IMG/VR virus record: IMGVR_UViG_3300030106_006201
Location: 1-64,000 of that record
Length of the DNA stretch: 64,000 nucleotides
Reading direction: 5' to 3' (one strand)
Source: a virus
Position numbers and translations under genes: made by a program
Shown: in pieces, positions 1 to 64,000 of the stretch
Layout: each line of letters starts with the position of its first letter
Numbering within the stretch: the first letter of the stretch is position 1
Notes under the pieces: model-generated
Seen by the model: the letters and a program-made list of their open reading frames with translations, nothing else
Databases searched by the model: none
Told to the model about the DNA's origin: nothing

Positions 1-258
1 GGCGCGGACCTCAGCGACGCGATCTGCCTCAGCGGCGCGTACCTCAGCGGCGCGGACCTCAGCGGCGCGGACCTCAGCGGCGCGGACCTCAGCGGCGCGT
101 ACCTCAGCGGCGCGGACCTCAGCGGCGCGGACCTCAGCGGCGCGTACCTCAGCGGCGCGTACCTCAGCGGCGCGTACCTCAGCGGCGCGGACCTCAGGGG
201 CGCGGACCTCAGCGGCGCGGACCTCAGCGGCGCGGACCTCAGCGGCGCGGACCTCAGC
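1..258 (+). repeat. 15-bp coding tandem repeat
   Basis: About 17 units of GGCGCG(G/T)ACCTCAGC, one unit longer (18 nt) at 16-33 and near-perfect units from 34 to 258. The unit keeps frame and encodes GA(D/Y)LS. Near identity at silent positions suggests recent expansion by slippage or unequal recombination. Confidence 0.9.
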
Positions 259-615
259 GGCGCGAAGAATGCCGAACTTGCAATCGCCCGAATCAACATC
301 CTCCCCGAAGGTGACCTCATCGCCTACAAGAAATGTCAAGGCGGTCGAATAGTCAAGCTACGTATCCCTGCCGATGCGAAGCGTTCTCACGCATCGGGAC
401 GCAAGTGCCGCGCGGAGTTCGCGGAGGTTTTGGAGATCACGGATGCGTCGGGGTCGGTGGTTTCGGAGGCGTTCAGTTGTCATGATTCGCGGTTTCGGTA
501 TGAGGCGGGGGTAGTGGTTCGTCCGACTGCTGCTTTTGATGAGGACCGCTGGAATGAGTGCTCGACCGGCATCCACTTCTATATTTCTCGGGAGGAGGCG
601 GTGGCTCATGTCTGA
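1..615 (+). CDS. Pentapeptide-repeat protein, 5' end cut by the window
   Basis: Frame 1 is open from the first base to TGA at 613-615, giving 204 residues with no start in the window. The first 86 or so residues are A(D/Y)LSG pentapeptides, encoded by 15 near-identical 15-bp units at 34-258. Such repeats form a right-handed quadrilateral beta-helix. The remainder (about 87-204) is a globular domain ending in a pattern of the type CRAEF...RYEAG...[15 protein letters not shown], which resembles the domain (DUF5758-like, from memory) often found after pentapeptide repeats in phage proteins. Function is unknown; a protein-interaction or DNA-mimic role is only a guess. The next gene starts inside its last codons. 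Confidence 0.85.
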
Positions 616-796
616 TCCGTATCGGCATATGTCGAACCAGGACCTCGAATCCCACGGGCGTGAATGGGCGGACCTGCCGATGTTTCCGGCAGAATCTATC
701 CCGAACCCCGAGGGCTATCCCGGTTGCCTCGGCCTGCGCTTCGGCCCTGCGCATCTGTCGCGCAAGCTCGCGGGCATCGACTGCCAACACACCTGA
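608..796 (+). CDS. Hypothetical protein (62 aa)
   Basis: ATG at 608 overlaps the TGA of the pentapeptide gene by 8 nt. The product starts [13 protein letters not shown] and has no motif I recognise. I chose 608 over the upstream in-frame ATG at 536 because it fits translational coupling and a GGGAGGAGG purine stretch lies 6-14 nt upstream. The gene ends just before the operator-bearing intergenic region at 797-903. Confidence 0.6.
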
Positions 797-819
797 CGCA
801 GGGCTACGTTTAGCGGCGC

Positions 820-873
820 GTGATCACCGCACCCTTGCGCCCCCGTCTCGCCGGTGGTACCGTGATCACGTAA
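820..873 (+). promoter_or_regulatory. Promoter with two GTGATCAC palindromes
   Basis: TTGCGC (835-840), 17-bp spacer, TACCGT (858-863). One exact GTGATCAC lies at 820-827, 7 bp upstream of the -35, and a second at 862-869 overlaps the -10. The palindromes are 42 bp apart, four helical turns. The same layout recurs at 62007-62056. It should drive the gene starting at 904 and the recombination operon behind it. Confidence 0.65.
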
Positions 874-903
874 GCAACTGCACCCCACCGACAGGATTCA
901 CCC

Positions 904-1254
904 ATGCACCCCGACAGCGAGGAATGGCGCGACGCCACCCGCCAGCTCACCGAACAAGACCGCGCCGCCCTGCACAACGACAGCCACCGCCCCACCAGCA
1001 ACAACGGCGACACCCACGTGCCCGCCCCGCCCCCAGGCATCATGACCGACGCCGAACGGCAAGCCTGGTACAGGGGACGGCACAACACGTGGGTCGTCGT
1101 GTTCGAAACCATCAACCGGCTCGCCAACCAAGACGGCACCCTCGCCGACGCCATCTCAGCGCTCGGCGACGACTACCGGGCGCTCACCCACGAATGGTCC
1201 CAGTGGCGCGAAACCGCCGACCTGCCCGTCACACCCGCCGAATGGGCGAAATGA
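904..1254 (+). CDS. Hypothetical protein (116 aa), first gene of recombination operon
   Basis: The ATG follows the GTGATCAC-controlled promoter. The product is polar, begins MHPDSEEWRDATRQL and is probably helical; a stretch around residues 60-80 (WVVVFETINRLAN) may be amphipathic. No family is recognised. Its last codons overlap the exonuclease start in an ATGA, so the two are probably translationally coupled. Its first nine bases (ATGCACCCC) match those of three other promoter-proximal genes here (20255, 30913 minus, 32325). Confidence 0.65.
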   Translation: MHPDSEEWRDATRQLTEQDRAALHNDSHRPTSNNGDTHVPAPPPGIMTDAERQAWYRGRHNTWVVVFETINRLANQDGTLADAISALGDDYRALTHEWSQWRETADLPVTPAEWAK

Positions 1255-2252
1255 GCGCCCCGTTCTGGACCGGGCACGCCGAACCGGCCGGCGAATACAG
1301 CACCCGCGAGGAATGGTTGGCGCTGCGGCGCACCGGAATCGGATCGTCCGACGCGTCCGCGATCCTCGGCATGTCCAAGTACGCGTCGCTGTGGAGCGTG
1401 TGGCTCGACAAAACTGGCCGAGCCAAAGACGAACCCGAATCCGAGGCAATGATGTGGGGCAAGTTGCTCGAACCGGTCATCCGGGACGAGCTGGCCCGCC
1501 GTCTCGGCGTGGCCATTGTGGAGTCGCCGACGCTGCGCTCGCTGGCCCGGCCTTGGCAGCTGTATTCGCCGGACGGGCTGATCCCGTCGCTGGGCGCGGT
1601 GGTGGAAATCAAGAACGCCAGCGCGTGGCTCACCCACGAATGGGACGACGAAATCCCCGACCATGCCGAGCTGCAATGCCAGCACGGCATGGCGGTCACC
1701 GGCGCGGACGGCGCGTATGTGGCCGGCCTGATCGGCGGGAACAGGTTGCGCTACGAGTATGTGCCGCGTGACGAACGGCTGATCGACATTCTGGTGGCCG
1801 CCGAGCAGCACGCCTGGGAAACCTATGTGCTCGGTGACGCGGAGCCCCCGATCGACGGGTCGGATGCGACCGCGGAGGCTATCGCGCAGCGCTGGCCGCG
1901 CCGCGCCGGAGTGACCGCGCAGGCCGCCGACGAGGGCGCCGTTCGCCGCGCGGTCCGCGACTATCAGGGGGCGGCGCAGGCCGAGAAAGACGCCAAGGCC
2001 GCCAAATCGCGCGCCACCAACGAGCTGAACGCACTCATGGCCGGCGCAGACGTTTTGGTCGACGCGCAGGGCCGCAAACTGGTGGCCCGCAAAGGCGGCC
2101 AGCTGCGCGAAAAACAGTTCATCGACGACCTCGACGGGGCACCCGAGTGGCTGCACAAAGTCGAGAAAGTGGACCGGGATCGGCTCAAAGCCGAAGACCC
2201 CGAGCTGTATCGCAAATATCAGGCAACATCGATTTACATTCCGAAAGGCTAG
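1251..2252 (+). CDS. YqaJ-like recombination exonuclease
   Basis: 333 residues. Expected to be the dsDNA 5'-3' exonuclease that makes the ssDNA substrate for the RecT protein encoded next (lambda Exo/RecE-type pathway). Visible motifs: WLALRRTGIGSSDASAILG near residues 21-40, GKLLEPVIRDEL, then SPDG (106-109) and VEIKN with E119 and K121, which with D108 form the PD-(D/E)XK metal site, and ELQCQHGMAVTG, the family's Q-x-Q-like helix. The start ATG 1251 overlaps the upstream stop, and much of the longer upstream frame is a shadow. Length is typical for the family. Confidence 0.88.
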   Translation: MSAPFWTGHAEPAGEYSTREEWLALRRTGIGSSDASAILGMSKYASLWSVWLDKTGRAKDEPESEAMMWGKLLEPVIRDELARRLGVAIVESPTLRSLARPWQLYSPDGLIPSLGAVVEIKNASAWLTHEWDDEIPDHAELQCQHGMAVTGADGAYVAGLIGGNRLRYEYVPRDERLIDILVAAEQHAWETYVLGDAEPPIDGSDATAEAIAQRWPRRAGVTAQAADEGAVRRAVRDYQGAAQAEKDAKAAKSRATNELNALMAGADVLVDAQGRKLVARKGGQLREKQFIDDLDGAPEWLHKVEKVDRDRLKAEDPELYRKYQATSIYIPKG

Positions 2253-2254
2253 AC

Positions 2255-3361
2255 ATGGGTAGGGATTTGGCGAACCGGGCCGCCCAGCAGGTGGAGCGGC
2301 AGCAGCAGGGCGGCGTCGATCTGAAACAGCAGATCGTGTCGATGGAGGCGCAGTTTCAGCGGGCCATGCCGAAGGGCCTGGAGGCCAAGCAGTTGATCCG
2401 CGACATTTTCACCTGCATGTCGAACACCCCCAAGTTGGCGATCTGCGAACCGAAATCGGTTCTGGGCGCGGCCATGACATGCAGCCAGCTCGGTTTGCGG
2501 CCGGGGGTGGGGGCGCTGGGGCACGCCTGGATTCTGCCGTTCTGGGATTCGAAAACCGGGGGGCAGCGCGCCCAACTGATCATCGGGTACAAGGGCTACA
2601 TCGAGCTGGGACACCGCTCGGAGCAGATCGCGTCGCTGCATTCACGGATCGTGTACGCCAACGACGAGTTCGACATGGAGTACGGTGCGGCTGAGGACCG
2701 GTGGGTGCACAAACCGTATTTCACGGTGGGGCATGACGAGCCGGGCGCGCCGCGCCTGTTCTACGCGGTGGGCCGCCTGGCTAACGGCGGCTATTCGCTG
2801 GCCGACCCGATGACGCTGCGGCAGATGGAGCAGCACAGGGACCGGTTCGCGATGGCGCGCGACAAGCAGCGAAACGTGGTGGGGCCGTGGCGCGACCACT
2901 TCGAGGCCATGTCGCAGAAAACGATGCTGCTGCGGCTGATGGCGCTGATGCCGAAGTCGACGGAGATAAGCCGGGCGTTGGACAACGACGGGGCGGTGCG
3001 CGTCGACTTGGACCCGGGTGCGATTGACGAGCCTGCCCACATCGACGGCGAGGTCATCGTCGACGACGAGGCCGCGCCTGATGCGGGCCAGCCGGAGCGT
3101 GAACGCGTCGAGGTGCAGCAGCCGGCCCGCGACACTGGCGGCGACACCACCCAATCCGCTACCATGATCACGGAACGGCAGTTGACGGCGATCAACACGG
3201 CGCTGTCGAAAGAGGGGCTCGGCGGCAACACCGCCGAGCAGCGAGAAGCCAAACTAGCGTGGCTCACCCAAGCTGTCGGCCGCGAAATCGGCTCCACGAA
3301 AGATCTGACTCAGGCCGAAGCCACGGACCTGATCAGCCTACTGAAAGGCGACACCAAATGA
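2255..3361 (+). CDS. RecT-family ssDNA annealing protein
   Basis: 368 residues. Residues about 20-230 carry the RecT pattern: DLKQQIVSMEAQFQRAMP, a helical stretch with CMSNTPKLAICEPKSVLGA, the core SQLGLRPGVGALGHAWILPF, then QLIIGYKGYIELGHRS. RecT proteins anneal complementary ssDNA and pair with the exonuclease just upstream (2 nt gap; GAAAGG upstream of ATG 2255). The acidic tail after about residue 270 is variable in the family and may bind a partner. The stop overlaps the next start (ATGA). Confidence 0.9.
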   Translation: MGRDLANRAAQQVERQQQGGVDLKQQIVSMEAQFQRAMPKGLEAKQLIRDIFTCMSNTPKLAICEPKSVLGAAMTCSQLGLRPGVGALGHAWILPFWDSKTGGQRAQLIIGYKGYIELGHRSEQIASLHSRIVYANDEFDMEYGAAEDRWVHKPYFTVGHDEPGAPRLFYAVGRLANGGYSLADPMTLRQMEQHRDRFAMARDKQRNVVGPWRDHFEAMSQKTMLLRLMALMPKSTEISRALDNDGAVRVDLDPGAIDEPAHIDGEVIVDDEAAPDAGQPERERVEVQQPARDTGGDTTQSATMITERQLTAINTALSKEGLGGNTAEQREAKLAWLTQAVGREIGSTKDLTQAEATDLISLLKGDTK

Positions 3362-3630
3362 GCGGTACCCGGCCCCTTCTGGTCGACCAGGACGAGAACG
3401 AGCACGGCGAATTTTGGGTGCGGCTGCGCGGTGGGAACGGCATGAAAACGTTCACCTCCGAAATGCACCCCACCCGCTCCAACGCGGTGCGCGCCGCCCG
3501 CGCCTACATCGCCGCCATCGAGCCCGTGCCCGTCATCTTCACCTACTGGACCGGGAAACTGCCCGACCGGGACCAAACCCGCAAAGTGCGGGCCGCCGAG
3601 AAAGTCACCGAACGGTTCCACGGGGCATGA
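3358..3630 (+). CDS. Small YegP/DUF1508-like protein (90 aa)
   Basis: ATG 3358 overlaps the RecT stop and its own end overlaps the helicase start. The middle of the protein (DENEHGEFWVRLRGGNGMK, then MHPTRSNAVRAARAYIAAI) resembles the short beta-beta-beta-alpha repeat of YegP/DUF1508 proteins, in which a Trp/Phe-Arg-Asn-Gly strand is followed by a helix. The function of that family is not settled. The operon position suggests a role alongside recombination or replication. The similarity is by eye only. Confidence 0.65.
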   Translation: MSGTRPLLVDQDENEHGEFWVRLRGGNGMKTFTSEMHPTRSNAVRAARAYIAAIEPVPVIFTYWTGKLPDRDQTRKVRAAEKVTERFHGA

Positions 3631-5873
3631 CCGGCGACGACTACCGCCAGTTCCTGGCGCGCAAGCAGGTGCGCGCCGAGCAGGCCGGCCCCGACGTGTC
3701 CCCGGGCGATGTGAACGGGTTCCTGCACCCGTGGCAGCGCGAGATCGTGGCGTGGGCGGTGAAGGTTGGTCGGGCCGCGCTGTGGGAGGACACAGGGCTG
3801 GGAAAGACGATCCAGCAGCTCGAATGGGCGCGCCTCGCGGGCGGGCCTGCGCTGATCATCGCCCCGTTGGCGGTGTGCCAGCAGACGGCTCGCGAGGCCC
3901 GCAAGCTGGGCATACTCGCCGAGTATGTGCGCGACCCTGCAGAGTTGGCCGCAACACCCGCCGACATGCACATCACCAACTACGAACGGGTGGCCGCGTT
4001 CGACCCGGCACAATTCAACGCCGTTGTGCTAGACGAGTGTTTTGCTGTCGGCACATCAGTGGACACCCCTGACGGGCCTAAGTCAATTGAACTTTTCAAT
4101 ATAGGCGACCGGGTAGAATCGGCGGCAGGCCCCGCAACCGTCTGGGACGTTCACCGCAGAGAGGTTCCTTATGCCATCGCAGTCAAATCGCAAGGGCAGG
4201 AAGTTGTCTGCTCGCCCAACCACCCTTGGTTCACTCAGCGAGGATGGGTCGGGGCGCAGGATCTCGAACCGGGAGATTCACTTGTCGATACAGCCGAAGC
4301 CGTGCGAATGGTGCGGCGAGCCGTTCGCCAAGAAATCGGCGACAGCGCACCGCAAGGCGCGTTTCTGCAATCGGTCCTGCTCAGCGAAATGGCGAATGAG
4401 GCAGCCGGAACACCTTGCCAAAGTGCACAATCCGACAGTGGCCGCGAAGCGTGGGGCAAAGCGGGCGGAATGGTTTCGGTCGAGGTCTCCCGAGGCGCAA
4501 GCACAGCTGGAGCGCATACGAAACCTGCGGCCGATGCTGAATCCAGAAAGTCGAGCCAAGGTCTCCCGCCGATTGAAAGAGATCGGCCACAAACCTTCCG
4601 TGCGTGGGGGAAATGGTCAGGGCCCGACTGTGCCGCAGTCGATGCTGCTGGCAATGTTGGACGATTCGTGGCAGGCGGAGCTTGCAGTGTCTTTGGGGCC
4701 ACGGGAACCCGGCTATCCGACGCACTACAAGCTCGACTTAGGCAACGCCGCAATGAAAGTCGGCATCGAGCTGGATGGTCACTCGCATCACTCAAGGAAA
4801 GCGCTGGACCGCAAGAAAGACAACAAGCTGGCTTCGCTCGGGTGGACAGTATTGCGGTTCTGGAACCATCAGATCCTCGACTGGATAGCAGCCGGGGCGC
4901 CGACGGGCGACTGTATTTCTACGACCTTGGAGTCACACGGCATCCGTCTTATTCGGTGAACGGCCATCTAGTGCACAACAGTTCGATTCTCAAGCAGTCC
5001 GATGGGGCCACCCGGACGGCGCTGATCCGGTGGGCGCGTGATGTGCCGTTCCGGCTGGCGTGCTCAGCCACGCCGGCGCCGAACGACCCGGAAGAGTTGA
5101 CGAGCCAGGCCGAATGGTTGGGGCGCATGACGCGCACCAACATGCTGGCCGCCTACTTTGTGCACGACCAGGCGGGCTGGCGGATGAAGCATCACGCGTG
5201 GCGGCCCATGATGCAGTGGATGGCGCAGTGGGCGGTGGCGCTGACCCGGCCGTCCGACGTGGGCGGCGACGACACCGGATACGACCTGCCGGGCCTGAAC
5301 ATCGTGCCGCAGATCGTGCAGGCCGACATCGCCGCCGACGGGCAACTGTTCGCGACCAGCGTGGGCGGCGTTTCCGGGCGTGCCAAGGTGCGTAAGCAGA
5401 CCCTTGCGGAGCGCGTGGAACGCGCCGCCAAGCTGGTCGCCGAAGAGCCCGGGCCGTGGATCATGTGGTGCGGGCTCAACGCCGAGGCCGACGCGCTGAC
5501 CGCGGCGATACCGGGCGCGGTGAATGTGCACGGCTCGATGGATCCTGACGAGAAGGCGGCGAAACTGCTCGGTTTCGCGGACGGCGAGTTCGACGTGCTG
5601 GTCACCAAGCCGTCGATCGCTTCGCAGGGCCTCAACTATCAGCACTGTCACCGCATGGCCTTTGTGGGCTTGGGTGATTCGTACGAGCAGTACTACCAGG
5701 CGATCCGCCGCTGCTACCGATACGGGCAGACCGAGGTGGTGGACGCGCACGTGATCGTGTCCGATGTGGAACGTCAGATCGCGGCCAATGTGGCGCGCAA
5801 AGAGCAGCAGGCCCACCGAATCACCACAGAGCTGGTCGCCGAGATGCAGCGCAACCGGAAGGGGGCGGCGTGA
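3627..5873 (+). CDS. SNF2-like DNA helicase interrupted by an intein
   Basis: 748 residues as translated; about 434 remain after removal of the intein (residues 138-451). The extein is a superfamily 2 helicase: HPWQREI (Q-like motif), Walker A DTGLGKT (55-61), LIIAPLAV (motif Ia), Walker B LDE directly before the intein, then S-S-I-L-K after it. The C-terminal half has CSATPAPN (motif III), LVTKPSIASQGLNYQ (motif V) and YYQAIRRCYRYGQ (motif VI, SNF2 type). The intein sits exactly in the DE-SS of motif II, so unspliced protein should lack ATPase activity. ATG 3627 overlaps the upstream stop. Likely unwinds or remodels phage DNA together with the recombination and methylase genes. Confidence 0.9.
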   Translation: MTGDDYRQFLARKQVRAEQAGPDVSPGDVNGFLHPWQREIVAWAVKVGRAALWEDTGLGKTIQQLEWARLAGGPALIIAPLAVCQQTAREARKLGILAEYVRDPAELAATPADMHITNYERVAAFDPAQFNAVVLDECFAVGTSVDTPDGPKSIELFNIGDRVESAAGPATVWDVHRREVPYAIAVKSQGQEVVCSPNHPWFTQRGWVGAQDLEPGDSLVDTAEAVRMVRRAVRQEIGDSAPQGAFLQSVLLSEMANEAAGTPCQSAQSDSGREAWGKAGGMVSVEVSRGASTAGAHTKPAADAESRKSSQGLPPIERDRPQTFRAWGKWSGPDCAAVDAAGNVGRFVAGGACSVFGATGTRLSDALQARLRQRRNESRHRAGWSLASLKESAGPQERQQAGFARVDSIAVLEPSDPRLDSSRGADGRLYFYDLGVTRHPSYSVNGHLVHNSSILKQSDGATRTALIRWARDVPFRLACSATPAPNDPEELTSQAEWLGRMTRTNMLAAYFVHDQAGWRMKHHAWRPMMQWMAQWAVALTRPSDVGGDDTGYDLPGLNIVPQIVQADIAADGQLFATSVGGVSGRAKVRKQTLAERVERAAKLVAEEPGPWIMWCGLNAEADALTAAIPGAVNVHGSMDPDEKAAKLLGFADGEFDVLVTKPSIASQGLNYQHCHRMAFVGLGDSYEQYYQAIRRCYRYGQTEVVDAHVIVSDVERQIAANVARKEQQAHRITTELVAEMQRNRKGAA
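4038..4979 (+). other. Intein (314 aa) in helicase motif II
   Basis: Begins at Cys138 (TGT 4038) and ends at His-Asn (4974-4979), followed by Ser452 as +1 extein residue. Hint-domain blocks are clear: A, CFAVGTSVDTPDG; B, CSPNHPWFT with H199; then GWVGAQDLEPGDSL; F, LYFYDLGVTRHPSYSVNG; G, HLVHN-S. All are in the helicase frame, which stays open throughout. The middle (about residues 235-390) looks like non-protein sequence in this frame because that DNA encodes an endonuclease in another frame. Confidence 0.9.
4171..4959 (+). CDS. Vsr/DUF559-like homing endonuclease nested out of frame in the intein
   Basis: 262 residues in a different frame from the intein that surrounds it. An N-terminal treble-clef-like zinc finger has C45-x2-C48 and C66-x3-C70 (CEWCGEPF...FCNRSC). 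A nuclease domain has YKLDLG (D189), then VGIELDGHSHH (E200, D202, H204), D213 and LGWTVLRFWNHQI, which match the Vsr-like PD-(D/E)XK/EDxHD fold of DUF559 and I-Bth0305I-type homing enzymes. AGAGAGG lies 7 nt upstream of ATG 4171. It probably cuts intein-free helicase alleles and mobilises the intein. By eye, the protein-like sequence is in this frame, not in the intein frame. Confidence 0.8.
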   Translation: MPSQSNRKGRKLSARPTTLGSLSEDGSGRRISNREIHLSIQPKPCEWCGEPFAKKSATAHRKARFCNRSCSAKWRMRQPEHLAKVHNPTVAAKRGAKRAEWFRSRSPEAQAQLERIRNLRPMLNPESRAKVSRRLKEIGHKPSVRGGNGQGPTVPQSMLLAMLDDSWQAELAVSLGPREPGYPTHYKLDLGNAAMKVGIELDGHSHHSRKALDRKKDNKLASLGWTVLRFWNHQILDWIAAGAPTGDCISTTLESHGIRLIR

Positions 5874-6256
5874 AAGTTGAGTGGCGGCCGGTGCCAGGGT
5901 TTGAAGGCAGATACGAAGTTAGCAACGATGGCCAGGTAGCCAGCTTGCCCACCAGAACATGGCCCACGCGCCGAATAATCGCGGTTGTAATAGCTAAGCG
6001 TGGCGGCTATCCGACCGTCGTGCTGCATATGAACAACAAACAATACGCGCGCAAGATTCACCGCCTAGTCTGTGCAGCATTCAACGGTCCAGCCCCGGCA
6101 GGCGCCACCCTAGTCCGTCACCTGGACGGTGTTGTCACCAACAATGTTCCATCCAATCTGGCATGGGGGACGACTAGTGATAACTTGCTTGATGCGGTTC
6201 GCCACGGCACGCACTTCTCGGCAAAAAAACGCACTGCAAAATGGGCCACCCTTTGA
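5870..6256 (+). CDS. NUMOD4/HNH homing endonuclease, C-terminal end out of frame
   Basis: 128 residues from GTG 5870, which overlaps the helicase stop. WRPVPGFEGRYEVSNDGQV is a NUMOD4 DNA-binding motif. HRLVCAAFNG, VRHLDG and NNVPSNLAWGTTSDN form the HNH core (His-Asp-Asn). The frame ends early at KKRTAKWATL. Read in -1 after the run of seven A at 6223-6229, it continues with the expected zinc-finger end (THCKMGHPLSGDN...RQCRICQAAAKRR) to TGA 6349-6351. The gene is more AT-rich than its neighbours, as expected for a mobile endonuclease. Either programmed -1 frameshifting, a lost base or a sequencing error explains the split. Confidence 0.8.
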   Translation: MKVEWRPVPGFEGRYEVSNDGQVASLPTRTWPTRRIIAVVIAKRGGYPTVVLHMNNKQYARKIHRLVCAAFNGPAPAGATLVRHLDGVVTNNVPSNLAWGTTSDNLLDAVRHGTHFSAKKRTAKWATL

Positions 6257-6351
6257 GTGGCGACAACCTTTATATCAACGCATCCAGTGGATCTCGGCAA
6301 TGCCGGATCTGCCAGGCTGCCGCAAAACGGAGATATGCCAATGCTCGATGA
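6223..6351 (+). other. A_AAA_AAA slippery heptamer and -1 frame extension
   Basis: Seven A at 6223-6229 lie in the canonical phase (gcA AAA AAA) of the HNH gene. A -1 shift here gives 40 further codons encoding C-x2-GH and C-x2-C zinc ligands, as in the sister HNH genes at 60284 and 63161. The extension stops inside the start of the methylase gene. Confidence 0.6.
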
Positions 6352-7291
6352 CTATGTGACCGCCGACGAGTCGGGCGAGAACTGGACGATGATGCTGGGC
6401 GACGCGTGCGAGCGTCTCGGTGAGATCGCCACGGACTCTGTCGATCTGAGTGTTCAAAGCCCTCCGTTCGCGGGCTTGTTCATCTATTCGCCGTCGCCGC
6501 GCGACCTCGGAAACTCAGCGAGCACCGGTGAGTTCATGCAACATTACTCGTTTGTGATCCGGGAGCAGTTGCGGGTGACCCGGCCTGGCCGTTGGGCGTG
6601 CGTGCATGTGCAGAACACGACGACCACGAAGGCCACGCACGGGCACATGGGGGTTGTCGACTTCCGGGGTGATGTGATCCGAGAGTTCGTGAAGGCCGGC
6701 TGGATTTTCGGCGGCGAAGTGACTGTGTTCAAAGATCCGCAGGCGCAGGCGATCCGAACGAAGGCGCACGCTTTGATGTTTGTGACGAAGAACCGGGACA
6801 GCGCGGGCTCGCGTCCCGCCTTGGCGGACTATTTGCTGCTGTTCCGCAAGCCGGGCGAGAACGCGGTGCCGATCAAAACCGATGTCACGAACGATGAGTG
6901 GATCGAGTGGGCCGGCCCGATCTGGTTGGATCACCACGACGGGGGCTGGCTGGCCGAGGACGGGCTGGTCTGCCCGGTGTGGTTCGGTATCCGGGAGTCG
7001 GACACGCTGAACGTGAAGGTGGCCCGCGAGGACGCCGACGAGCGTCACATTACGCCTTTGCAGTTGGCGTTCGTGGATCGTTGTGTGCGGCTGTGGTCGA
7101 ATCCGGGCGAGCTGGTGTTGAGCCCGTTCGCGGGGATCGGCTCGGAGCTGTATCAGGCGGTGAAGCGTGGCCGCCGCGCGACTGGGGTGGAGTTGAAGCC
7201 CAGCTATTTCCACACGGCCGTGGAGAATTTGCGTCGCCTCGAATCCGAGATGGCGGCCCCAACCTTGTTCGATGAAAGTGAGGCGTTGTGA
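6341..7291 (+). CDS. DNA methyltransferase, N4-cytosine/N6-adenine (beta class)
   Basis: 316 residues. SPPF (40-43) is the catalytic motif IV, DNA-amino type. Near the C-terminus SPFAGIGSELYQA (from about residue 261) is the AdoMet-binding motif I, and TGVELKPSYF is motif II, so the order is IV before I as in beta-class amino-methyltransferases. It should methylate an exocyclic amine in phage DNA, probably for protection against host restriction. I chose ATG 6341 because GGAG lies 8 nt upstream; 6257 would run into the HNH extension. It overlaps the next gene. Confidence 0.85.
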   Translation: MLDDYVTADESGENWTMMLGDACERLGEIATDSVDLSVQSPPFAGLFIYSPSPRDLGNSASTGEFMQHYSFVIREQLRVTRPGRWACVHVQNTTTTKATHGHMGVVDFRGDVIREFVKAGWIFGGEVTVFKDPQAQAIRTKAHALMFVTKNRDSAGSRPALADYLLLFRKPGENAVPIKTDVTNDEWIEWAGPIWLDHHDGGWLAEDGLVCPVWFGIRESDTLNVKVAREDADERHITPLQLAFVDRCVRLWSNPGELVLSPFAGIGSELYQAVKRGRRATGVELKPSYFHTAVENLRRLESEMAAPTLFDESEAL

Positions 7292-7509
7292 GTCAGAAGG
7301 AACACCCTGCGTTGCGTAGGGCGTATGAGTGGGGTCTTACGCGCGGCGAAGTGGCGGAGGTGTCGTCGCGCGGCGTGACTGTGGCGGCGGATGTTTCGCC
7401 GGGCGACCAGGCAATCCGCCTGGCGCCGGGTTCGGAGGTGTTCGTGGTGACGGTGGATGAGCTGGTGGAGTTGGTCTCTTCCGCGGACGCTGCGGGGGTG
7501 AATCTGTGA
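7288..7509 (+). CDS. Hypothetical protein (73 aa)
   Basis: GTG 7288 overlaps the methylase stop; its own TGA overlaps the GTG of the clamp gene. The product starts MSQKEHPALRRAYEWG and is predicted to be mostly beta with a C-terminal helix (VTVDELVELVSSAD). No family is recognised. Tight coupling places it in the replication/modification operon. Confidence 0.65.
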   Translation: MSQKEHPALRRAYEWGLTRGEVAEVSSRGVTVAADVSPGDQAIRLAPGSEVFVVTVDELVELVSSADAAGVNL

Positions 7510-8648
7510 GGTTTGATCTGCATTCGGCGCTGCTGGCCGAATCTGTGGCGGCGGGTGTGTCGTCGCTGCCGGCGAAGCCTGCGGTGGCTGTCACGGCCGG
7601 TGTGTTGGTGGTGGCCGACGATGACGGTGTGCGGTTTTCGTCGTTCAACTATGACCGGGCCACCACGCGCGCGGTGAAGGCCGATGTTGGCGAGGCTGGT
7701 CGGGTGGTGGTGTCGGGGCGCCTGCTGTCGACGGTGGCGGGTCTGTTGCCGAAGAATCGGGGTGTGGAGGTGGAGACCGATGGCCGGGAGTTGGCTGTCC
7801 GTTCTGGCCGCACCGTGTTCCGGCTGCCGCTGATGATCGCCGAGGACTACCCGGAGTTGCCGGCCCTGTCGGATGAGCATTGGGTGGGCGGCTTGGACGC
7901 GCAGTTGTTCGCGGATGCGGCGCGTCAGGTGGGTGCGTTCGCGTCGGTGGATCACGCGAAACCGGAGCTTGCCGCTTTGAACATGGCTGTGCAGGACGGG
8001 GATTTGGTGTTGTGCGCGTCGGATTCGTACACGGTTGCGCGGCGCCACATCCCGTTCTGTGATGGCGGGGACGGTCCGACGGTGATCAATGTTCCGGCCC
8101 CGGATGTGTTGGCGGTGTTGAAGGCGGTGGCGGGTACGGGTGTGGGTTCGGTGGATGTGTTGTTCGACGGGAACATGCTGGGCCTGCGCACGGAGTCGAC
8201 GACGGTGGTGACGCGCGTGCTGGCCGAGGAGTTCCCGAACATTGAGCGCATTTTGGCGGCGCCTGAGTATGAGTGCTGCGCGACGGTGTCGACGGCTGAG
8301 CTGTCGGCGATGGTGAAACGCGCGGGGGCTGTCGCCGATGACGAGTTCGCGACAGTGGCCGTGAGTGTGGCGAATGATGCTTTGTCGGTGGTGACTTTGC
8401 GGTCGCAGGCGGGGTCGACGGCTGACGAGATTGAGGCCGAGCATCACGGCCCGCCGCGACGCCTGGCGTTGAACGCCCGCAAGTTTCACGCCTGCCTGGC
8501 CGCGATCGAAGATCCGCAGGTGACGTTGGGGTTTCAGGCGGGCAAGCATCTGCTGAAGCTGCACCCGGGCGGGCCGGATGTGGACGGCGAACGCATCGGG
8601 GTGCCGGACACGGCGACCGTGGCCGCCATCATGGGCATCAGAGAGTAG
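7506..8648 (+). CDS. dnaN-like: DnaN-like sliding clamp
   Basis: 380 residues, close to the 365-400 of bacterial beta clamps. Three similar domains of about 125 residues are seen. Landmarks are VVVSGRLLSTVAGLLP and FRLPLMIAEDYPELP in domain I, FASVDHAKPELAALNMAV with LCASDSYTVARRHIPF in domain II, and RILAAPEYECCATV in domain III. The end lacks the canonical MP(V/M)R-type tail, reading ATVAAIMGIRE, so polymerase contacts may differ. It would encircle DNA to tether the replicative polymerase. No polymerase gene is in this window, so the partner may be the host enzyme or one encoded outside it. Confidence 0.8.
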   Translation: MRFDLHSALLAESVAAGVSSLPAKPAVAVTAGVLVVADDDGVRFSSFNYDRATTRAVKADVGEAGRVVVSGRLLSTVAGLLPKNRGVEVETDGRELAVRSGRTVFRLPLMIAEDYPELPALSDEHWVGGLDAQLFADAARQVGAFASVDHAKPELAALNMAVQDGDLVLCASDSYTVARRHIPFCDGGDGPTVINVPAPDVLAVLKAVAGTGVGSVDVLFDGNMLGLRTESTTVVTRVLAEEFPNIERILAAPEYECCATVSTAELSAMVKRAGAVADDEFATVAVSVANDALSVVTLRSQAGSTADEIEAEHHGPPRRLALNARKFHACLAAIEDPQVTLGFQAGKHLLKLHPGGPDVDGERIGVPDTATVAAIMGIRE

Positions 8649-8658
8649 CGGGCGCGCT

Positions 8659-8865
8659 GTGGACATTTACGTGTGTCTCTACCAGAGTCGGGTGGTGGGC
8701 GCGTCCGCGAAATTGCAGGGCGCGGAGTTGATTCGGACTGACGAGGCTCAACGCCTGGTTGATCTAGGCTATCCCAACGACGCGGACACGGTGCGCAATG
8801 ACGCATACTGCGTGTTCTACGACCGGATGACGATCGTGAACGTCGATCTGCGGGATCTCGACTGA
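8659..8865 (+). CDS. Hypothetical protein (68 aa)
   Basis: GTG 8659 lies 10 nt after the clamp stop. The product MDIYVCLYQSRVVGAS... has a beta-strand start and an acidic end (VNVDLRDLD). No motif is recognised. Its TGA overlaps the next ATG by one base. An upstream ATG (8578) lies within the clamp gene and is unlikely. Confidence 0.6.
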   Translation: MDIYVCLYQSRVVGASAKLQGAELIRTDEAQRLVDLGYPNDADTVRNDAYCVFYDRMTIVNVDLRDLD

Positions 8866-9080
8866 TGGACTACGGCCAGGCTTTCGACGACATGTGCCCG
8901 CCGCGGGGATGCGAGTGTTTCGTGACGGATCCGTCCACGTGGTTCTACTACGGCAGCGCTGTCGAGCCGGGGAGTCAGCTGGAATGGAATCCGGACTGCC
9001 CGGTGCACGGCGACACCCCAATCGAGCGTGAAACCGCCCACGCGCTCGGCTATTACGCGACAGGGTGCCCGGTCCAATGA
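8865..9080 (+). CDS. Hypothetical protein with Cys/His pairs (71 aa)
   Basis: Contains MCPPRGCECF near residue 10 and NPDCPVHG near residue 45, a C-x4-C-x-C...C-x2-H set that may bind zinc. No family is recognised. It is chained by 1-nt and 4-nt overlaps to its neighbours in a run of small Cys-rich genes (8865-10273). Confidence 0.6.
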   Translation: MDYGQAFDDMCPPRGCECFVTDPSTWFYYGSAVEPGSQLEWNPDCPVHGDTPIERETAHALGYYATGCPVQ

Positions 9081-9400
9081 CGCACAGTCCGTTTCACGAG
9101 GTGCCGATGTTTCAGGCGCGGTGCACGTCATGCGGCTACATCGAAACCGACTACGACGAGTTCGGCGGGTTCTCCGAGCCGGAGGGCGCCGTCGAGTTCG
9201 TCACCGAGGTCAGGGCTTGGCACCGCTCCGATGACTGGCCGCCAAGCGAGTTGCTGTGCGTGGCCTGCCAGAAGTGCGCGGTGTGCGGCGCTGACCCATG
9301 CTATCCGCACGACGACGGCCAGCACGTGGTGTGCGAGCAGCACGAGGACCACGACTTCGACAAACCTGCGCGCCCGCAACTCAGATCGGTTCCGTCGTGA
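9077..9400 (+). CDS. Zinc-ribbon hypothetical protein (107 aa)
   Basis: ATG 9077 overlaps the upstream stop (ATGA), so I prefer it to 9065. CTSCGY near residue 15 and CVACQKCAVCGADPC near residue 63 give at least two zinc-binding knuckles, followed by CEQHEDHDFD. Probably a small nucleic-acid- or protein-binding adaptor. No function is assigned. Confidence 0.65.
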   Translation: MTHSPFHEVPMFQARCTSCGYIETDYDEFGGFSEPEGAVEFVTEVRAWHRSDDWPPSELLCVACQKCAVCGADPCYPHDDGQHVVCEQHEDHDFDKPARPQLRSVPS

Positions 9401-9588
9401 GCGCGCACCGTTTCTGGGCTGTGCGCTGCGACCGGTGCGGCAGTCGGATCGTCACTGACCGGGTCAACGTGCACCACGCCCGCGCCCAGGCCGCAGCGGA
9501 GGGCTGGACGCGCCCCCGGCACAACCCGGGACGCAACCAGATGCGCATCGACGTGTGCCCCGACTGCGCGAAACCCGGCGACCAATGA
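9397..9588 (+). CDS. Zinc-ribbon hypothetical protein (63 aa)
   Basis: GTG 9397 overlaps the preceding TGA. CDRCGS near residue 11 and CPDCAK near residue 56 form a classical two-knuckle zinc ribbon with a helical insert (HHARAQAAAEGW). Unknown role. Confidence 0.6.
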   Translation: MSAHRFWAVRCDRCGSRIVTDRVNVHHARAQAAAEGWTRPRHNPGRNQMRIDVCPDCAKPGDQ

Positions 9589-9776
9589 TGCCGGCCACAA
9601 CCCTGTCGTTTCTGGAGCGCTACGACGAGCTGCACGGCCTGGGCGTCCCCGACTGGCAGGCTGCGAAACGGATGGGCATCACCTGCTCGTCGCTGGAACG
9701 GCAACTGGAACGGTACGGCCGGCCCGTGAGCGAGCTGCTACGAGACATCGCCCGAGAGGAACGCGAACATGACTGA
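9585..9776 (+). CDS. Small HTH-like protein (63 aa)
   Basis: WQAAKRMGITCSSLERQLERYG (about residues 24-45; quoted length 22 reduced here to its core AAKRMGITCSSLERQL) has the spacing of a helix-turn-helix, with a Gly-Ile turn. The rest is helical and charged. It may bind DNA, but no family is recognised. ATG 9585 overlaps the upstream stop. Confidence 0.55.
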   Translation: MMPATTLSFLERYDELHGLGVPDWQAAKRMGITCSSLERQLERYGRPVSELLRDIAREEREHD

Positions 9777-10134
9777 CGAACTGACCGTAGACCAGCGCAT
9801 CGCCGAGGCTCGGCGGCTGCTGACGCGGCGACCTGTCGATCCTGACGCTCACATAGTGTGGGACGCACCCCCAATGCCGGGCACTTCTGCGGCGATCCAT
9901 GAAGCCACGGCGCATAGTTTGCTGGCGATCGCGCAGATGATGGCCGCCGACCGGCGTGTGGTTGATGCCGAAGTGACCGAGGACGAGGGTTGCCCGTCCG
10001 AGCTGTTGGGCCGCTGCGACGCGCTGCCCGGCGTGGTCGGCAACTACGTGCACCGCTGCACCGCCGACCCGGGCCACGACGGGTTGCACGAATGCGGCTG
10101 CGGCAGGGTGTGGGGCAACCGTGACGACGACTGA
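9769..10134 (+). CDS. Hypothetical protein, Cys-rich C-terminus (121 aa)
   Basis: ATG 9769 overlaps the preceding gene by 8 nt. The N-terminal 70 residues look helical (LTVDQRIAEARRLLTRR, then HSLLAIAQMMAADR). The C-terminal part has C-x7-C (CPSELLGRC), then HRC and HECGCG, a likely zinc site. Not recognised. Confidence 0.6.
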   Translation: MTDELTVDQRIAEARRLLTRRPVDPDAHIVWDAPPMPGTSAAIHEATAHSLLAIAQMMAADRRVVDAEVTEDEGCPSELLGRCDALPGVVGNYVHRCTADPGHDGLHECGCGRVWGNRDDD

Positions 10135-10273
10135 ATGGTGCCCCTGCTGCCAGCGCCACGACGCCCCGCACTGCCCCGCCGTGCGGCTCTGCCGGTTCCG
10201 CTACCCGTCCCGCCACCCCGGCCTGTGGGTCGACCGCATCTACGACCATGTGTGGGCCACCGAAGATGCGTAG
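10121..10273 (+). CDS. Small Cys-rich protein (50 aa)
   Basis: GTG 10121 lies within the previous gene's end. CPCCQRHDAPHCPAVRLC near residue 7 has C-x2-C...H...C spacing suited to zinc. It ends with TAG 10271-10273, overlapping the next ATG. Its length and overlaps fit the run of micro-genes here. Confidence 0.5.
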   Translation: MTTTEWCPCCQRHDAPHCPAVRLCRFRYPSRHPGLWVDRIYDHVWATEDA

Positions 10274-10451
10274 GCCGCGCCTGTTGACCCGGCAGATCAG
10301 CGTGCGCGTCACCCGCGCCGAACACGCCGCACTCACCCGCATAGCCGCCGCCGAAAACACCTCCGTGTCCGAACTGGTCCGCACTGTGCTCACCGCCCAC
10401 GCCATCGGCGACCAGCAGCAGCCGCGGCTCTGGGACGACGAAACCGAGTAG
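10266..10451 (+). CDS. Ribbon-helix-helix DNA-binding protein (61 aa)
   Basis: Residues about 6-45 match an RHH fold: strand LTRQISVRV, then helix TRAEHAALTRIAAAEN, a turn at T-S-V-S, and helix ELVRTVLTAHAI. RHH proteins dimerise through the strand, which enters the major groove. It is one of two RHH genes in the window (the other at 32020-32250), so it is a candidate for binding the GTGATCAC sites. ATG 10266 is chosen over 10248 because the ribbon starts soon after. Confidence 0.7.
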   Translation: MRRPRLLTRQISVRVTRAEHAALTRIAAAENTSVSELVRTVLTAHAIGDQQQPRLWDDETE

Positions 10452-10469
10452 AGTCGTCGACCCATCTGG

Positions 10470-10483
10470 TAGGGTGCGAAGCT
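10470..10483 (+). promoter_or_regulatory. Candidate leaderless -10 (TAGGGT)
   Basis: TAGGGT at 10470-10475 ends 8 nt before ATG 10484, so the transcript would start at or within 2 nt of the start codon. No good -35 is seen. The same TAGGGT hexamer precedes ATG 20255. Confidence 0.4.
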
Positions 10484-10855
10484 ATGGCAGAACCACAGCA
10501 GACAGAAGCGGCGGCGCCTAACCTGCTCGACGTGCTCGACAAGCATCAGGCAGCAGAATGCAGCTGGGGCATCGACGGCTGCGTATGCGAATGGGACGGC
10601 AGCCGCGAGAACCACCCCAGGCACGTCGCCGACGCGTGGCGGGAAGCCTGCACGATCCGCACTGCCGAACAACTCGACACGCTGCCAGTCGGCTCGGCAA
10701 TCGTCGACTGTTTCGGCGACGTGTACCGGTCTCATGACCGGCCAGGCGTCCAGTCCCCCGCATGGCTGGTTTCTGGCGCGCTCCTGCGGTGGCTGTCCGA
10801 CGAGATACCGATGCCTGTTCATGTGATCTGGCGGCCAGACTGGGCCGTCCAGTGA
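10484..10855 (+). CDS. Hypothetical protein (123 aa)
   Basis: Probably read from a leaderless transcript. Residues 20-45 hold CSWGIDGCVCEWDG, a Cys-rich loop. The C-terminal half (LDTLPVGSAIVDCFGDVYRS and ALLRWLSDEIPMPV) resembles small phage proteins that begin with a beta-strand pair and end in a helix. No function is assigned. GTGA overlap with the next gene. Confidence 0.6.
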   Translation: MAEPQQTEAAAPNLLDVLDKHQAAECSWGIDGCVCEWDGSRENHPRHVADAWREACTIRTAEQLDTLPVGSAIVDCFGDVYRSHDRPGVQSPAWLVSGALLRWLSDEIPMPVHVIWRPDWAVQ

Positions 10856-11076
10856 CCGCATCCCCGGCGCCGCGCTGGGCGACCCGGGAAGAGGCCGCCG
10901 AGCATGCCCGCGTCAGCGTCTACACCATCGACCGGTGGCGCGCCGCCGGGCTCATCCCCGTCCACGGCGTCGGCGGCAAAATGGCCCGCTACAACCTCAA
11001 CGACATCGACGCACTCCTACTCGGCGAGCGGGACACACAGGCGTCAGGGGAGGACACGCGCAGTGCCGCGCATTAG
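10852..11076 (+). CDS. Excisionase/MerR-like HTH protein (74 aa)
   Basis: WATREEAAEHARVSVYTIDR (residues 9-28) followed by WRAAGLIPVHG and MARYNLNDIDALL is the classic winged-helix pattern of excisionase-type proteins (helix_turn_helix_17). These bind DNA as architectural or replication-organising factors. No integrase is in the window, so a role in replication initiation with the next gene is as likely as excision. GTG 10852 overlaps the upstream stop. Confidence 0.75.
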   Translation: MTASPAPRWATREEAAEHARVSVYTIDRWRAAGLIPVHGVGGKMARYNLNDIDALLLGERDTQASGEDTRSAAH

Positions 11077-11962
11077 GAACCTCAAGCCCCAATTCTGGGA
11101 TTCGCCCGACACGGCGCGGGCCGACCTGGCGTGCCGACTGCTGTACATGGCGATGTGGAACTGGGCCGACGACGCCGGCCGCGGCACCGCCAACCTGAAA
11201 GAGTTGGAGGCGTTCGCGTTCCCTAACGACGACATCCAAACCCTGCCCCGCCGAGCTTCGGCGGGTAGCGCCCGAAATTCGGCGACTGTGTGGAGCAGTT
11301 TCGCCGAGCTGTTCCTGGAAACCATTCAGGTGTACAAAGTGGACGTTTATGTCCACGGCGGCCGGAAGTTCTACGAAATTAGCTCATTCCGCGAACACCA
11401 GTCGAAACACTTCAACCCGAACTCCACCCTGCCCGGCCCGGCCGACGGTCAAGAATGGGACGTGGCCAGCGAATACGGCCTCAACACGACCACCGGCGAC
11501 GACACAGTGCCCGAGGAAGGGCCACACAGTGCCCGAAATTCGGCGATTAGCTGCCGGGATCTGCCGTTAGATAGGGATAGGGATAGGGATAGGGATAGGG
11601 ATACAGAGTCTCTTACGTTAGTTGGGGGGTCCGGGGGGAAGGGCGCAACACCCGCCCGCGGCACCCGCCTCCCCGACAACTGGCAACCCGACCGCCACGT
11701 CATCGACGCCATGCGCGAAGAAGCACCCCACATCGACCTCCGACGCGAACACCGCCGCTTCACCGACCACTGGAAAGCCGCCACCGGCCGCACCGCCACC
11801 AAACGCGACTGGAACGCCGCCTGGCGAAACTGGATCCGCACCGCAGCCGACCGCGCACCCGCCACCAACAGCCACCAGCCCCCCAGCAAGCTCCGCCAAG
11901 CAGCCGAACGCGCAGCACGAGCACGAACCGCCGAAACCAACCCCCAACAGGAACTCACATGA
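11063..11962 (+). CDS. Replication-initiation-like protein with internal DNA repeats
   Basis: 299 residues. The N-terminus (PRIRNLKPQFWDSPDTAR, then RLLYMAMWNWADDAGR) is the winged-helix start seen in phage replication initiators and replisome organisers, which bind the origin and load helicase. A linker follows with DR repeats from a GGGATA hexamer array (about 11571-11603) and a Gly-rich stretch. The C-terminal third (RLPDNWQPDRHVIDAM, then HWKAATGRTATKRDWNAAWRNWIR) is the primosomal/DnaD-like tail motif. GTG 11063 is chosen because the conserved PRIRN begins there. The helicase-loader-like gene follows with an ATGA overlap. Confidence 0.75.
   Translation: MPRIRNLKPQFWDSPDTARADLACRLLYMAMWNWADDAGRGTANLKELEAFAFPNDDIQTLPRRASAGSARNSATVWSSFAELFLETIQVYKVDVYVHGGRKFYEISSFREHQSKHFNPNSTLPGPADGQEWDVASEYGLNTTTGDDTVPEEGPHSARNSAISCRDLPLDRDRDRDRDRDTESLTLVGGSGGKGATPARGTRLPDNWQPDRHVIDAMREEAPHIDLRREHRRFTDHWKAATGRTATKRDWNAAWRNWIRTAADRAPATNSHQPPSKLRQAAERAARARTAETNPQQELT
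11270..11605 (+). repeat. Repeats inside the initiator gene: candidate replication origin
   Basis: GCCCGAAATTCGGCGA occurs exactly at 11270-11285 and 11531-11546. It is followed by about five tandem GGGATA units near 11571-11603 and then a locally AT-richer stretch. Repeats within a phage initiator gene often mark the origin, as in lambda O. Inference only. Confidence 0.45.
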
Positions 11963-12324
11963 CCACCAGAGCCGACGCACTCGAACTCCTCGCACTCATC
12001 AGCGCCCGCCACCGACGCACCGCACCCCGCATCGACGACGACGACGAAGCCAACTTCATCGCCGACCAATGGGCCGAAATGTTCAACCACTACCAGCTAC
12101 ACCAAGCCGACCTCATCGCCGCAGTGAAGAAACGCTCACTCACCCACCCCGACGCCCCCGAACCAGCCGACATCATCCGCTGGGCACGCGACATCCGAAA
12201 CGACCGCGCCAACCGCGTCGACCCCGAACACCGCCAAACCGCCCTCTACCACCCCGACCAACTCGCCGACAACCAGCGCAGACTCGCCGCCATCACCGAC
12301 ACCATCGGAAACCCGCCCCAATGA
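11959..12324 (+). CDS. Helicase-loader-like protein (G39P-type candidate)
   Basis: 121 residues. ALELLALISARHRRTAPRID, then IADQWAEMFNHYQLHQADLI, AAVKKRSLTHPDAPEPADII and RWARDIRN follow the helical layout of G39P-like phage helicase loaders (helix, W-x-E-M, ...V...PTIADIR-type end). Such proteins bring the replicative helicase to the origin complex. Position directly after the initiator supports this. ATG overlaps the upstream TGA. The similarity is by pattern, not by search. Confidence 0.55.
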   Translation: MTTRADALELLALISARHRRTAPRIDDDDEANFIADQWAEMFNHYQLHQADLIAAVKKRSLTHPDAPEPADIIRWARDIRNDRANRVDPEHRQTALYHPDQLADNQRRLAAITDTIGNPPQ

Positions 12325-12596
12325 ACCACCTCAACGACCTCAAAAACCGGCAAGCCCAAGCCCGCGCCGAAACCGCCTACCAACACACCCGGCAACCCGC
12401 CCAACCGAACGCCGGCCAACCCCACCGGCCAACAGACAACCCCCTACGACGCCGCTGCCCCTGGTGCAAAGCCACCCCCAGCCAGCCCTGCACCATCCCC
12501 GGAACCGGAATCCGGCTCGGCCGACACAGCCGCTACCACCCCAGCCGAACCGAAACCCCCGCCGCGCAACAGCCCGCCGCGCACGCAAACCCCTGA
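12321..12596 (+). CDS. Zinc-finger protein (91 aa)
   Basis: CPWCKATPSQPCTIPG (about residues 50-65) with RHSRYHPSR after it matches the phage zinc finger usually seen as CPxCGAxPGxPC...HxxR. The N-terminal half is helical and polar. Probably a small nucleic-acid-binding accessory to replication. ATG overlaps the upstream stop. Confidence 0.65.
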   Translation: MNHLNDLKNRQAQARAETAYQHTRQPAQPNAGQPHRPTDNPLRRRCPWCKATPSQPCTIPGTGIRLGRHSRYHPSRTETPAAQQPAAHANP

Positions 12597-12613
12597 CCAG
12601 CCCAAACCGGAGA

Positions 12614-12626
12614 TACCCTCAGACAC
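12614..12626 (+). promoter_or_regulatory. Candidate leaderless -10 (TACCCT)
   Basis: TACCCT at 12614-12619 ends 7 nt before ATG 12627. A -35 is not obvious. It follows a rare 30-nt gap in an otherwise overlapping operon. Confidence 0.35.
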
Positions 12627-13133
12627 ATGACCGCCGTCGACCCCGCAACTAGCGACGACACCGCCGCCGACATGGGTGAGCGGGCCTTCGAGCTGTACAA
12701 CCGCGGCAACACCTGGCAGCAGGTCGCTGACCAGCTCGGATACTCGCACCGGTCCAGCGCGAAGCGGGCTGCGGAGGCGTACCTGCAGCGGGAGGCGCAT
12801 GAGTCGACGGCGACTTCGCGGCTGTACAACGAGCGGGGTTACATGCTGCTGATCGGGTCGATGACCAGCATGTTTGAGCAGGCTCGGGCTGAGGGCAGGC
12901 GGATGGAGGCGAATGCGCTGGCGCGGACGATTGGGCAGTTGCGGGATCGTTGGGCGCGTCTGTCGGGGCAGTATGTGCCGGTTGAGCAGCATGTTCATGT
13001 GCAGGTGAAGTCGTCGGCGGTGGTGGTTTTGGAGGATGCGCGGCAGCAGTTCCGGGCGATCGCGGAGCGGGAGTTGGGTGCTGCGGCCGAGTTGCCGGCG
13101 GGCCAGGTGGTGGACGGGGAGGTCGTGGAGTGA
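12627..13133 (+). CDS. HTH protein, candidate small terminase
   Basis: 168 residues. ERAFELYNRGNTWQQVADQL followed by GYSHRSSAKRAAEAYL is the HTH found in many phage TerS-like proteins. A helical core follows (RGYMLLIGSMTSMFEQARAE, then LARTIGQLRDRWARLSGQYV), matching the usual position of the R-A-x-L-x-G segment in that family. The acidic tail ends GQVVDGEVVE. It would recognise the packaging site and feed DNA to TerL, encoded 5.5 kb downstream. That separation is unusual, and a plain DNA-binding role is the alternative. Confidence 0.6.
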   Translation: MTAVDPATSDDTAADMGERAFELYNRGNTWQQVADQLGYSHRSSAKRAAEAYLQREAHESTATSRLYNERGYMLLIGSMTSMFEQARAEGRRMEANALARTIGQLRDRWARLSGQYVPVEQHVHVQVKSSAVVVLEDARQQFRAIAERELGAAAELPAGQVVDGEVVE

Positions 13134-13327
13134 GCGCGCGGCCGGGCCAGGATGCCGATTGCGCCCGTCTGGGTTCGCCGCTGGCCGATTTTCGGGCCGC
13201 CGGGGTACCCCAGTGGGGGCCGGACGGCTTACAGAGGCTCTCAGGGCGCGTTTTCGGGGGTTACACGCTGGCGGGATTGATGGTGCTGCGCCGCGCGGAC
13301 GGTTCGACCGTTGTGAGGCAGGCATGA
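13130..13327 (+). CDS. Hypothetical protein (65 aa)
   Basis: GTG 13130 overlaps the upstream TGA. The product begins MSARPGQDADCARL and ends in a strand-rich segment (TLAGLMVLRRADGSTVV). No motif is recognised. Confidence 0.55.
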   Translation: MSARPGQDADCARLGSPLADFRAAGVPQWGPDGLQRLSGRVFGGYTLAGLMVLRRADGSTVVRQA

Positions 13328-13437
13328 GCGCCGAGCCTGTCCGGTTCGGCTGGCCGGACCCTGACGATGACGAGTGTGTCGCGGAGACGCCGGGCAATTG
13401 CCGGGGCTGCTGCCTGGCCGATGTGGGCATGTTGTGA
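13324..13437 (+). CDS. Small Cys-rich protein (37 aa)
   Basis: ATG 13324 overlaps the preceding stop (ATGA). Contains CVAETPGNCRGCCLADVG, four Cys in 16 residues, which may bind zinc. Function unknown. Confidence 0.5.
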   Translation: MSAEPVRFGWPDPDDDECVAETPGNCRGCCLADVGML

Positions 13438-13677
13438 CCAGGCCGGTCGTTTGCTGCACGCCTGCCAGTTGGTGGACGGGCACGCGGGCCAGGCATGTTT
13501 GCTGCTGCGGAAGGAGCTGGGCGTGAGTGACGTGGAGCATTCGCGGTGCCAGCTCGGATACTTAAGAGCATGACCAGGCCCGGTTCTGTCACGAGCACCG
13601 CGGGTTTCTTGAGCCGGGGTCGCCGCATCGGGTGTGCGACAAGTCGCCGCAGCATCCGAACCGTCGCAGAGACCTAG
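13434..13677 (+). pseudogene. Probably broken small Cys-rich gene(s)
   Basis: Protein-like sequence jumps between frames. One frame ending at 13573 reads DQAGRLLHACQLVDGHAGQA. Another, after a TAA at 13563-13565, reads ARFCHEHRGFLEPGSPHRVC to TAG near 13677 without a start codon. GTG 13434 (GTGA overlap) gives only a 30-residue Cys/Arg-rich product. Together they look like one or two zinc-knuckle genes broken by indels. An assembly error is possible. Confidence 0.35.
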
Positions 13678-13786
13678 CCGCGCCACCCGACGATGATGTA
13701 CGGTGATCACAATGTTAGTTCCCCGGGCGACGGCGGTCACCGTCCCCGGGGCGGCCAAGCACCAACGCGAAAGGAAACGCTTGACG
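13678..13786 (+). promoter_or_regulatory. Control region with GTGATCAC over a -10
   Basis: TACGGT (13699-13704) is a likely -10 and overlaps an exact GTGATCAC at 13703-13710. No good -35 is seen at 17 bp. GAAAGGAAA lies just upstream of ATG 13787. The stretch between holds no other feature I can see. Confidence 0.5.
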
Positions 13787-14188
13787 ATGAACGATCATAG
13801 CGGCCCGGCCCGCAACACCGAACTGTTGCAGCGGGTCATGCAGCACATCGACGACCACCCCGAGCAGCACAACCAGGCCGTGTGGCTGAGGCACGACTGC
13901 GGCACGGCGGCGTGTTTCGCCGGGTGGGCCGCACTGCTCAGCGACGAACTGGTCGAAGTGCAGGACGTGGAGGTGGACGGGATGTTCTATGACCGCGCCG
14001 GCGTCATGCACGCCACGAGTGGTGCCGCCGTGAAGGTTCTGGGTGTCACCGGTGAAGAATCTGACGTCCTGTTCGACGCGACGAACAGCCGGGACATGCT
14101 GCGGCTCATGGTGAAAGACCTCGTCAACGGCGACACGCTGCTCGACTGCGATCACTACCGGGGCGAAGCCGAAGGTGGCACACGGTGA
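13787..14188 (+). CDS. Conserved-type phage hypothetical protein (133 aa)
   Basis: ATG 13787 is preceded by AAAGGAAAC; the upstream frame to 13703 covers the promoter and is unlikely. The segment HNQAVWLRHDCGTAACFAGW is a signature I recall from actinophage hypothetical proteins, with a conserved CGTxxCxAGW pair of Cys. Function unknown. The first gene after a GTGATCAC-type control site, it leads a run of coupled genes. Confidence 0.65.
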   Translation: MNDHSGPARNTELLQRVMQHIDDHPEQHNQAVWLRHDCGTAACFAGWAALLSDELVEVQDVEVDGMFYDRAGVMHATSGAAVKVLGVTGEESDVLFDATNSRDMLRLMVKDLVNGDTLLDCDHYRGEAEGGTR

Positions 14189-14451
14189 CCGCGGATCATT
14201 TCTCGCCGGCTGAGCGCGCCCAGTTCGACGCGCAAACCGCGGCGGCGAAAGCGGTGTGCGACTGGCTGGACGGCGACGAGCACCGGGCGTTGATCAACTG
14301 CACGCCCGCGATGATCTCCCAAGTCGCCGTCAACGCCTACCGGAAAGCCCTGGCCGCCACGATCGTTGAGCGACGGGACGCGATCAACCATGGGCCAAGG
14401 GACGCTGACCGGGTCGCCGAACTAAACCGGGTGTTGGAGATCCTCGAATGA
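14185..14451 (+). CDS. Hypothetical protein (88 aa)
   Basis: GTG 14185 overlaps the preceding stop. Mostly alpha-helical, charged (AERAQFDAQTAAAKAVCDWL; VAELNRVLEILE at the end), possibly coiled coil. Not recognised. Confidence 0.55.
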   Translation: MTADHFSPAERAQFDAQTAAAKAVCDWLDGDEHRALINCTPAMISQVAVNAYRKALAATIVERRDAINHGPRDADRVAELNRVLEILE

Positions 14452-14810
14452 CCGGAGCGGACCCGGCGGTTGAAGCCGCGCGGCGGGCATGGGGTGCTGG
14501 CGCAGATTGGGAGTTCAACGACAGGACCACGGGCGGCATGAGTCTCGCCGCCGCCCGTGAGGCCCTAGCCCCGGTCAGGGCGCTGCACTACCGCATCGAC
14601 ATCGCCGCGACGAGTTGTGTCGAAGAGTGCGAAGTGCACGAGGACGAATGCCCACTGGACGTGAAAGTCCCCGTGTGCCGCGAGTGCTACCGGATCGCCG
14701 AAGAGGCCGATCTGTATTTCTCCGAGCGGCCAGGCTGGCACGAGCCGGTCGCATGGCCTTGCGCGACTGCCCGCCTCGCCTACACCGCCGAAGAACTGGA
14801 GAGGAAATGA
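14448..14810 (+). CDS. Hypothetical protein with Cys cluster (120 aa)
   Basis: ATG 14448 overlaps the upstream stop. The middle holds CVEECEVHEDECPLDVKVPV then CRECYR, a six-Cys/His set likely to bind zinc. It ends AEELERK. Function unknown. Confidence 0.55.
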   Translation: MTGADPAVEAARRAWGAGADWEFNDRTTGGMSLAAAREALAPVRALHYRIDIAATSCVEECEVHEDECPLDVKVPVCRECYRIAEEADLYFSERPGWHEPVAWPCATARLAYTAEELERK

Positions 14811-15487
14811 GTGACGAGTGGGGCTGGTGCACGTGGGTGCCGCAGGGGGTGCGCGACCAGGTCGAGGACTTCTGGCGGCACCACGGCGGCGAGGCCGGGT
14901 GGCGGGCAGACATGCTCAGGCAAGGCGCCCCCAAGTACGGCGCGGTAGTCACGATGGACGACGGGTTCGGGTCGAATCCGGCGCAAGTCACGGGCATGTA
15001 CGTGCACGCCTGGAACAACATCGGCCGCATCGTGATGCCGGACGGCACGTTCCGGTACACGTCATTCGTGTCAGGCCGCGACTACACGGCGACACCCGAG
15101 GACGCGTTCGCTGATGCGATCAACTCGCCGGACCTGGACATGTCGATTCCCGATCCTGGTCTGCCGGAGGATGTTCGGCTGTTCGGCGTGCTCACCGGCG
15201 ACGGTTTCACGTCCACCCCGGACGGCTTGCTGGCCAGGGCGCGGGCTGTGCTCGACGGGGTCACCGAAGGGCCGTGGGTTCAGGTCGGGTTCGGCAACGT
15301 GCAGCAAGTCCCAGCCGGGCAGCATCCACCGGTCGCGAAGGCGTGGCGCTCAGCGAATGGCGAGTTCATCGCCCAGTCCCGCACGCTGGTGCCCGAGCTG
15401 GTCGCTTTGGCGGCCCGGCAGGCCGCCGAGATTGACCGGCTGAGCACCGAACTCGACACCGCCAACACGAAAGCCGCGCACCCGTGA
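14807..15487 (+). CDS. Hypothetical protein (226 aa)
   Basis: ATG 14807 is preceded by GAGAGGAA and overlaps the previous stop. The N-terminal 110 residues look beta-rich with many Trp and Gly. After residue 145 a segment (STPDGLLARARAVLDGVTEG, then WRSANGEFIAQSRTLVPELV) resembles the short phage module that reports whether measured values are valid, here of unknown role. The C-terminus is a coiled-coil-like helix (AAEIDRLSTELDTANTK). No assignment. Confidence 0.6.
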   Translation: MSDEWGWCTWVPQGVRDQVEDFWRHHGGEAGWRADMLRQGAPKYGAVVTMDDGFGSNPAQVTGMYVHAWNNIGRIVMPDGTFRYTSFVSGRDYTATPEDAFADAINSPDLDMSIPDPGLPEDVRLFGVLTGDGFTSTPDGLLARARAVLDGVTEGPWVQVGFGNVQQVPAGQHPPVAKAWRSANGEFIAQSRTLVPELVALAARQAAEIDRLSTELDTANTKAAHP

Positions 15488-15762
15488 GCGCCCCGGATTT
15501 GGCGTCTGCGCAGGCCGGGATCGACGCCGCCATGGACGTGGCCAAGGACCTGGCCGAGGGCCGTTTGAACGCCGCCGACCTGACCGCCGCCGTCGCCCAG
15601 GAGCAGCGAGCCCTGTTCGCCACCGTCGTCGGGCCCGGCGACGCCCTGTGGGACGTGCATGTTGACGTGGCCCGCCAAGTCCTGGCCGCCGGGGGCATCG
15701 ACGAAGGCGAGCTAGCCGAATGGTTGGCCGTCACACGGAAACGAAACGAGCCGCCCACATGA
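15484..15762 (+). CDS. Hypothetical helical protein (92 aa)
   Basis: GTG 15484 overlaps the preceding stop. All-alpha composition (ASAQAGIDAAMDVAKDLAEG, VDVARQVLAAGGIDEGELAE). Not recognised. Its stop overlaps the next ATG. Confidence 0.55.
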   Translation: MSAPDLASAQAGIDAAMDVAKDLAEGRLNAADLTAAVAQEQRALFATVVGPGDALWDVHVDVARQVLAAGGIDEGELAEWLAVTRKRNEPPT

Positions 15763-15839
15763 CTGGCTTGTGGGATGCGCTGATCCTGGTGGCGTTGATC
15801 GCGGGAACCCTGTGGGTGGCGAACAGGATCGGGCTATAA
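15759..15839 (+). CDS. Small single-span membrane protein (26 aa)
   Basis: ATG 15759 overlaps the upstream TGA. The product is one hydrophobic helix (LWDALILVALIAGTLWVA) with a short basic end. TAA 15837-15839 lies within a TATAAT hexamer. Confidence 0.5.
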   Translation: MTGLWDALILVALIAGTLWVANRIGL

Positions 15840-15840
15840 T
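15835..15840 (+). promoter_or_regulatory. Consensus -10 TATAAT before the cytosine methylase
   Basis: Perfect TATAAT at 15835-15840, about 30 nt before ATG 15870. No clear -35. GGAAGG precedes the ATG. Confidence 0.45.
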
Positions 15841-15869
15841 CGGCAGGCACCCCGAACGGAAGGCCCCGC

Positions 15870-16673
15870 ATGGAATCGCTCACCGTCGCGTCCCTGTTCG
15901 ACGGCATCGGCGGATTCCTACTCGCATTCTCTAGGGCTGGTGCCCGCACGGTAGCCACCGTCGAAATTAACCAGGCCGCCGCCGCGGTCAGCGCCCGCCA
16001 CTTCCCTGACGCCGCCCAATTCGATGACGTGACAAAGGTGACCGGCCATGACCTCAGAGCAGCTGGATTTGTTCCCGAACGAGGAATCCTCACCGCCGGT
16101 TGGCCCTGCCAGGATTTCTCCGTGGCGGGCCGTCGCGCGGGCCTGGGTGGCGCACGTAGCGGATTGTGGTGGGAAGTTGTGCGGCTCCTGGCTGAACTCC
16201 GCCCCGCCTGGTTCGTTGGCGAGAACGTCCCTGGCCTCCTGTCATCAGTCTGCGACCCCGAGTGCCCCGGCGGCTGCATGCGGACTCACGGGGGCGCAAT
16301 GGGTGCCGTCCTCGGGTCGCTGGCAGAACTCGGGTATGGGTTCGCCTACCGAGTGCTGGACGCTCAACACTTCGGAGTTCCCCAGCAGCGCAAGCGTGTC
16401 GTCATTGTCGGACATTCTGGAGCCGCCTTCGGAGCGGCTGCGCAGGTACTACTTGAGCCAGAAAGCGGCGCAGGGGATTCTGCGCCGCGCGGGCAAGCGG
16501 GGGAGGGCGCTGACTCCGACGCTCCAAGCCGCCTTGCAACGACTCGCGGGGATGACATAGCCCCAACGCTGACGACGACATACGGCAAGAGCAACTTTCG
16601 AGGTGATGGGATTGATGCCCTGATCTTGGAGGACAGCTCAGAACACACACACACACACAACGAGTCCAGCTGA
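15870..16673 (+). CDS. C5-cytosine DNA methyltransferase
   Basis: 267 residues. Motif I SLFDGIGG (8-15), motif IV GWPCQDFSVAG with catalytic C80, motif VI ENVPGLL (E118), and motif VIII QQRKRVVIVG are all present. It transfers methyl from AdoMet to cytosine C5, probably protecting phage DNA. After motif VIII the sequence shortens to APTLTTTYGKSNFRG and stops in a run of alternating His-Thr (HTHTH) encoded by (AC)8. A full target-recognition domain and motifs IX-X are not evident, so the 3' end may be truncated or frameshifted. From 16048 to 16560 it shares DNA with another ORF. Confidence 0.85.
   Translation: MESLTVASLFDGIGGFLLAFSRAGARTVATVEINQAAAAVSARHFPDAAQFDDVTKVTGHDLRAAGFVPERGILTAGWPCQDFSVAGRRAGLGGARSGLWWEVVRLLAELRPAWFVGENVPGLLSSVCDPECPGGCMRTHGGAMGAVLGSLAELGYGFAYRVLDAQHFGVPQQRKRVVIVGHSGAAFGAAAQVLLEPESGAGDSAPRGQAGEGADSDAPSRLATTRGDDIAPTLTTTYGKSNFRGDGIDALILEDSSEHTHTHNESS
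16048..16560 (+). CDS. ORF overprinted on the cytosine methylase
   Basis: 170 residues in the +1 frame relative to the methylase. The C-terminal 90 residues (SGMGSPTECWTLNTSEFPSS, then SLSDIL...RRYYLSQKAA and GILRRAGKRGRALTPTL) match a pattern I recall in phage proteins that occur beside or overlapping methylases (LNTSEW...SLSEVLE...YFLS..AC.GILRRAEKRGK). The N-terminus (MTSEQLDLFPNEE) resembles the start of small phage proteins. Role unknown. An overlap of this length with both frames recognisable suggests true dual coding. Confidence 0.55.
   Translation: MTSEQLDLFPNEESSPPVGPARISPWRAVARAWVAHVADCGGKLCGSWLNSAPPGSLARTSLASCHQSATPSAPAAACGLTGAQWVPSSGRWQNSGMGSPTECWTLNTSEFPSSASVSSLSDILEPPSERLRRYYLSQKAAQGILRRAGKRGRALTPTLQAALQRLAGMT
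16643..16658 (+). repeat. (AC)8 microsatellite in the 3' end of the methylase
   Basis: Eight AC units encode the HTHTH at the end of the methylase. Gain of one unit would shift translation into a frame that reads ADWCAGCGLHRYVTGQHRDD and ends near 16770. Confidence 0.8.
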
Positions 16674-16753
16674 CTGGTGTGCGGGCTGCGGCCTGCACCG
16701 CTACGTCACCGGGCAGCACCGGGACGACTGCACACTACCGAAAGAGGAACGCG

Positions 16754-17059
16754 ATGACGGCCAGCGTTGACGCTCGGCAGGTGGCCGAGCTGGAGGAACT
16801 GTACGGGCGCGAAATCCCGTGCGGCGGAAACTGGGCGACCGGGCGGCCCTGCCCCGATTCAGCGGCTGCCGTGGTGGTGCGGAGCAACGTCGGAAAATGC
16901 CGGCATCCTCCGGTCGCGCAAGATTTCAAATGCTTGCGCTGCTACACCGACTGGCTGACCGCCGCGATCGAAGCGGCCACTTATGGCCGTCCGGCCTGCG
17001 CGAGCTGCGGCACCGAGTTCACAACCGCGATACTTCGCCGCATGTACGTTCCACTGTGA
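16754..17059 (+). CDS. Hypothetical zinc-binding protein (101 aa)
   Basis: ATG 16754 is preceded by AAAGAGGAAC. Contains C-x2-C pairs CLRC and CASC plus CGGNW and CRHPP, suggesting a zinc fold. Starts MTASVDARQVAELEELYG. The upstream frame to 16679 overlaps the methylase end and is less likely. Function unknown. Confidence 0.6.
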   Translation: MTASVDARQVAELEELYGREIPCGGNWATGRPCPDSAAAVVVRSNVGKCRHPPVAQDFKCLRCYTDWLTAAIEAATYGRPACASCGTEFTTAILRRMYVPL

Positions 17060-17060
17060 C

Positions 17061-17312
17061 ATGGCGCGCCGGAAGCATCACAAGCCGCGGGGCCGCCGCC
17101 AGCCGCGCCCGAAACCGGTTGACGGGGCGAAACTTCGGGCGCAGCGCCTCGAAAACAACTGGCGCATCAAACACACCGACCAGGGCGAGATCCTGGCCCT
17201 GGAGCCGGGCAGGGAACACGAACAGGTTTTCGAAGGCGGGGACGACCCGTACTGGGATGCCGTGCAGTTCGCGGCGAAATGTTTACGAGGAGAACAGGAA
17301 CCAGACAAATGA
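17061..17312 (+). CDS. Small basic protein (83 aa)
   Basis: ATG 17061 lies one base after the previous stop. The N-terminus is very basic (MARRKHHKPRGRRQPRPKP), likely to bind nucleic acid. The rest is acidic and polar. Not recognised. Confidence 0.6.
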   Translation: MARRKHHKPRGRRQPRPKPVDGAKLRAQRLENNWRIKHTDQGEILALEPGREHEQVFEGGDDPYWDAVQFAAKCLRGEQEPDK

Positions 17313-17560
17313 GATGCCCCGAATGTGAACGCACAGGACAGCGGTCACGGCTGTACATGCCCGACTGCTACGGATCCACCGCGATGGGCGGGAGCCAGGA
17401 ATACTACGACGAGGACGGGCGCCACCACTACCACAACGTGAACCGTTCTAGTGGGCAGGCGAACTGTTCAAGCGGGCACACGTTGACGGTGCGCCTGTCA
17501 ACGAAATGCCCCGCCGAAGGCTGCGAGTACGGCAGCCCCCAGTCGATCGAACTGGCGTGA
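17309..17560 (+). CDS. Zinc-binding hypothetical protein (83 aa)
   Basis: ATG 17309 overlaps the previous stop. Two knuckles flank a Tyr/Gly-rich loop: CPECER at residue 3 and CPAEGCEYG near 68. Resembles small phage proteins with an N-terminal CPxC ribbon. Function unknown. Confidence 0.6.
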   Translation: MRCPECERTGQRSRLYMPDCYGSTAMGGSQEYYDEDGRHHYHNVNRSSGQANCSSGHTLTVRLSTKCPAEGCEYGSPQSIELA

Positions 17561-17832
17561 CCCCGGCCGCGGTGTTGTCTGCGCACGCCTGGAACAGCAT
17601 CACCGGCAAGTGCGCGTGCGGCGGTTGGGAAGGCAACCGGGTAGACCACGGGGCGCACCAGATCGAGCAGCTCAAAGCCCGCGGATGGGTGATCGAGCCG
17701 GCCCGAATCAGCATTCTCTGCCCCGTGCAGGACTGCCAGTGGGTCACCTCGACGCCGCCGATGCTGCACCCGGCTATCGAGATGGCTAACCATCTGGTGG
17801 ACGCGCACAACGCCACCCGGCAGCGCGCATGA
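17557..17832 (+). CDS. Zinc-binding hypothetical protein (91 aa)
   Basis: GTG 17557 overlaps the upstream stop. KCACGG near residue 20 and CPVQDCQW near residue 53, followed by HLVDAHNATR, give a C2H2-like set; the latter is a classical zinc-finger spacing. Probably nucleic-acid binding. Confidence 0.6.
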   Translation: MTPAAVLSAHAWNSITGKCACGGWEGNRVDHGAHQIEQLKARGWVIEPARISILCPVQDCQWVTSTPPMLHPAIEMANHLVDAHNATRQRA

Positions 17833-18069
17833 ACGTCTACATCGCTGACGGCCCCGCCGAGGGGAGAAGGTTCCGCTATCCGACGCCGCTACCCGACATT
17901 CTGGTCATCGCCGAACCGTGGGGACGGTCGCCGCGTCACGCCCAAGTACCACGAATACCGCCGCGACCGCGACGCTGGGGTGTACCGGCACAAACGAGGA
18001 TGCTTCTGTGGTGGCCTGCCAGGAACAGTCACAGCGCTTGACGCGGGACAGCACCAGCCGGGCGCATAA
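17829..18069 (+). pseudogene. Small gene apparently frameshifted at 17918
   Basis: In frame 17829-18041 the product starts MNVYIADGPAEGRRFRYP and turns into Arg/Pro-rich nonsense after EPWG. From the GGGG run near 17920 a +1 shift continues sensibly (DGRRVTPKYHEYRRDRDAGV, then YRHKRGC) to TAA 18067-18069. Loss of one G would repair it. The pattern matches small actinophage proteins ending YRHKG. Could be decay, a sequencing error or recoding. Confidence 0.5.
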
Positions 18070-18076
18070 TCGACGC
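18065..18076 (+). promoter_or_regulatory. Candidate leaderless -10 (CATAAT)
   Basis: CATAAT at 18065-18070 ends 6 nt before ATG 18077, placing the transcript start at the start codon. Confidence 0.35.
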
Positions 18077-18403
18077 ATGGCTAGGTCACGCAGCAGGGGC
18101 AGGGCGCGCGCCGGCATCAGCCGCCGGGCCGCCACCACCAGGCGGGTCACGGGCGGGCGCAGACGGGCCGCAGTCACCGGGCGCCGGGCCGTGCGCATGT
18201 CGGCCGCAACGGGCGGGGTTGCGCAGCTCGCAAGCCGCGGCGGGCACAAAGGTTTCGTCAGCAAAGCGCAATGGCGCTACTTCTGGGCAAACAAGAAATT
18301 ACGCAAATATGCACGTAAGAAGGCGCATGCAACGCCAGGCGGCAAAGTCGTGAGGTACCGTCGACTGCCGGAGCGCAAAGGCGTGAAGAAAAACTACCGC
18401 TAA
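18077..18403 (+). CDS. Arg-rich basic protein (108 aa)
   Basis: ATG 18077 fits a leaderless promoter; the longer frame to 17918 belongs to the shifted neighbour. About a third of residues are Arg or Lys in the first 60. The C-terminal half (GFVSKAQWRYFWANKKLRKY, then ARKKAHATPGG) is a recurring segment in phage proteins of the head region, function unknown to me. Probably binds DNA. It precedes the WhiB and terminase genes. Confidence 0.6.
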   Translation: MARSRSRGRARAGISRRAATTRRVTGGRRRAAVTGRRAVRMSAATGGVAQLASRGGHKGFVSKAQWRYFWANKKLRKYARKKAHATPGGKVVRYRRLPERKGVKKNYR

Positions 18404-18660
18404 TGACCGGCTCCCAGCTCGTCCACGGCCAGTTCCGGCCCGAACCGTGGATGGACGACGCGCTGTGCCGGGAGGTGGACCCGGACATGTTTTTCACCCC
18501 GCCCGGCGACTCGTCGGGGGCTGCGGCGGCGAAGGCGGTGTGCCGACTGTGTGAGGTGTCGGCGGACTGTTTGCGGTACGCGGTCGAGCACGATGAACGG
18601 TTCGGGATTTGGGCGGCGACCACGCCGCGGGACCGGGCACGCATCCGGGGCCGGGCGTGA
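18403..18660 (+). CDS. whiB-like: WhiB-family transcription factor
   Basis: 85 residues. Four Cys in WhiB spacing (C22, C47-x2-C50-x5-C56) would bind a 4Fe-4S cluster. GIWAATTPRDRARIRGR (from about residue 68) is the G-[VI]-W turn and basic tail. WhiB proteins bind sigma factor and act on host or phage promoters. Phage WhiB (WhiBTM4) can repress the host whiB2 and affects superinfection, so a similar role is possible here. The turn has A-A-T-T where host proteins often have G-G. It overlaps both neighbours. Confidence 0.85.
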   Translation: MTGSQLVHGQFRPEPWMDDALCREVDPDMFFTPPGDSSGAAAAKAVCRLCEVSADCLRYAVEHDERFGIWAATTPRDRARIRGRA

Positions 18661-20231
18661 CCCCCGCCCCTGCCGCGCAGCCGTCGATTGACCGGGCGGG
18701 CCTGCTGCAGGTGTTGGCGGCGCGCACCGTGTGGAACCAGCGCCGCGCCCGCCGCCCCGAGTCGCCGGCCGAGCTGGCCCACCTGCTCGACCCCGAGTTC
18801 AACATCACGCCCACGATCCGGATGCTGTCGGATATCGCGGTGCGGTCGGTGCTGCTGCCGAATCAGCGGGACATTGTGACGTGCAGCCCGCGGACAGGAA
18901 AGTCGAAGCTGCTGTCGGTGTGGCTGCCGGTGTGGGCGTTGATGCGCGACCCTGACATGCAGATCATGGTGATTTCACACTCGGACGACCTAGCGAAACG
19001 CCACTCCGAGGAGGTGCAGGACATTATTCGCCGGCACAGCGACTATCTGGGGTTCAAACTGTCGCAGGACAAGTCGGCGGCTGGCCGGTGGCGTGTCGAC
19101 GGTAAGCGCGGCGGCATGTTGGCGGCGGGCATCATGTCGGGGCCGACCGGGCACGGCGCAGAATTGTTGATCATCGATGACGTGTTTAAGGATGCGCAGC
19201 AGGCGGATTCGGCGGCGCACCGTAAACGCATCTTGAACGAGTATCGCATGTCGTTGTCGACGCGCGTCCATGCGGGCGGTTCCCGGTTTCTGGTGATGAC
19301 GCGTTGGCACGAGCAGGATTTGGCGGGCATTCTGCTGGACACCGAGCCGGATATGTGGAATCACACGAATGTGCCTGCTGTTGCGGAGTCGGGTGTGCCG
19401 GACGCGTTGGGCCGCCCGTTCGGTCAGGTGATGTTGTCGGCGAACGGTTTTACTCCCGACGAGTTCGCGAAGCGGCGCCGTGAGGTGGGCGAGCGGGCCT
19501 GGTACGCCATGTTTCAGGGTGTGCCCGTCAACCCGGAGGGCGCGCTGATTAAGAAAGCGTGGTTGCAGGATCACCGGTTGACGGTGGCGCCTGCGGCACC
19601 GGATGTGACTGTGGTTGCGGTGGACCCGTCGGATTCGGGTGAGGGTGATGCGTGCGGCCTGGTGGCTATGTCGCGGTTTGGCCGGCGGGTGGCGTTGGTG
19701 GCGGATCGTTCGGCGCCGATGACCTCGGATGCGTGGGCTCGGGCGGCGGTGGCGTTAGCGCGGGAGGTGGGGGCGAGCGAGATCGCGATCGAGTCGTTCG
19801 CGGCGCGGGAAACGTATCGACGGGTGGCGCAGGAGGCGTTGGACGCTGCCGGGGTGGATTCGGTGAGGGTGTCGGCGTGGCCGCCGAAGGGCACGGACCG
19901 CGGTAAGGGTGATGCGCTGGCCCGTTCGGCGGCTTTGTTGCAGGGGTTTGAGACGGGCCGGATGGCGTTGTTGGGGCATCATCCGGGGTTCGAGGCTGCG
20001 GCGTTGTCGTGGCAGGCGGGGCAGCATCAGCCGGACTGCCTGGCGGCTGCGGTGGTGGGGTTCGATGTGCTTGTCAGTTCGATTGGGCAGGTGTGGGATT
20101 GGTCGCCGCCGGGGCCTGCCCAGGTTTCTGAGCGCGGCATGTTCACGGGGGGTCGGGGCCGTGGTGACCCGTTTGGTGCGTCGCGGGGTTCGTCGCTGCC
20201 GGGGTGGATGACCAAACCCTTGCCACGGTGA
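18657..20231 (+). CDS. terL: Large terminase subunit
   Basis: 524 residues from GTG 18657, which overlaps the WhiB stop. Walker A CSPRTGKS (76-83), Walker B LLIIDD (170-175) and MTRWHEQDLA (coupling motif region) form the ATPase. VAVDPSDSGEGDACG (about residue 320) begins the RNase H-like nuclease, with a later acidic cluster and DALARSAALL. It cuts concatemers and drives DNA into the prohead. The length and domain order are typical. A candidate small subunit lies far upstream (12627) and another HTH protein is encoded downstream (21281). Confidence 0.9.
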   Translation: MTPAPAAQPSIDRAGLLQVLAARTVWNQRRARRPESPAELAHLLDPEFNITPTIRMLSDIAVRSVLLPNQRDIVTCSPRTGKSKLLSVWLPVWALMRDPDMQIMVISHSDDLAKRHSEEVQDIIRRHSDYLGFKLSQDKSAAGRWRVDGKRGGMLAAGIMSGPTGHGAELLIIDDVFKDAQQADSAAHRKRILNEYRMSLSTRVHAGGSRFLVMTRWHEQDLAGILLDTEPDMWNHTNVPAVAESGVPDALGRPFGQVMLSANGFTPDEFAKRRREVGERAWYAMFQGVPVNPEGALIKKAWLQDHRLTVAPAAPDVTVVAVDPSDSGEGDACGLVAMSRFGRRVALVADRSAPMTSDAWARAAVALAREVGASEIAIESFAARETYRRVAQEALDAAGVDSVRVSAWPPKGTDRGKGDALARSAALLQGFETGRMALLGHHPGFEAAALSWQAGQHQPDCLAAAVVGFDVLVSSIGQVWDWSPPGPAQVSERGMFTGGRGRGDPFGASRGSSLPGWMTKPLPR

Positions 20232-20254
20232 TCACGCTAAGGTAGGGTGGCGGC
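20220..20254 (+). promoter_or_regulatory. Leaderless promoter with internal GTGATCAC
   Basis: TTGCCA (20220-20225), 17-bp spacer, TAGGGT (20243-20248), then 6 nt to ATG 20255. GTGATCAC at 20228-20235 lies in the spacer, well placed to block RNA polymerase. Confidence 0.6.
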
Positions 20255-21016
20255 ATGCACCCCTTGGAGATTGAAACCCCGTTCGGCTGTGTGATCCGGG
20301 TAGTGGAGCACCTGTCGAATCCCACTGACGGCGCGCTGCTGACTTTCGCGATGAAGGCCCCTGACCGCCGGCGGATGGAGGTGTGGCTGTCGAGCGAGAA
20401 CGTGGCCGCGCTGATCGACTGGCTGCAAGCCGCATGTGATCCGTTCCCGAAGCCTGAGCCGCCCCGCCCAGGCGATGCGGCGGCCCTGGCGAACTTGCGG
20501 AAGGTGCTGGCTGACATCGACGCTGTCGGGGTGGCTGCGAAGTGGGGTCTGATAGGCGAACTGCTCGACGCGGCCCGGGTGGTGGCCGGTCAGGCGCAGT
20601 CTGGCGTCCCTGGTGTGCCGCAGGGTTTTTTCGATCGGGAGTACGAGGCGATGCGGCGGGACATGGCCGCATACACGGGGCAGGCCGCTGACGACGACCA
20701 GCGGGAGCGGGTTTGGCATGCGGCGAACATTCTCGCCGATTTCCGGGCAGGGGAGGCTACGGCGCGTGAGGCCGTGGATGCGTTGCTGGCCGCGACGGCA
20801 GGGCAACAGCCGTCGGCCCCGCGGAACGAGTGGTGGGACAGGCTGGCCGACGTTCCCGGCCACGTGTCCGCTGTGCACGACAGCATGGGCCGGCTGTGGC
20901 AGCGCGACGGCGATGACTGGTTCACCAGCGCCGCGTATTCGCAGCGCTTGTCGACGGCGGTCACAGACCTGTCCGGGTGGGGGCCGTTCTTCGCGGAGAA
21001 AGCCGACCAGTCGTGA
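20255..21016 (+). CDS. Hypothetical protein (253 aa)
   Basis: Read from a leaderless promoter with an operator. The N-terminal 70 residues (MHPLEIETPFGCVIRVVEHL) look like a beta-rich module. The rest is helical with a likely coiled coil, and near the end comes WDRLADVPGHVSAVHDSMG followed by YSQRLSTAVTDL, which resembles small phage proteins that end in LxxxxWxPF. No family is assigned. GTGA overlap with the next gene. Confidence 0.6.
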   Translation: MHPLEIETPFGCVIRVVEHLSNPTDGALLTFAMKAPDRRRMEVWLSSENVAALIDWLQAACDPFPKPEPPRPGDAAALANLRKVLADIDAVGVAAKWGLIGELLDAARVVAGQAQSGVPGVPQGFFDREYEAMRRDMAAYTGQAADDDQRERVWHAANILADFRAGEATAREAVDALLAATAGQQPSAPRNEWWDRLADVPGHVSAVHDSMGRLWQRDGDDWFTSAAYSQRLSTAVTDLSGWGPFFAEKADQS

Positions 21017-21231
21017 CGTGGTGGCTGCTGGTTCTGTTCGGGTTTTACATGTGGATGGTGGGGGCGTCGTACCGTGAGATGCGTGGGCAGCTTTCGGTGC
21101 GCGGCATAACCGGCCCGGCCCGGTTTTGGTGGTCGCAGGCCTGTTCGCTGCTGTGGCCGTTGACGGTCGGGTTCGGGCTGGCCGTGCTGGTGCGCCGGGC
21201 CGCTGCAGAGCGGGACTGGCGTATCAGCTAG
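21013..21231 (+). CDS. Two-span membrane protein (72 aa)
   Basis: GTG 21013 overlaps the upstream stop. Hydrophobic segments WWLLVLFGFYMWMVGAS (2-19) and SLLWPLTVGFGLAVLV (about 43-60) flank a basic loop. Could be a holin-like or superinfection-exclusion protein, but nothing specific shows this. Confidence 0.55.
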   Translation: MTWWLLVLFGFYMWMVGASYREMRGQLSVRGITGPARFWWSQACSLLWPLTVGFGLAVLVRRAAAERDWRIS

Positions 21232-21280
21232 CGCGCCGGTTCCCTGACGCGGCCTTCACCTGCTGTTACCCTCGGGCCTT

Positions 21281-21835
21281 GTGGGGTGTGACCAGCCAAC
21301 AGCCGTGGTGGAGCGTTGGGCGCCCGACCCGCATTTGGCGGCGTCTGTGTTGGCGGCGCCGCGGGTGTCGTGGTCGCTGGTCGATTTGTGCCCGGCCGAT
21401 CGGGCGTGGACTGTTGCCGAGCTGACCCGGGCCGGGTTGGGCGCCAGGGAGATCGCGGAGCGCCTGAACTGCGGGCGCAGGCTGGTGAATCAGGTGCGGG
21501 CCGACCCGCTGTATGTGGTGGCGTCGCTGCTGCTGGAACGCCAGGCCGAGCATGCGGCCGAGTTGGCGGCGGCGCACCGGGTGTTGGCCGGGGTGCGGGG
21601 CGAGCTGGGCCGGGAGCGGCGCCTGTCGGCGCGTCTGCGGGGGCAGGTGGACCAGTTGTTGGATGCGCGGCGCGAGGCCGGCCAGGTGCCGGTGTTTGTA
21701 CGGTGCGGGCATCCGCGGGTGCGGTACAACACGTACCGGCATGGCGGGTATGAGCGTTGCCGGCAGTGCCGGGCGGATTGGCAGGCGAACCGGCGGCGCG
21801 TTCTGCGGGAGCAGGCGGCGCATGCTGGCGTGTAG
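21281..21835 (+). CDS. HTH protein with C-terminal zinc ribbon (184 aa)
   Basis: WTVAELTRAGLGAREIAERL followed by NCGRRLVNQVRAD (about residues 38-72) is a helix-turn-helix of the resolvase or TerS type. A long coiled coil follows (LLLERQAEHAAELAAAHRVL). The C-terminus CGHPRVRYNTYRHGGYERC-x2-C is a zinc ribbon like those at the ends of the HNH enzymes here. Lying between TerL and portal, it could be a small terminase or a regulator. GTG 21281 is preceded by TACCCT 8 nt upstream. Confidence 0.6.
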   Translation: MGCDQPTAVVERWAPDPHLAASVLAAPRVSWSLVDLCPADRAWTVAELTRAGLGAREIAERLNCGRRLVNQVRADPLYVVASLLLERQAEHAAELAAAHRVLAGVRGELGRERRLSARLRGQVDQLLDARREAGQVPVFVRCGHPRVRYNTYRHGGYERCRQCRADWQANRRRVLREQAAHAGV

Positions 21836-21895
21836 TTCCGACCGCCACCAATATCGGGTACGGTGATTGCGTAACCCTCGGAAAGGAACTGCACC
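21836..21895 (+). promoter_or_regulatory. Promoter with degenerate operator
   Basis: TTCCGA (21836-21841), 17-bp spacer, TACGGT (21859-21864). GTGATTGC at 21863-21870 is a 6/8 match to the GTGATCAC palindrome at the same offset as at 862 and 62049. CTCGGAAAGGAAC gives the ribosome site for GTG 21896. Confidence 0.55.
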
Positions 21896-22489
21896 GTGAG
21901 CGACCTGGTTTTTATGGACACCGAGACCCTCGGATTGGAGCTGGATTCCCCGATCTGGGAGTTCGCTGCGATCCGGCGTGAACCTGGCGGCCAAGAATCG
22001 CGGCTCCACATGTTTATCAATCACAACCCGGCGCGCATGTCGATCGATCTGCCGGAGTCGTTCCGCGCCGACTACGAGAAGCGCTGGCAGGCTGCAAAAG
22101 ACGGGTCGCTGGTCGCCCAGCCGCACAACGCCGCGCTGCGGATCGTCGAGTTCATGCGTGGCCGCCCTACCGTGGTGGGGGCCGTGCCCGATTTCGACAC
22201 TGTGCGGATCAGTCGGCAGCTGCTGCAGCCCGCGCAGTATGACGACCCTTGGCACTACCACCTGGTCGACGTGGAGAACGTGATCGTCGGCTATCTGGCC
22301 GGGCATCTGTGGGCGCTTCGCCCTGATCGGGCTGCGAAGTGGCGGGAGCAGTTGATGCCACCGTGGTCGTCTGATGGTTTGTCGTCGGCGGTTGGCGTCG
22401 ACCCGGAGCAGTTCGAGCGCCACACTGCGATGGGCGATGTGCGCTGGGTGATGGCCCAGTGGGACGCCGTGATGGGCGGTAACCGGTGA
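21896..22489 (+). CDS. DnaQ-like 3'-5' exonuclease
   Basis: 197 residues. FMDTETLGL (D8, E10) is exonuclease motif I, VVGAVPDFDTVRI (about 96-108) motif II with an Asp, and HTAMGDVRWV (about 179-188) motif III of the HxAxxD type. This RNase H-like family degrades DNA or RNA ends, or proofreads. As a stand-alone gene under its own operator-bearing promoter it may trim DNA in packaging or degrade host nucleic acid. The ligands look complete. Confidence 0.82.
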   Translation: MSDLVFMDTETLGLELDSPIWEFAAIRREPGGQESRLHMFINHNPARMSIDLPESFRADYEKRWQAAKDGSLVAQPHNAALRIVEFMRGRPTVVGAVPDFDTVRISRQLLQPAQYDDPWHYHLVDVENVIVGYLAGHLWALRPDRAAKWREQLMPPWSSDGLSSAVGVDPEQFERHTAMGDVRWVMAQWDAVMGGNR

Positions 22490-22920
22490 GCGCCCCCGCC
22501 TTGGCCTTGGTGGCGGCCCTGTTTGTTCTGTCGGTGGCGCGGGTGACGCGGCTGATCAATTCGGATCGGGTGTTTGACCCGGTGCGGGTGGTGGTGGCGC
22601 GCCGTCAGCGCAGGTGGCGCAACCTGGCGGCCGCCGCCCCGGACGGCTCCGATGGCGAGGACCAGTACGCGCGCCGCCTGGAGCGGTGGGAGACGGTGGA
22701 GTATTACATCGGCTGCCCGTGGTGCGTCAGCATGTGGGTGGCCGGGCTGTCGGCGTGGATACCGCTGGACCTGTTCGGCTTGGAACCTGGCTGGCTGCTG
22801 GACGGGCGCCGCTGGTGGTATGCGGCCGGGTATGCGGCGGTCGTGCTGTCGACGTCGTTCCTGTGCGGGATCACTGCCCGCTGGTACAACGACGAAACCA
22901 TCGACGTGGTCGACGAATGA
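22486..22920 (+). CDS. DUF1360-like membrane protein (144 aa)
   Basis: The N-terminus ALALVAALFVLSVARVTRLI is a membrane helix followed by a basic segment. CPWCVSMWVAGLSAWIPLDL (about 82-102) and YAAGYAAVVLSTSFLCGITA (about 112-132) are further spans. The CPWCVSxW motif and the S-x-A-R-x-T-R-L-I start are the hallmarks of DUF1360-type phage and Bacillus membrane proteins, whose function is unknown. GTG start overlaps the exonuclease stop. Confidence 0.7.
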   Translation: MSAPALALVAALFVLSVARVTRLINSDRVFDPVRVVVARRQRRWRNLAAAAPDGSDGEDQYARRLERWETVEYYIGCPWCVSMWVAGLSAWIPLDLFGLEPGWLLDGRRWWYAAGYAAVVLSTSFLCGITARWYNDETIDVVDE

Positions 22921-23027
22921 TGGACAAGGCCGGAGATGCCTGCCGTGCCGAGTTCGGTCCAGCGGCGCAATACGGCGGCCCTAGTACATGCCAGATCGAG
23001 CATGTAGAGAAGCTGCCAGCACCGTGA
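22917..23027 (+). CDS. Small hypothetical protein (36 aa)
   Basis: ATG 22917 overlaps the previous stop. The product reads MMDKAGDACRAEFGPAAQ... with CQIEHVEKLPAP at the end. No motif. Supported only by the overlap and the tight fit to the portal promoter. Confidence 0.45.
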   Translation: MMDKAGDACRAEFGPAAQYGGPSTCQIEHVEKLPAP

Positions 23028-23032
23028 CCCGC

Positions 23033-23044
23033 TAGTTTGGGGTG
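23033..23044 (+). promoter_or_regulatory. Candidate leaderless -10 (TAGTTT)
   Basis: TAGTTT at 23033-23038 ends 6 nt before the portal ATG 23045. No clear -35. Confidence 0.35.
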
Positions 23045-24679
23045 ATGGCTGACCGGTCCCTGCGCATACGGCGCCGCCCCCGACGCGCCCCCACACCCCC
23101 GCCGCCGCCTACGCGGGCCGAGACGCCACTGCTGCAGCAGATGGCCGCCCTCACCGCGGCCGCCGCCCCCGTCGAGGACCCCGAAAAGATCTTCCGATCC
23201 GACGGCCTCGGCCTCGCCGACGCCCGCCGGCAGTGGCAGTCCGACGCGTGGGCCGCCGTGTACCGCGTCGGGGAACTCGCCTACTTCGTGTCGTGGCGCG
23301 CAGGCTCCTGCTCCCGCGCCGCTCTCGTCGCCTCCGAAATCGACCCCGACACCGGCCTACCCACCGGCGGCATCGCCGACGACAACACCGAAGGCCAGCG
23401 CGTCGCCGACTACGTGCACGCCATCGCAGGCGGGCCGTCCGGGCAGGCCCAGTTCATCAAACGCGCCGTCGAATGCTTGACCGTGCCCGGCGAGTTTTGG
23501 GTCGCCGTCCTGATCCGCAACACGATGCGCGCCGGCCGACTCACCAAGGACACGGTGTGGCTGGCGGTGTCCCGCGACGAAATCGAGCCGGCCCGCGCCG
23601 GGGGAACCACCCGCATCCGGCTGCCTGACGGGAAAAAGCACGACTTCAACCCGGCCGTCGACTCACTGGTCCGCGTGTGGAACCCGGACCCCCGGCTGGC
23701 ATACGAGCCGAACTCGCTGATCAGGGCCTGCCTGGACCCTTTGCGGGAGATTGTGCGGACCACGAAAACGATCGCCGCCGCCCAGAACAGCCGCCTGGCC
23801 ACCGCCGGCATTCTGCCGATACCGCAGGAGGCTGACCTGCCGAAGGCCGCCCCGGCGCCCACGTCGGCGGACAAGCCGGCCGGGTCGCCGGCCGCGGCCG
23901 GCCAGGCCGACCCGGGGCGCGACCTGCAACAAACGCTGGTCGATATGGCGTCGCACAGCCTGGAAAACGAGAACACCACCTTGGGTGTAGTTCCGTTGGT
24001 CATCAAGATGCCGGGCGAGCACATCGAGAAGATTCGGCTGATCGAGCTGGCCGGCGATATCCCGGCCGAGGCGGCCGCGATCCGCGACAACGCGATACAG
24101 CGCCTGGCCCGCGGCCTGGACGTGTCGCAGGAACGCATCACCGGCATGGGTGAGGGGAACCACTGGTCGAGCTGGCAGATTTCGGATGAGGATGTGCAGC
24201 TGCATGTGGTGCCGCCGCTGGAAACGGTGTGCCACGCCGTGTACGAGTATCTGATCGCGCCGCTGCTGGCGCGGGAGGGCATCGACCCGGACCGGTACAC
24301 GCTGTGGTATGACACTTCGCGGCTGACGCAGGATCCGGACAAGTCGGATGAGGCGTCGTCGGCGGCGGAGGCGGGGGTGTTGAAGATCGCCGAGCAGCTG
24401 CGGTTCTTGGGCCTGCCGGAGGACGGCGGCTACGACTTGTCGACGGATGAGGGTCGCGCGGAGTGGGCGCGTGAGGCGATTATTCGCGACCCGTCGAGGC
24501 TGCGCGCGTTGCAGCCGCTGGTGCCGGAGTTGGCCGGTGTCGAGTTCCCGGACCCGCCCGCTGTGCAGCCCTCGGGCGGCGGTTCGGCGGTGGATGAGTC
24601 GGGGGCGGCGCAGCAGCGGGAGCCGCAGCTGGAACCCGACCCGCAGGAACGGCCCGCGCTCAGATCGGTACGCCAGTGA
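23045..24679 (+). CDS. Portal protein
   Basis: 544 residues. A Pro/Arg-rich N-terminus leads to the usual siphophage portal core: QWQSDAWAAVYRVGELAYFV, ECLTVPGEFWVAVLI, then the clip and stem helices (NSLIRACLDPLREIVRTTKT). Later come GLDVSQERITGMGEGNHWSS and YLIAPLLAREG, and the last 50 residues are disordered and Pro/Glu rich. It forms the dodecameric ring through which TerL pumps DNA. ATG 23045 is preferred to GTG 23042 because of the leaderless -10. It sits before the MuF-protease gene as is normal. Confidence 0.85.
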   Translation: MADRSLRIRRRPRRAPTPPPPPTRAETPLLQQMAALTAAAAPVEDPEKIFRSDGLGLADARRQWQSDAWAAVYRVGELAYFVSWRAGSCSRAALVASEIDPDTGLPTGGIADDNTEGQRVADYVHAIAGGPSGQAQFIKRAVECLTVPGEFWVAVLIRNTMRAGRLTKDTVWLAVSRDEIEPARAGGTTRIRLPDGKKHDFNPAVDSLVRVWNPDPRLAYEPNSLIRACLDPLREIVRTTKTIAAAQNSRLATAGILPIPQEADLPKAAPAPTSADKPAGSPAAAGQADPGRDLQQTLVDMASHSLENENTTLGVVPLVIKMPGEHIEKIRLIELAGDIPAEAAAIRDNAIQRLARGLDVSQERITGMGEGNHWSSWQISDEDVQLHVVPPLETVCHAVYEYLIAPLLAREGIDPDRYTLWYDTSRLTQDPDKSDEASSAAEAGVLKIAEQLRFLGLPEDGGYDLSTDEGRAEWAREAIIRDPSRLRALQPLVPELAGVEFPDPPAVQPSGGGSAVDESGAAQQREPQLEPDPQERPALRSVRQ

Positions 24680-25071
24680 CTTTCGTTGATCAAGAGTTCC
24701 TGAACGATCCAACAACGGGATTGGTCGGTGACTGCTGGCGTTCCGCGATCGCGAGCGTGCTGGGTGTACCACGCGACGCTGTGCCTCATTTTGTGCGGGA
24801 TTACGGCGACGACTGGATGCGCGCCACGCTCGACTGGCTGCAAACCAATGAGCAGCCGACGCTGCGCTACACCGAGGATTACACGTTCCCGATAGGGCGT
24901 AGCGCGTCGCCTTACGTGATGATGGCGGGCAAATCGCCGCGCGGCCACCCCCATGCGGTGGTGGCTGACGCCCGAACCGGCGAGGTGGTGCACGATCCGC
25001 ATCCGTCGCGGGAAGGTTTGTCGAAGACGTGGGGCGTGTTCTATTTCGCCGACCGTGAAGGCGGCTTCTGA
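24676..25071 (+). CDS. Papain-like cysteine peptidase-like protein
   Basis: 131 residues. GDCWRSAIASVLGVPRDAVP has a nucleophile-like C20 at the start of a helix. RGHPHAVVADARTGEVVHDP supplies H93 and an Asp or His (D107) in two strands, the arrangement of C39/papain-fold peptidases. The W-x-x-A/T-L-D-W-L helix between is typical of a protein family I have seen in phages and bacteria but cannot name with certainty. Activity is inferred. It lies between portal and the MuF-protease fusion and overlaps both, so a role in head maturation is possible. Confidence 0.6.
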   Translation: MTFVDQEFLNDPTTGLVGDCWRSAIASVLGVPRDAVPHFVRDYGDDWMRATLDWLQTNEQPTLRYTEDYTFPIGRSASPYVMMAGKSPRGHPHAVVADARTGEVVHDPHPSREGLSKTWGVFYFADREGGF

Positions 25072-27518
25072 TGTGGCCGCGCCCTGGTGAGGCCCTGACG
25101 CGCACGATCGACGCCGAGCGCGCCATCGCCGCCCTGTACGGCGAGGCTTTGTCGCGGTGGGCTCCGCAGGCCCTGGCGGCGGCGCTGCCCGCCCTGCCCG
25201 GCGCTGAGGCCCTCACCGCGGCGGTGTTGCCGCCGGACCCGGACGCGGTGCAGCAGGCCCAGCAGGACTGGGAGGCCCACGCTGAGGCTGTGGTGGTGGC
25301 CGGTGCCGCCGCGCTGTGGGCCGCGGCCGTGTCGGAGGCCGCCGACGATCTGGGCGTCGATTTGGGCCTGCCGGTGTTCGACCTGGGCGGCATCGGCGAC
25401 CCCGGCGACCTGGACAGTGTGGCGGCGCAGATCGTGGCCCGCCACACCGGGGACCGGCCGCTGGTGGTGGCGCAGAGGCTCGACCAGATCCGCGACGCCC
25501 TACCCGACGCGCTGGCAGAGTTCACGGCCGCGACGCGCGCGCAGGCCGCGACCGTGCCGGTGCAGGTGCACGACAAGCTGACCGCCGAACTCGCCGCGGC
25601 CGGACAGTACGTGGCCGCCGACGTGCCCGCCCGGGAACGGGTGGGTATGGCGCGGCGGCGGGCTGCCGATGTGCTGGACCCCGGCTCGCCGCAGATGGCC
25701 GGGGTGGCTGAGCAGCGCGGATACCAGGCCGCCGCGGTCCTGAACAACGCCACGGTGGAGGCGGCGCACCGCTCCGAGGACGCCGACGAGCTGGAAAAGG
25801 TGTGGATCGCGACGCTGGACCAGCGAACACGCGACAGCCACTGGGCCGCGGACGGGCAGCGGGTGCCGCTGGGCGGCATGTTCACGGTGGGCGGCGTAGA
25901 GCTGCGCTACCCGTCGGACCCGCTTGGGCCAGCAAACGAGGTGATGGGCTGCCGTTGCCGGGTGGGTATCTTGGCGCGCGATGAGCCGTTGCCGGATGAG
26001 GTGGACCGGCACACCGAACGCTCGGCGGGCGATTCGACCGTGCGCAACCGGCAGGGCTCGCAGGCCGACGAGGTGGCGCGCCGCCGGGCTGCCGGGGTGA
26101 CACGGGCACGGGATGATGAACAGGGCGTGGGCCGCGTGGCCGCCGCCGCATGGATCGAGCAGCAGCAGGGAGAGGTAGCGATGACCGCACCAGTGACCGT
26201 CGATGCGCAGGCTGAGCAGCCGGAGTTGTTCCGCACGTTCACCGACGTGGTGTTGGCGACGACCGGCACCCCGTCGATCGACGGCCGCATGTTGGCGCCG
26301 GGCATGGATTTGACGTTCCGCGATCTGCCGCTGGCCCTGCAGTTCCGGGAGCAAACGTCGGAGGGGCACAGCCAGGCGTGGACGGTGGGCGTGGTCGAAT
26401 CCATGCGGTTCGACGGCCAGCAGGTGCTGGGCTCGGGCTACGTGTTGAACACTCCGGCCGCGGACCGGTGCGCCGAGCTGGCCGGTCATGGGGTGACGTG
26501 GCCGTCGCTGGACTTCGGGAATGACCGGTGGGCGTGGACTGACGGGCAGGGTGTGCCGTTGAACCCGGACGATGTGGCGGCGGCGGTGGAGGCCGGCCGC
26601 CAGGTGGAGGCGTTCAAAACGTACACGGCGGGCAAGGTGTTCGCCGTGACGCTGGTGTCGACCCCGGCGTTGGATGGAACCACGTTCACGCTGAACCCGG
26701 ATCGGGAGCCGCGCCCGGTGGCGCTGGTCGCGTCGGCGGCCGAGTCGCTGCGGCCCCCCGTGTTCGATGCGCGCCTGTTCGCCGATCCGAAGCTGTCGGG
26801 GCCGACGCGCTTGACGATCACCGAGGACGGGCACGTGTTCGGGCATGTGGCGTGCTGGGAGGACCGGCACCGCACCGTGGGGCTGGGCCATATCCGGCCG
26901 CCCCGCTCGACGTGCGGCTACGCGCATTTTCATTCCAGCCCGGCGGTGCACTTGTCGGACGGTTCGACGCTGCCGGTGGGGCGCTTGACGGTGGGCATCG
27001 GGCACGCCCCCATGCAGGGCATCACGAACCAGGCGGCGGTGACGCACTACGACAACGCGTCGACGTGCTGGGCGCTGGTGCGGGCCGGGGAGGACCGGTT
27101 CGGGATTTACGTGTCGGGTGTGGTGGCGCCGTGGGCGAGTGCGGATCAGGTGCAGATGGCGATGACGTGCCCGGTGTCGGGGGATTGGCGCCCGTACAAC
27201 GGGCAGTACGAGCTGGTGGCGGTGCTGTCGGTGAACACGCCGGGGTTTTTGACGGCGGCGGCGACGGGCCGGCAGGGCGAGTACGCGTTGGTGGCGTCGT
27301 TGGGGCCGCCCGCGCATGTGGACGCCGCGGGGGGCGTCGAGCATCTGTCGGGTGAGCAGATCCATGCGATTGTCATGTCGGCGTTGGGCGAGCATGACCG
27401 GAGGTCCGCGTTGGCGGCCCGGCAGGCCGAGCTTGCGGCCCGGGCGGTGGACGCTGTGGGTGCGCCGCCGACGCCGCGGGACAAGATCGGGGCGATGCTG
27501 GCGCAGGTACAGCTCTGA
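25071..27518 (+). CDS. MuF-like head protein fused to capsid maturation protease
   Basis: 815 residues. The N-terminal part (to about 360) is MuF-like: ERVGMARRRAADVLDPGSPQ, EKVWIATLDQRTRDSHWAAD and EVMGCRCRVGIL. It binds the portal and may enter the capsid. From about 380 a protease-like domain begins (RTFTDVVLATTGTPSIDGRM, then FREQTSEGHSQAWTVGVVES), followed by GHVACWEDRHRTVGLG and CGYAHFHSSPAVHLSDG. Fusions of this kind occur in several actinophage groups. The catalytic residues are not certain by eye. It should cleave the scaffold segment of the capsid precursor encoded at 33549. Confidence 0.8.
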   Translation: MWPRPGEALTRTIDAERAIAALYGEALSRWAPQALAAALPALPGAEALTAAVLPPDPDAVQQAQQDWEAHAEAVVVAGAAALWAAAVSEAADDLGVDLGLPVFDLGGIGDPGDLDSVAAQIVARHTGDRPLVVAQRLDQIRDALPDALAEFTAATRAQAATVPVQVHDKLTAELAAAGQYVAADVPARERVGMARRRAADVLDPGSPQMAGVAEQRGYQAAAVLNNATVEAAHRSEDADELEKVWIATLDQRTRDSHWAADGQRVPLGGMFTVGGVELRYPSDPLGPANEVMGCRCRVGILARDEPLPDEVDRHTERSAGDSTVRNRQGSQADEVARRRAAGVTRARDDEQGVGRVAAAAWIEQQQGEVAMTAPVTVDAQAEQPELFRTFTDVVLATTGTPSIDGRMLAPGMDLTFRDLPLALQFREQTSEGHSQAWTVGVVESMRFDGQQVLGSGYVLNTPAADRCAELAGHGVTWPSLDFGNDRWAWTDGQGVPLNPDDVAAAVEAGRQVEAFKTYTAGKVFAVTLVSTPALDGTTFTLNPDREPRPVALVASAAESLRPPVFDARLFADPKLSGPTRLTITEDGHVFGHVACWEDRHRTVGLGHIRPPRSTCGYAHFHSSPAVHLSDGSTLPVGRLTVGIGHAPMQGITNQAAVTHYDNASTCWALVRAGEDRFGIYVSGVVAPWASADQVQMAMTCPVSGDWRPYNGQYELVAVLSVNTPGFLTAAATGRQGEYALVASLGPPAHVDAAGGVEHLSGEQIHAIVMSALGEHDRRSALAARQAELAARAVDAVGAPPTPRDKIGAMLAQVQL

Positions 27519-27688
27519 TGGGCTGCAACTGTTCGAAGCGCCGCAAGGCCGGCCGGATCTTGGGCTACGAGGTCACCTACGCGGACGGCACGAAGGCCCC
27601 GGCGCTGTTCGCGACACAGTTGGACGCGGAGATCGCGATGCGCAAAAAGGGCGGCGGCACAGCCCGCACCGTCAAAGCCGGCGGCTAG
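27518..27688 (+). CDS. Small basic protein (56 aa)
   Basis: ATG 27518 overlaps the previous stop. MGCNCSKRRKAGRILGYEVT... followed by a strand pair and TARTVKAGG. It resembles the small head-proximal proteins of actinophages with a GCNC start, of unknown function. Its 3' end overlaps the minus-strand gene by 17 nt, so the operons converge here. Confidence 0.6.
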   Translation: MGCNCSKRRKAGRILGYEVTYADGTKAPALFATQLDAEIAMRKKGGGTARTVKAGG

Positions 27689-28040
27689 TCGGCGGACAGA
27701 TAGGCCGCCAGTCGGGGCACGGCGTGGGCGGCCCGTCGACGCACAGCAGGTCCATCCACGCCACCCGGCATCCCGCGTACATAGTGGTGACCTCAATCTT
27801 GTAGACGGTGGGCTTGTCGAATCCCATGTCGAGCACTGTGTCGTGACCGTCAAAGAACTCCACCTCACACCAGGTCGCGGCGTCGAGCCCTGATTCGCCG
27901 CCGTTGTTGCGGTGCACGTACACGGCACCGTCCTGGTCGCGCCGGTCAGCCAGGTCTAGCCGCCACCACTGCGCGCCAGGCGGCGGCTCCCAATCCTTGG
28001 GGTACGTCACCGGCGGAATTGGCGACACGATCCGGCTCAC
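27672..28040 (-). CDS. Hypothetical protein (122 aa)
   Basis: Last gene of the left minus-strand operon. GTG at 28040 overlaps the upstream stop. The product is beta-rich with Trp and Asp (WWRLDLADRRDQDGAVYVHR, then YKIEVTTMYAGCRVAWMDLL) and ends Pro/Cys rich. Not recognised. Confidence 0.6.
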   Translation of the reverse strand: MSRIVSPIPPVTYPKDWEPPPGAQWWRLDLADRRDQDGAVYVHRNNGGESGLDAATWCEVEFFDGHDTVLDMGFDKPTVYKIEVTTMYAGCRVAWMDLLCVDGPPTPCPDWRPICPPTSRRL

Positions 28041-28288
28041 CAGCCATCGTCCCGGAATGCCCAGTGCTCGCACGGCTGACGATCCGGTCCACCGTCGCGG
28101 GACGGGTAGCGAGTCTCCCGGATCACCGGCGTGTCGGTTGATGCGATACCCCACGTGATATCCATCTGCGGCTCACCGTGGAACTCGCCGGACATGTCAG
28201 TGCACGACGAGATGGGACGCAGCTTCTCGGGACGCTCCGCGTGGAAGATCGCGTCACGTTCCTCGCAGGTGATCTTGAGCCAGCTCAT
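28037..28288 (-). CDS. Hypothetical protein (83 aa)
   Basis: ATG 28288 is chosen over 28300 because it overlaps the end of a tiny upstream ORF. It begins MSWLKITCEERDAIFHAERP. No motif is recognised. The stop overlaps the next gene. Confidence 0.55.
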   Translation of the reverse strand: MSWLKITCEERDAIFHAERPEKLRPISSCTDMSGEFHGEPQMDITWGIASTDTPVIRETRYPSRDGGPDRQPCEHWAFRDDGW

Positions 28289-28332
28289 TGCGCGGTCCAC
28301 CAGAGTTCGTGCCGTTCGCCGGGCCGGCTCAC
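28285..28332 (-). CDS. Possible 15-residue micro-ORF
   Basis: GTG within the upstream TGA (GTGTGA) and a TGA inside the next ATG (ATGA), product MSRPGERHELWWTAQ. It fills the 40-nt gap exactly with the overlap style used by real genes here. It may be only a coupling leader. Confidence 0.25.
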   Translation of the reverse strand: MSRPGERHELWWTAQ

Positions 28333-28607
28333 ACGCACCCCGGGCATCCGTGTGAGCCGATGAGGTCGGCGTCGGTGGCGCCGCAGCCCGGGCAGCACGC
28401 GCAGTCCCCGCCGTAGCAGTTGGTGCAAACGCCCCACTCGCAGATCAGCGCCCGAAAGAGGGGCTCATCCATACAGTCATTATCGTTGCCGGGCAGCACT
28501 GATTCGAGCAGTTCCGCGGCCAGCTCGTCAACGTCGAGCAGAGTCCCGCACCCAACCTGGTAGGCGGTGAGGCATTCACGCATCCGCGCCCGAAGAACTT
28601 CGCTCAC
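28329..28607 (-). CDS. Cys-rich zinc-binding protein (92 aa)
   Basis: The N-terminal 60 residues are helical (LRARMRECLTAYQVG, then ELAAELLESVLPGN). The C-terminus has CTNCYGGDCACCPGCG and GCPGC, up to eight Cys in zinc-ribbon spacing. Function unknown. ATG 28607 overlaps the next gene upstream. Confidence 0.6.
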   Translation of the reverse strand: MSEVLRARMRECLTAYQVGCGTLLDVDELAAELLESVLPGNDNDCMDEPLFRALICEWGVCTNCYGGDCACCPGCGATDADLIGSHGCPGCV

Positions 28608-28966
28608 TGCCCGGCCTCCGCGGCGTCAGCTTGGTCGGCGGTGGCCAGCAGTGCCGCAGCCTGGCGACGTGCCTCGCTGGACGCAAACCGGCGTAACGTC
28701 CATCCGGCGCTGTCCTCACGGATCGGCGGTAGGCCGTTAATCCCGCCCGGAACAGACAGGCTGTACCGCCGCTGCTCTGCGGCAAGATCGTCCGGCTCGG
28801 GCAGTTTCACGACCGCGAACCCGGCGGCGCTCAGATCGCGGGCCAGCCTGTCCGGGTCAACATCGCCCGTAGAACCCATGTAGATAAACCCGTTTTCCTG
28901 CGCAAACCCATTCTGCGCCAGCAGCGCCGCGCGAACCGCCTGCTCGGGCGTCTGGTCGCCGCTCAT
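28604..28966 (-). CDS. Hypothetical protein (120 aa)
   Basis: MSGDQTPEQAVRAALLAQNG then DPDRLARDLSAAGFAVVKLP: an alpha/beta N-terminus. The end is helical and Ala rich (SEARRQAAALLATADQ). Not recognised. It sits between the AAA ATPase and the Cys-rich protein in a coupled operon. Confidence 0.55.
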   Translation of the reverse strand: MSGDQTPEQAVRAALLAQNGFAQENGFIYMGSTGDVDPDRLARDLSAAGFAVVKLPEPDDLAAEQRRYSLSVPGGINGLPPIREDSAGWTLRRFASSEARRQAAALLATADQADAAEAGQ

Positions 28967-30297
28967 TCGTCGCGCCCGTACGCCGAATCGCGGGCGGTGC
29001 CGTGCCTTGCCAGTTCGGCTGCCCGGCGACGTTCCCTCTCCACGACGGACAGCCGGTTCAGCGCCTCGTCGGGGCTGGCGGACCGTTTGCAGGCCTCCAC
29101 CACCTCGGACGGCGCCAGCCCGTGCGGCGCCCTATCGACGTTCACGGGCCGGTTGTACCAGCGGGACACGATGCGCGACACCTGCCCGGCGTCGGCGTAA
29201 CCGAAATGCTCCCGCAAATCCACGCGCCCGGCCCGCACCACAGCCGAATCCAAAGCCGCGACTTCGTTGGTGGTGAGCACGGTCAGGATGCCCTGCGGGG
29301 TGGCGATCCCGTCGAGCGCGTTCAACAAACCGGACAGGGTGACCCGCTGGCCCTCGTCGCGGTCAGTGGCGGCGTGGAACACGTCAGCGTCCTCCAACAG
29401 CAGCATCGACCTCGGGCTCACCCGGGACACCGCGTCGAGCAGGTTGCAGTCCTTGTCCACATCAGCCAAAGGCAGATACCAGATGTCCATCCCGAAATGG
29501 CTGGCCACCGCGCGGGCCACACTGGTTTTCCCGGTGCCGGGCGGGCCTTCGTACAGGTGCCCGCGATGCCACGGCACGCAGCGCCGCGCATAGTCGGCCT
29601 CCCCATCGAGGAATCCCTGCACGTCGCCGATGATGCGTTCCAGCTGCCCGTCCGGCAGGATCACCGAGTCCAGGGCGCGGGCGGGCAGGTCGTCGAGTCG
29701 CCGCCAGTCGCCCCACCGGTTCAGCATGCGGAACACCGGCTGCCGGTCCGTCTCGGCGCGGCGGCGGGCCACCGCCTCTATGGCGTCGATGAGGGCTTTC
29801 TGCGCGGCCAAAGATGATGCGGTGAACACGATTTCGTCGGGTTTCCAGATACGGCCCGAATCCTTGGAGGCCTCCCCTTCGGTGACCTCGACACGGATTC
29901 GGTGCCCGCCGATGCGCACCGACTGGTGCCGCGACCCGTCGTAGCGCAGCCGCACCCGGGGCGGGCGCGGCTTGGACGGGCCGTCACTGGACACGGGTTC
30001 CAGCACGGCCATGCCGTGACTGTTCGACGTCCACGCCACCAGGGCGTGCTGATCGGCCGGCGGGAGCATGCCCAAAACCCATTCGTGTAGGTCGTCGTAC
30101 ACGTCGTCGGTGGACAGCACTTTGACCGTGTAGGTGGTGCGCTCCCGATACTTGCCGCGCATACGCTGCACCGCCGGGCGGGCAGCCTGCGCGGCGGCCA
30201 AAGCCATCGCCGCCCGGGGTGCGCGCAGCCGCAGCGACGCGATCAGATCCGAGGCGTGCGAACCGGCGGCAGTGGTCTCGGCGTGCAACTCGCTCAC
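28963..30297 (-). CDS. BCS1-like AAA+ ATPase
   Basis: 444 residues. Walker A GPPGTGKTS (251-259), Walker B LLLEDAD (299-305), sensor 1 VLTTNEVAAL and RAGRVDLREHF (arginine finger region) define the AAA domain. The first 200 residues resemble a BCS1-type N-terminal region (WTSNSHGMAVLE, beta-rich), and RLDDLPARALDSVILPDGQL is the typical link. BCS1 translocates folded proteins in mitochondria. Bacterial and phage relatives have no settled role, with chaperone or defence functions suggested. No N-terminal membrane span is clear. It lies in a minus-strand island within the head genes, which suggests an accessory load. Confidence 0.85.
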   Translation of the reverse strand: MSELHAETTAAGSHASDLIASLRLRAPRAAMALAAAQAARPAVQRMRGKYRERTTYTVKVLSTDDVYDDLHEWVLGMLPPADQHALVAWTSNSHGMAVLEPVSSDGPSKPRPPRVRLRYDGSRHQSVRIGGHRIRVEVTEGEASKDSGRIWKPDEIVFTASSLAAQKALIDAIEAVARRRAETDRQPVFRMLNRWGDWRRLDDLPARALDSVILPDGQLERIIGDVQGFLDGEADYARRCVPWHRGHLYEGPPGTGKTSVARAVASHFGMDIWYLPLADVDKDCNLLDAVSRVSPRSMLLLEDADVFHAATDRDEGQRVTLSGLLNALDGIATPQGILTVLTTNEVAALDSAVVRAGRVDLREHFGYADAGQVSRIVSRWYNRPVNVDRAPHGLAPSEVVEACKRSASPDEALNRLSVVERERRRAAELARHGTARDSAYGRDE

Positions 30298-30773
30298 CGT
30301 GCGGCCTGCCTTTCTTCAATCGCGCGTCTCACCTGCTCGCGGGTCGCGCCCGGATTGTTGTTCACGAACCGCAGCCCGTCGATCAGCGCCGCGGCGGCTG
30401 CGCCGCGGCAGTCGTACTGGGCTCTGGCCAGCACATCCCACTTGCCGCCCCCGCCGTACGGCCCGTAAGGCTGCACCTGGTCAGCCGGGCAGCCCTGCAC
30501 GCAAATGTTGTCGCTGTTGCGGTGCTCGTACACGCAGAACTGCCAACCCGGCACACTGAACGTCAGGCCGTACTCGCGGCAGTTGTCGAACGTTCCGAAG
30601 TCAACCCATTCCGGGCCGAGCGCGTCCAACACCAGCGCGCCCACGATACGGCTGATCGTGACTTGCACATCGTCGCCGGTGCAGCAGCCGGGCGCGCACC
30701 CAACTTCCGCCGCGCACGGCTCAACCGTGTTGTCAGCGCGCAACTTCGCCAGGGCATCAACGTAGGCGCTCAC
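30294..30773 (-). CDS. Hypothetical Cys-rich protein (159 aa)
   Basis: GTG 30773 overlaps the previous stop; the longer frame to 30863 covers the upstream gene. CAAEVGCAPGCCTGDD (about 19-35) and CVYEHRNSDNICVQGC are Cys-rich. The middle is beta-rich (YGLTFSVPGWQF). The C-terminus is helical (NPGATREQVRRAIEERQ). Not recognised. Confidence 0.6.
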   Translation of the reverse strand: MSAYVDALAKLRADNTVEPCAAEVGCAPGCCTGDDVQVTISRIVGALVLDALGPEWVDFGTFDNCREYGLTFSVPGWQFCVYEHRNSDNICVQGCPADQVQPYGPYGGGGKWDVLARAQYDCRGAAAAALIDGLRFVNNNPGATREQVRRAIEERQAAR

Positions 30774-30913
30774 CGACCCAGCCCTTCGTCCGGCAGCCGC
30801 AGCGGGGGAACGCAATCCCAGCAGCGGCCAGTGAAGTTGCGGAACGGGCCGTGCTGCTCGCACATGCCTGCTCGCATTGGCATCGGATCATCGTCAGTAG
30901 AAGCGGGGTGCAT
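30770..30913 (-). CDS. Small Cys-containing protein (47 aa), operon leader
   Basis: ATG 30913 is preceded by a TACAGT -10 with 7 nt spacing, so probably leaderless. The product has CEQHGPFRNFTGRCWDCVPP, a C-x2-H...C-x2-C zinc ribbon. Its start (ATGCACCCC) repeats in three other promoter-proximal genes. It leads the operon that contains the AAA ATPase. Confidence 0.6.
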   Translation of the reverse strand: MHPASTDDDPMPMRAGMCEQHGPFRNFTGRCWDCVPPLRLPDEGLGR

Positions 30914-30920
30914 ACCCGAG

Positions 30921-30949
30921 ACTGTACCGCGATCACAAAACCGGGGCAA
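30921..30949 (-). promoter_or_regulatory. Minus-strand promoter with operator-like GTGATCGC
   Basis: Read on the minus strand: TTGCCC (30949-30944), 17-bp spacer, TACAGT (30926-30921), ATG at 30913. GTGATCGC (30936-30929) in the spacer is a 7/8 match to GTGATCAC. Confidence 0.55.
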
Positions 30950-30960
30950 GGCTGCCCGTG

Positions 30961-31221
30961 CTACCTGTAGTCGGCTTGGATCGGTTCAACGATGCGGCAC
31001 GTACCCATCAGGTGAGGCAGATAGTGCGGATCGTTTTCGTCGCCGTCGTAGGACGGGCATTCACACGGGCAGTCGTAGGAGTCGAGCCCCTTGCAGCGCC
31101 CGCCATACCGGGTGTGTTCCCGGTATTCGTGGCGGCATGTGCAGGGCACCACGTACCGGTCGAGGGTGGGGTGCTCGCCGAGCATGAGGACAACGGGCGG
31201 CTTCCCGGCGTGGCAGCTCAT
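30961..31221 (-). CDS. Cys-rich hypothetical protein (86 aa)
   Basis: ATG 31221 overlaps the upstream stop. PCTCRHEYREHTRYGGRCKG and CPCECPSYDGDEND give a Cys/His set typical of the phage YCxCxHxxxxH...GxCxxC zinc motif. Last gene of the right minus-strand operon. Function unknown. Confidence 0.6.
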   Translation of the reverse strand: MSCHAGKPPVVLMLGEHPTLDRYVVPCTCRHEYREHTRYGGRCKGLDSYDCPCECPSYDGDENDPHYLPHLMGTCRIVEPIQADYR

Positions 31222-31403
31222 TTCGCGCCCGCCTGTGCATGGTCTGCGCATCCGCAGCGTTCCGGCGCGTCCACTTCGAATCCTTCCGGCCACCAGTCTT
31301 CGGGAACCTCATCGAGCCCCGCGTCGGCGGCGGCGTCGACCAGGATGAAAACGATATCGACGTGCCGCCAATTGCCGACGCCGCCGGGTAGCCGCGCGCT
31401 CAT
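31218..31403 (-). CDS. Hypothetical protein (61 aa)
   Basis: ATG 31403 overlaps the HNH-like gene's stop. MSARLPGGVGNWRHVDIVFI... continues into an acidic segment and CGCADH. No motif is recognised. Confidence 0.5.
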   Translation of the reverse strand: MSARLPGGVGNWRHVDIVFILVDAAADAGLDEVPEDWWPEGFEVDAPERCGCADHAQAGAK

Positions 31404-32032
31404 TTCGCGCCAGCTTTCTGCTTGTCGACCCAGCGCTGCGACGCGTCGCGCTGGCAGTCCCGGCAGACCGTCGTGCCGTAGCTGTCGAAACGGGTGTTCT
31501 GCTCGGTGCGGCGGTGCCCGTTGCGGCACTCCGGCGACAACTCGTCCATGGTCCGTTCACGCCCCACGCCGCCGCGCCGCTGCCATTCGTAAGACTTCAA
31601 CCTGTTACATTTCGCGCACCGAAAACCCTTGCCGGGCTTGTTTTCCTGCCGGTTCTGGCGCGTCCACAGATGGCCTTGCGGGCACGTCAACGACACCACC
31701 AGGTTGTCCCGGTAGGTTTGCCCCGCCACGCCCCGCGCGCACAACACCTGCGCGTGCAGGTCATTCACGCAGCGCTGATTACCGCACCGCGCATACAGGA
31801 ACAGGCCGGTCGGCAAGTCGACGCCGCGGGCCAGCCGCCAGGCGTACCGCCTCGGAATCCAGGAACGCCGGTGCCCGTGCTCGTCCACGTCATCCCAGAA
31901 CCGGCCGTGCCCGTTATCCGAGGTGGCCGACGCCGCCCACAGCACGCACGGCGACCCCTCGAAAACTGATTCGTGGTCGACTATCAGTTTGGCGGCGAAA
32001 CGCTGCGGGGCCGGCAGTTTCAGTACACCCAC
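31400..32032 (-). CDS. HNH-like protein with zinc ribbons (210 aa)
   Basis: Residues 25-100 follow the phage HNH layout: CVLWAASATSDNGHGRFW, RRYAWRLARGVDLPTGLFLY, then ARCGNQRCVNDLHAQVLC. In active relatives this last part reads H.CDN..CVNP.HL; here an Ala-Arg replaces the usual catalytic His, so activity is doubtful. Two zinc ribbons follow (CPQGH...CAKC and CRNGH...CRDC). GTG 32032 start, overlapping the RHH gene by 13 nt. Probably a homing endonuclease or a derivative that now binds DNA. Confidence 0.65.
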   Translation of the reverse strand: MGVLKLPAPQRFAAKLIVDHESVFEGSPCVLWAASATSDNGHGRFWDDVDEHGHRRSWIPRRYAWRLARGVDLPTGLFLYARCGNQRCVNDLHAQVLCARGVAGQTYRDNLVVSLTCPQGHLWTRQNRQENKPGKGFRCAKCNRLKSYEWQRRGGVGRERTMDELSPECRNGHRRTEQNTRFDSYGTTVCRDCQRDASQRWVDKQKAGAK

Positions 32033-32250
32033 GCGACACGCTCCACGCTGCCGTTTTTGCGGACCAGGATTTCGTGCCCGGTGTCGCGCCAGGCTTCGAT
32101 GCTGTCGGCCATGCCCACAAAGCGCCGCACCACTTCGGTGACGGTCAGCTCGTGTTTCGCCGCGTACCGCCGCAGCGCCGCCTCGGTTTGCGCGTTGATG
32201 TTGATGTTGAGCCGCGTCTGCCGCGGCCTATCCTGGGGTGCAGATGCCAT
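32020..32250 (-). CDS. Ribbon-helix-helix regulator (76 aa)
   Basis: RLNININAQTEAALRRYAAK (about 13-32) is an RHH strand plus first helix, and ELTVTEVVRRFVGMADSI the turn and second helix. It ends GHEILVRKNGSVERVAWVY. Transcribed from a divergent region with two exact GTGATCAC sites, so it is the best candidate for a self-regulating repressor of that motif. ATG 32250 is 6 nt downstream of a minus-strand TAGCAT. It heads the operon down to 30961. Confidence 0.75.
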   Translation of the reverse strand: MASAPQDRPRQTRLNININAQTEAALRRYAAKHELTVTEVVRRFVGMADSIEAWRDTGHEILVRKNGSVERVAWVY

Positions 32251-32256
32251 GCAGAC

Positions 32257-32324
32257 ATGCTACGGCTGGAAACGGTGATCACACAACCCTAGACGTTCCG
32301 TGATCACCGTGATAGCGTGACGGC
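32257..32324. promoter_or_regulatory. Divergent control region with two GTGATCAC sites
   Basis: Minus strand: TAGCAT (32262-32257), 6 nt before ATG 32250. Plus strand: TAGACG (32290-32295), 17 bp, TAGCGT (32313-32318), 6 nt before ATG 32325. Exact GTGATCAC palindromes at 32275-32282 and 32300-32307 fall in the minus promoter's -35/spacer region and the plus spacer respectively; a half-like GTGATAGC is at 32309-32316. Confidence 0.6.
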
Positions 32325-33011
32325 ATGCACCCCGCCACCTACCTGTTCAACCGAACCCCAATCCGCGCACGCCCCGACCACGTGACCGGCCTAGACCCCC
32401 GCCTCATAGAAGCCACGCCAAACCTACGCCGAGCCAGCCTGCCGAACGCCGCCATGTTCGGCGGCCCGCTAGTGCGCAAGTGCCTAGAACAGGCCCCACT
32501 CGCAGGCGACCGCTTACACATCATCGTCGACACCAAAGTCTCGATGCTCATGCCCGGATGGCTGCCGGCGATACCGGGCTGGCACACCGACGGCGTCCCG
32601 CGCGGTCGCAACCTCAACCCCGCCGCCGCAGGCCAACCGTCGATGGCAGAGCAGCACCAACAGTCCGAGGCGGGGTACTTCCCGCGCTACCACACCATCA
32701 TCGTCGGCAACGACTGCCCGACCGAGTTCCTCCACAGCCCCCTCACCCTCGCCCTTGAACACGGTGAAAGTGAGGACCTTTACGCGGAGATGACCAGACT
32801 CGTAGATGGAGGCGGTCATGTCGTTGACGTTCCCCGCCCGAATGAGTGGGTGTCGTGGGACTGGTGGAACGTCCACCGCGCCACCGAGGCAACCGAACGC
32901 GGCTGGCGACTACTTGTGCGGGTTACCGAATCCGACACCATCCCGCCAGCCGAGACAGGATTCATCCGCGCACAAAACCAGGTGTACGTCCCCCGAGAGT
33001 TCGGCTGGTAG
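32325..33011 (+). CDS. Possible 2OG-Fe(II) oxygenase-like protein (228 aa)
   Basis: Begins MHPATYLFNRTPIR from a leaderless, operator-bearing promoter. IVDTKVSMLMPGW leads to IPGWHTDGVP, an H-x-D pair, and later WDWWNVHRATEATERGWRLL with a distal H and R, the ligand order of 2-oxoglutarate/Fe(II) dioxygenases (double-stranded beta-helix). The similarity is by pattern; a JBP/TET-like DNA role or a small-molecule role cannot be told apart. It stands alone between the minus-strand island and the capsid control region. Confidence 0.45.
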   Translation: MHPATYLFNRTPIRARPDHVTGLDPRLIEATPNLRRASLPNAAMFGGPLVRKCLEQAPLAGDRLHIIVDTKVSMLMPGWLPAIPGWHTDGVPRGRNLNPAAAGQPSMAEQHQQSEAGYFPRYHTIIVGNDCPTEFLHSPLTLALEHGESEDLYAEMTRLVDGGGHVVDVPRPNEWVSWDWWNVHRATEATERGWRLLVRVTESDTIPPAETGFIRAQNQVYVPREFGW

Positions 33012-33338
33012 CCCACCTCTACTGACAACGGATAGAAGCCTGGCATTGTCGGACCCTCCCAGGCCCTGACCCTCCCATTGACCGCTCACCGTCTGGTCCG
33101 CACCACGTCTGGCCCCTCGGCGGTGTGGCCGTAGGGGCTTCGATCCGTACCGTCGGGCTGCTCTAGATCAGTCGTCGGGTGCCCCGCCTGCTTTCGGGGA
33201 CTTGTGGAGTGAGCTCAACGCCGGGCGGCCGTGTCAGGTACCGCGGGACGCAGGCAGGTAGGCAGCTGGTTTGGTGACCCGGCGGGCTGCCCTCGCATCA
33301 AAACGCCGGTAGTTCTCCCTACATGTAGGGGCTGGCGT

Positions 33339-33368
33339 TGACGGGGCACACGCGATGGTGTGTAGAAT
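33339..33368 (+). promoter_or_regulatory. Strong late promoter upstream of the capsid gene
   Basis: TTGACG-18-TAGAAT, start of transcription expected near 33375. The palindrome CCCTACATGTAGGG ends 7 bp upstream of the -35, a good activator or repressor position. Confidence 0.6.
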
Positions 33369-33393
33369 CGCAACCAGCCGTCCAAAGCTGTTT

Positions 33394-33432
33394 CGACCCT
33401 CGCCCCTTCGGGAGCGGGGGTCGACTCTTTTC
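33394..33432 (+). terminator. UUCG-capped hairpin terminator/attenuator
   Basis: CGACCCTCGCCCC, loop TTCG, GGAGCGGGGGTCG: 12 of 13 positions pair, counting one G-U, with one C/A mismatch; then ACTCTTTTCT. It lies about 20-50 nt after the expected transcription start, so it would yield a roughly 55-60 nt RNA or act as an attenuator of the late operon. Confidence 0.6.
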
Positions 33433-33548
33433 TACCACGCGCGCCCGCGAAATGCCCACGCCCGCCCTGCCCGCACACACCCGTCCTACTGTCTGTTTCG
33501 CAGAGAGTTCCCGGTTGGGAGCGACCGACAATGGACAGGAGCAGGGTT

Positions 33549-35588
33549 GTGAAGTTCCCTGAGAAGCTTCCCGCCGGAGCCGCCGAGCTGAAGACGCTCA
33601 AGGATGAGGCCACCACCGAGCTGCACAACTGGCTCAAGCGCCACGAGGCGGGCGAGCAGTTCAGCGAGGATGAGCAGGCCGAGTTCGAGAAGGTGTACTC
33701 GTTCCACAGCGAGGTCACTTCCGCCCACGAGTCTGCGGAGGCCGAGTCGGCGCGCCGCGCGGACCTGTTCGCGAAGGCCGCGGAGGCGGTGAAGCCGCCC
33801 GCCGAACCCGAGCCCGCAGCCCCGGAGCCCGAGCCGGAACCGGAGCCCGAACCCGCCAAGGCCGAGCAGCCCGCACCGCCCGCGCCCGCACCGGCGACCC
33901 CGGAGCCCGAACCGGCAGCCCCCGCCGCCCCCGAGTCCGGGGAACTGGTCGCCGCATCCGCGCGGCAGCCCGTGTCGTTCGCCGGGGCCAGCGGAGGCCG
34001 CAACGACATACCCGCCCCCGTCGACACCCCCGACGCGCAGCCCGCCGGCGGCCTCGAACTGCTGCCGTCCTGCCCCAACTACCGGGCAGACCGCGACCAA
34101 GGCCTCGTCTCGTTCGCCACCCTCGCCGAGCGCATCAACAGTGTTGCCCGCGGTAACCGGCGCGCCATCAAGCCGACCGGCAACCGCGGCGGCCTGGCAT
34201 CCCAAGAGCTGGCCATGATCCGCCGGCCCGGCATCAACGTGGTCAAGGACTACAACGAGCTGCTCACCGAGCTGAACCGGCTCAACGCCGAAGCCGACGG
34301 GCCGCAGGGCCTGGTCGCCTCCGGCGGCTGGTGCGCCCCGTCCGAGCAGATCTACAGCTTCTGCGACCCGGTGATGGCCACCGACCTTATCTCGCTTCCC
34401 GAGATCGGCATTTCGCGGGGCGGCATCATCTTCCCCACCGAACCCGACGTGTCCGCTCTGCTGTCCGATTTCGCGTTCCAGTTCTACTTCACCGAAGCCG
34501 AACTGGAGGCCGAGGACGGCAACGGTGACCCGACCGCCATCAAGGAACTCATCGAAATTGAGTGCCCCGATGACATGGTGGAGCACCGGCTGAACGCGAT
34601 CGGCTACGGCGTGAAGGGCGGCATCCTGCAGAACCAGGCGTGGCCGGAGCTGACGGCGTGGTGGCTGCAGACGTTCGCCCAAGCCCACCTGCGCGGCGTG
34701 TCGTGGCGCACCATCAACGACATGGTGGCCGGGTCGGGTGTGCCGATCGTCACCCCCACTGACGCGGTGATCGGCGCGACCAGCTCGGTTCTGAACGCGT
34801 TGGAGATCAACGCGATGAACCTGCGCCTCAAAAAGGGTCTGTCGCGTACCGCGGTGATCGAGGTGGTGGCCCCGTCGTGGCTGCCCAGCGTGATCCGCTC
34901 CGACCTGGCCATGCGCGAAGGCCTCGACGCGCTCGCCGTGTCCGACGGCCAGATCCTGGAATGGATGCGCGCCCGCAACATCGCGCCGCAGTTCGTGGCC
35001 GACTGGCAGGCCCGCGGCGTCGGCCAGCCTGGCCACCTGGACACCAAGACCTGGCCCGGCTACGCCGACGTGATCATGTACCCGCGCGGCACCTGGTTCC
35101 GGTCGATGTCCGAGGTGATCACCCTGGGCGCCATGTACCCGATCGAGCAGGTGACGGTGAACCGGTTCACCCACATGTTCACCGAGGACGCCATCCTGGT
35201 CGCGAAGCGCTGCGACGACTCGATCATCTCGCGGATGCCGCTGTGCGTGAACGGCGCGGTCGGCGCCCGCGAGCAGATCACGTGCAGCTACACCGGTGTG
35301 GAAACCCTGACCGCGACGGTCACCATCACCGGCACCCCGACCGGCGGCACATGGGAGGCCACGCTGGGCGGCCAGTCCACCGATATCGCCCACAACGCTT
35401 CGGCCGCGCAGGTGAAGACGGCGCTGGTCGCGCTGGACGACTCGTTCCTGGCCGCGGACTTCACCACCACCGGCGGCGCCCTGCCCGGCACCCCGGTCGT
35501 GGTGACCTACCCGGCCGAGCTGGGGGCGCTCACCGTCGACGGCACCGACCTGACGGGCGGCACCTCGCCGGCAGTGACCGTGTCCTGA
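33549..35588 (+). CDS. Major capsid protein with N-terminal scaffold region and C-terminal Ig-like domain
   Basis: 679 residues from GTG 33549, which has AGGAG 7 nt upstream; ATG 33531 is an alternative. Residues 1-85 are a coiled-coil delta-type scaffold. A Pro/Glu-rich linker (EPEPEPEPEP) follows. The HK97-like core runs from about 150 to 570 (RPGINVVKDYNELLTELNRL, GGWCAPSEQIYSFCDPVMAT, HMFTEDAILVAKRCDD). From about 575 a 100-residue Ig-like domain (TVTITGTPTGGTWEATL...LGALTVDGTDLTGG) is added. Related repeats end the tail tube protein at 38293. The protease fused to MuF probably removes the N-terminal region. Confidence 0.85.
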   Translation: MKFPEKLPAGAAELKTLKDEATTELHNWLKRHEAGEQFSEDEQAEFEKVYSFHSEVTSAHESAEAESARRADLFAKAAEAVKPPAEPEPAAPEPEPEPEPEPAKAEQPAPPAPAPATPEPEPAAPAAPESGELVAASARQPVSFAGASGGRNDIPAPVDTPDAQPAGGLELLPSCPNYRADRDQGLVSFATLAERINSVARGNRRAIKPTGNRGGLASQELAMIRRPGINVVKDYNELLTELNRLNAEADGPQGLVASGGWCAPSEQIYSFCDPVMATDLISLPEIGISRGGIIFPTEPDVSALLSDFAFQFYFTEAELEAEDGNGDPTAIKELIEIECPDDMVEHRLNAIGYGVKGGILQNQAWPELTAWWLQTFAQAHLRGVSWRTINDMVAGSGVPIVTPTDAVIGATSSVLNALEINAMNLRLKKGLSRTAVIEVVAPSWLPSVIRSDLAMREGLDALAVSDGQILEWMRARNIAPQFVADWQARGVGQPGHLDTKTWPGYADVIMYPRGTWFRSMSEVITLGAMYPIEQVTVNRFTHMFTEDAILVAKRCDDSIISRMPLCVNGAVGAREQITCSYTGVETLTATVTITGTPTGGTWEATLGGQSTDIAHNASAAQVKTALVALDDSFLAADFTTTGGALPGTPVVVTYPAELGALTVDGTDLTGGTSPAVTVS

Positions 35589-35712
35589 CCGCAGGGGAGC
35601 TGTCAACATAGACGGAGGCAGGTGTAGCGCGTGAACAGGGTGGCCTTCCGAGGGTGCATACCGCGCAGCGCGCCACACCTGCCTCTCCCGTGCAGGAAAG
35701 GACTGATCGATC
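35589..35712 (+). other. Long RNA hairpin between capsid and next gene
   Basis: GAGGCAGGTGT (35615-35625) pairs with ACACCTGCCTC (35675-35685), and GCGCG (35627-35631) with CGCGC (35669-35673), closing a 37-nt internal stretch. No T-run follows, so processing, stability or partial termination is more likely than a simple terminator. GCAGGAAAGG then precedes ATG 35713. Confidence 0.6.
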
Positions 35713-36486
35713 ATGGCTGAGTTGCAACCGGTGCAGTTCCAGGCCCCGCCGGTCAACCCGGCCGCCCCGAACCTGTACGCCGTCATCAACTGGCAGCAGG
35801 ACGGCGGGGACGGGCCGCTGCGGTTCCTGACCGGTGTGGACGTGGAGCCGTTCAACTACGGCGCCGCCGCCGGGGTGTGGGGCGCGGCGTGGTGCGCCTC
35901 CGAGGATGATCTGGCCGTCGACGATGTGAAAGACATCAACGACCGCCCCGACTTCCCGGCCACGTACACGGCGGGCACGTTCTTCGGCTACGACGAGTGC
36001 ACGCCCCGCGACATGTCGGAGGTGCAGGCCCGGGCCGCCCAGAATCAGCGGGTGTTGGAGCCGTCGTCGGTGGAGGACATGGTGGCCACCCGGCTGCTGG
36101 CCGACGTGTCCGGCGACGAGATTGCGGCCGTCACGGTGGTGGCCGCGGTCGGCGTGCTGGAGGCGGCGATCGCGCAGACCGGCATCCCGGGCTTCATTCA
36201 CGCCGCCCCGCAGTGGGCGGCGCCGGCCGCGGAGGCCAACCTGATCAGCCGGCAGGGCGCGCTGCTGCGCACCCCGCTGGGCAACACGTGGGTGTTCGGC
36301 GGCGGCTACGTCGACACCCTCACCGACACGCTGGTCGCCACCAGCCAGCCGTACGGGTGGCGCGGCCCGCAGAACGTGCACCCGGCGTTGAAGATGGAAC
36401 ACAACCGGTACGTGACGGTGGCCGAGCGTTCGGTGCTGGTCGCGTGGGAGGCCACCATCGCGGCGGCCACGATCGGAGCGGAGTGA
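35713..36486 (+). CDS. Structural protein encoded after the capsid (257 aa)
   Basis: MAELQPVQFQAPPVNPAAPN leads to a protein with a mixed fold. The segment DMVATRLLADVSGDEIAAVT and the end (GPQNVHPALKMEHNRYVTVA, then ERSVLVAWEATIAA) recall actinophage virion proteins encoded next to the capsid gene, described only as structural. A head-decoration or second capsid-related role is possible. Good ribosome site GGAAAGG. The stop overlaps the next start. Confidence 0.6.
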   Translation: MAELQPVQFQAPPVNPAAPNLYAVINWQQDGGDGPLRFLTGVDVEPFNYGAAAGVWGAAWCASEDDLAVDDVKDINDRPDFPATYTAGTFFGYDECTPRDMSEVQARAAQNQRVLEPSSVEDMVATRLLADVSGDEIAAVTVVAAVGVLEAAIAQTGIPGFIHAAPQWAAPAAEANLISRQGALLRTPLGNTWVFGGGYVDTLTDTLVATSQPYGWRGPQNVHPALKMEHNRYVTVAERSVLVAWEATIAAATIGAE

Positions 36487-37007
36487 TGACCATGAACGGT
36501 GTGGATGTGGTGGTCGATGATGGTGTCGCCACGTTCGATTTTCGGGAGCGCGGCACGCGCGGCCCCGGGCTGGCCGCGCTGATCGCGGCGGGCGGGAAGC
36601 CGCGGAAGGTGACGCGGGGCGGGCCGCGGCCCCGCTACGAGGTGGACGAGTCCGTGGCGCGGCGCGCCGGGCTGCTGGCTGAGCCGGTGGAGGCGCTGGC
36701 CACGGATGTGCGGACCTCGGCGGGGGACGCGACGGGCATTGTGCAGCCCACGGTGCCGTCGTCGGTGAATGCGCACACACAGTCGCAGCATCACGGCAAG
36801 CTGCGCCAGCGCGAGCAGCAGCCCACACTCGGCGACCGGCCCGCCGCATTGGCCGAGCCGGAGCAGCCGGTGACCTGGCCGGAAGGCGAACCGAACGACG
36901 ATTGGCGCCGCGACGAAATCGATGACTACGCGTTGGCGCACGGACTCGACACCCGAGACATCCGGCTCAAAGCCGACGCGCTGCAGGCGATCAAGGATGC
37001 CAGCTGA
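36486..37007 (+). CDS. Head-region protein with HeH/LEM-like C-terminus (173 aa)
   Basis: ATG 36486 overlaps the upstream stop (a second ATG at 36492 is possible). The middle is Gln/His rich and disordered. The end, WRRDEIDDYALAHGLDTRDI then KADALQAIKDA, has the two-helix HeH/LEM pattern common in phage head-tail proteins. Likely a connector-associated component. Confidence 0.6.
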   Translation: MTMNGVDVVVDDGVATFDFRERGTRGPGLAALIAAGGKPRKVTRGGPRPRYEVDESVARRAGLLAEPVEALATDVRTSAGDATGIVQPTVPSSVNAHTQSQHHGKLRQREQQPTLGDRPAALAEPEQPVTWPEGEPNDDWRRDEIDDYALAHGLDTRDIRLKADALQAIKDAS

Positions 37008-37273
37008 TGGCCGACCTGTTCACCGCGCCCCCCAAATTCTGGCGCGACACCCGCGAACGCACCGTCAGCTCAGCTGTCCAAGGCTTCGTCACCGGCGCCG
37101 GCCTGCAGCAGGGCGGCGAATGGGTCGGCCAGGTCGACCTGTCGGTGCTGCCCTGGCAGGGCGCGCTGCTCGGCGCCGCAGGCATGGGCTTTTTCACGTT
37201 CGTGAAATGCATCTACGCTCGCACGAAAGGCGACAAGGATGACGCCTCGCTGGTGAAACTCGATGGGGCCTGA
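37007..37273 (+). CDS. r1t-like holin
   Basis: 88 residues. FWRDTRERTVSSAVQGFVTG then LPWQGALLGAAGMGFFTFVK and ARTKGDKDDASL match the r1t holin family (FWKDALERAVKTFAQ...; SVGKAALLSLLKS; GDPGTASLV). It has two possible membrane segments. Holins permeabilise the membrane to time lysis. Here the gene is over 20 kb from the lysins, in the head-tail region, as in some actinophages that place holin-like genes apart. Confidence 0.65.
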   Translation: MADLFTAPPKFWRDTRERTVSSAVQGFVTGAGLQQGGEWVGQVDLSVLPWQGALLGAAGMGFFTFVKCIYARTKGDKDDASLVKLDGA

Positions 37274-37307
37274 CCGGAGGAACTCGACATGGCGGGAGGA
37301 GTGACCC

Positions 37308-37580
37308 GTGTTTGGGCTCTCGCCGGATCAATGGGACGACTGGTCGGCTATCGGGCTGCTGACAGCGTTGTGTGTTGTCCTTGGATGGCTGGTCCTGTCT
37401 GGCCGGCTGGTTCCCCGCAAACAGGTCGACGCCGAGAAAGCGCCCCTGGTTTCGGAGGTCGACTTTCTGCGCCGCGCCAACTCGGCGAAAGACGAAACGA
37501 TCAGCGTGCAGGCGAAGATGCTGTCCGAGCGCGACCTGATGGCGGCGGTTCGCGACTACATGCAGCAGACCCCGCGATGA
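37308..37580 (+). CDS. Membrane protein with coiled-coil tail (90 aa)
   Basis: GTG 37308 has GGGAGGAG 8 nt upstream. One span (IGLLTALCVVLGWLVLSG), then a basic junction and a coiled coil (VSEVDFLRRANSAKDETISV). This layout is common for the gene after an r1t-like holin and may be an accessory holin or spanin-like factor. Confidence 0.65.
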   Translation: MFGLSPDQWDDWSAIGLLTALCVVLGWLVLSGRLVPRKQVDAEKAPLVSEVDFLRRANSAKDETISVQAKMLSERDLMAAVRDYMQQTPR

Positions 37581-37780
37581 GGTGGCCGTGGCAGCGGCAC
37601 CAGCGCGCCGCGGTGACCAAGGCGCGCCAGCGCGCCGCGGACGCCGCCGCCGAAGCCGACCGCGCCACCGAGCAGCTGCGGCAGGTGAAACGGTCCGCGG
37701 CGACCGAGTCGGTGCGCTCAGCCGCCATCAAAGCCGAGTTCACCAGCCTGCTCGACGCCGCGTTCCAGGCCCGGCGATGA
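37577..37780 (+). CDS. Small coiled-coil protein (67 aa)
   Basis: ATG 37577 overlaps the previous stop. MRWPWQRHQRAAVTKARQRA then heptad-rich sequence (AAAEADRATEQLRQVKRS). It resembles the MRWPW-start phage proteins that accompany holin clusters. Function unknown. Confidence 0.6.
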   Translation: MRWPWQRHQRAAVTKARQRAADAAAEADRATEQLRQVKRSAATESVRSAAIKAEFTSLLDAAFQARR

Positions 37781-38193
37781 AACTCGTCCGCAGACACGCC
37801 TTCACTCTGGGATATGTGACATCGGCGGTGGCGGTGGCCGCGGTGATCGCCGCCGACATGTGGGCCGACCCCAACTACCAGTTCATGGCGAACGTGGCGC
37901 TGCTCGCCATCGCCGGCCTGGTCGCCGCGTTCACGCTCACGTTCTGGGTGTGGTCGGATTGGCGGTCAAGCCAGCTGGGTTTCGTGTTCCTGCGCAAATG
38001 CATCACCCTGACCGCGGTGATGGCGCTGGCCGCGATGGCCGCCTGGTGGGACCAGCACTTCCCGGGCCGCCAGCATCTGCGGTTCGCCGTGTTCACGCTC
38101 GGCGCCCTGTGGTATGCGCCGATGCTGATCGTGCTGGTGCGCACCATCCGACGCTCCCGCCGGGCGCGCGCCGCCGCCGACGCCGACACCTGA
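37777..38193 (+). CDS. Four-span membrane protein (138 aa)
   Basis: ATG 37777 overlaps the upstream stop. Spans near 8-27, 36-58, 69-92 and 102-122 (FTLGYVTSAVAVAAVIAADM, ANVALLAIAGLVAAFTLTFW, ITLTAVMALAAMAAWW, FAVFTLGALWYAPMLIVLVR). Together with 37007 and 37308 it forms a membrane cluster, perhaps lysis or exclusion related. Confidence 0.6.
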   Translation: MKLVRRHAFTLGYVTSAVAVAAVIAADMWADPNYQFMANVALLAIAGLVAAFTLTFWVWSDWRSSQLGFVFLRKCITLTAVMALAAMAAWWDQHFPGRQHLRFAVFTLGALWYAPMLIVLVRTIRRSRRARAAADADT

Positions 38194-38292
38194 CGCGCCG
38201 CGGGTGCACACGGGCTGCTTAGTGTTCGACACAGCCTCGGAAAGGCCACAACGGACGGCGCCGAAGCGCCGAACATGCAGGAGAGGGCCAAC
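38194..38292 (+). promoter_or_regulatory. Leader of the tail tube gene
   Basis: TAGTGT (38220-38225) may be a -10 without a clear -35. CTCGGAAAGG follows. A small hairpin GGCGCcgaaGCGCC (about 38257-38270) precedes AGGAGAGGG, the ribosome site for ATG 38293. Confidence 0.4.
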
Positions 38293-39363
38293 ATGTCGTA
38301 CGCTCCCGTTCTGGGCACCCGCCTTCGAGTGAGCAAGGTGGACAACTGCGGCAAGCCCATTCAGGGCGCCAAGAATCGGCTCGTCACCGAAGGTTTCGTG
38401 CGGGTCGCCCTGACCCCCAACCAGCGCCAGGCCAACGAGCTGGAACAGAACAACGCCGCCGGCAAGGTGTGCGTGTCGCGCCGCACCCCGCCCGAACGGA
38501 AGTGGTGGGACATCGAAGCCGAGTTCTGCGACGTGGACTCCGAGCTGTGGACGCTGCTCACCGGGTGGAGCCAGGAGCTGGGCTGGGATGATTCCCCGAT
38601 CGGTGTTCGCGACCAGGCCGAGGTCAGTGACCGGTTCGGTGTGGCGATGGAGGTGTGGACCGACATCGGCTCCGACGACGAATGCGACATCCCCACCGAC
38701 GACGCCGAGTTCTCGGCGAACGCGTCCGGGGAGCTGTACGGCTACACGTTTTTCTGCGCGAAAGAGTTCGTGCTGGGCGCCATCAACATCGCTGAGGCGA
38801 TCTCCACGTTCACCCTGTCCGGGATCACGATGAACTGCCGCAAGTGGGGCCGCGGCCCGTACAACGTGGTGGGCACGGACGCGGCGCACACCCCGGGCCG
38901 CCTGCTGACGCCGACCACGGCGAAAGAACACATCATCATGTTCGAGACGGCGGTCCCGCCGCCGGACGCGACGAACGGCGCCTGCGAGCTGGCGGTGCAG
39001 TCGATTTTCACCGACGCCACCCCGCCCGTCGACTACTACGGTTCGTCCGCGGCGGCGGTCGCGCCGCTGCAGCCGATCTGCGACGGCACCGCCTACACGG
39101 TGACGGTGACCGGCTCCCCGACTGGCGGCACGTTCACCCTGTCGGTGGCCGGAGACGAGACCGGCGACATTGCCTACGACGCGGACGCCGACGATGTCCG
39201 GGCCGCGCTGGAGGCGTTGGCGACGGTGAACATCGGGCAGGTGACGGTGTCGGGTGCCGGCCCGTTCACGGTGACGCTGTCCCCGGAGCTGGGGGCGCTG
39301 TCCGCGGACGGCTCCGGTCTGACGGGCGGCACCGATCCCGACGTGACCGTGGTGGCTGTCTAA
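38293..39363 (+). CDS. Major tail (tube) protein with Ig-like domain
   Basis: 356 residues. MSYAPVLGTRLRVSKVDNCG opens the tail-tube fold usual in siphophages, with WWDIEAEFCDVDSELWTLLT and the later SGELYGYTFFCAKEFVLGAI. The last 95 residues (TVTVTGSPTGGTFTLSVAGD...LGALSADGSGLTGG) form an Ig-like module that aligns with the end of the capsid protein. ATG 38293 has AGGAGAGGG upstream, so 38275 is not used. Tail tubes polymerise along the tape measure. Confidence 0.8.
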   Translation: MSYAPVLGTRLRVSKVDNCGKPIQGAKNRLVTEGFVRVALTPNQRQANELEQNNAAGKVCVSRRTPPERKWWDIEAEFCDVDSELWTLLTGWSQELGWDDSPIGVRDQAEVSDRFGVAMEVWTDIGSDDECDIPTDDAEFSANASGELYGYTFFCAKEFVLGAINIAEAISTFTLSGITMNCRKWGRGPYNVVGTDAAHTPGRLLTPTTAKEHIIMFETAVPPPDATNGACELAVQSIFTDATPPVDYYGSSAAAVAPLQPICDGTAYTVTVTGSPTGGTFTLSVAGDETGDIAYDADADDVRAALEALATVNIGQVTVSGAGPFTVTLSPELGALSADGSGLTGGTDPDVTVVAV

Positions 39364-39366
39364 GCC

Positions 39367-39495
39367 GTGTGGCTTGAGGTGGCGGCGTGCGCCGCGGCCG
39401 TGGCCCTGGTGTTGGGGGCGGTCGCGGCGGTCGCCGTTGTGGCGGACCGTTTCGAGGTCAACCTGTTCGGTGTGGATGACGGGTCGGGATGGTGA
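39367..39495 (+). CDS. Small membrane protein (42 aa)
   Basis: GTG 39367 begins 3 nt after the tail-tube stop. One span (VAACAAAVALVLGAVAAVAV) with an acidic end. Overlaps the esterase start. Function unknown. Confidence 0.5.
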   Translation: MWLEVAACAAAVALVLGAVAAVAVVADRFEVNLFGVDDGSGW

Positions 39496-40061
39496 GTCAC
39501 GCGGTGTTGACGCTGCGCGGCCTGGATATGGGCCGCGACGACCGGATGGGCGACTTCTGCTGCGGCTACGCCCGCACGGATGGGCGTACGCAGGTGCCGG
39601 TGGATTACGGCGACAGCCTGTTCGACTCGTACATGCTGGGTGCTGACCTGCTCGATGAGGCGGTGTCGGGTGCGCTGCGCCAGTTCGAGCACGTGACGGT
39701 GATGGGGCATTCGAAGGGCGCGGTGGTGGCCGGTTTGTGGCTGGGCGACGCCGACCCCGACCCGGCCCGGGTTGATCTGGTCCTGTTGGGCAACCCGGGG
39801 CGTCGGCTCGGCGGTGACGGGCCAAGCTGGCAGCGCACCCCGGACAACACTGGTGTTCGGGTGCGGGATGTGGCGCGCCGCTGGGACGGGCACGCCAACG
39901 GCGACAACTGGCCGGACCGGCCGGGGGCGTTCCTGTCGCGGACCCGGCTGTGGCTGGGCTCGCTAGGCGGGGCGCACCGCGACTACGAGCAGGTGGACCT
40001 GTCGGGGCCGCTGATGCTGCGCGAACAGGCTGGCGGCACCGCCTACCTGGTGGCCGACTGA
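39489..40061 (+). CDS. PE-PPE/cutinase-like serine esterase
   Basis: 190 residues. VTVMGHSKGAVVAGLWLGDA has the nucleophile elbow G-H-S75-K-G after a strand, and RVDLVLLGNPGRRLGG then RVRDVARRWDGHANGD is the loop typical of PE-PPE-type hydrolases (Asp and His candidates). It may hydrolyse lipids of the mycolic-acid layer. Its place between tail tube and connectors makes it a possible virion enzyme that aids entry. Distinct from Lysin B at 60914 (GFSQG). Confidence 0.7.
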   Translation: MVSHAVLTLRGLDMGRDDRMGDFCCGYARTDGRTQVPVDYGDSLFDSYMLGADLLDEAVSGALRQFEHVTVMGHSKGAVVAGLWLGDADPDPARVDLVLLGNPGRRLGGDGPSWQRTPDNTGVRVRDVARRWDGHANGDNWPDRPGAFLSRTRLWLGSLGGAHRDYEQVDLSGPLMLREQAGGTAYLVAD

Positions 40062-40076
40062 AACACCCGGCGGCGC

Positions 40077-40088
40077 TACCGTAATCGC
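40077..40088 (+). promoter_or_regulatory. Candidate leaderless -10 (TACCGT)
   Basis: TACCGT at 40077-40082, then AATCGC, then ATG 40089. The -10 overlaps a degenerate GTAATCGC, like the promoter at 21859. No clear -35. Confidence 0.35.
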
Positions 40089-40880
40089 ATGGCCTGCGAA
40101 TGGGAGATCGACCGCTCCTGCTACACGGTCACCCTGCCTGCGCTCGGCGACACCCCCACCGCCGACGAGCAGGCCGCCTACGACGCGGCCCTGGCGAAAC
40201 AGAACGACGCCGAAGACCTGGCCGTGCACGTGCTGTGGGCGCTGTCCGGGCGCCAGTTCGGCATCTGCGACGCCACCGCCCGGCCCTGCCCGCCGTCGTG
40301 GTGGGCGCTCACCCCGCTCTCGCCGCTCCACGACTTCCGCGCATCCGGGGTGCCCGTGTTCTGGGGCGGCACCTGGGTCAACCTCGGCTGCGGATGCGTC
40401 GGCGCCTGCCGCGTTGAAGGCCCGCGAGTCGTGCACCTGCCAGGCCCCGTCGCGGCCCCCACCGAGCAGAACCCCCTCGTCGTCACCATCGCCGGGCAGG
40501 TGCTCGCCGACAGCGAATACCAGCTGGAGGGCGATGCCCTGTACCGGCGCGGCGGCCAGCGCTGGCCTTCGCAAGACCTGTCCAAGCCGCTCGGCGAGCC
40601 CGGCACATGGTCGGTGGAGTACCGGCGGGGCCTGCCACTGCCTCCCGGGGTGCCCCGCCTGGCCGGGGCGCTGGCCAACGAATTCATCAACGCCGCCTGC
40701 GGCGACACCGACGCCTGCCGCATCCCGATCACAGTCCGCGAAATGACCGGCCGCGGCGGAAGCTTCAACTTCGACCCGTCGTTCTTTCTCGACAAGGGGC
40801 GCACTGGACTGGTCGAGGTGGACCGCTGGCTGGCGTCTGTCAACCCGTCCGGGCTTGCTGAGCGTGCGAGCGTGATGTGA
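40089..40880 (+). CDS. Head-to-tail adaptor
   Basis: 263 residues. AEDLAVHVLWALSGRQFGIC is a motif I know from actinophage head-to-tail adaptors (A-E-L-A-T-x-I-L-W-A-L-T-G-R-R-F-G-like). LPGPVAAPTEQNPLVVTIAG and RRGLPLPPGVPRLAGALANE with the later NAACGDTDACRIP also fit. It would bind the portal ring from below. The region runs adaptor, stopper, gp10-like, chaperone, tape measure, the usual siphophage order. Confidence 0.75.
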   Translation: MACEWEIDRSCYTVTLPALGDTPTADEQAAYDAALAKQNDAEDLAVHVLWALSGRQFGICDATARPCPPSWWALTPLSPLHDFRASGVPVFWGGTWVNLGCGCVGACRVEGPRVVHLPGPVAAPTEQNPLVVTIAGQVLADSEYQLEGDALYRRGGQRWPSQDLSKPLGEPGTWSVEYRRGLPLPPGVPRLAGALANEFINAACGDTDACRIPITVREMTGRGGSFNFDPSFFLDKGRTGLVEVDRWLASVNPSGLAERASVM

Positions 40881-41398
40881 GCTGCATCGACCCCGCGAAC
40901 GAGGTGGTGGCCGCCGCCATCGAGGCGCTGGCCCGACACTTCGACCCCGACCAGGAATGCCCGCCGGTGGGCGGCGGATCAACCGAGGTCAGGTTCATCC
41001 CCGGCGACGGCGAAATCCCGATATGGGTGTGTGACGGGCCGCTGTTGACGGTGCGGGTTGTGCAGCGCTACCGGTCGACCGCCGCCGAGTTCCCTGAGCC
41101 GCTGAAAGAGTCGGTGGCGCGCTGCGCGTCGGGCGCGTTCCCGGCGGTGGCGGTCGAGTTGGCGGTGACGCGGTGCAGCGTGATCGGGCGCGAAGCGAAG
41201 CCGTCGTGGTCGAAGATCGCCGCCGAGGCCGGGGCGTCGCTCGATGATTCGTGGCGCATCGAGAAGGCGCTGTGCGACATGCGGCGGCTGAGAACGAAAT
41301 CGCGGGCGGTCAACACCGATAACGTGACACCGAGTGGACCCGAGGGCGGGTTTTTGACGTGGGCGGGCTTCGCCTACGTTCAGATCGTGAAGGGATGA
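40877..41398 (+). CDS. Probable head-tail stopper/terminator protein (173 aa)
   Basis: GTG 40877 overlaps the adaptor stop. MSCIDPANEVVAAAIEALAR, then PLLTVRVVQRYRSTAAEFPE. The order of genes and size suggest a neck or tail-terminator protein. The motif ALCDMRRLRTKSRAVNT is not diagnostic. Inference from position. Confidence 0.55.
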   Translation: MSCIDPANEVVAAAIEALARHFDPDQECPPVGGGSTEVRFIPGDGEIPIWVCDGPLLTVRVVQRYRSTAAEFPEPLKESVARCASGAFPAVAVELAVTRCSVIGREAKPSWSKIAAEAGASLDDSWRIEKALCDMRRLRTKSRAVNTDNVTPSGPEGGFLTWAGFAYVQIVKG

Positions 41399-41402
41399 TC
41401 AG

Positions 41403-41768
41403 ATGCCGAAGGTGACTGTCAGGGGTTCGGTGACGCCGTGCGTGGACCTGCCGACCGGCGAGATACGGGTGTACGAGCTGACCGACCAGGTGCGGCGCCG
41501 CATCAAGGGCGGCTTCTACGACCTGGTGTCAGGCGACCTCGACGCCGCCGATCCGGCAAGTAGCCCGGACAGCGGGCCCAGCGCCGACCAGCACGAACCC
41601 GACGACGAGCCGGATCCTCACCTTGAGGCGGCGTGGCCCGAGCCAGCCGGGAACGCGTCTCGCGCCGACTGGGCGGCGTTCCTGACCGCGCGCGGCGTGA
41701 CTGTTCCCGACGACGCGGGCCGAGACGACCTGCGCGAAATCTGGCAGCAAGTCGATGGCGGGAGCTGA
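41403..41768 (+). CDS. Connector-region protein with HeH/LEM-like end (121 aa)
   Basis: Begins MPKVTVRGSVTPCVDLPTGE; an acidic linker follows (DDEPDPHLEAAWPE). The C-terminus ASRADWAAFLTARGVTVPDD then DDLREIWQQVDG has the HeH/LEM two-helix form. Such proteins sit among head-tail joining genes. It overlaps the next gene by 14 nt. Confidence 0.55.
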   Translation: MPKVTVRGSVTPCVDLPTGEIRVYELTDQVRRRIKGGFYDLVSGDLDAADPASSPDSGPSADQHEPDDEPDPHLEAAWPEPAGNASRADWAAFLTARGVTVPDDAGRDDLREIWQQVDGGS

Positions 41769-42156
41769 CGCCCGCGTCGAAATCTACGACGCGGAACTGA
41801 ACCGGCAGCTGCGGGTGATCGGCGCCCGCAAAATGCGGTCGTGGCAGAGGCAAACCGCCACGCAGGCCAAGGTGACCGTCCCAGTCCGCACCGGCAACCT
41901 GGGCCGCCAGCACCGGGAGGGCCGGGTGACGCATTCGGCGGCCCGCGACACGCACGGCTCGGTACACAACGACGCCGACTACGCCCTGTACGTGCACGAG
42001 GGGACGCGCCCGCACGTGATCCGGCCCCGGTTCCGGCAGGCGCTGCGTTTCCAGGTGGGCGGCTCGACGGTGTTCGCGCGGCGGGTGAATCATCCCGGCA
42101 CGCGGGGCAGGCCGTGGCTGCGGAACGCGGCGACGCGGGTAGCATCACGGCTGTAG
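41755..42156 (+). CDS. HK97 gp10-like tail-completion protein
   Basis: 133 residues. TVPVRTGNLGRQHREGRV, DADYALYVHEGTRPHVIRPR and VFARRVNHPGTRGRPWLRNA form the HK97 gp10 signature (VxxxTGxLR...YaxxvHxGT...H-P-G-T...P-F-L). It helps to complete or join the tail to the head. ATG 41755 overlaps the upstream gene. Confidence 0.8.
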   Translation: MAGADARVEIYDAELNRQLRVIGARKMRSWQRQTATQAKVTVPVRTGNLGRQHREGRVTHSAARDTHGSVHNDADYALYVHEGTRPHVIRPRFRQALRFQVGGSTVFARRVNHPGTRGRPWLRNAATRVASRL

Positions 42157-42184
42157 CGCGCCCTCGGAAAGGAACCCTCGGAAC

Positions 42185-42766
42185 ATGACGACACCCCAAC
42201 AGCCCGCGGCACCCGTGGCCGCCCCCCCGCCGCAGCCGGCGGGCCAGTGGCAGGCCGACGAGAGCCAGGTGGTCAGCCCCGCCGGCCAAACTTTCGAGGT
42301 CATCGACCCCACCCCCGAACCGGCGCCTGAGCCCGGCCCGACAGCCGCCCCGCCCGAGCAGCCCACACCCGCCACTGAGGCCGCCGAGCCCGGGGCTGAG
42401 GCCGAGCCGGAACCGGAGTGGGTGGACCCCGACAGCGACTGGCCGCACCAGTGGCTCGACTTCCACGGCGACCGCCTCGCCGTGCGCCTCCCCCAAGCAG
42501 CCCAAATCCTCGGCCTGCAATACGCCGTCAAAACCGGACGCTCCGAGGAATACCTGCTGGAGCGGATGAACAAATTCCTCACCAACCAGATCGCCCCCGC
42601 CAGCTACGAACGGTTCCTCGACCGCATGCAAGACCCCGACGGCGGCTACGGCGCCGGGATCACCTGGGAGCTGATCAACGAACTCAGCAAGCTTTCCTCC
42701 GAGCAGGTGCAGGCCGAGACGGTGGCCGCCGCCGAAGCCGTCACCACGCAGGCAGGCGGCGCGTAA
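42185..42766 (+). CDS. Tail assembly chaperone
   Basis: 193 residues. A Pro/Glu-rich N-terminus, then DWPHQWLDFHGDRLAVRLPQ, AAQILGLQYAVKTGRSEEYL and ASYERFLDRMQDPDGGYGAG match the conserved chaperone segment seen upstream of tape measures. I see no downstream frameshift partner before 42804; the space is 37 nt. CTCGGAAAGGAAC precedes the gene, as at 21877. It would keep the tape measure soluble during tail assembly. Confidence 0.7.
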   Translation: MTTPQQPAAPVAAPPPQPAGQWQADESQVVSPAGQTFEVIDPTPEPAPEPGPTAAPPEQPTPATEAAEPGAEAEPEPEWVDPDSDWPHQWLDFHGDRLAVRLPQAAQILGLQYAVKTGRSEEYLLERMNKFLTNQIAPASYERFLDRMQDPDGGYGAGITWELINELSKLSSEQVQAETVAAAEAVTTQAGGA

Positions 42767-42791
42767 CCGCCGCGGTCACACGCAGCAGCTT

Positions 42792-48791
<6,000 letters not shown>

Positions 48792-48794
48792 CCG

Positions 48795-50363
48795 ATGTTC
48801 CGGTCGTGGATCACGCTGAACGGGGTGGAGATCGCGAACTCGTCGCGCCTGGTCGCCCACCTGGGCACCGAACCGCCCACCTCCGATCTGGGCATGTTCG
48901 GCAACGACGGCGTCGACCCGGCCGTCCTGGTGGAGGATCCGCCCGGTTCGGGCCTGTATGTGCCCGAAACGGTTGAATCCGGCGAGCTGCTGTACGACCT
49001 CGACCCGGCGCAGACACCCGACGAGGACGGCCTGTACCCGCTGATCCTGCCCGAATGCGGACTGGCCGAATCCGCCGAGCATGTCGGGCTGTACGAGATT
49101 CCCGACTCGTCGACCGAGGTTCGGCCCGGCCTGTACAGCCCCCCAGACGGGGCTCGCCGGTACGGGCCGGGCCTGATGCAGGTCGACGGGCTGTGCTGGG
49201 GGCAGGTCGACCTGTGCAGCGACTGCGCCGACCTGGTCGCATACGACGACACGTGGCCGGGCCTGCGCGAATTCCTGGGCGACACGGAGTACCGGCCCGA
49301 GCTGGCGCCCTGGTACACGGTGGAAATCCCCGAGTCGGGCGAGTTCGGCGGGGTGTGGATCATGTCGGTGACGGGGTGGGGTCCGCCACCAGTGTCGCGG
49401 CCGGTCACCGAAATGGTGGGGGCCGGGGCGGTGGCCGGGCCGCACCGCGACCCGTCGCGGACCCTGTCATTCGAAGCGCTGCTGATCGGCTGCACCAACG
49501 CGGGCGTCAACTACGGGCTGGAATGGCTGGCGTGCCTTCTGCGCGACACCACCGGGGTCACCGACAGTGTGCTGCGCTACCTGGCGGCGTCGCCGCAGGG
49601 CTCGTCGGCGGACCCGGCCAGTTTGTTGCGGGAGGCGCACGGCGCGGTCCTGACCGACGGGCCGCGCGTCACGCAGGAGTTCGTCACCGTCGACGGGCAA
49701 AACTTGCAGGCCAACGTGTACCGGGTGGCGTTCGACCTGACGCTGCTGTCGCCGTACGCGTGGCTGCCCGAGGTGACGTTGCCGGTCGACTGGGACGAGA
49801 TCGCCCGCCAGCCCGTCAACTGGGTGCACGCCGCGGACTGCGAGAAACCCGAGACGTGCCTGGACATGCCGGTGCTGTTCTCCACCGAATGCGTGCCCGA
49901 AGAGATCGAGGTGGTGACCACAGCCCCGCCGGTGTGCGGCGGCTGCGTGCCCGTCGCCGAAATCGACAAGTACAGCTTCCGGGTGCCCACCATGGATTAC
50001 GCGTTCCGCTGCCGCAACACGGCGGTGACGCTGCGCATCCGCAACCTGGGCGAATCGCCGCTCACCTTGCAGGCGTTTTGGCGGGTGTGCGGCACCGATG
50101 TGCGCTGCGAAGACAACCGGTTCCCCCTGCAGGTGTCGGGGCTGCCGCCGGCGTCGGAGCTGGTGTTGGACGGCATCACCGGCACCTACTGGGCGGTGTA
50201 TGACGGGCGGGAGCATCGGGTGGTGGGGGTGGTGGGCACCCCGAACGGGGCGCCGTGGATTCCGCCCGACATTGACCGACGCACCTGCTGGGATTTCATT
50301 GTGCAAACCGCGGCGTCCAGCACGTTCGAGGTGACGATGACGTTGACGGACCGGGCGACCTGA
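48795..50363 (+). CDS. Distal tail / minor tail protein (522 aa)
   Basis: First gene after the tape measure, so a Dit-like role fits. MFRSWITLNGVEIANSSRLV is a typical start. Four GLY[x]P-like repeats lie between residues 50 and 125 (EDPPGSGLYVPE, EDGLYPLILPE, VGLYEIPDSS, PGLYSPPDG), a motif shared with the 48-residue protein at 56745. The core (TLSFEALLIGCTNAGVNYGL, FDLTLLSPYAWLPE) is beta-rich. Confidence 0.7.
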   Translation: MFRSWITLNGVEIANSSRLVAHLGTEPPTSDLGMFGNDGVDPAVLVEDPPGSGLYVPETVESGELLYDLDPAQTPDEDGLYPLILPECGLAESAEHVGLYEIPDSSTEVRPGLYSPPDGARRYGPGLMQVDGLCWGQVDLCSDCADLVAYDDTWPGLREFLGDTEYRPELAPWYTVEIPESGEFGGVWIMSVTGWGPPPVSRPVTEMVGAGAVAGPHRDPSRTLSFEALLIGCTNAGVNYGLEWLACLLRDTTGVTDSVLRYLAASPQGSSADPASLLREAHGAVLTDGPRVTQEFVTVDGQNLQANVYRVAFDLTLLSPYAWLPEVTLPVDWDEIARQPVNWVHAADCEKPETCLDMPVLFSTECVPEEIEVVTTAPPVCGGCVPVAEIDKYSFRVPTMDYAFRCRNTAVTLRIRNLGESPLTLQAFWRVCGTDVRCEDNRFPLQVSGLPPASELVLDGITGTYWAVYDGREHRVVGVVGTPNGAPWIPPDIDRRTCWDFIVQTAASSTFEVTMTLTDRAT

Positions 50364-50364
50364 C

Positions 50365-51444
50365 ATGCCGGTTGTCGACGACCACCAGCTGGTGTCGCTG
50401 CGTACTGTCGGCGGCACCGCCATCACCGGGTTCACGTCGTCGCGGCAGGTGGATGTGACGTGGTCGTGGGAGCAGCGGCAAACCACCACCTGCAAGGTGA
50501 CGGTGGAGTCGCCGCTGGCGCGGCGCACCATGCCGCCCTACCAGGAGATTTTTCCGGGCCTGCACTGGCTGGACGTGTGGGCGTCGAATCAGCAGCAGCG
50601 CTACTGGTCGGGGCCGGTGCTGTGGTCCGACGGGGACGATGAAACCCTGATTTTGCACGCCGCGGACCCGTCGTTCCTCATGTCGAAAACCAGGGTGCCG
50701 GTCACGAAGCGGTGGGATGCCGCCGACCCGGCCCGCATCGCCTCCGAGCTGTGGGACGCGCTGTGCGAGCAGCACGGCATCACCGCCCCCGCCTTGGTGC
50801 GCGACGACCCCCGCAACGGGGTGTTCGACTTCTCCACCACCGGGGAGCTGGCCGGCACCGAACTGGTGTCGGACGCGTTCGCCCGGCTGGTCGACACGTG
50901 CGGCCTGTACTGGACGTTCGTTGCGGGCCGACCAGTGTTCGGACCGGCCCCGTTCGAGGCGATCACCACGCTCGGCGTCAACGATTTCATCGGGAAGGGT
51001 CTGCGGCTGCGGCGCGACGCGTCGCAGGCCGTCAACGACCTGGTGGTGCGCGGCGCGGACGCGTTGGCGTGGGCGCGCGCCGACATGGGCGGCCTGAACT
51101 GGCAGGGCATCCGCAACATCGACAAGGTGACCGGGGTGGGCAATGTGCGGCGCGCCGCGCACGACGCGGTGGCCTATTCGGCGGCGGTCCGCACGATCGT
51201 CACCACCCCGGAGGGCGGGGCGACGCTGTCGCCGGCCGCGCCGCTGCGCATCGAGCAGCTGGTTCCGTCGACCCGCCTGGGCATCGAGGCGTACGGGGCT
51301 CAGGCCACGGTGGAGGTGTCGCGGGTGACGGTGGCGCTGCGCCAGGACGACGTGTCGACGTCGGTGAAGTTGGAGTCGGTCAACGATGATGTGCCGGAGC
51401 TGTTGACGATCGACGAGGTCAGCGGGGGCGGGGGTGCGGTGTGA
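50365..51444 (+). CDS. Minor tail protein, baseplate-hub-like (359 aa)
   Basis: Second gene after the tape measure, the usual place of the Tal/hub protein. SSRQVDVTWSWEQRQTTTCK, PGLHWLDVWASNQQQRYWSG and DDETLILHAADPSFLMSKTR are beta-strand rich, like hub domains that recur in siphophages. GNVRRAAHDAVAYSAAVRTI and later strands complete the fold. No enzymatic motif seen. Confidence 0.65.
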   Translation: MPVVDDHQLVSLRTVGGTAITGFTSSRQVDVTWSWEQRQTTTCKVTVESPLARRTMPPYQEIFPGLHWLDVWASNQQQRYWSGPVLWSDGDDETLILHAADPSFLMSKTRVPVTKRWDAADPARIASELWDALCEQHGITAPALVRDDPRNGVFDFSTTGELAGTELVSDAFARLVDTCGLYWTFVAGRPVFGPAPFEAITTLGVNDFIGKGLRLRRDASQAVNDLVVRGADALAWARADMGGLNWQGIRNIDKVTGVGNVRRAAHDAVAYSAAVRTIVTTPEGGATLSPAAPLRIEQLVPSTRLGIEAYGAQATVEVSRVTVALRQDDVSTSVKLESVNDDVPELLTIDEVSGGGGAV

Positions 51445-52115
51445 ACGAGAACCGGCAGACGAACACGACGGCTGCGGAGTGGGCGCGCAACGTTTCGCGC
51501 CGCCAGGACCGGGCCGAGGCGTCGGACACGATGAGGTTCGGCAAGTGGGTGCAGCGCGAAGACCCGGAGACGGGGGATGTGTGGTTGACCGCGCCGGGAC
51601 GCGAGCCGCACCTGCTGACCCCGGCCCCGCCCGACGATGACGCTGCGCTGGGGGTGTCGACGGCGCCGCTGTTCGCGGCGGCCCGCACCGACACCGACGC
51701 GGCGAACGCGTCGTCGGGGTTCAACCCGATGCCCGCCGACTGGTATGACGAACCTGAGTCGCTGCCCGGCTACTGGTCGTGGGATTCGGCGTCGAACACG
51801 CTGACCGTGGACACGGCGCAGCGGCTGCGGGTGCAGCTCGGGCAGGCCATCAACCCCAGCCTGATCGGGGATCGCAGCTTTCACCCGGTCGTGCTGCTCA
51901 ACGGCACCGAGCACCGGGTTGGGCAGGTCGCCCCGTTCGACGATCAGCTCGCCTCGGGGCTGTTCCATCTGCATTTCGTGGTGGAGTTCAACGTGGCCGC
52001 CAACGACGGCATCGCCCCCGGCTACCACTGCACCTCGTCGCCGGCCGGGGCGTTGACCGCCGACGTGGACGGGCTGTACACGCGCTTCGAGGTGACCAGC
52101 GTTTTCGCGCTGTGA
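51441..52115 (+). CDS. Minor tail protein (224 aa)
   Basis: GTG 51441 overlaps the upstream stop. A helical N-terminus (AAEWARNVSRRQDRAEASDT) then beta-rich sequence to the end (FHLHFVVEFNVAANDGIAPG). Function by position only. Confidence 0.6.
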   Translation: MNENRQTNTTAAEWARNVSRRQDRAEASDTMRFGKWVQREDPETGDVWLTAPGREPHLLTPAPPDDDAALGVSTAPLFAAARTDTDAANASSGFNPMPADWYDEPESLPGYWSWDSASNTLTVDTAQRLRVQLGQAINPSLIGDRSFHPVVLLNGTEHRVGQVAPFDDQLASGLFHLHFVVEFNVAANDGIAPGYHCTSSPAGALTADVDGLYTRFEVTSVFAL

Positions 52116-52146
52116 CGCGCGCAGCAGCAGCCGATAGGCTGGCCAG
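52112..52146 (+). promoter_or_regulatory. Leaderless promoter inside tail operon
   Basis: GTGACG (52112-52117), 17-bp spacer, TAGGCT (52135-52140), then GGCCAG and GTG 52147. Confidence 0.45.
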
Positions 52147-52782
52147 GTGGCGTACCTGGAGTACACCGAGCCCAATGTGTGCATCGGCGAGAACCTCACC
52201 ACCGATGAGGCCGGCCAGCTGCTGCTGCAGCCGCACAGTGTGCCGCGCCCCGTCGTGGATGTGCGTGCCGCCGCCGCCGGTGACGGCACCGTGTATTCCA
52301 CCACCGCCCTGCCGGGCAAGCTGCTGATCGACAGGCAGATCAGCCACCGCAACGACACCCCGCTCGAGCAGCAGATGTTTCTGCGGGTCACCAGGGCGTC
52401 GCGGTCGCTGATCACGTCGAATCCGAACGCTATACAGTTCCGGGACCGGTGGACGTACGCGGTGGACGCCGAGCCGGAGCTGCCGAACCCGACCGGCTAT
52501 TTCAACGGCAAGTCCGGGGCAGCGCTCGATGTGGGCACCAACTCGGTGGCTGAGCCGAATCCGGGGGTGCTGTGGTATTGGTCGCCGACCAACAGCATCG
52601 ACGAGTGGCTGGACCCGCTGGAGCCGGGGCAGCAGATCCGGGTGTGGTACCGCTGCTATGTGTGGACGCCGGACCCGTGGAGCGATAACGCGAACAAAAA
52701 CAATCCGGTGCATGATGCGCGGGCGAATTGGGCGCGGCTGCAATTGTGGCTGTACCCGCAAGTAGGGGAGCTGATTCGATGA
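52147..52782 (+). CDS. Minor tail protein, paralogue 1 (211 aa)
   Basis: GTG start on a probable leaderless transcript. LLIDRQISHRNDTPLEQQMF and DRWTYAVDAEPELPNP recur, in order, in the next two larger tail genes (52910 and 53515). Beta-rich; likely part of the tail tip. Ends WARLQLWLYPQVGELIR. Confidence 0.6.
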   Translation: MAYLEYTEPNVCIGENLTTDEAGQLLLQPHSVPRPVVDVRAAAAGDGTVYSTTALPGKLLIDRQISHRNDTPLEQQMFLRVTRASRSLITSNPNAIQFRDRWTYAVDAEPELPNPTGYFNGKSGAALDVGTNSVAEPNPGVLWYWSPTNSIDEWLDPLEPGQQIRVWYRCYVWTPDPWSDNANKNNPVHDARANWARLQLWLYPQVGELIR

Positions 52783-52910
52783 GGGAGAACATGGGTCCGG
52801 GGCAGCCGGTGCGCCCGGCGGTGTGCCGGGATTGCGGGGCGTCGATCCGCGCCGACGGCACCGGTCACCAGCTGCGCCAACTGGACGCCAGCCACAAGGC
52901 GCGGCCCTGA
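52779..52910 (+). CDS. Small zinc-binding protein (43 aa)
   Basis: ATG 52779 overlaps the upstream stop. CRDCGASIRADGTGHQLRQL gives C-x2-C and H. An unusual micro-gene between tail genes. Function unknown. Confidence 0.5.
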   Translation: MRENMGPGQPVRPAVCRDCGASIRADGTGHQLRQLDASHKARP

Positions 52911-53518
52911 TGAGCATCAAGGTTTGCACATCCGAGAATCTGCTTTCCACGGTGGACGGCATGGACATGCGCCACACCTGGTTTCCCCGCAAGGTCGCCG
53001 AGGCGTTCCTCGAATCGGTGAAAGACGGCGAAATTTCGCGCTCCCCCGACCCGGTCACCATGATCAGCGGCGACCTCACCTGGTACAACGCCAACCCGGC
53101 CGCGCAGCACGTGCTGGTTCAGGTGATCCGGGCGCCCCGCGACCTGGTCGCCCAATCCCCGGCCACCGTCGTCATCCACGACGCGTGGACCCACCGGGTG
53201 GGGGTGAACCCGTCAGCGGACTACCCGTCAGTAATGCAGGACAGTTTCGGCGGCAAAGCGCAGATCGACCGGCCCGAAACGGAAGCCGACAAGTTGGCCT
53301 ACGGCCGGCTGTTCCTGGACGGTGACTCGTCGCAGGTGTGGGTGGATGTGGGTGTGGTGGGGTCGCGGGAGTCGCTGCACTTCCGGTACCTGTGCGCGGT
53401 GCAAACGCCGGGCACGTGGCGCACCCCCACCGAGTTCGAACCGCGCTGGGAGGCCCGCGCCTACTGGACACGGCTGGCCGCGATAGCGCGGCCGGCGTTG
53501 GGCTTGGCGGCGGCGTGA
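52910..53518 (+). CDS. Minor tail protein, paralogue 2 (202 aa)
   Basis: ATG 52910 overlaps the upstream stop by 1 nt. ISGDLTWYNANPAAQHVLVQ, then TVVIHDAWTHRVGVNPSADY and LHFRYLCAVQTPGTWRT, match the layout of 52147 and the N-terminal 220 residues of 53515. Probably arose by duplication. Confidence 0.6.
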   Translation: MSIKVCTSENLLSTVDGMDMRHTWFPRKVAEAFLESVKDGEISRSPDPVTMISGDLTWYNANPAAQHVLVQVIRAPRDLVAQSPATVVIHDAWTHRVGVNPSADYPSVMQDSFGGKAQIDRPETEADKLAYGRLFLDGDSSQVWVDVGVVGSRESLHFRYLCAVQTPGTWRTPTEFEPRWEARAYWTRLAAIARPALGLAAA

Positions 53519-54822
53519 GCGACCATTTCTCGATCATCGACGGGGCGATCACCCCGGCGTCGTGGATGCAGGAACGGCTGGTGGCGGCGTCGGCGGCGCT
53601 GTCAGTGTCCCACCAGTACGCCGTGTCGGGTGGCGGCAACAAAAACGACCTGGTGCAGACGGTGGTGGCGTCGTGGACGAACGACAGCGACACCGCGCAG
53701 TGGGTGCACGGCATCGTGACCCGCGGCTCCACCGATGTCACGTTGCAGGCCCGCTCCCGCGGCTACTTGTCCGACCGGCACGCCGTGCTGGTCACCGCCA
53801 CCCCCAGCCCGGCGCCGGTGGCCGCCGACTACGACATGGTGGAGGTGTCCCGCGCCGGGGGCGGCATGGATGTCGGTAAGGGCGGCTCGCTGGGCGTCGG
53901 AACCGGGTTCGCGGTGGCGAAAGCGCGGTCCTCGTCCACGTCGACGCCGCTGATGCCGCACTCGCCCGGCATGTACCGCGTCGAGCCCGGCGAAACGATC
54001 TGGGGGCGCGTCGATGTGCGGTTCATCTCCGAGTTCTGGGAGAACACCAGCATCGACGGCGGCTCGTCGTCGACCGAGTCGTCGTTCATTTCGGGGACGA
54101 CCCGCATCGACCTGTACGCCATCCCGGCGATCGTGGACCCCGGCCCGCGGCCCACCCCGACCGTGGTGGGTGTCGAACACGACATCGAGGTGTCGGGCCT
54201 GCTGGGGGAGGTTCCCACCGAGGTTGATGTGCCCGCCGGGGTCGCCGAGGGTGACGTGATCGTGGCGGCCACGTTCAACCAGTGGGGCCTGTTCGGCGAC
54301 ATCGACCCGGTGGAGCCGGGATGGACTTTGGTGCACGGCCGCGACGCCGGCTGGCAGAACACGCACGCAAAAATCTGGCTGCGCTCAGCCAGCGCTGACG
54401 AGCCGGACACCTACAGTTTCACCAACGCGCTGGTCGCCGAGCAGGTCACGTTCCTGATCGTGCTGCGTGACGCGTCGCTGCTGCTCGACGACGGCTGGTT
54501 CATCGCGTCGAACCTGCGGAAATACTTTTGGGAGCGCGACGAGGGTCACGTGTGCCCGTCGATCGACCGGGCGGGCGGCCTGCTGCTGTGCTTCTCCTAC
54601 TTCGCGCACGCCCTGGGCCAGTCCCCGATCACGCAGCAGCCCCCGGACGGGATGACCGAGCTGGCCGATGTGCCGGGCGTGGCGTCGACGTGCGCGGTGG
54701 CGGTGCTGGCCGACCCGCCGAAACCGACCGGTGAGCGCGCGTTCACTCCGTCGAAGGAGCCGCAAACTATCACGCGGTCGATCACGGTGACTATGCTGGT
54801 TCCTGGCACCCGACCTGCATAG
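53515..54822 (+). CDS. Minor tail protein, paralogue 3 (435 aa)
   Basis: GTG 53515 overlaps the upstream stop. The first 220 residues repeat the fold of the two genes before (LSVSHQYAVSGGGNKNDLVQ, WVHGIVTRGSTDVTLQARSR, ETIWGRVDVRFIS). A separate beta-rich C-terminal domain (VAEGDVIVAATFNQWGLFGD, LRDASLLLDDGWFIAS, GLLLCFSYFAHALGQ) resembles the lectin-like modules of tail tips. Receptor binding is possible. Confidence 0.6.
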   Translation: MSDHFSIIDGAITPASWMQERLVAASAALSVSHQYAVSGGGNKNDLVQTVVASWTNDSDTAQWVHGIVTRGSTDVTLQARSRGYLSDRHAVLVTATPSPAPVAADYDMVEVSRAGGGMDVGKGGSLGVGTGFAVAKARSSSTSTPLMPHSPGMYRVEPGETIWGRVDVRFISEFWENTSIDGGSSSTESSFISGTTRIDLYAIPAIVDPGPRPTPTVVGVEHDIEVSGLLGEVPTEVDVPAGVAEGDVIVAATFNQWGLFGDIDPVEPGWTLVHGRDAGWQNTHAKIWLRSASADEPDTYSFTNALVAEQVTFLIVLRDASLLLDDGWFIASNLRKYFWERDEGHVCPSIDRAGGLLLCFSYFAHALGQSPITQQPPDGMTELADVPGVASTCAVAVLADPPKPTGERAFTPSKEPQTITRSITVTMLVPGTRPA

Positions 54823-54832
54823 GAGCCCGCCG

Positions 54833-55237
54833 ATGACTGCACCCGCGCCCGCCACACCCTCCGGGTACGCCGATCTGTGTTCCGACGCCGACGACGCGCC
54901 CCCGCTCGGCCCGGTCCGGGATCTTCACGTCGACCAGGTCGGGGTTGTGCGGGCACGCAAACCGATGCCGCGGTCGGCGGCGGTGTTGACGGCTGCGGTG
55001 CAGCCGCAGTTCCCGGCGCACGTCCCGCGGCGCGACCGGGACCGGCTGCGCGACCAGATGGCCGGCGAGGCGGCCGAACGGTTCCTGCGCGACCACCTGG
55101 CGGACGGGGAGTATGAGCGGCTGATCGACGCCATGATCGACGGGCAGGCCCCCGCCGACACCCTGACCCGGGTGTTGGAAGGGATCGCGACGTGGGGCAC
55201 GGGCCGCCCTACCTCGCCGTCGTCTCGCTGTGCGTGA
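54833..55237 (+). CDS. Tail-assembly-chaperone-like protein, first part (134 aa)
   Basis: ATG 54833 with AGGAG upstream. RFLRDHLADGEYERLIDAMI, then LTRVLEGIATWGTGRPT resemble the end of the upstream member of actinophage tail assembly chaperone pairs. In those, a -1 shift after WGTGRP continues into the second member. Here the -1 frame reads on as PYLAVVSLC and joins the next ORF. No canonical slippery heptamer is seen. Its site, downstream of the tape measure and tip genes, is not the usual one. Confidence 0.5.
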   Translation: MTAPAPATPSGYADLCSDADDAPPLGPVRDLHVDQVGVVRARKPMPRSAAVLTAAVQPQFPAHVPRRDRDRLRDQMAGEAAERFLRDHLADGEYERLIDAMIDGQAPADTLTRVLEGIATWGTGRPTSPSSRCA

Positions 55238-55560
55238 CGACGGCTACCGAGTGGCGGGTGCTGCGCCCCCGCATCCCGGGCGACCCGATGGGGCTGGCGC
55301 ATCTGCATGCTCTGCTCGACTACACCGAGGCCGCGATCCTGGACGGGAAAACCGGCACCGAGCGTGACCAGTACTGGTCGCGCATGTACGGCCCGGCCGC
55401 CTACCAGCCCCGCCGGCCGGCCCCGGCCGCAATCCCGGGGGCCGCGTCTTCTGGCAGGGCGCGCCGCCCGGTGCAGGCCCCGCCGCCAGGGTTTGAGCCG
55501 CACGCCGTGGCGGGGTCGTGGCGCAACGCGCGCGCCGCGATCGGCGGCAAGGCACGCTGA
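55234..55560 (+). CDS. Tail-assembly-chaperone-like protein, second part (108 aa)
   Basis: GTG 55234 overlaps the previous TGA (GTGA). TATEWRVLRPRIPGDPMGLA then HLHALLDYTEAAI and TERDQYWSRMYGP match the C-terminal member of chaperone pairs (W.x.R..I...P...LHALLD..E..I). It may be translated alone, by coupling, or as a -1 fusion with the upstream ORF. The end is Pro/Ala/Arg rich. Confidence 0.5.
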   Translation: MTTATEWRVLRPRIPGDPMGLAHLHALLDYTEAAILDGKTGTERDQYWSRMYGPAAYQPRRPAPAAIPGAASSGRARRPVQAPPPGFEPHAVAGSWRNARAAIGGKAR

Positions 55561-55578
55561 CCCCATAGCATGGGTGCC

Positions 55579-55995
55579 ATGTCCGACCTGTTCGTCGCGT
55601 TCGACCCGGCGCAGCCCGCGGGCGAGAAACTACCGCCCGAGGTGGTCACCGAGATTGTGACGGTGTCGCCGTCAACGTTGAACGACGGGCAGGTCACCAC
55701 CGCCAAACTCGCCAACGATGCGGTCACCGGCCCGAAGATCGCAGCCGGGGCGGTGGGCGCCGGGAAGATCGCCACCAACGGGGTGGTCGCCGGGAACCTC
55801 GCCGACGACGCGGTCGACACCGACGCCATCGAAAACGCGGCCGTCACCCCAGAGAAAACCGGGGCCGGGGTGCTCACCATCAAAGCGTCCGACGGGCAAT
55901 ACTTGGATGTGGCCGCGCAGGTGTTGACCGTCACCGAGCATGACGCGCTGCCCGCCGAAGACCCGACGGTGCTGTACCTGATCGTGGAGGACTAG
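55579..55995 (+). CDS. Tail fibre-like repeat protein (138 aa)
   Basis: ATG 55579 is preceded by TAGCAT; the frame from 55570 is 3 residues longer. The first 25 residues (SDLFVAFDPAQPAGEKLP) match those of the tail spike at 56895. Residues 38-100 are repeats of the LANDAVTGPKIAAGAVG kind that form fibre stalks. Probably a short fibre that docks to the same site as the spike. Confidence 0.65.
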   Translation: MSDLFVAFDPAQPAGEKLPPEVVTEIVTVSPSTLNDGQVTTAKLANDAVTGPKIAAGAVGAGKIATNGVVAGNLADDAVDTDAIENAAVTPEKTGAGVLTIKASDGQYLDVAAQVLTVTEHDALPAEDPTVLYLIVED

Positions 55996-55997
55996 CC

Positions 55998-56705
55998 GTG
56001 CCGATCCGCATCGCCGGCAAAGCGCTGCAGGGGGGCCGGCTGACCGGGAAAGACTTGGCCGGGGTGCGGTACGGCGGCAAGCAGGTGTGGTCGCCGGGCG
56101 GCATTTTCCTGGGTTTCGACGACGGCGACGCCGACGACCTGACCGGCTACGGCTTCGTTCACTACGGATCCGACCTGTACTCGGCGGGTGTCGACAACGG
56201 GGCGATGCGCCTCGCGCAGCCCGACTCGGGGCCGGGCGCGATCGGCGTGTACCGCGACGACGTGCGATACGACGACGCCACCGCCACCGCCGACGACGGA
56301 TACTTGGCGTTCCGGGCCGCCACACCGGGCTCGCCGGGCAGCTTCTCCCAGTCGAAGTACCGCACACAACTGTTCGCGCGCGGATCCAACGGCGGCGTCA
56401 CACACGGGGTGGGGGTGGAGTTGGCGAACTCGACGGCCGCGATTGTGCGGCGCGTCGCCGGCACCGACAATGTCATGACGGACACGTACACGTTCGGCGG
56501 TGGCGACGTGGGGCGACTCAAGTTCGTGGGCGATCTGTGGACGTTGACGATCAACGGGGCGTTCGCCGCCGAATGGGACGACGCCGGGTCCAGCGCCGCA
56601 TCCGGTGCCAGCTACCGGTCGCTGCTGGCCCGGGTTGATGCGGGCCGCGAGTTCAACGGCGCCCGCTACTTCTCCCCGGCGATCGATTGGGTCGAATACG
56701 GCTAA
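55998..56705 (+). CDS. Tail tip protein, lectin-like (235 aa)
   Basis: GTG 55998. The N-terminus MPIRIAGKALQGGRLTGKDL then GVRYGGKQVWSP is a common actinophage tail motif. Residues 40-235 (DLTGYGFVHYGSDLYSAGVD, LTINGAFAAEWDDA, YFSPAIDWVEYG) look like a jelly-roll or concanavalin-like domain. Likely binds cell-surface sugar. Confidence 0.6.
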   Translation: MPIRIAGKALQGGRLTGKDLAGVRYGGKQVWSPGGIFLGFDDGDADDLTGYGFVHYGSDLYSAGVDNGAMRLAQPDSGPGAIGVYRDDVRYDDATATADDGYLAFRAATPGSPGSFSQSKYRTQLFARGSNGGVTHGVGVELANSTAAIVRRVAGTDNVMTDTYTFGGGDVGRLKFVGDLWTLTINGAFAAEWDDAGSSAASGASYRSLLARVDAGREFNGARYFSPAIDWVEYG

Positions 56706-56744
56706 GCCCCTGCGACCGCACGTGCCGCCGATAGGATCGGGCGT

Positions 56745-56891
56745 GTGCAGCAGCCGTGGATCGACTCGTTTCTGGCCGCCCTGACCGGCCCCAACAACGG
56801 CGGCGGTAGCGGCGGGGCGGGCGGCCCGATGGTGCAGGATCCGCCCGGCTCCGGGCTGTACATTCCCGACACCAGCCAGATCGAGGAGTGA
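56745..56891 (+). CDS. Small GLYIP-motif protein (48 aa)
   Basis: GTG 56745, 7 nt after TAGGAT (56732-56737). WIDSFLAALTGPNNGGGSGG then MVQDPPGSGLYIPDTSQIEE, whose DPPGSGLYxP segment equals that in the distal tail protein at 48795. Perhaps it competes for, or clips into, the same binding groove. Confidence 0.5.
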   Translation: MQQPWIDSFLAALTGPNNGGGSGGAGGPMVQDPPGSGLYIPDTSQIEE

Positions 56892-56894
56892 CCC

Positions 56895-58940
56895 GTGGCC
56901 GACCGGCTCGTCGCCATCAACACCGCCCAACCCCAGGGCGAGCAGTTGCCCGAATCGGTGCGCACCGAACTCGCTGAGGTGGCGGGGGATCTGACCGGCA
57001 CCGTGACGACCGCGGTCAACGCGACGGTGCCGGGCGCGGTGTCGACTGCCGTGGGTGAGCAGGTCGGGCCAGCTGTCACCGCAGACATCGAGGCCAGGGA
57101 CGCCCAGGTTGTCGAGGGGACAGCCCCGGGCACTTCGCGGTTCAAAATCGGTGACGCCTATGGCTCGGATTTTCCGAAGGCGACCACCTGGACGGAGATC
57201 GCGTCGAAGCCGATCCGTTCGGTGTCGGAGTTCGGCGCTGTCGGGGACGGGGTCACCGACGACACCGCAGCTATCCAAGCGGCGCTGGCGTGGATGGGAA
57301 GTAACGGCGGCGGCATCCTTTATCTCGGTTGGAATCATCTCGTCTCCGCAACGCTAGTGGTGCCGGAGTGCACAATTTTGCGTGGGCATGGGGGGCACAG
57401 CAACAGCCGGGGTAGCCGGATTACGTCGTCGGCGACTTCTGGCGCGGTGGTGCATCTGTCGTCGCGGTCGACGTACCTTCAGGGTGTCAGAATCCTGTCC
57501 ACGACAGGTCGCAGAGCGGCTGTGACCACCACCGGTCATGGGGTATATATCGGCGGTGATGATGTTTCGTCGGGGTACCCGTTTTTCTCGCGGATTCTGC
57601 TGGCTGATGTGGATATTCGGGATCAGCCGACCGATGGTGTGCATGCGATTGGCACGTTGGAGAAAAGCCGCTTCGATTTGGTGACGGTTTCTGATTGTGT
57701 GCGGCACGGTTATGTGTTCGACGGCGGCGCTATCGCGGGGTTCTCGAACATTCAGAAGGCCCCGTTTATGCTGGAGTTGTTGCGGGTTCGCGCGTTTGAG
57801 TGTGGTGGGCAGGCGTTGATCTGTCTGTCGGCTGGCGGTGAGGCTCCGCAGGGCTTGTATTTCAACAAGTTCGACGCGTTGGGGTGCGCCTGGGATTCCA
57901 CCAAACGCAACACGGTCGGTGTTGTTGCTGGGGCCGAGTTGTTCCAGATTCAGTTGGGCGGGCGCGGGCATGAGTTGCACCGGCTGGACGTGGAAGATCA
58001 GCAGTACGCCAACTCCACCACCGCTACGGGAGGGCGCGCCAAAACCGCCAGGGTGGTCCCGTCGAAGGGTGTGTTCTGCAAGGCCAGCGGCGTCACCGCG
58101 TACTGGCCGTACTTCTCTTCGCTGGTGCAGTCGTGGCTTCAGGACGCCACCACCGAGGGGCTAGAGATTGTGCAGCCGTTCATCGTCTCTGGAACTTATG
58201 GGGTGAACCAGTCACCCGCGATTCAGGTTCCGGCGACGTGTTCGGGTGTGGACATCCGCTACTCGTCTAGCATGACGAGCGGCGCGACGACGGTGGTGCA
58301 GAACCAGTCGAAGAACGCCCGCATCGTGGCGAACGGGTTGCCTCGGGTCGGGTTGGGGACGACCGCGATTTCGGGGTGGGGCGACGGTATCGACCCGGTT
58401 GGTTCCACCATTTCGGCGGCGGTGTTGACCGTTGCGCATCGCCGCACCCAGGTCAACGGAGAAGGCGCCACTACCGACAATTTTCAGACGATGCGTCTCG
58501 CGCCCGGGGTGAACGGTTACGCCGGCATGGACATCTGGTTGTTCCGAGGCGCGGAAGACATCACCGTTCAGCACGGCACCGGGAATATTCGCAACTTGTC
58601 GGGCAAAGACATTGTGATGACCTCGACCGCGAACACGGTGTTGCATTACGTCTACAACGGGACGAACTGGGTGCAGGCGTCCGGGCTGAGCCTTCCCGTC
58701 GCGGCGGGCGCCTACACGCAGACGTATGCGACCGCCGACAAAACGTTGAGCGCCTACACCCCGGACAATGAGTCAGTCGCCTACACCGGCAACCCCGCCG
58801 ATTTGGCGTCGGCGGCGAAGCTGGTCGATCAGAACGCACTGCGGGTCGCGTATGAGAACCTTCGGGTGTTCACCGAGGATTTGGCGCAGCAACACAACTC
58901 TCTGATCGCCGACCTCAAGGCACTTGGGCTGATTCAATGA
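56895..58940 (+). CDS. Tail spike with pectate-lyase-like beta-helix (681 aa)
   Basis: GTG 56895. The N-terminus (ADRLVAINTAQPQGEQLPES) matches the fibre at 55579 and probably anchors it. SVSEFGAVGDGVTDDTAAIQ (about 110-130) begins a pectin-lyase-fold beta-helix, as in phage depolymerases. Lower-GC, GTT/GAT-rich codons around 57540-57860 differ from the flanks, suggesting exchange of the receptor-binding domain. The C-terminus (TLSAYTPDNESVAYTGNPAD) ends in a coiled coil that could trimerise. Confidence 0.75.
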   Translation: MADRLVAINTAQPQGEQLPESVRTELAEVAGDLTGTVTTAVNATVPGAVSTAVGEQVGPAVTADIEARDAQVVEGTAPGTSRFKIGDAYGSDFPKATTWTEIASKPIRSVSEFGAVGDGVTDDTAAIQAALAWMGSNGGGILYLGWNHLVSATLVVPECTILRGHGGHSNSRGSRITSSATSGAVVHLSSRSTYLQGVRILSTTGRRAAVTTTGHGVYIGGDDVSSGYPFFSRILLADVDIRDQPTDGVHAIGTLEKSRFDLVTVSDCVRHGYVFDGGAIAGFSNIQKAPFMLELLRVRAFECGGQALICLSAGGEAPQGLYFNKFDALGCAWDSTKRNTVGVVAGAELFQIQLGGRGHELHRLDVEDQQYANSTTATGGRAKTARVVPSKGVFCKASGVTAYWPYFSSLVQSWLQDATTEGLEIVQPFIVSGTYGVNQSPAIQVPATCSGVDIRYSSSMTSGATTVVQNQSKNARIVANGLPRVGLGTTAISGWGDGIDPVGSTISAAVLTVAHRRTQVNGEGATTDNFQTMRLAPGVNGYAGMDIWLFRGAEDITVQHGTGNIRNLSGKDIVMTSTANTVLHYVYNGTNWVQASGLSLPVAAGAYTQTYATADKTLSAYTPDNESVAYTGNPADLASAAKLVDQNALRVAYENLRVFTEDLAQQHNSLIADLKALGLIQ

Positions 58941-59014
58941 TCACCACCTTCTGCCTCGCCGGCGCTTCCCCGCAGCCACGCCTGGACAACGACCGACTCG
59001 GCGGGGAACGGTGA
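58937..59014 (+). CDS. Possible 25-residue ORF
   Basis: ATG 58937 overlaps the spike stop (ATGA), and its TGA overlaps the Lysin A GTG (GTGA). The product MITTFCLAGASPQPRLDNDR... has no motif. It could serve only to couple lysin translation. Confidence 0.35.
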   Translation: MITTFCLAGASPQPRLDNDRLGGER

Positions 59015-60195
59015 GCTACGGCCTGCCCCGCGGTACCCGTATCGCCTACGGGCAGGCCGGTTTTCCCGCGTGGGTGTACGAGCTGGCGGACCGGTTCGGT
59101 GTGCGCGCGAGCACCTACAAAGGCCATCAGGAAACGGACCGGGCAGAGCAGGGTTTCGCGCCCAACCCGCAGCGGCTCAACCGGGGCATCGACTGGGCCG
59201 GTCCGGTGGATGCGATGCAACGATTCGCCGACTATCTGCTCACGGTGCGCGAACACCTGGAGCAAGTCATCTGGGAAAACCCGCGCAATGGCCGCCGCGT
59301 CGGCGTCGCCGGAGGCCGAGACGTCACCACCAGCGCCTACTACGCCTACGACGGCGGATACAACCGGCACCGCAACCACGTTCACACCCGCCAATCCCAA
59401 CCCATCCCGCAGCCAACCTCGGAGGCCCCCGTGCCCGATAACCGCCCCGATTTCAACGAATGGCCCATGTGGTCGCCGTCGCACAGTTCCCGCGGCAGCA
59501 CCAAGATCGACGCGTTTTTTCTGCACACACAGGAAGGCGGCGGGGGGGATTCTGCCGCCGAGAACCTCGCGAAATACCTTGGCAACCCGGCAAATAAGGT
59601 CTCCTACCACTACACGGTGTCGCAGGCATCCGACGGCGGCGTAACCGTCGTTGACGTGGTCGACACCGACTACGCGTCCTGGTCGGTACTGTCGGCCAAC
59701 TCGCGGTCAATCAACCTGTGCTTCGCCGGATCGCGGGCGTCGTGGACACGCGAGCAGTGGCTCAAGCAGTCCAAGGCGATCGACGCCGCGGCATACCTCG
59801 CTGTGCAGGACTGCAAAAAGTACGACTTCGCCACCAGGGTCATCGCGCCGCCGTACAGCACCCGCCTACCGGGCATCTCGGACCACGCCTACGTGACCAA
59901 GGTGCTCGGCGATGGCACCCACACCGACGTCGGGCCGAACTTCCCGTGGGACTACTTCAGCCAGCGCGTCACGTTCTGGGAGGCCGGAGGAAAGGACAGC
60001 CCCACGCCGCAACCTGCCCCGGTGAAGGTGTGGCCAAAGGACTACAGCGACCGGGAACTGCTGGTGTACGTGGCCGAGCAGCTAGGGGCTGGCCGCGACG
60101 ACTGGGGCGAGGACGGCGATCTCGGCCGCAACGCCAAAGGCCAACGGCGTACTCTCCGCGCCGGCATAGCTGCGCTTCTGCGAGGCCAGCGATAG
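59011..60195 (+). CDS. lysA: Lysin A: LAS-type peptidase plus amidase
   Basis: 394 residues. Residues 1-130 are a LAS/M15-like peptidase domain: STYKGHQETD (H39), LNRGIDWAG (D61), RHRNHVHTRQ (H123, H125). After a Pro-rich linker, residues 160-325 are an Amidase_2 domain (FFLHTQEGG with H172; VSYHYTVSQ; THTDVGPNFPW). The C-terminus (DRELLVYVAEQLGAGRDDWG) is a likely wall-binding helical part. It degrades host peptidoglycan at lysis. No signal peptide, so export depends on a holin. Confidence 0.85.
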   Translation: MSYGLPRGTRIAYGQAGFPAWVYELADRFGVRASTYKGHQETDRAEQGFAPNPQRLNRGIDWAGPVDAMQRFADYLLTVREHLEQVIWENPRNGRRVGVAGGRDVTTSAYYAYDGGYNRHRNHVHTRQSQPIPQPTSEAPVPDNRPDFNEWPMWSPSHSSRGSTKIDAFFLHTQEGGGGDSAAENLAKYLGNPANKVSYHYTVSQASDGGVTVVDVVDTDYASWSVLSANSRSINLCFAGSRASWTREQWLKQSKAIDAAAYLAVQDCKKYDFATRVIAPPYSTRLPGISDHAYVTKVLGDGTHTDVGPNFPWDYFSQRVTFWEAGGKDSPTPQPAPVKVWPKDYSDRELLVYVAEQLGAGRDDWGEDGDLGRNAKGQRRTLRAGIAALLRGQR

Positions 60196-60205
60196 TATGA
60201 GCCTT

Positions 60206-60255
60206 GAGGCGAGGTCAGGCAGCGATGATGGCGCTGCCCGACCTCTAGCCGCCTC
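60206..60255 (+). terminator. Strong hairpin between Lysin A and HNH gene
   Basis: GAGGC/GCCTC, GAGGTC/GACCTC and GGCAGCG/CGCTGCC arms, 18 pairs in all, close on a 7-nt loop (60225-60231). No T-tract follows, so it may be a Rho-independent-like block, RNA processing site or relic of HNH insertion. Confidence 0.5.
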
Positions 60256-60283
60256 GCTGGGATTGTCAGAGAGAAGGCTAGTC

Positions 60284-60802
60284 ATGGATGATACTACTGC
60301 TGCCGAAAGGTGGCTGCCCGTGGTCGGATTCGAAGGCCTGTACGAAGTGTCCAACAAAGGGGCCGTGCACTCCGTTCCTCGCGTAGTGCTCCGAAACGGA
60401 AATTCCGTAAAGCTCCAAGGCAAACCGATTAGGGCTTGGGCGGCGACTAAAGGTGGATACCCCTCGGTGTCGTTGTGTAGGCACGGGAAAAAGCGGAACT
60501 TCGCTATTCACACGCTCATGCTGGAGGCCTTTGTCGGACCTCGCCCGAGGGGGCTAGAAGGTTGTCACAATGACGGCGATCCGCTTCACCTCGACATATC
60601 GAATCTGCGATGGGACACGCGCAGTGCGAATATGCTCGACGCGGTAGCGCACGGCACCCATAATCACGCACGCAAAAAATCCTGCAAGTATGGTCACGAG
60701 TTCACGGCAGAAAACACCCGCATCTACACATTCAAAAATGGTGTCACTGCGCGATTCTGCAGGCAGTGCAAGCGCGACCACCAAAGGCGGGTCGTGTCGT
60801 GA
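60284..60802 (+). CDS. NUMOD4/HNH homing endonuclease (172 aa)
   Basis: ATG 60284 has AGAGAAGG upstream; the longer frame to 60197 runs through a hairpin. WLPVVGFEGLYEVSNKGAVH is NUMOD4. IHTLMLEAFVGPRPRGLEGC, HNDGDPLHLDISNLRWDT and SANMLDAVAHGTHNHARKKS form the HNH core, followed by zinc motif CKYGHEF...FCRQCKRD. AT-rich relative to its surroundings. It sits between Lysin A and Lysin B, a usual kind of site for free-standing homing enzymes. Confidence 0.85.
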   Translation: MDDTTAAERWLPVVGFEGLYEVSNKGAVHSVPRVVLRNGNSVKLQGKPIRAWAATKGGYPSVSLCRHGKKRNFAIHTLMLEAFVGPRPRGLEGCHNDGDPLHLDISNLRWDTRSANMLDAVAHGTHNHARKKSCKYGHEFTAENTRIYTFKNGVTARFCRQCKRDHQRRVVS

Positions 60803-60912
60803 GCGTTGTGGGCTGGCAGGTGTTGATGTGGCTGTCCGTCGCCCTGACGGGGTCGGTGGCGCTGAACGTTCGGCTACTGCACTACGACCCGTATCGAGAC
60901 AGGAACCGTTGA
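60799..60912 (+). CDS. Small membrane protein (37 aa)
   Basis: GTG 60799 overlaps the HNH stop. WQVLMWLSVALTGSVALNV is a single span; the end is basic (RDRNR). It lies just before Lysin B, so a lysis role is possible. Confidence 0.5.
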   Translation: MSVVGWQVLMWLSVALTGSVALNVRLLHYDPYRDRNR

Positions 60913-60913
60913 C

Positions 60914-61996
60914 ATGGCATGGTCACCCGCGAAAGCCGTTGAGGACTTCGACGTTCGGATATCCGACGCGAAAGAGGTGCTCGACAACTACAGCTACGGC
61001 CAGGAGTTGCTGCCCGAGAAGCTGGCAGGCGGCTACACCGACACGTACACCGCCGAGTTCGGCCGCGCGATCGTCCGATACAAGACCGCGGTCAACGAAC
61101 TTGTCCGGCTGGGACGCCGCCCCGGCCCGATCACCGATTTCGACACCGAATTCGATTGGGCCACCAAGGTTCAGATGGGCCTGGTGCCTCGCTCAATCAT
61201 CCCCGCCCCGGCGGGGGTGCCGACTCCGAACCGGCGCCCGCTGTGGATCAGCGTGGAGGGGCACCTGTCGGACATGTGGATCGGCCCGGCGGTGGAGGTG
61301 GGCCACCGATTGGAGGCCGAGCACAAGGTTCAGTTGCAGCCAACCTGGTATGACAATGCGCGCATCCCGTTCAACAACGCGTCCGGCGTGGACATGATCT
61401 GCTCGTTTTTCCGCGACCCGAACCGCATGTGGGTGGGCCGGCCGTGGTGGCTGTCGGGGTTCTCTCAGGGCGACATTGTGGTGACGCTGTTTCTGCTGCG
61501 CCACGTGTTCCCGCCCGGCTCGGAGTTTCATGCCCATTTGCCGTTCTGGCTGGGCGCGGTCGAGTACGGGGCGCCGTGCCGCCCGCTGGACGTGGTGGCG
61601 CCGTGGGTGGCCGATCCGCCGCGGCCGGGTACGCGCGGCATCGCGTCGGAGCGGATGCCTTTCGAGGTGCCTGACGGGCGGGGCGGGTTGGTGCCGGTGC
61701 AGAACAAGGTGGCCTATGTGTGCCGGCGGCGCGACATGTACACCGAGACGCCGGATGACGGGGCGGGCGCGAAGCAGACGGCGATCTATGACGTGGTGCA
61801 GGGTTCGTGGGGGCCGCTGCTGATGGAGCTTCTGCGGTTCGGGATTGAGCCGACGGATCAGGTGATCGAGACGGCTATCGCGATCAGTCGGGGCGCGCTG
61901 TTCCTGGTGAACATGGATAAGCACGGGGGCTACGTGTTGGAGCCGGGGCAGGATTGGGCGCGGGCTCGTACGGATGCGTGGCTGGCTGCGGCCTAG
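60914..61996 (+). CDS. lysB: Lysin B, mycolylarabinogalactan esterase
   Basis: 360 residues. LSGFSQGDIVVTLFLLRHVF carries the cutinase-like nucleophile G-F-S184-Q-G, and WISVEGHLSDMW and PFNNASGVDMICSFFRDPN are typical Lysin B segments; FGIEPTDQVIETAIAI and FLVNMDKHGGY near the end follow the family. It cuts the mycolate-arabinogalactan ester that ties outer membrane to wall, so the host must be mycolate-bearing. It follows Lysin A and the HNH insertion. Confidence 0.88.
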   Translation: MAWSPAKAVEDFDVRISDAKEVLDNYSYGQELLPEKLAGGYTDTYTAEFGRAIVRYKTAVNELVRLGRRPGPITDFDTEFDWATKVQMGLVPRSIIPAPAGVPTPNRRPLWISVEGHLSDMWIGPAVEVGHRLEAEHKVQLQPTWYDNARIPFNNASGVDMICSFFRDPNRMWVGRPWWLSGFSQGDIVVTLFLLRHVFPPGSEFHAHLPFWLGAVEYGAPCRPLDVVAPWVADPPRPGTRGIASERMPFEVPDGRGGLVPVQNKVAYVCRRRDMYTETPDDGAGAKQTAIYDVVQGSWGPLLMELLRFGIEPTDQVIETAIAISRGALFLVNMDKHGGYVLEPGQDWARARTDAWLAAA

Positions 61997-62006
61997 TTTC
62001 CGGTTT

Positions 62007-62085
62007 GTGATCACGAACCTGTTGCGCCCACCCCGCCAGTGCGATACGGTGATCACGTAACCGATTGCACCCCGGAAGGTACGCA
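62007..62085 (+). promoter_or_regulatory. Promoter with two GTGATCAC palindromes (twin of 820-873)
   Basis: GTGATCAC at 62007-62014, TTGCGC (62022-62027), 17 bp, TACGGT (62045-62050), GTGATCAC at 62049-62056. Spacing of 42 bp and relative positions equal those at 820-869. GGAAGG precedes ATG 62086. Confidence 0.65.
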
Positions 62086-62235
62086 ATGACCGAGTATGAC
62101 AAGTGGAGCGCCGACGAGTGGTGGCGCGCCCAAAATCCTGGCGCGAGCGCGGCCCGCGGCGTCCTGTGGGCGCTGCTGGGCTCGGCGGTCATCGTCGGCG
62201 CGATCGTCGCGGGTGTGTGGCTGGTGTGGCCGTGA
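62086..62235 (+). CDS. Small membrane protein (49 aa)
   Basis: ATG 62086. A polar N-terminus (TEYDKWSADEWWRAQNPG) and one C-terminal span (VLWALLGSAVIVGAIVAGVW). First gene of an operator-controlled operon. Unknown function; a superinfection or signalling role is only a guess. Confidence 0.55.
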   Translation: MTEYDKWSADEWWRAQNPGASAARGVLWALLGSAVIVGAIVAGVWLVWP

Positions 62236-62414
62236 AGCGCCGCCGCACCTTGGCCGACGCGCTGGCCGACGCCCCCACCGCGGGCGGGATGGCCGTGTGC
62301 GACGCCGCCGAACGCCTGCACGCCCGCCTGGTCGACCAGCGCGACCAGATCATCGAACTGCAGTTGGATGCTGCCGAAACGCTGCGCCGCTGCGGCGAGC
62401 GGGGCCGGTCGTGA
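62232..62414 (+). CDS. Small coiled-coil protein (60 aa)
   Basis: GTG 62232 overlaps the preceding stop. ADALADAPTAGGMAVCDAAE then DQRDQIIELQLDAAETLRRC. Helical. Not recognised. Confidence 0.55.
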   Translation: MKRRRTLADALADAPTAGGMAVCDAAERLHARLVDQRDQIIELQLDAAETLRRCGERGRS

Positions 62415-62731
62415 TCGCGGCGGCCGTGTACGGGGTGGCCCGCGGCGCGGGCTGCGCGCTGGGCCGCCTGCTGCTGGTCGCGTTCCCCGCCCGGTCTGCG
62501 CCCGTGCGCCGCGCGGAGTCGGCCGCGGGCCAGTCCTGCCGGGGTGAGCGCGTTGGGAAGCCCGCGCCCCCGGCAGGGCGCCGCGACGACGCCACACTGA
62601 TGCGGGAATCGGCGGCGTGGATCGCGCACACCATCATGGACGACCCCCGGGGGGAGCCGTGGACTATGACGCGGCTGCTGCTCGCCGAGCTGCACAGCCG
62701 CGCCGACGAACTCGACCCGCAGCCGCAGTAG
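62411..62731 (+). CDS. Hypothetical protein (106 aa)
   Basis: GTG 62411 overlaps the previous stop. The N-terminus is hydrophobic (IAAAVYGVARGAGCALGRLL). The C-terminus SAAWIAHTIMDDPRGEPWTM then TRLLLAELHSRADELD is a helix pair. Not recognised. Confidence 0.5.
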   Translation: MIAAAVYGVARGAGCALGRLLLVAFPARSAPVRRAESAAGQSCRGERVGKPAPPAGRRDDATLMRESAAWIAHTIMDDPRGEPWTMTRLLLAELHSRADELDPQPQ

Positions 62732-62834
62732 CCCGATTCTCCCCGTGTGCGCTCGGGGCAAAAAGAATGGGGGCCGTCACAGCTGCACCCCGGGACGGCC
62801 ACCCGAACAACACCCTACACGAACGGAGAACACC
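62732..62834 (+). other. Intergenic leader of secreted-protein gene
   Basis: About 100 nt with GAACGGAGAACACC before ATG 62835. GTGTGCGCTCGGGG and an A-rich AAAAAGAA appear, but no clear promoter. Confidence 0.4.
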
Positions 62835-63164
62835 ATGATAGTCGCCAAACGCCCCCGCACGGTCCGCAGATGGCTGGCAGCCGCAGGCCTAGCCGGGATG
62901 GCCGCCGCGGGCTGCATCGCCGCCGCCGGGCCGGCCAGAGCTGATGTCGTCGACGACTACACCGCGCAGAACGCCCACACGGTGTGCGCCGTCCTCGACC
63001 GCCACCCCCATGTGGCTGGCGTTGAGGGTATCGTCCTGGCGATCGTGCAGGACGGACTGACGCCGTATTCCGCAGGACAGGTGGTGGGCTACTCGGTGTG
63101 GAGTTGGTGCCCCGAACATTCCGACCTGGTCGACGCTTTCGTGGCGAAATGGGCGGGCAGGTGA
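62835..63164 (+). CDS. DUF732-like secreted protein
   Basis: 109 residues. A signal peptide (KRPRTVRRWLAAAGLAGMAA, then AGPARA-D cleavage site) and a mature region with two Cys (AHTVCAVLDRHPHVAGVEGI, SVWSWCPEHSDLV) that match the DUF732 pattern of small mycobacterial exported proteins (C-x-L-L-D...A..-Y-C-P). Rare in phages; probably picked up from a host. It may act at the cell surface, for example in exclusion. It overlaps the next HNH gene. Confidence 0.65.
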   Translation: MIVAKRPRTVRRWLAAAGLAGMAAAGCIAAAGPARADVVDDYTAQNAHTVCAVLDRHPHVAGVEGIVLAIVQDGLTPYSAGQVVGYSVWSWCPEHSDLVDAFVAKWAGR

Positions 63165-63721
63165 GTGGCGTGAACGATGACGTTGAGACTTGGAAAGCTA
63201 TCCCAGGATGGGAGGAGCTTTATGAGGTTTCCGATCAGGGGCGCGTGCGATCAAAGGACCGCGTGGTCTATGCGCACTATTCGCCGACATTCGAATACGC
63301 CGGCCGGCGGCGGCGGGGAAAGATTCTTCGCGCATCGCTCAACCCCAAGGGATATCCAATGGTTACGTTGTGTCGCAACGTCAATGAGCGCAGCCCCCGG
63401 ACGGTACACGCGCTGGTCATGCTGACTTTTGTCGGCCCGCGCCCCGTCGGCAAGGAGGTCCGTCACCTCAACGGCGATAGTCGTGACGCACGGCTTTCCA
63501 ACCTCGCCTATGGGACGCACTCGGAGAATATGCGCGACTGCATTGCCCATGGAACCAACCCGCTGGCGCGAAAGGAGCGTTGCAAGCGCGGCCACCCGTT
63601 GTCCGGTGACAACCTGTACGTCCCCGCCAACGGATCTCGTCAGTGTCGGACATGTTGTCGCGAGCGTTCGCAGGCGTACGAGGCTAGCGGTAAGCGGGTC
63701 CGGAAGGCGCGTGCGTCGTGA
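63161..63721 (+). CDS. NUMOD4/HNH homing endonuclease (186 aa)
   Basis: GTG 63161 overlaps the secreted-protein stop. WKAIPGWEELYEVSDQGRVR is NUMOD4. VHALVMLTFVGPRPVGKEVR, HLNGDSRDARLSNLAYGTHS is the HNH core, and CKRGHPLSGDNLYVPANGSR then QCRTCCRER the zinc motif. This intact version shows what the gene at 5870 lacks. It lies between two exported-protein genes. Confidence 0.85.
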   Translation: MSGVNDDVETWKAIPGWEELYEVSDQGRVRSKDRVVYAHYSPTFEYAGRRRRGKILRASLNPKGYPMVTLCRNVNERSPRTVHALVMLTFVGPRPVGKEVRHLNGDSRDARLSNLAYGTHSENMRDCIAHGTNPLARKERCKRGHPLSGDNLYVPANGSRQCRTCCRERSQAYEASGKRVRKARAS

Positions 63722-64000
63722 GGCCGGCGAAGTTGCGCCGCCTGTTGGCGCTGACGGCATCCGGCGCCATCCTGGCTGGCACCTGCACGGGCTGGGCAGC
63801 TCGCGCCGACACCGTGACGGGTGAAGGTGTGTTCATGCCACGCGGGTCGACGGCTAAGCAGTTCGGTGGCGCGTTCTGCCCCTGCGTCACGGTATCGTCG
63901 ATGCCGACGAGCGTCCGCAGCCAGTCCGCCAAGTTGGACGCCGCTGTGATGGCCTCCGCGGGTCCGACTGTGGTGGTGGCGTTTTCGCTGTCGGCGGTCG
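63718..64000 (+). CDS. Exported PE-PPE-like hydrolase, 3' end cut by the window
   Basis: GTG 63718 overlaps the HNH stop. A signal peptide (RPAKLRRLLALTASGAILAG, then WAARA-D) leads to TVTGEGVFMPRGSTAKQFGG and SQSAKLDAAVMASAGPTVVV-AFSLSAV. The last part resembles the nucleophile strand of PE-PPE/cutinase enzymes, with S-L-S where S-Q-G is usual. Only 94 residues are visible. Probably acts on, or binds, the mycolate envelope. Confidence 0.6.
   Translation, partial: MRPAKLRRLLALTASGAILAGTCTGWAARADTVTGEGVFMPRGSTAKQFGGAFCPCVTVSSMPTSVRSQSAKLDAAVMASAGPTVVVAFSLSAV

Follow-up and report, generated by a model that had tools for sequence, protein, structure and literature searches.

Inteins have been described with the homing endonuclease nested in frame or, in the split forms, with the endonuclease as a separate gene between the two halves. 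In the split group, Vsr-like EDxHD nucleases reportedly lie between the intein halves (gp41-1, NrdJ-1) in the so-called fractured genes, a description attributed to Dassa et al. in 2009. For the remaining inteins, descriptions place the endonuclease domain in a nested position, at a site that is conserved (PMC6801210). A nuclease read out of frame has been published in the ShiLan element, an insertion in a phage methylase that carries an out-of-frame HNH nuclease and has no intein features (PMC11855218). In the place where overlapping frames are mentioned, that paper cites a preprint of Gosselin et al. (10.1101/2025.01.02.630785, "non-canonical architecture"), and priority for actinophage inteins of such kind is uncertain.

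For the locus presented here, the original prediction was an intein whose nuclease is encoded in a different, overlapping frame, together with the statement that no such nuclease was known in a contiguous intein. Among the papers accessible to our search of the literature, none was on an out-of-frame endonuclease in a splicing-competent intein; the out-of-frame idea itself has a precedent, outside inteins, in ShiLan.

The helicase intein and the nuclease frame within it

The window, that is, the whole stretch of 64,000 nt analyzed here, comes from a virus record of 65.7 kb, in which genes of a tailed phage were found (RecE-like exonuclease, helicase, methyltransferase, large terminase and portal). 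The helicase gene, the intein and the nuclease ORF are all on the plus strand. The host gene of the intein (3627-5873) encodes a phage DNA helicase of the SNF2/SF2 type (Pfam Helicase_C, 1.3e-8; PHROG DNA helicase, 1.4e-59), and its frame is open from the ATG at 3627 to the stop at 5873. The N-extein (3627-4037) ends in VVLDE, which is helicase motif II, and the C-extein (4980-5870) begins with SSILKQSDG. Between them, at 4038-4979, there is an intein of 314 codons of class-1 type, running from Cys1 to the final His-Asn, with CFAVGTSVD at its N side and GHLVHN/S at its C side (the slash marks the junction). The splicing blocks were claimed to be all in the helicase frame, and this was confirmed: Pfam matched Hint_2 (9e-7) and Intein_splicing (1.2e-6) there, and no stop was found between block A and block G. 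The N-terminal Hint half (intein aa 1-98, 4038-4331) contains blocks A and B, with H62 at 4221, and blocks F and G, up to HN/S, occupy 4902-4979. The residues C1, H62 and N314 were invariant in 81 of 81 homologues, Intein_splicing was matched by 79 of 81 inteins, and the residue following the intein, Ser in the window, was Cys or Ser in all the insertion contexts listed. The Hint fold was recognized by Pfam, by AlphaFold and by structural comparison, in which the best match of the model was the gp41-1 intein (E 1e-6). Judged by its sequence, an entire class-1-type intein (DE/C...HN/S) sits in the phage helicase.

Removal of the insert leaves a helicase that can be aligned over 423 residues, with no gap and with an identity of 71%, to the helicase of a Mycobacterium phage that has no intein; in that protein, the junction VVLDE/SSILKQSDG of the window corresponds to VVLDESSILKQSDG. 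Furthermore, none of the 60 nearest helicases in the viral collection had an intein at exactly the DE/[SA]S site. A group I or group II intron at the locus was considered and rejected, as the host frame is open throughout and an Rfam search of positions 3500-5500 gave no intron match at E values up to 1.

Within the intein, an ORF of 262 codons (4171-4959) is read at +1 relative to the intein frame. It had been described as having its own AGAGAGG and ATG and as encoding a zinc finger plus a nuclease of the Vsr/DUF559 type, and both points were borne out. The Shine-Dalgarno sequence AGAGAGG is at 4158-4164, 6 bases before ATG 4171, and the Pfam search of both frames, one of the checks originally suggested, placed DUF559 (5.9e-12) in the nuclease frame and Hint_2 and Intein_splicing in the intein frame. 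The upstream ATG (-44 aa), with a GAGGT Shine-Dalgarno 5 nt before it, is common to the relatives L020 and L094, and a third relative, L017, has GTG at this position; we took ATG 4171 as the start because close relatives share both the start and the spacing to the Shine-Dalgarno sequence. A TTG near 4282 (with a GGAG Shine-Dalgarno, just before the zinc finger) was favored at first, since most relatives start there, and was dropped when the own subfamily of the window proved to share the upstream ATG.

The first 44 codons of the nuclease (4171-4302) appear, by pLDDT and conservation, to be a disordered passenger above block B of the intein. They are followed by the zinc finger CxxC...CxxxC (C45, C48, C66, C70; 4303-4380), whose cysteines were kept in at least 90% of 68 homologues, and by the DUF559/Vsr-like catalytic core (D189, E200, D202, H206, D213, W225, R229, N232; 4723-4881). 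Residues D189, E200, D202, H206 and D213 were among those invariant in the 68 homologues, all of which matched DUF559. The catalytic residues were first named as D189, E200 and H204; the two acidic residues are correct, and the invariant histidine is H206 instead of H204. A profile of the 68 relatives matched the DUF559 structure 3hrl with an E value of 1.6e-14 and, weakly (E 0.007), the homing endonuclease I-Bth0305I (3r3p). In a Foldseek search with the nuclease model both structures were near the top, each with a weak match (E 0.05-0.14), and the probability for I-Bth0305I was 0.95. The profile match and the conserved acidic/His core thus identify the ORF product as a putative DUF559/Vsr-like nuclease. 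The stretch 4332-4832, in which the core of the nuclease is read at +1 and nuclease position 3 is the least conserved, is in the intein frame a loop with the low pLDDT of disorder, and the location of this loop is consistent with the usual endonuclease insertion site of inteins.

Other nucleases were observed close to this gene or in its relatives. Directly after the helicase, at 5870-6256 of the window, there is a free-standing homing-type endonuclease gene of the NUMOD4/HNH_3 type (8e-14, 2e-11), which gives the locus a second mobile-type nuclease, from another family. Two relatives of the window helicase (L312, 2966-3391; L313, 2960-3535) are empty at DE/SS and present an insert of 0.4-0.6 kb immediately before W[IV][IV]WCGLN. 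There the helicase frame is open without intein blocks and another frame encodes Endonuclease_7 (9e-17 and 3.2e-24); L314 probably has a similar insert. These relatives seem to provide a second example of nucleases encoded out of frame, here of the ShiLan type, within this helicase family.

Recurrence of the layout and constraint on the two frames

A tblastn search of phage genomes with the nuclease gave 41 records, mostly from Vibrio, plus Corynebacterium, Pseudomonas and Burkholderia. In the six public records that we opened, among them that of Corynebacterium phage phi673, a cultivated system with the laboratory strain C. glutamicum ATCC 13032, the nuclease was always at +1 in an intein of a helicase-like gene, right after DE/C, and in all six the intein was unrecognized and the nuclease unannotated. 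A viral search with the single protein of the window gave only weak, short matches, and searches with alignments were used instead; they provided 80 viral loci and 80 from genomes, and the weaker matches of the latter group (L118 onward) are other DUF559 proteins. After grouping the nuclease homologues at 80% identity, 93 clusters were studied. In 91 of them the nuclease was read at +1 within an unbroken frame that carries the intein, with a host frame open for several hundred to more than 2,000 codons around it and stops in the third frame in every case. At least 87 of these 91 clusters had a recognizable intein start and a [VA][HS]N/[CS] end. A second scan used the peptide DECF[PAV][AVP]GT alone (host motif and block A), so that loci were not chosen by their nuclease, and it found the nuclease at +1 in 79 of 80 loci, with E values from 4e-5 to 3e-86; in the sole exception the contig ends 346 bases further on. 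The two samples share some contigs. The endonuclease is thus read at +1, and not as a domain of the intein frame, both in the window and in most relatives (91 of 93 clusters; 79 of 80 loci of the second scan).

The results support, at the sequence level, an out-of-frame nuclease inside a contiguous intein as the layout of the window and of about 170 phage and bacterial relatives, and this layout is old and widespread. A base error fusing the nuclease in frame with the intein, which had been named as a finding that would speak against the prediction, can be excluded, since independent phages (of Vibrio, Pseudomonas and Corynebacterium) as well as bacterial genomes have the identical +1 offset. 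Some relatives depart from the common pattern. In three of them (L212, L216, L229) shortened inteins (188 and 147 aa) occupy the same helicase site with remnants of the nuclease only, and these are apparently decaying towards mini-inteins. Another three (L105, L107, L109) carry the same intein and +1 nuclease at the junctions HA/C and HY/C instead of DE/C, which suggests that the element moved to neighboring or other sites.

To evaluate selection on both frames, synonymous codons were shuffled within each locus, keeping one of the proteins, and the stops in the other frame were counted. Keeping the nuclease in the 91 clusters, 774 stops were predicted in the intein frame and 0 were seen; with the intein frame shuffled, 0 were seen in the nuclease frame against 301 predicted. 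The third frame had 1420 stops, with 1290 predicted. For the window alone, the intein frame had 0 stops against 8.6 expected, a value of 0 being reached in none of 20,000 shuffles, and in the reverse shuffle the nuclease frame had 0 against 2.4 expected (P=0.04). The calibration on 56 unrelated DUF559 ORFs (L118-L173), treated as free-standing cellular ORFs, gave 307 stops against 396 predicted, so that the shuffle over-predicts stops by about 30% in the intein frame; this excess is mild and does not affect the conclusion on selection. Two free-standing relatives of the nuclease that came from the same search are natural controls in which the second frame closes outside an intein: L018 has 6 stops in the corresponding frame and L113 has 2. 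The first of them (L018, 3408-4211) lies outside any intein and is 57% identical to the nuclease of the window; its stops in the former intein frame are below the 12 expected, and it may have recently escaped from an intein.

The diversity at each codon position was analyzed in 20 distinct inteins of 289 codons and, separately, in the 13 members of the subfamily of the window. In the 289-codon inteins the peak of diversity was at intein position 3 for codons 1-100, at intein position 1, which is nuclease position 3, for codons 101-260, and again at intein position 3 in the final part; between these last two regions, at codons 261-280, the diversity was lower and more even. In the subfamily of the window, codons 45-240 of the nuclease were under constraint in the nuclease frame; in the intein frame, the constrained parts were codons 1-90 of the intein and roughly its final 20. 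These patterns show, as read from the alignments, a constraint that passes from the intein frame to the nuclease frame and back to the intein frame. Stops or an absence of constraint in the 4171 frame of the homologues had also been set down as evidence that would weigh against the prediction; that frame proved to have no stops and to be constrained at the codon level.

The AlphaFold models gave a corresponding picture. In the intein, pLDDT was about 94-98 for aa 1-90, lower towards aa 98, mostly below 60 for aa 123-260, and confident for about aa 270-314. The nuclease had a mean pLDDT of 87.5, with aa 45-255 confident apart from short stretches and about 55 for the first 44 aa. Both the Hint domain and the nuclease are therefore predicted to fold. 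According to the models, the stretch folded in both frames is 4833-4935 (nuclease aa 221-255 and intein aa 266-299). The original prediction that both proteins constrain the same bases over 789 nt, including block B and part of block F, holds for the length of the formal overlap and for about 100 nt near block F, where the double constraint is real; it is not supported at block B. In the first 44 nuclease codons, which cover block B, conservation tracks the intein frame only and is lowest at nuclease position 2. Block F is constrained mainly by the intein; there the four-fold sites of the nuclease, which are few, have a third-base diversity of 0.54 and then 0.35, compared with about 0.7 in the core. 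The dual constraint is thus mostly alternating, not simultaneous.

Proposed mechanism and alternative explanations

We consider it very probable that the locus is a mobile intein whose splicing domain and homing endonuclease are made as separate proteins, both encoded by a single stretch of DNA. The helicase would be translated straight through 4038-4979, and the two Hint halves (intein aa 1-98 and 266-314) would fold together, the DNA of the nuclease giving in the helicase frame a harmless disordered loop of the intein. Self-excision of the intein would restore the sequence VVLDE/SSILK. A second ribosome would start internally at ATG 4171, by means of its own Shine-Dalgarno sequence, and would produce a free zinc-finger plus DUF559/Vsr-like nuclease. 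This protein would cut helicase motif II genes that are free of the intein, and repair would copy the intein into them. The alignments show that both frames are maintained in more than 150 relatives and that empty target genes exist, and from the sequences we infer splicing, internal initiation and expression, and the specificity of homing. The homing role is proposed only from the nuclease family, its linkage to inteins, the patchy distribution and the empty sites.

It could be argued that the intein and the nuclease are real and that the helicase site is not a target of homing, the nuclease acting for instance by cutting the DNA of competitors. DUF559 proteins are a broad group and many of them (as L118-L173) are not homing enzymes. 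However, the nuclease is tightly linked to inteins that occupy one and the same position in helicase motif II, is similar to the mobile-intron enzyme I-Bth0305I and is patchily present against 60 empty relatives, and we regard a non-homing role as unlikely. Slightly less likely is a production of the nuclease by programmed +1 ribosomal frameshifting, which would give a chimera of the N-terminal Hint half and the nuclease and no free protein. A fixed frameshift would likewise need the offset that we observed, always exactly +1. Against it, a Shine-Dalgarno sequence precedes the nuclease-frame ATG in 49 of 82 clusters (60%; the other 33 have no clear one), compared with a background of 13.6%, the subfamily of the window shares the start position and the GAGGT spacing, and a non-systematic look noticed no slippery site.

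Two further explanations seem to us very improbable, and to the same degree. The nuclease frame could be open by chance, owing to the GC-rich composition, or be a decaying remnant; long spurious ORFs are indeed common in the GC-rich window, and the few relatives with shortened inteins do keep nuclease remnants. Nevertheless, the conserved catalytic residues, the DUF559 matches and the purifying pattern in the nuclease frame, with zero stops in 91 clusters, refute this possibility for the family. Alternatively, a sequencing error, or the known split-intein arrangement of fractured genes, could have been misread as a contiguous intein. The best structural match, gp41-1, is a split intein, and Vsr-like nucleases are said to occur between split inteins; yet neither the window nor any of the 91 clusters has a stop between block A and block G, and the layout recurs in phages that were sequenced independently.

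Meaning and comparison with known systems

Beyond the single locus, there is quite probably a deep intein lineage at motif II of SF2 helicases, in phages and bacteria of several phyla, in which an overlapping +1 nuclease gene replaces the nested endonuclease and its shadow in the host frame is a disordered loop. If this is true, it would be a third architecture besides the nested and the split inteins, and it may represent a step on the way to split inteins or to endonucleases that stand alone. Even in highly divergent relatives, the splicing domain and the nuclease occupy separate frames of a shared stretch of DNA; splicing is uncoupled from homing and the two stay genetically inseparable, which makes it possible to test models of how inteins are gained, decay and split. 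The layout is also a clean natural case of overprinting of two unrelated folds, with a constraint that can be mapped base by base, and it would be advisable to re-read in all frames those inteins for which no endonuclease has been counted.

Each component is already known; their arrangement seems to be new. The nearest published relative is the ShiLan domain, with the insertion in Pacc40 gp60 (Arsenault, Gosselin and Gogarten 2025, PMC11855218), which shares with the window an insertion in a phage gene that is open in the host frame, a homing-type nuclease in another frame and a patchy distribution. The ShiLan nuclease, however, is of the HNH family and that of the window of the DUF559/Vsr type; ShiLan has neither splicing blocks nor the fold, and its insert is thought to stay in the protein, whereas the window has a canonical Hint intein; and no Shine-Dalgarno sequence was detected in ShiLan, unlike in the window. 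With canonical inteins such as PI-SceI the window shares the Hint splicing domain and the location of the nuclease DNA between block B and block F, but its nuclease is outside the intein polypeptide, read at +1 with its own start and stop. With regard to the split inteins gp41-1 and NrdJ-1, the Hint fold is related and the nuclease superfamily is the same; in the fractured genes the host gene and the intein are broken by stops around the nuclease, whereas in the window the host frame is unbroken and overlaps it. The group I intron homing endonuclease I-Bth0305I (PDB 3r3p) has a Vsr-like catalytic domain like that of the window nuclease and is borne by an intron, of which Rfam found no match at 3500-5500. 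Finally, DUF559 (PF04480, e.g. PDB 3hrl) is the same family as the window nuclease, and the other DUF559 ORFs that we retrieved were treated as free-standing, whereas in the window the ORF lies inside an intein.
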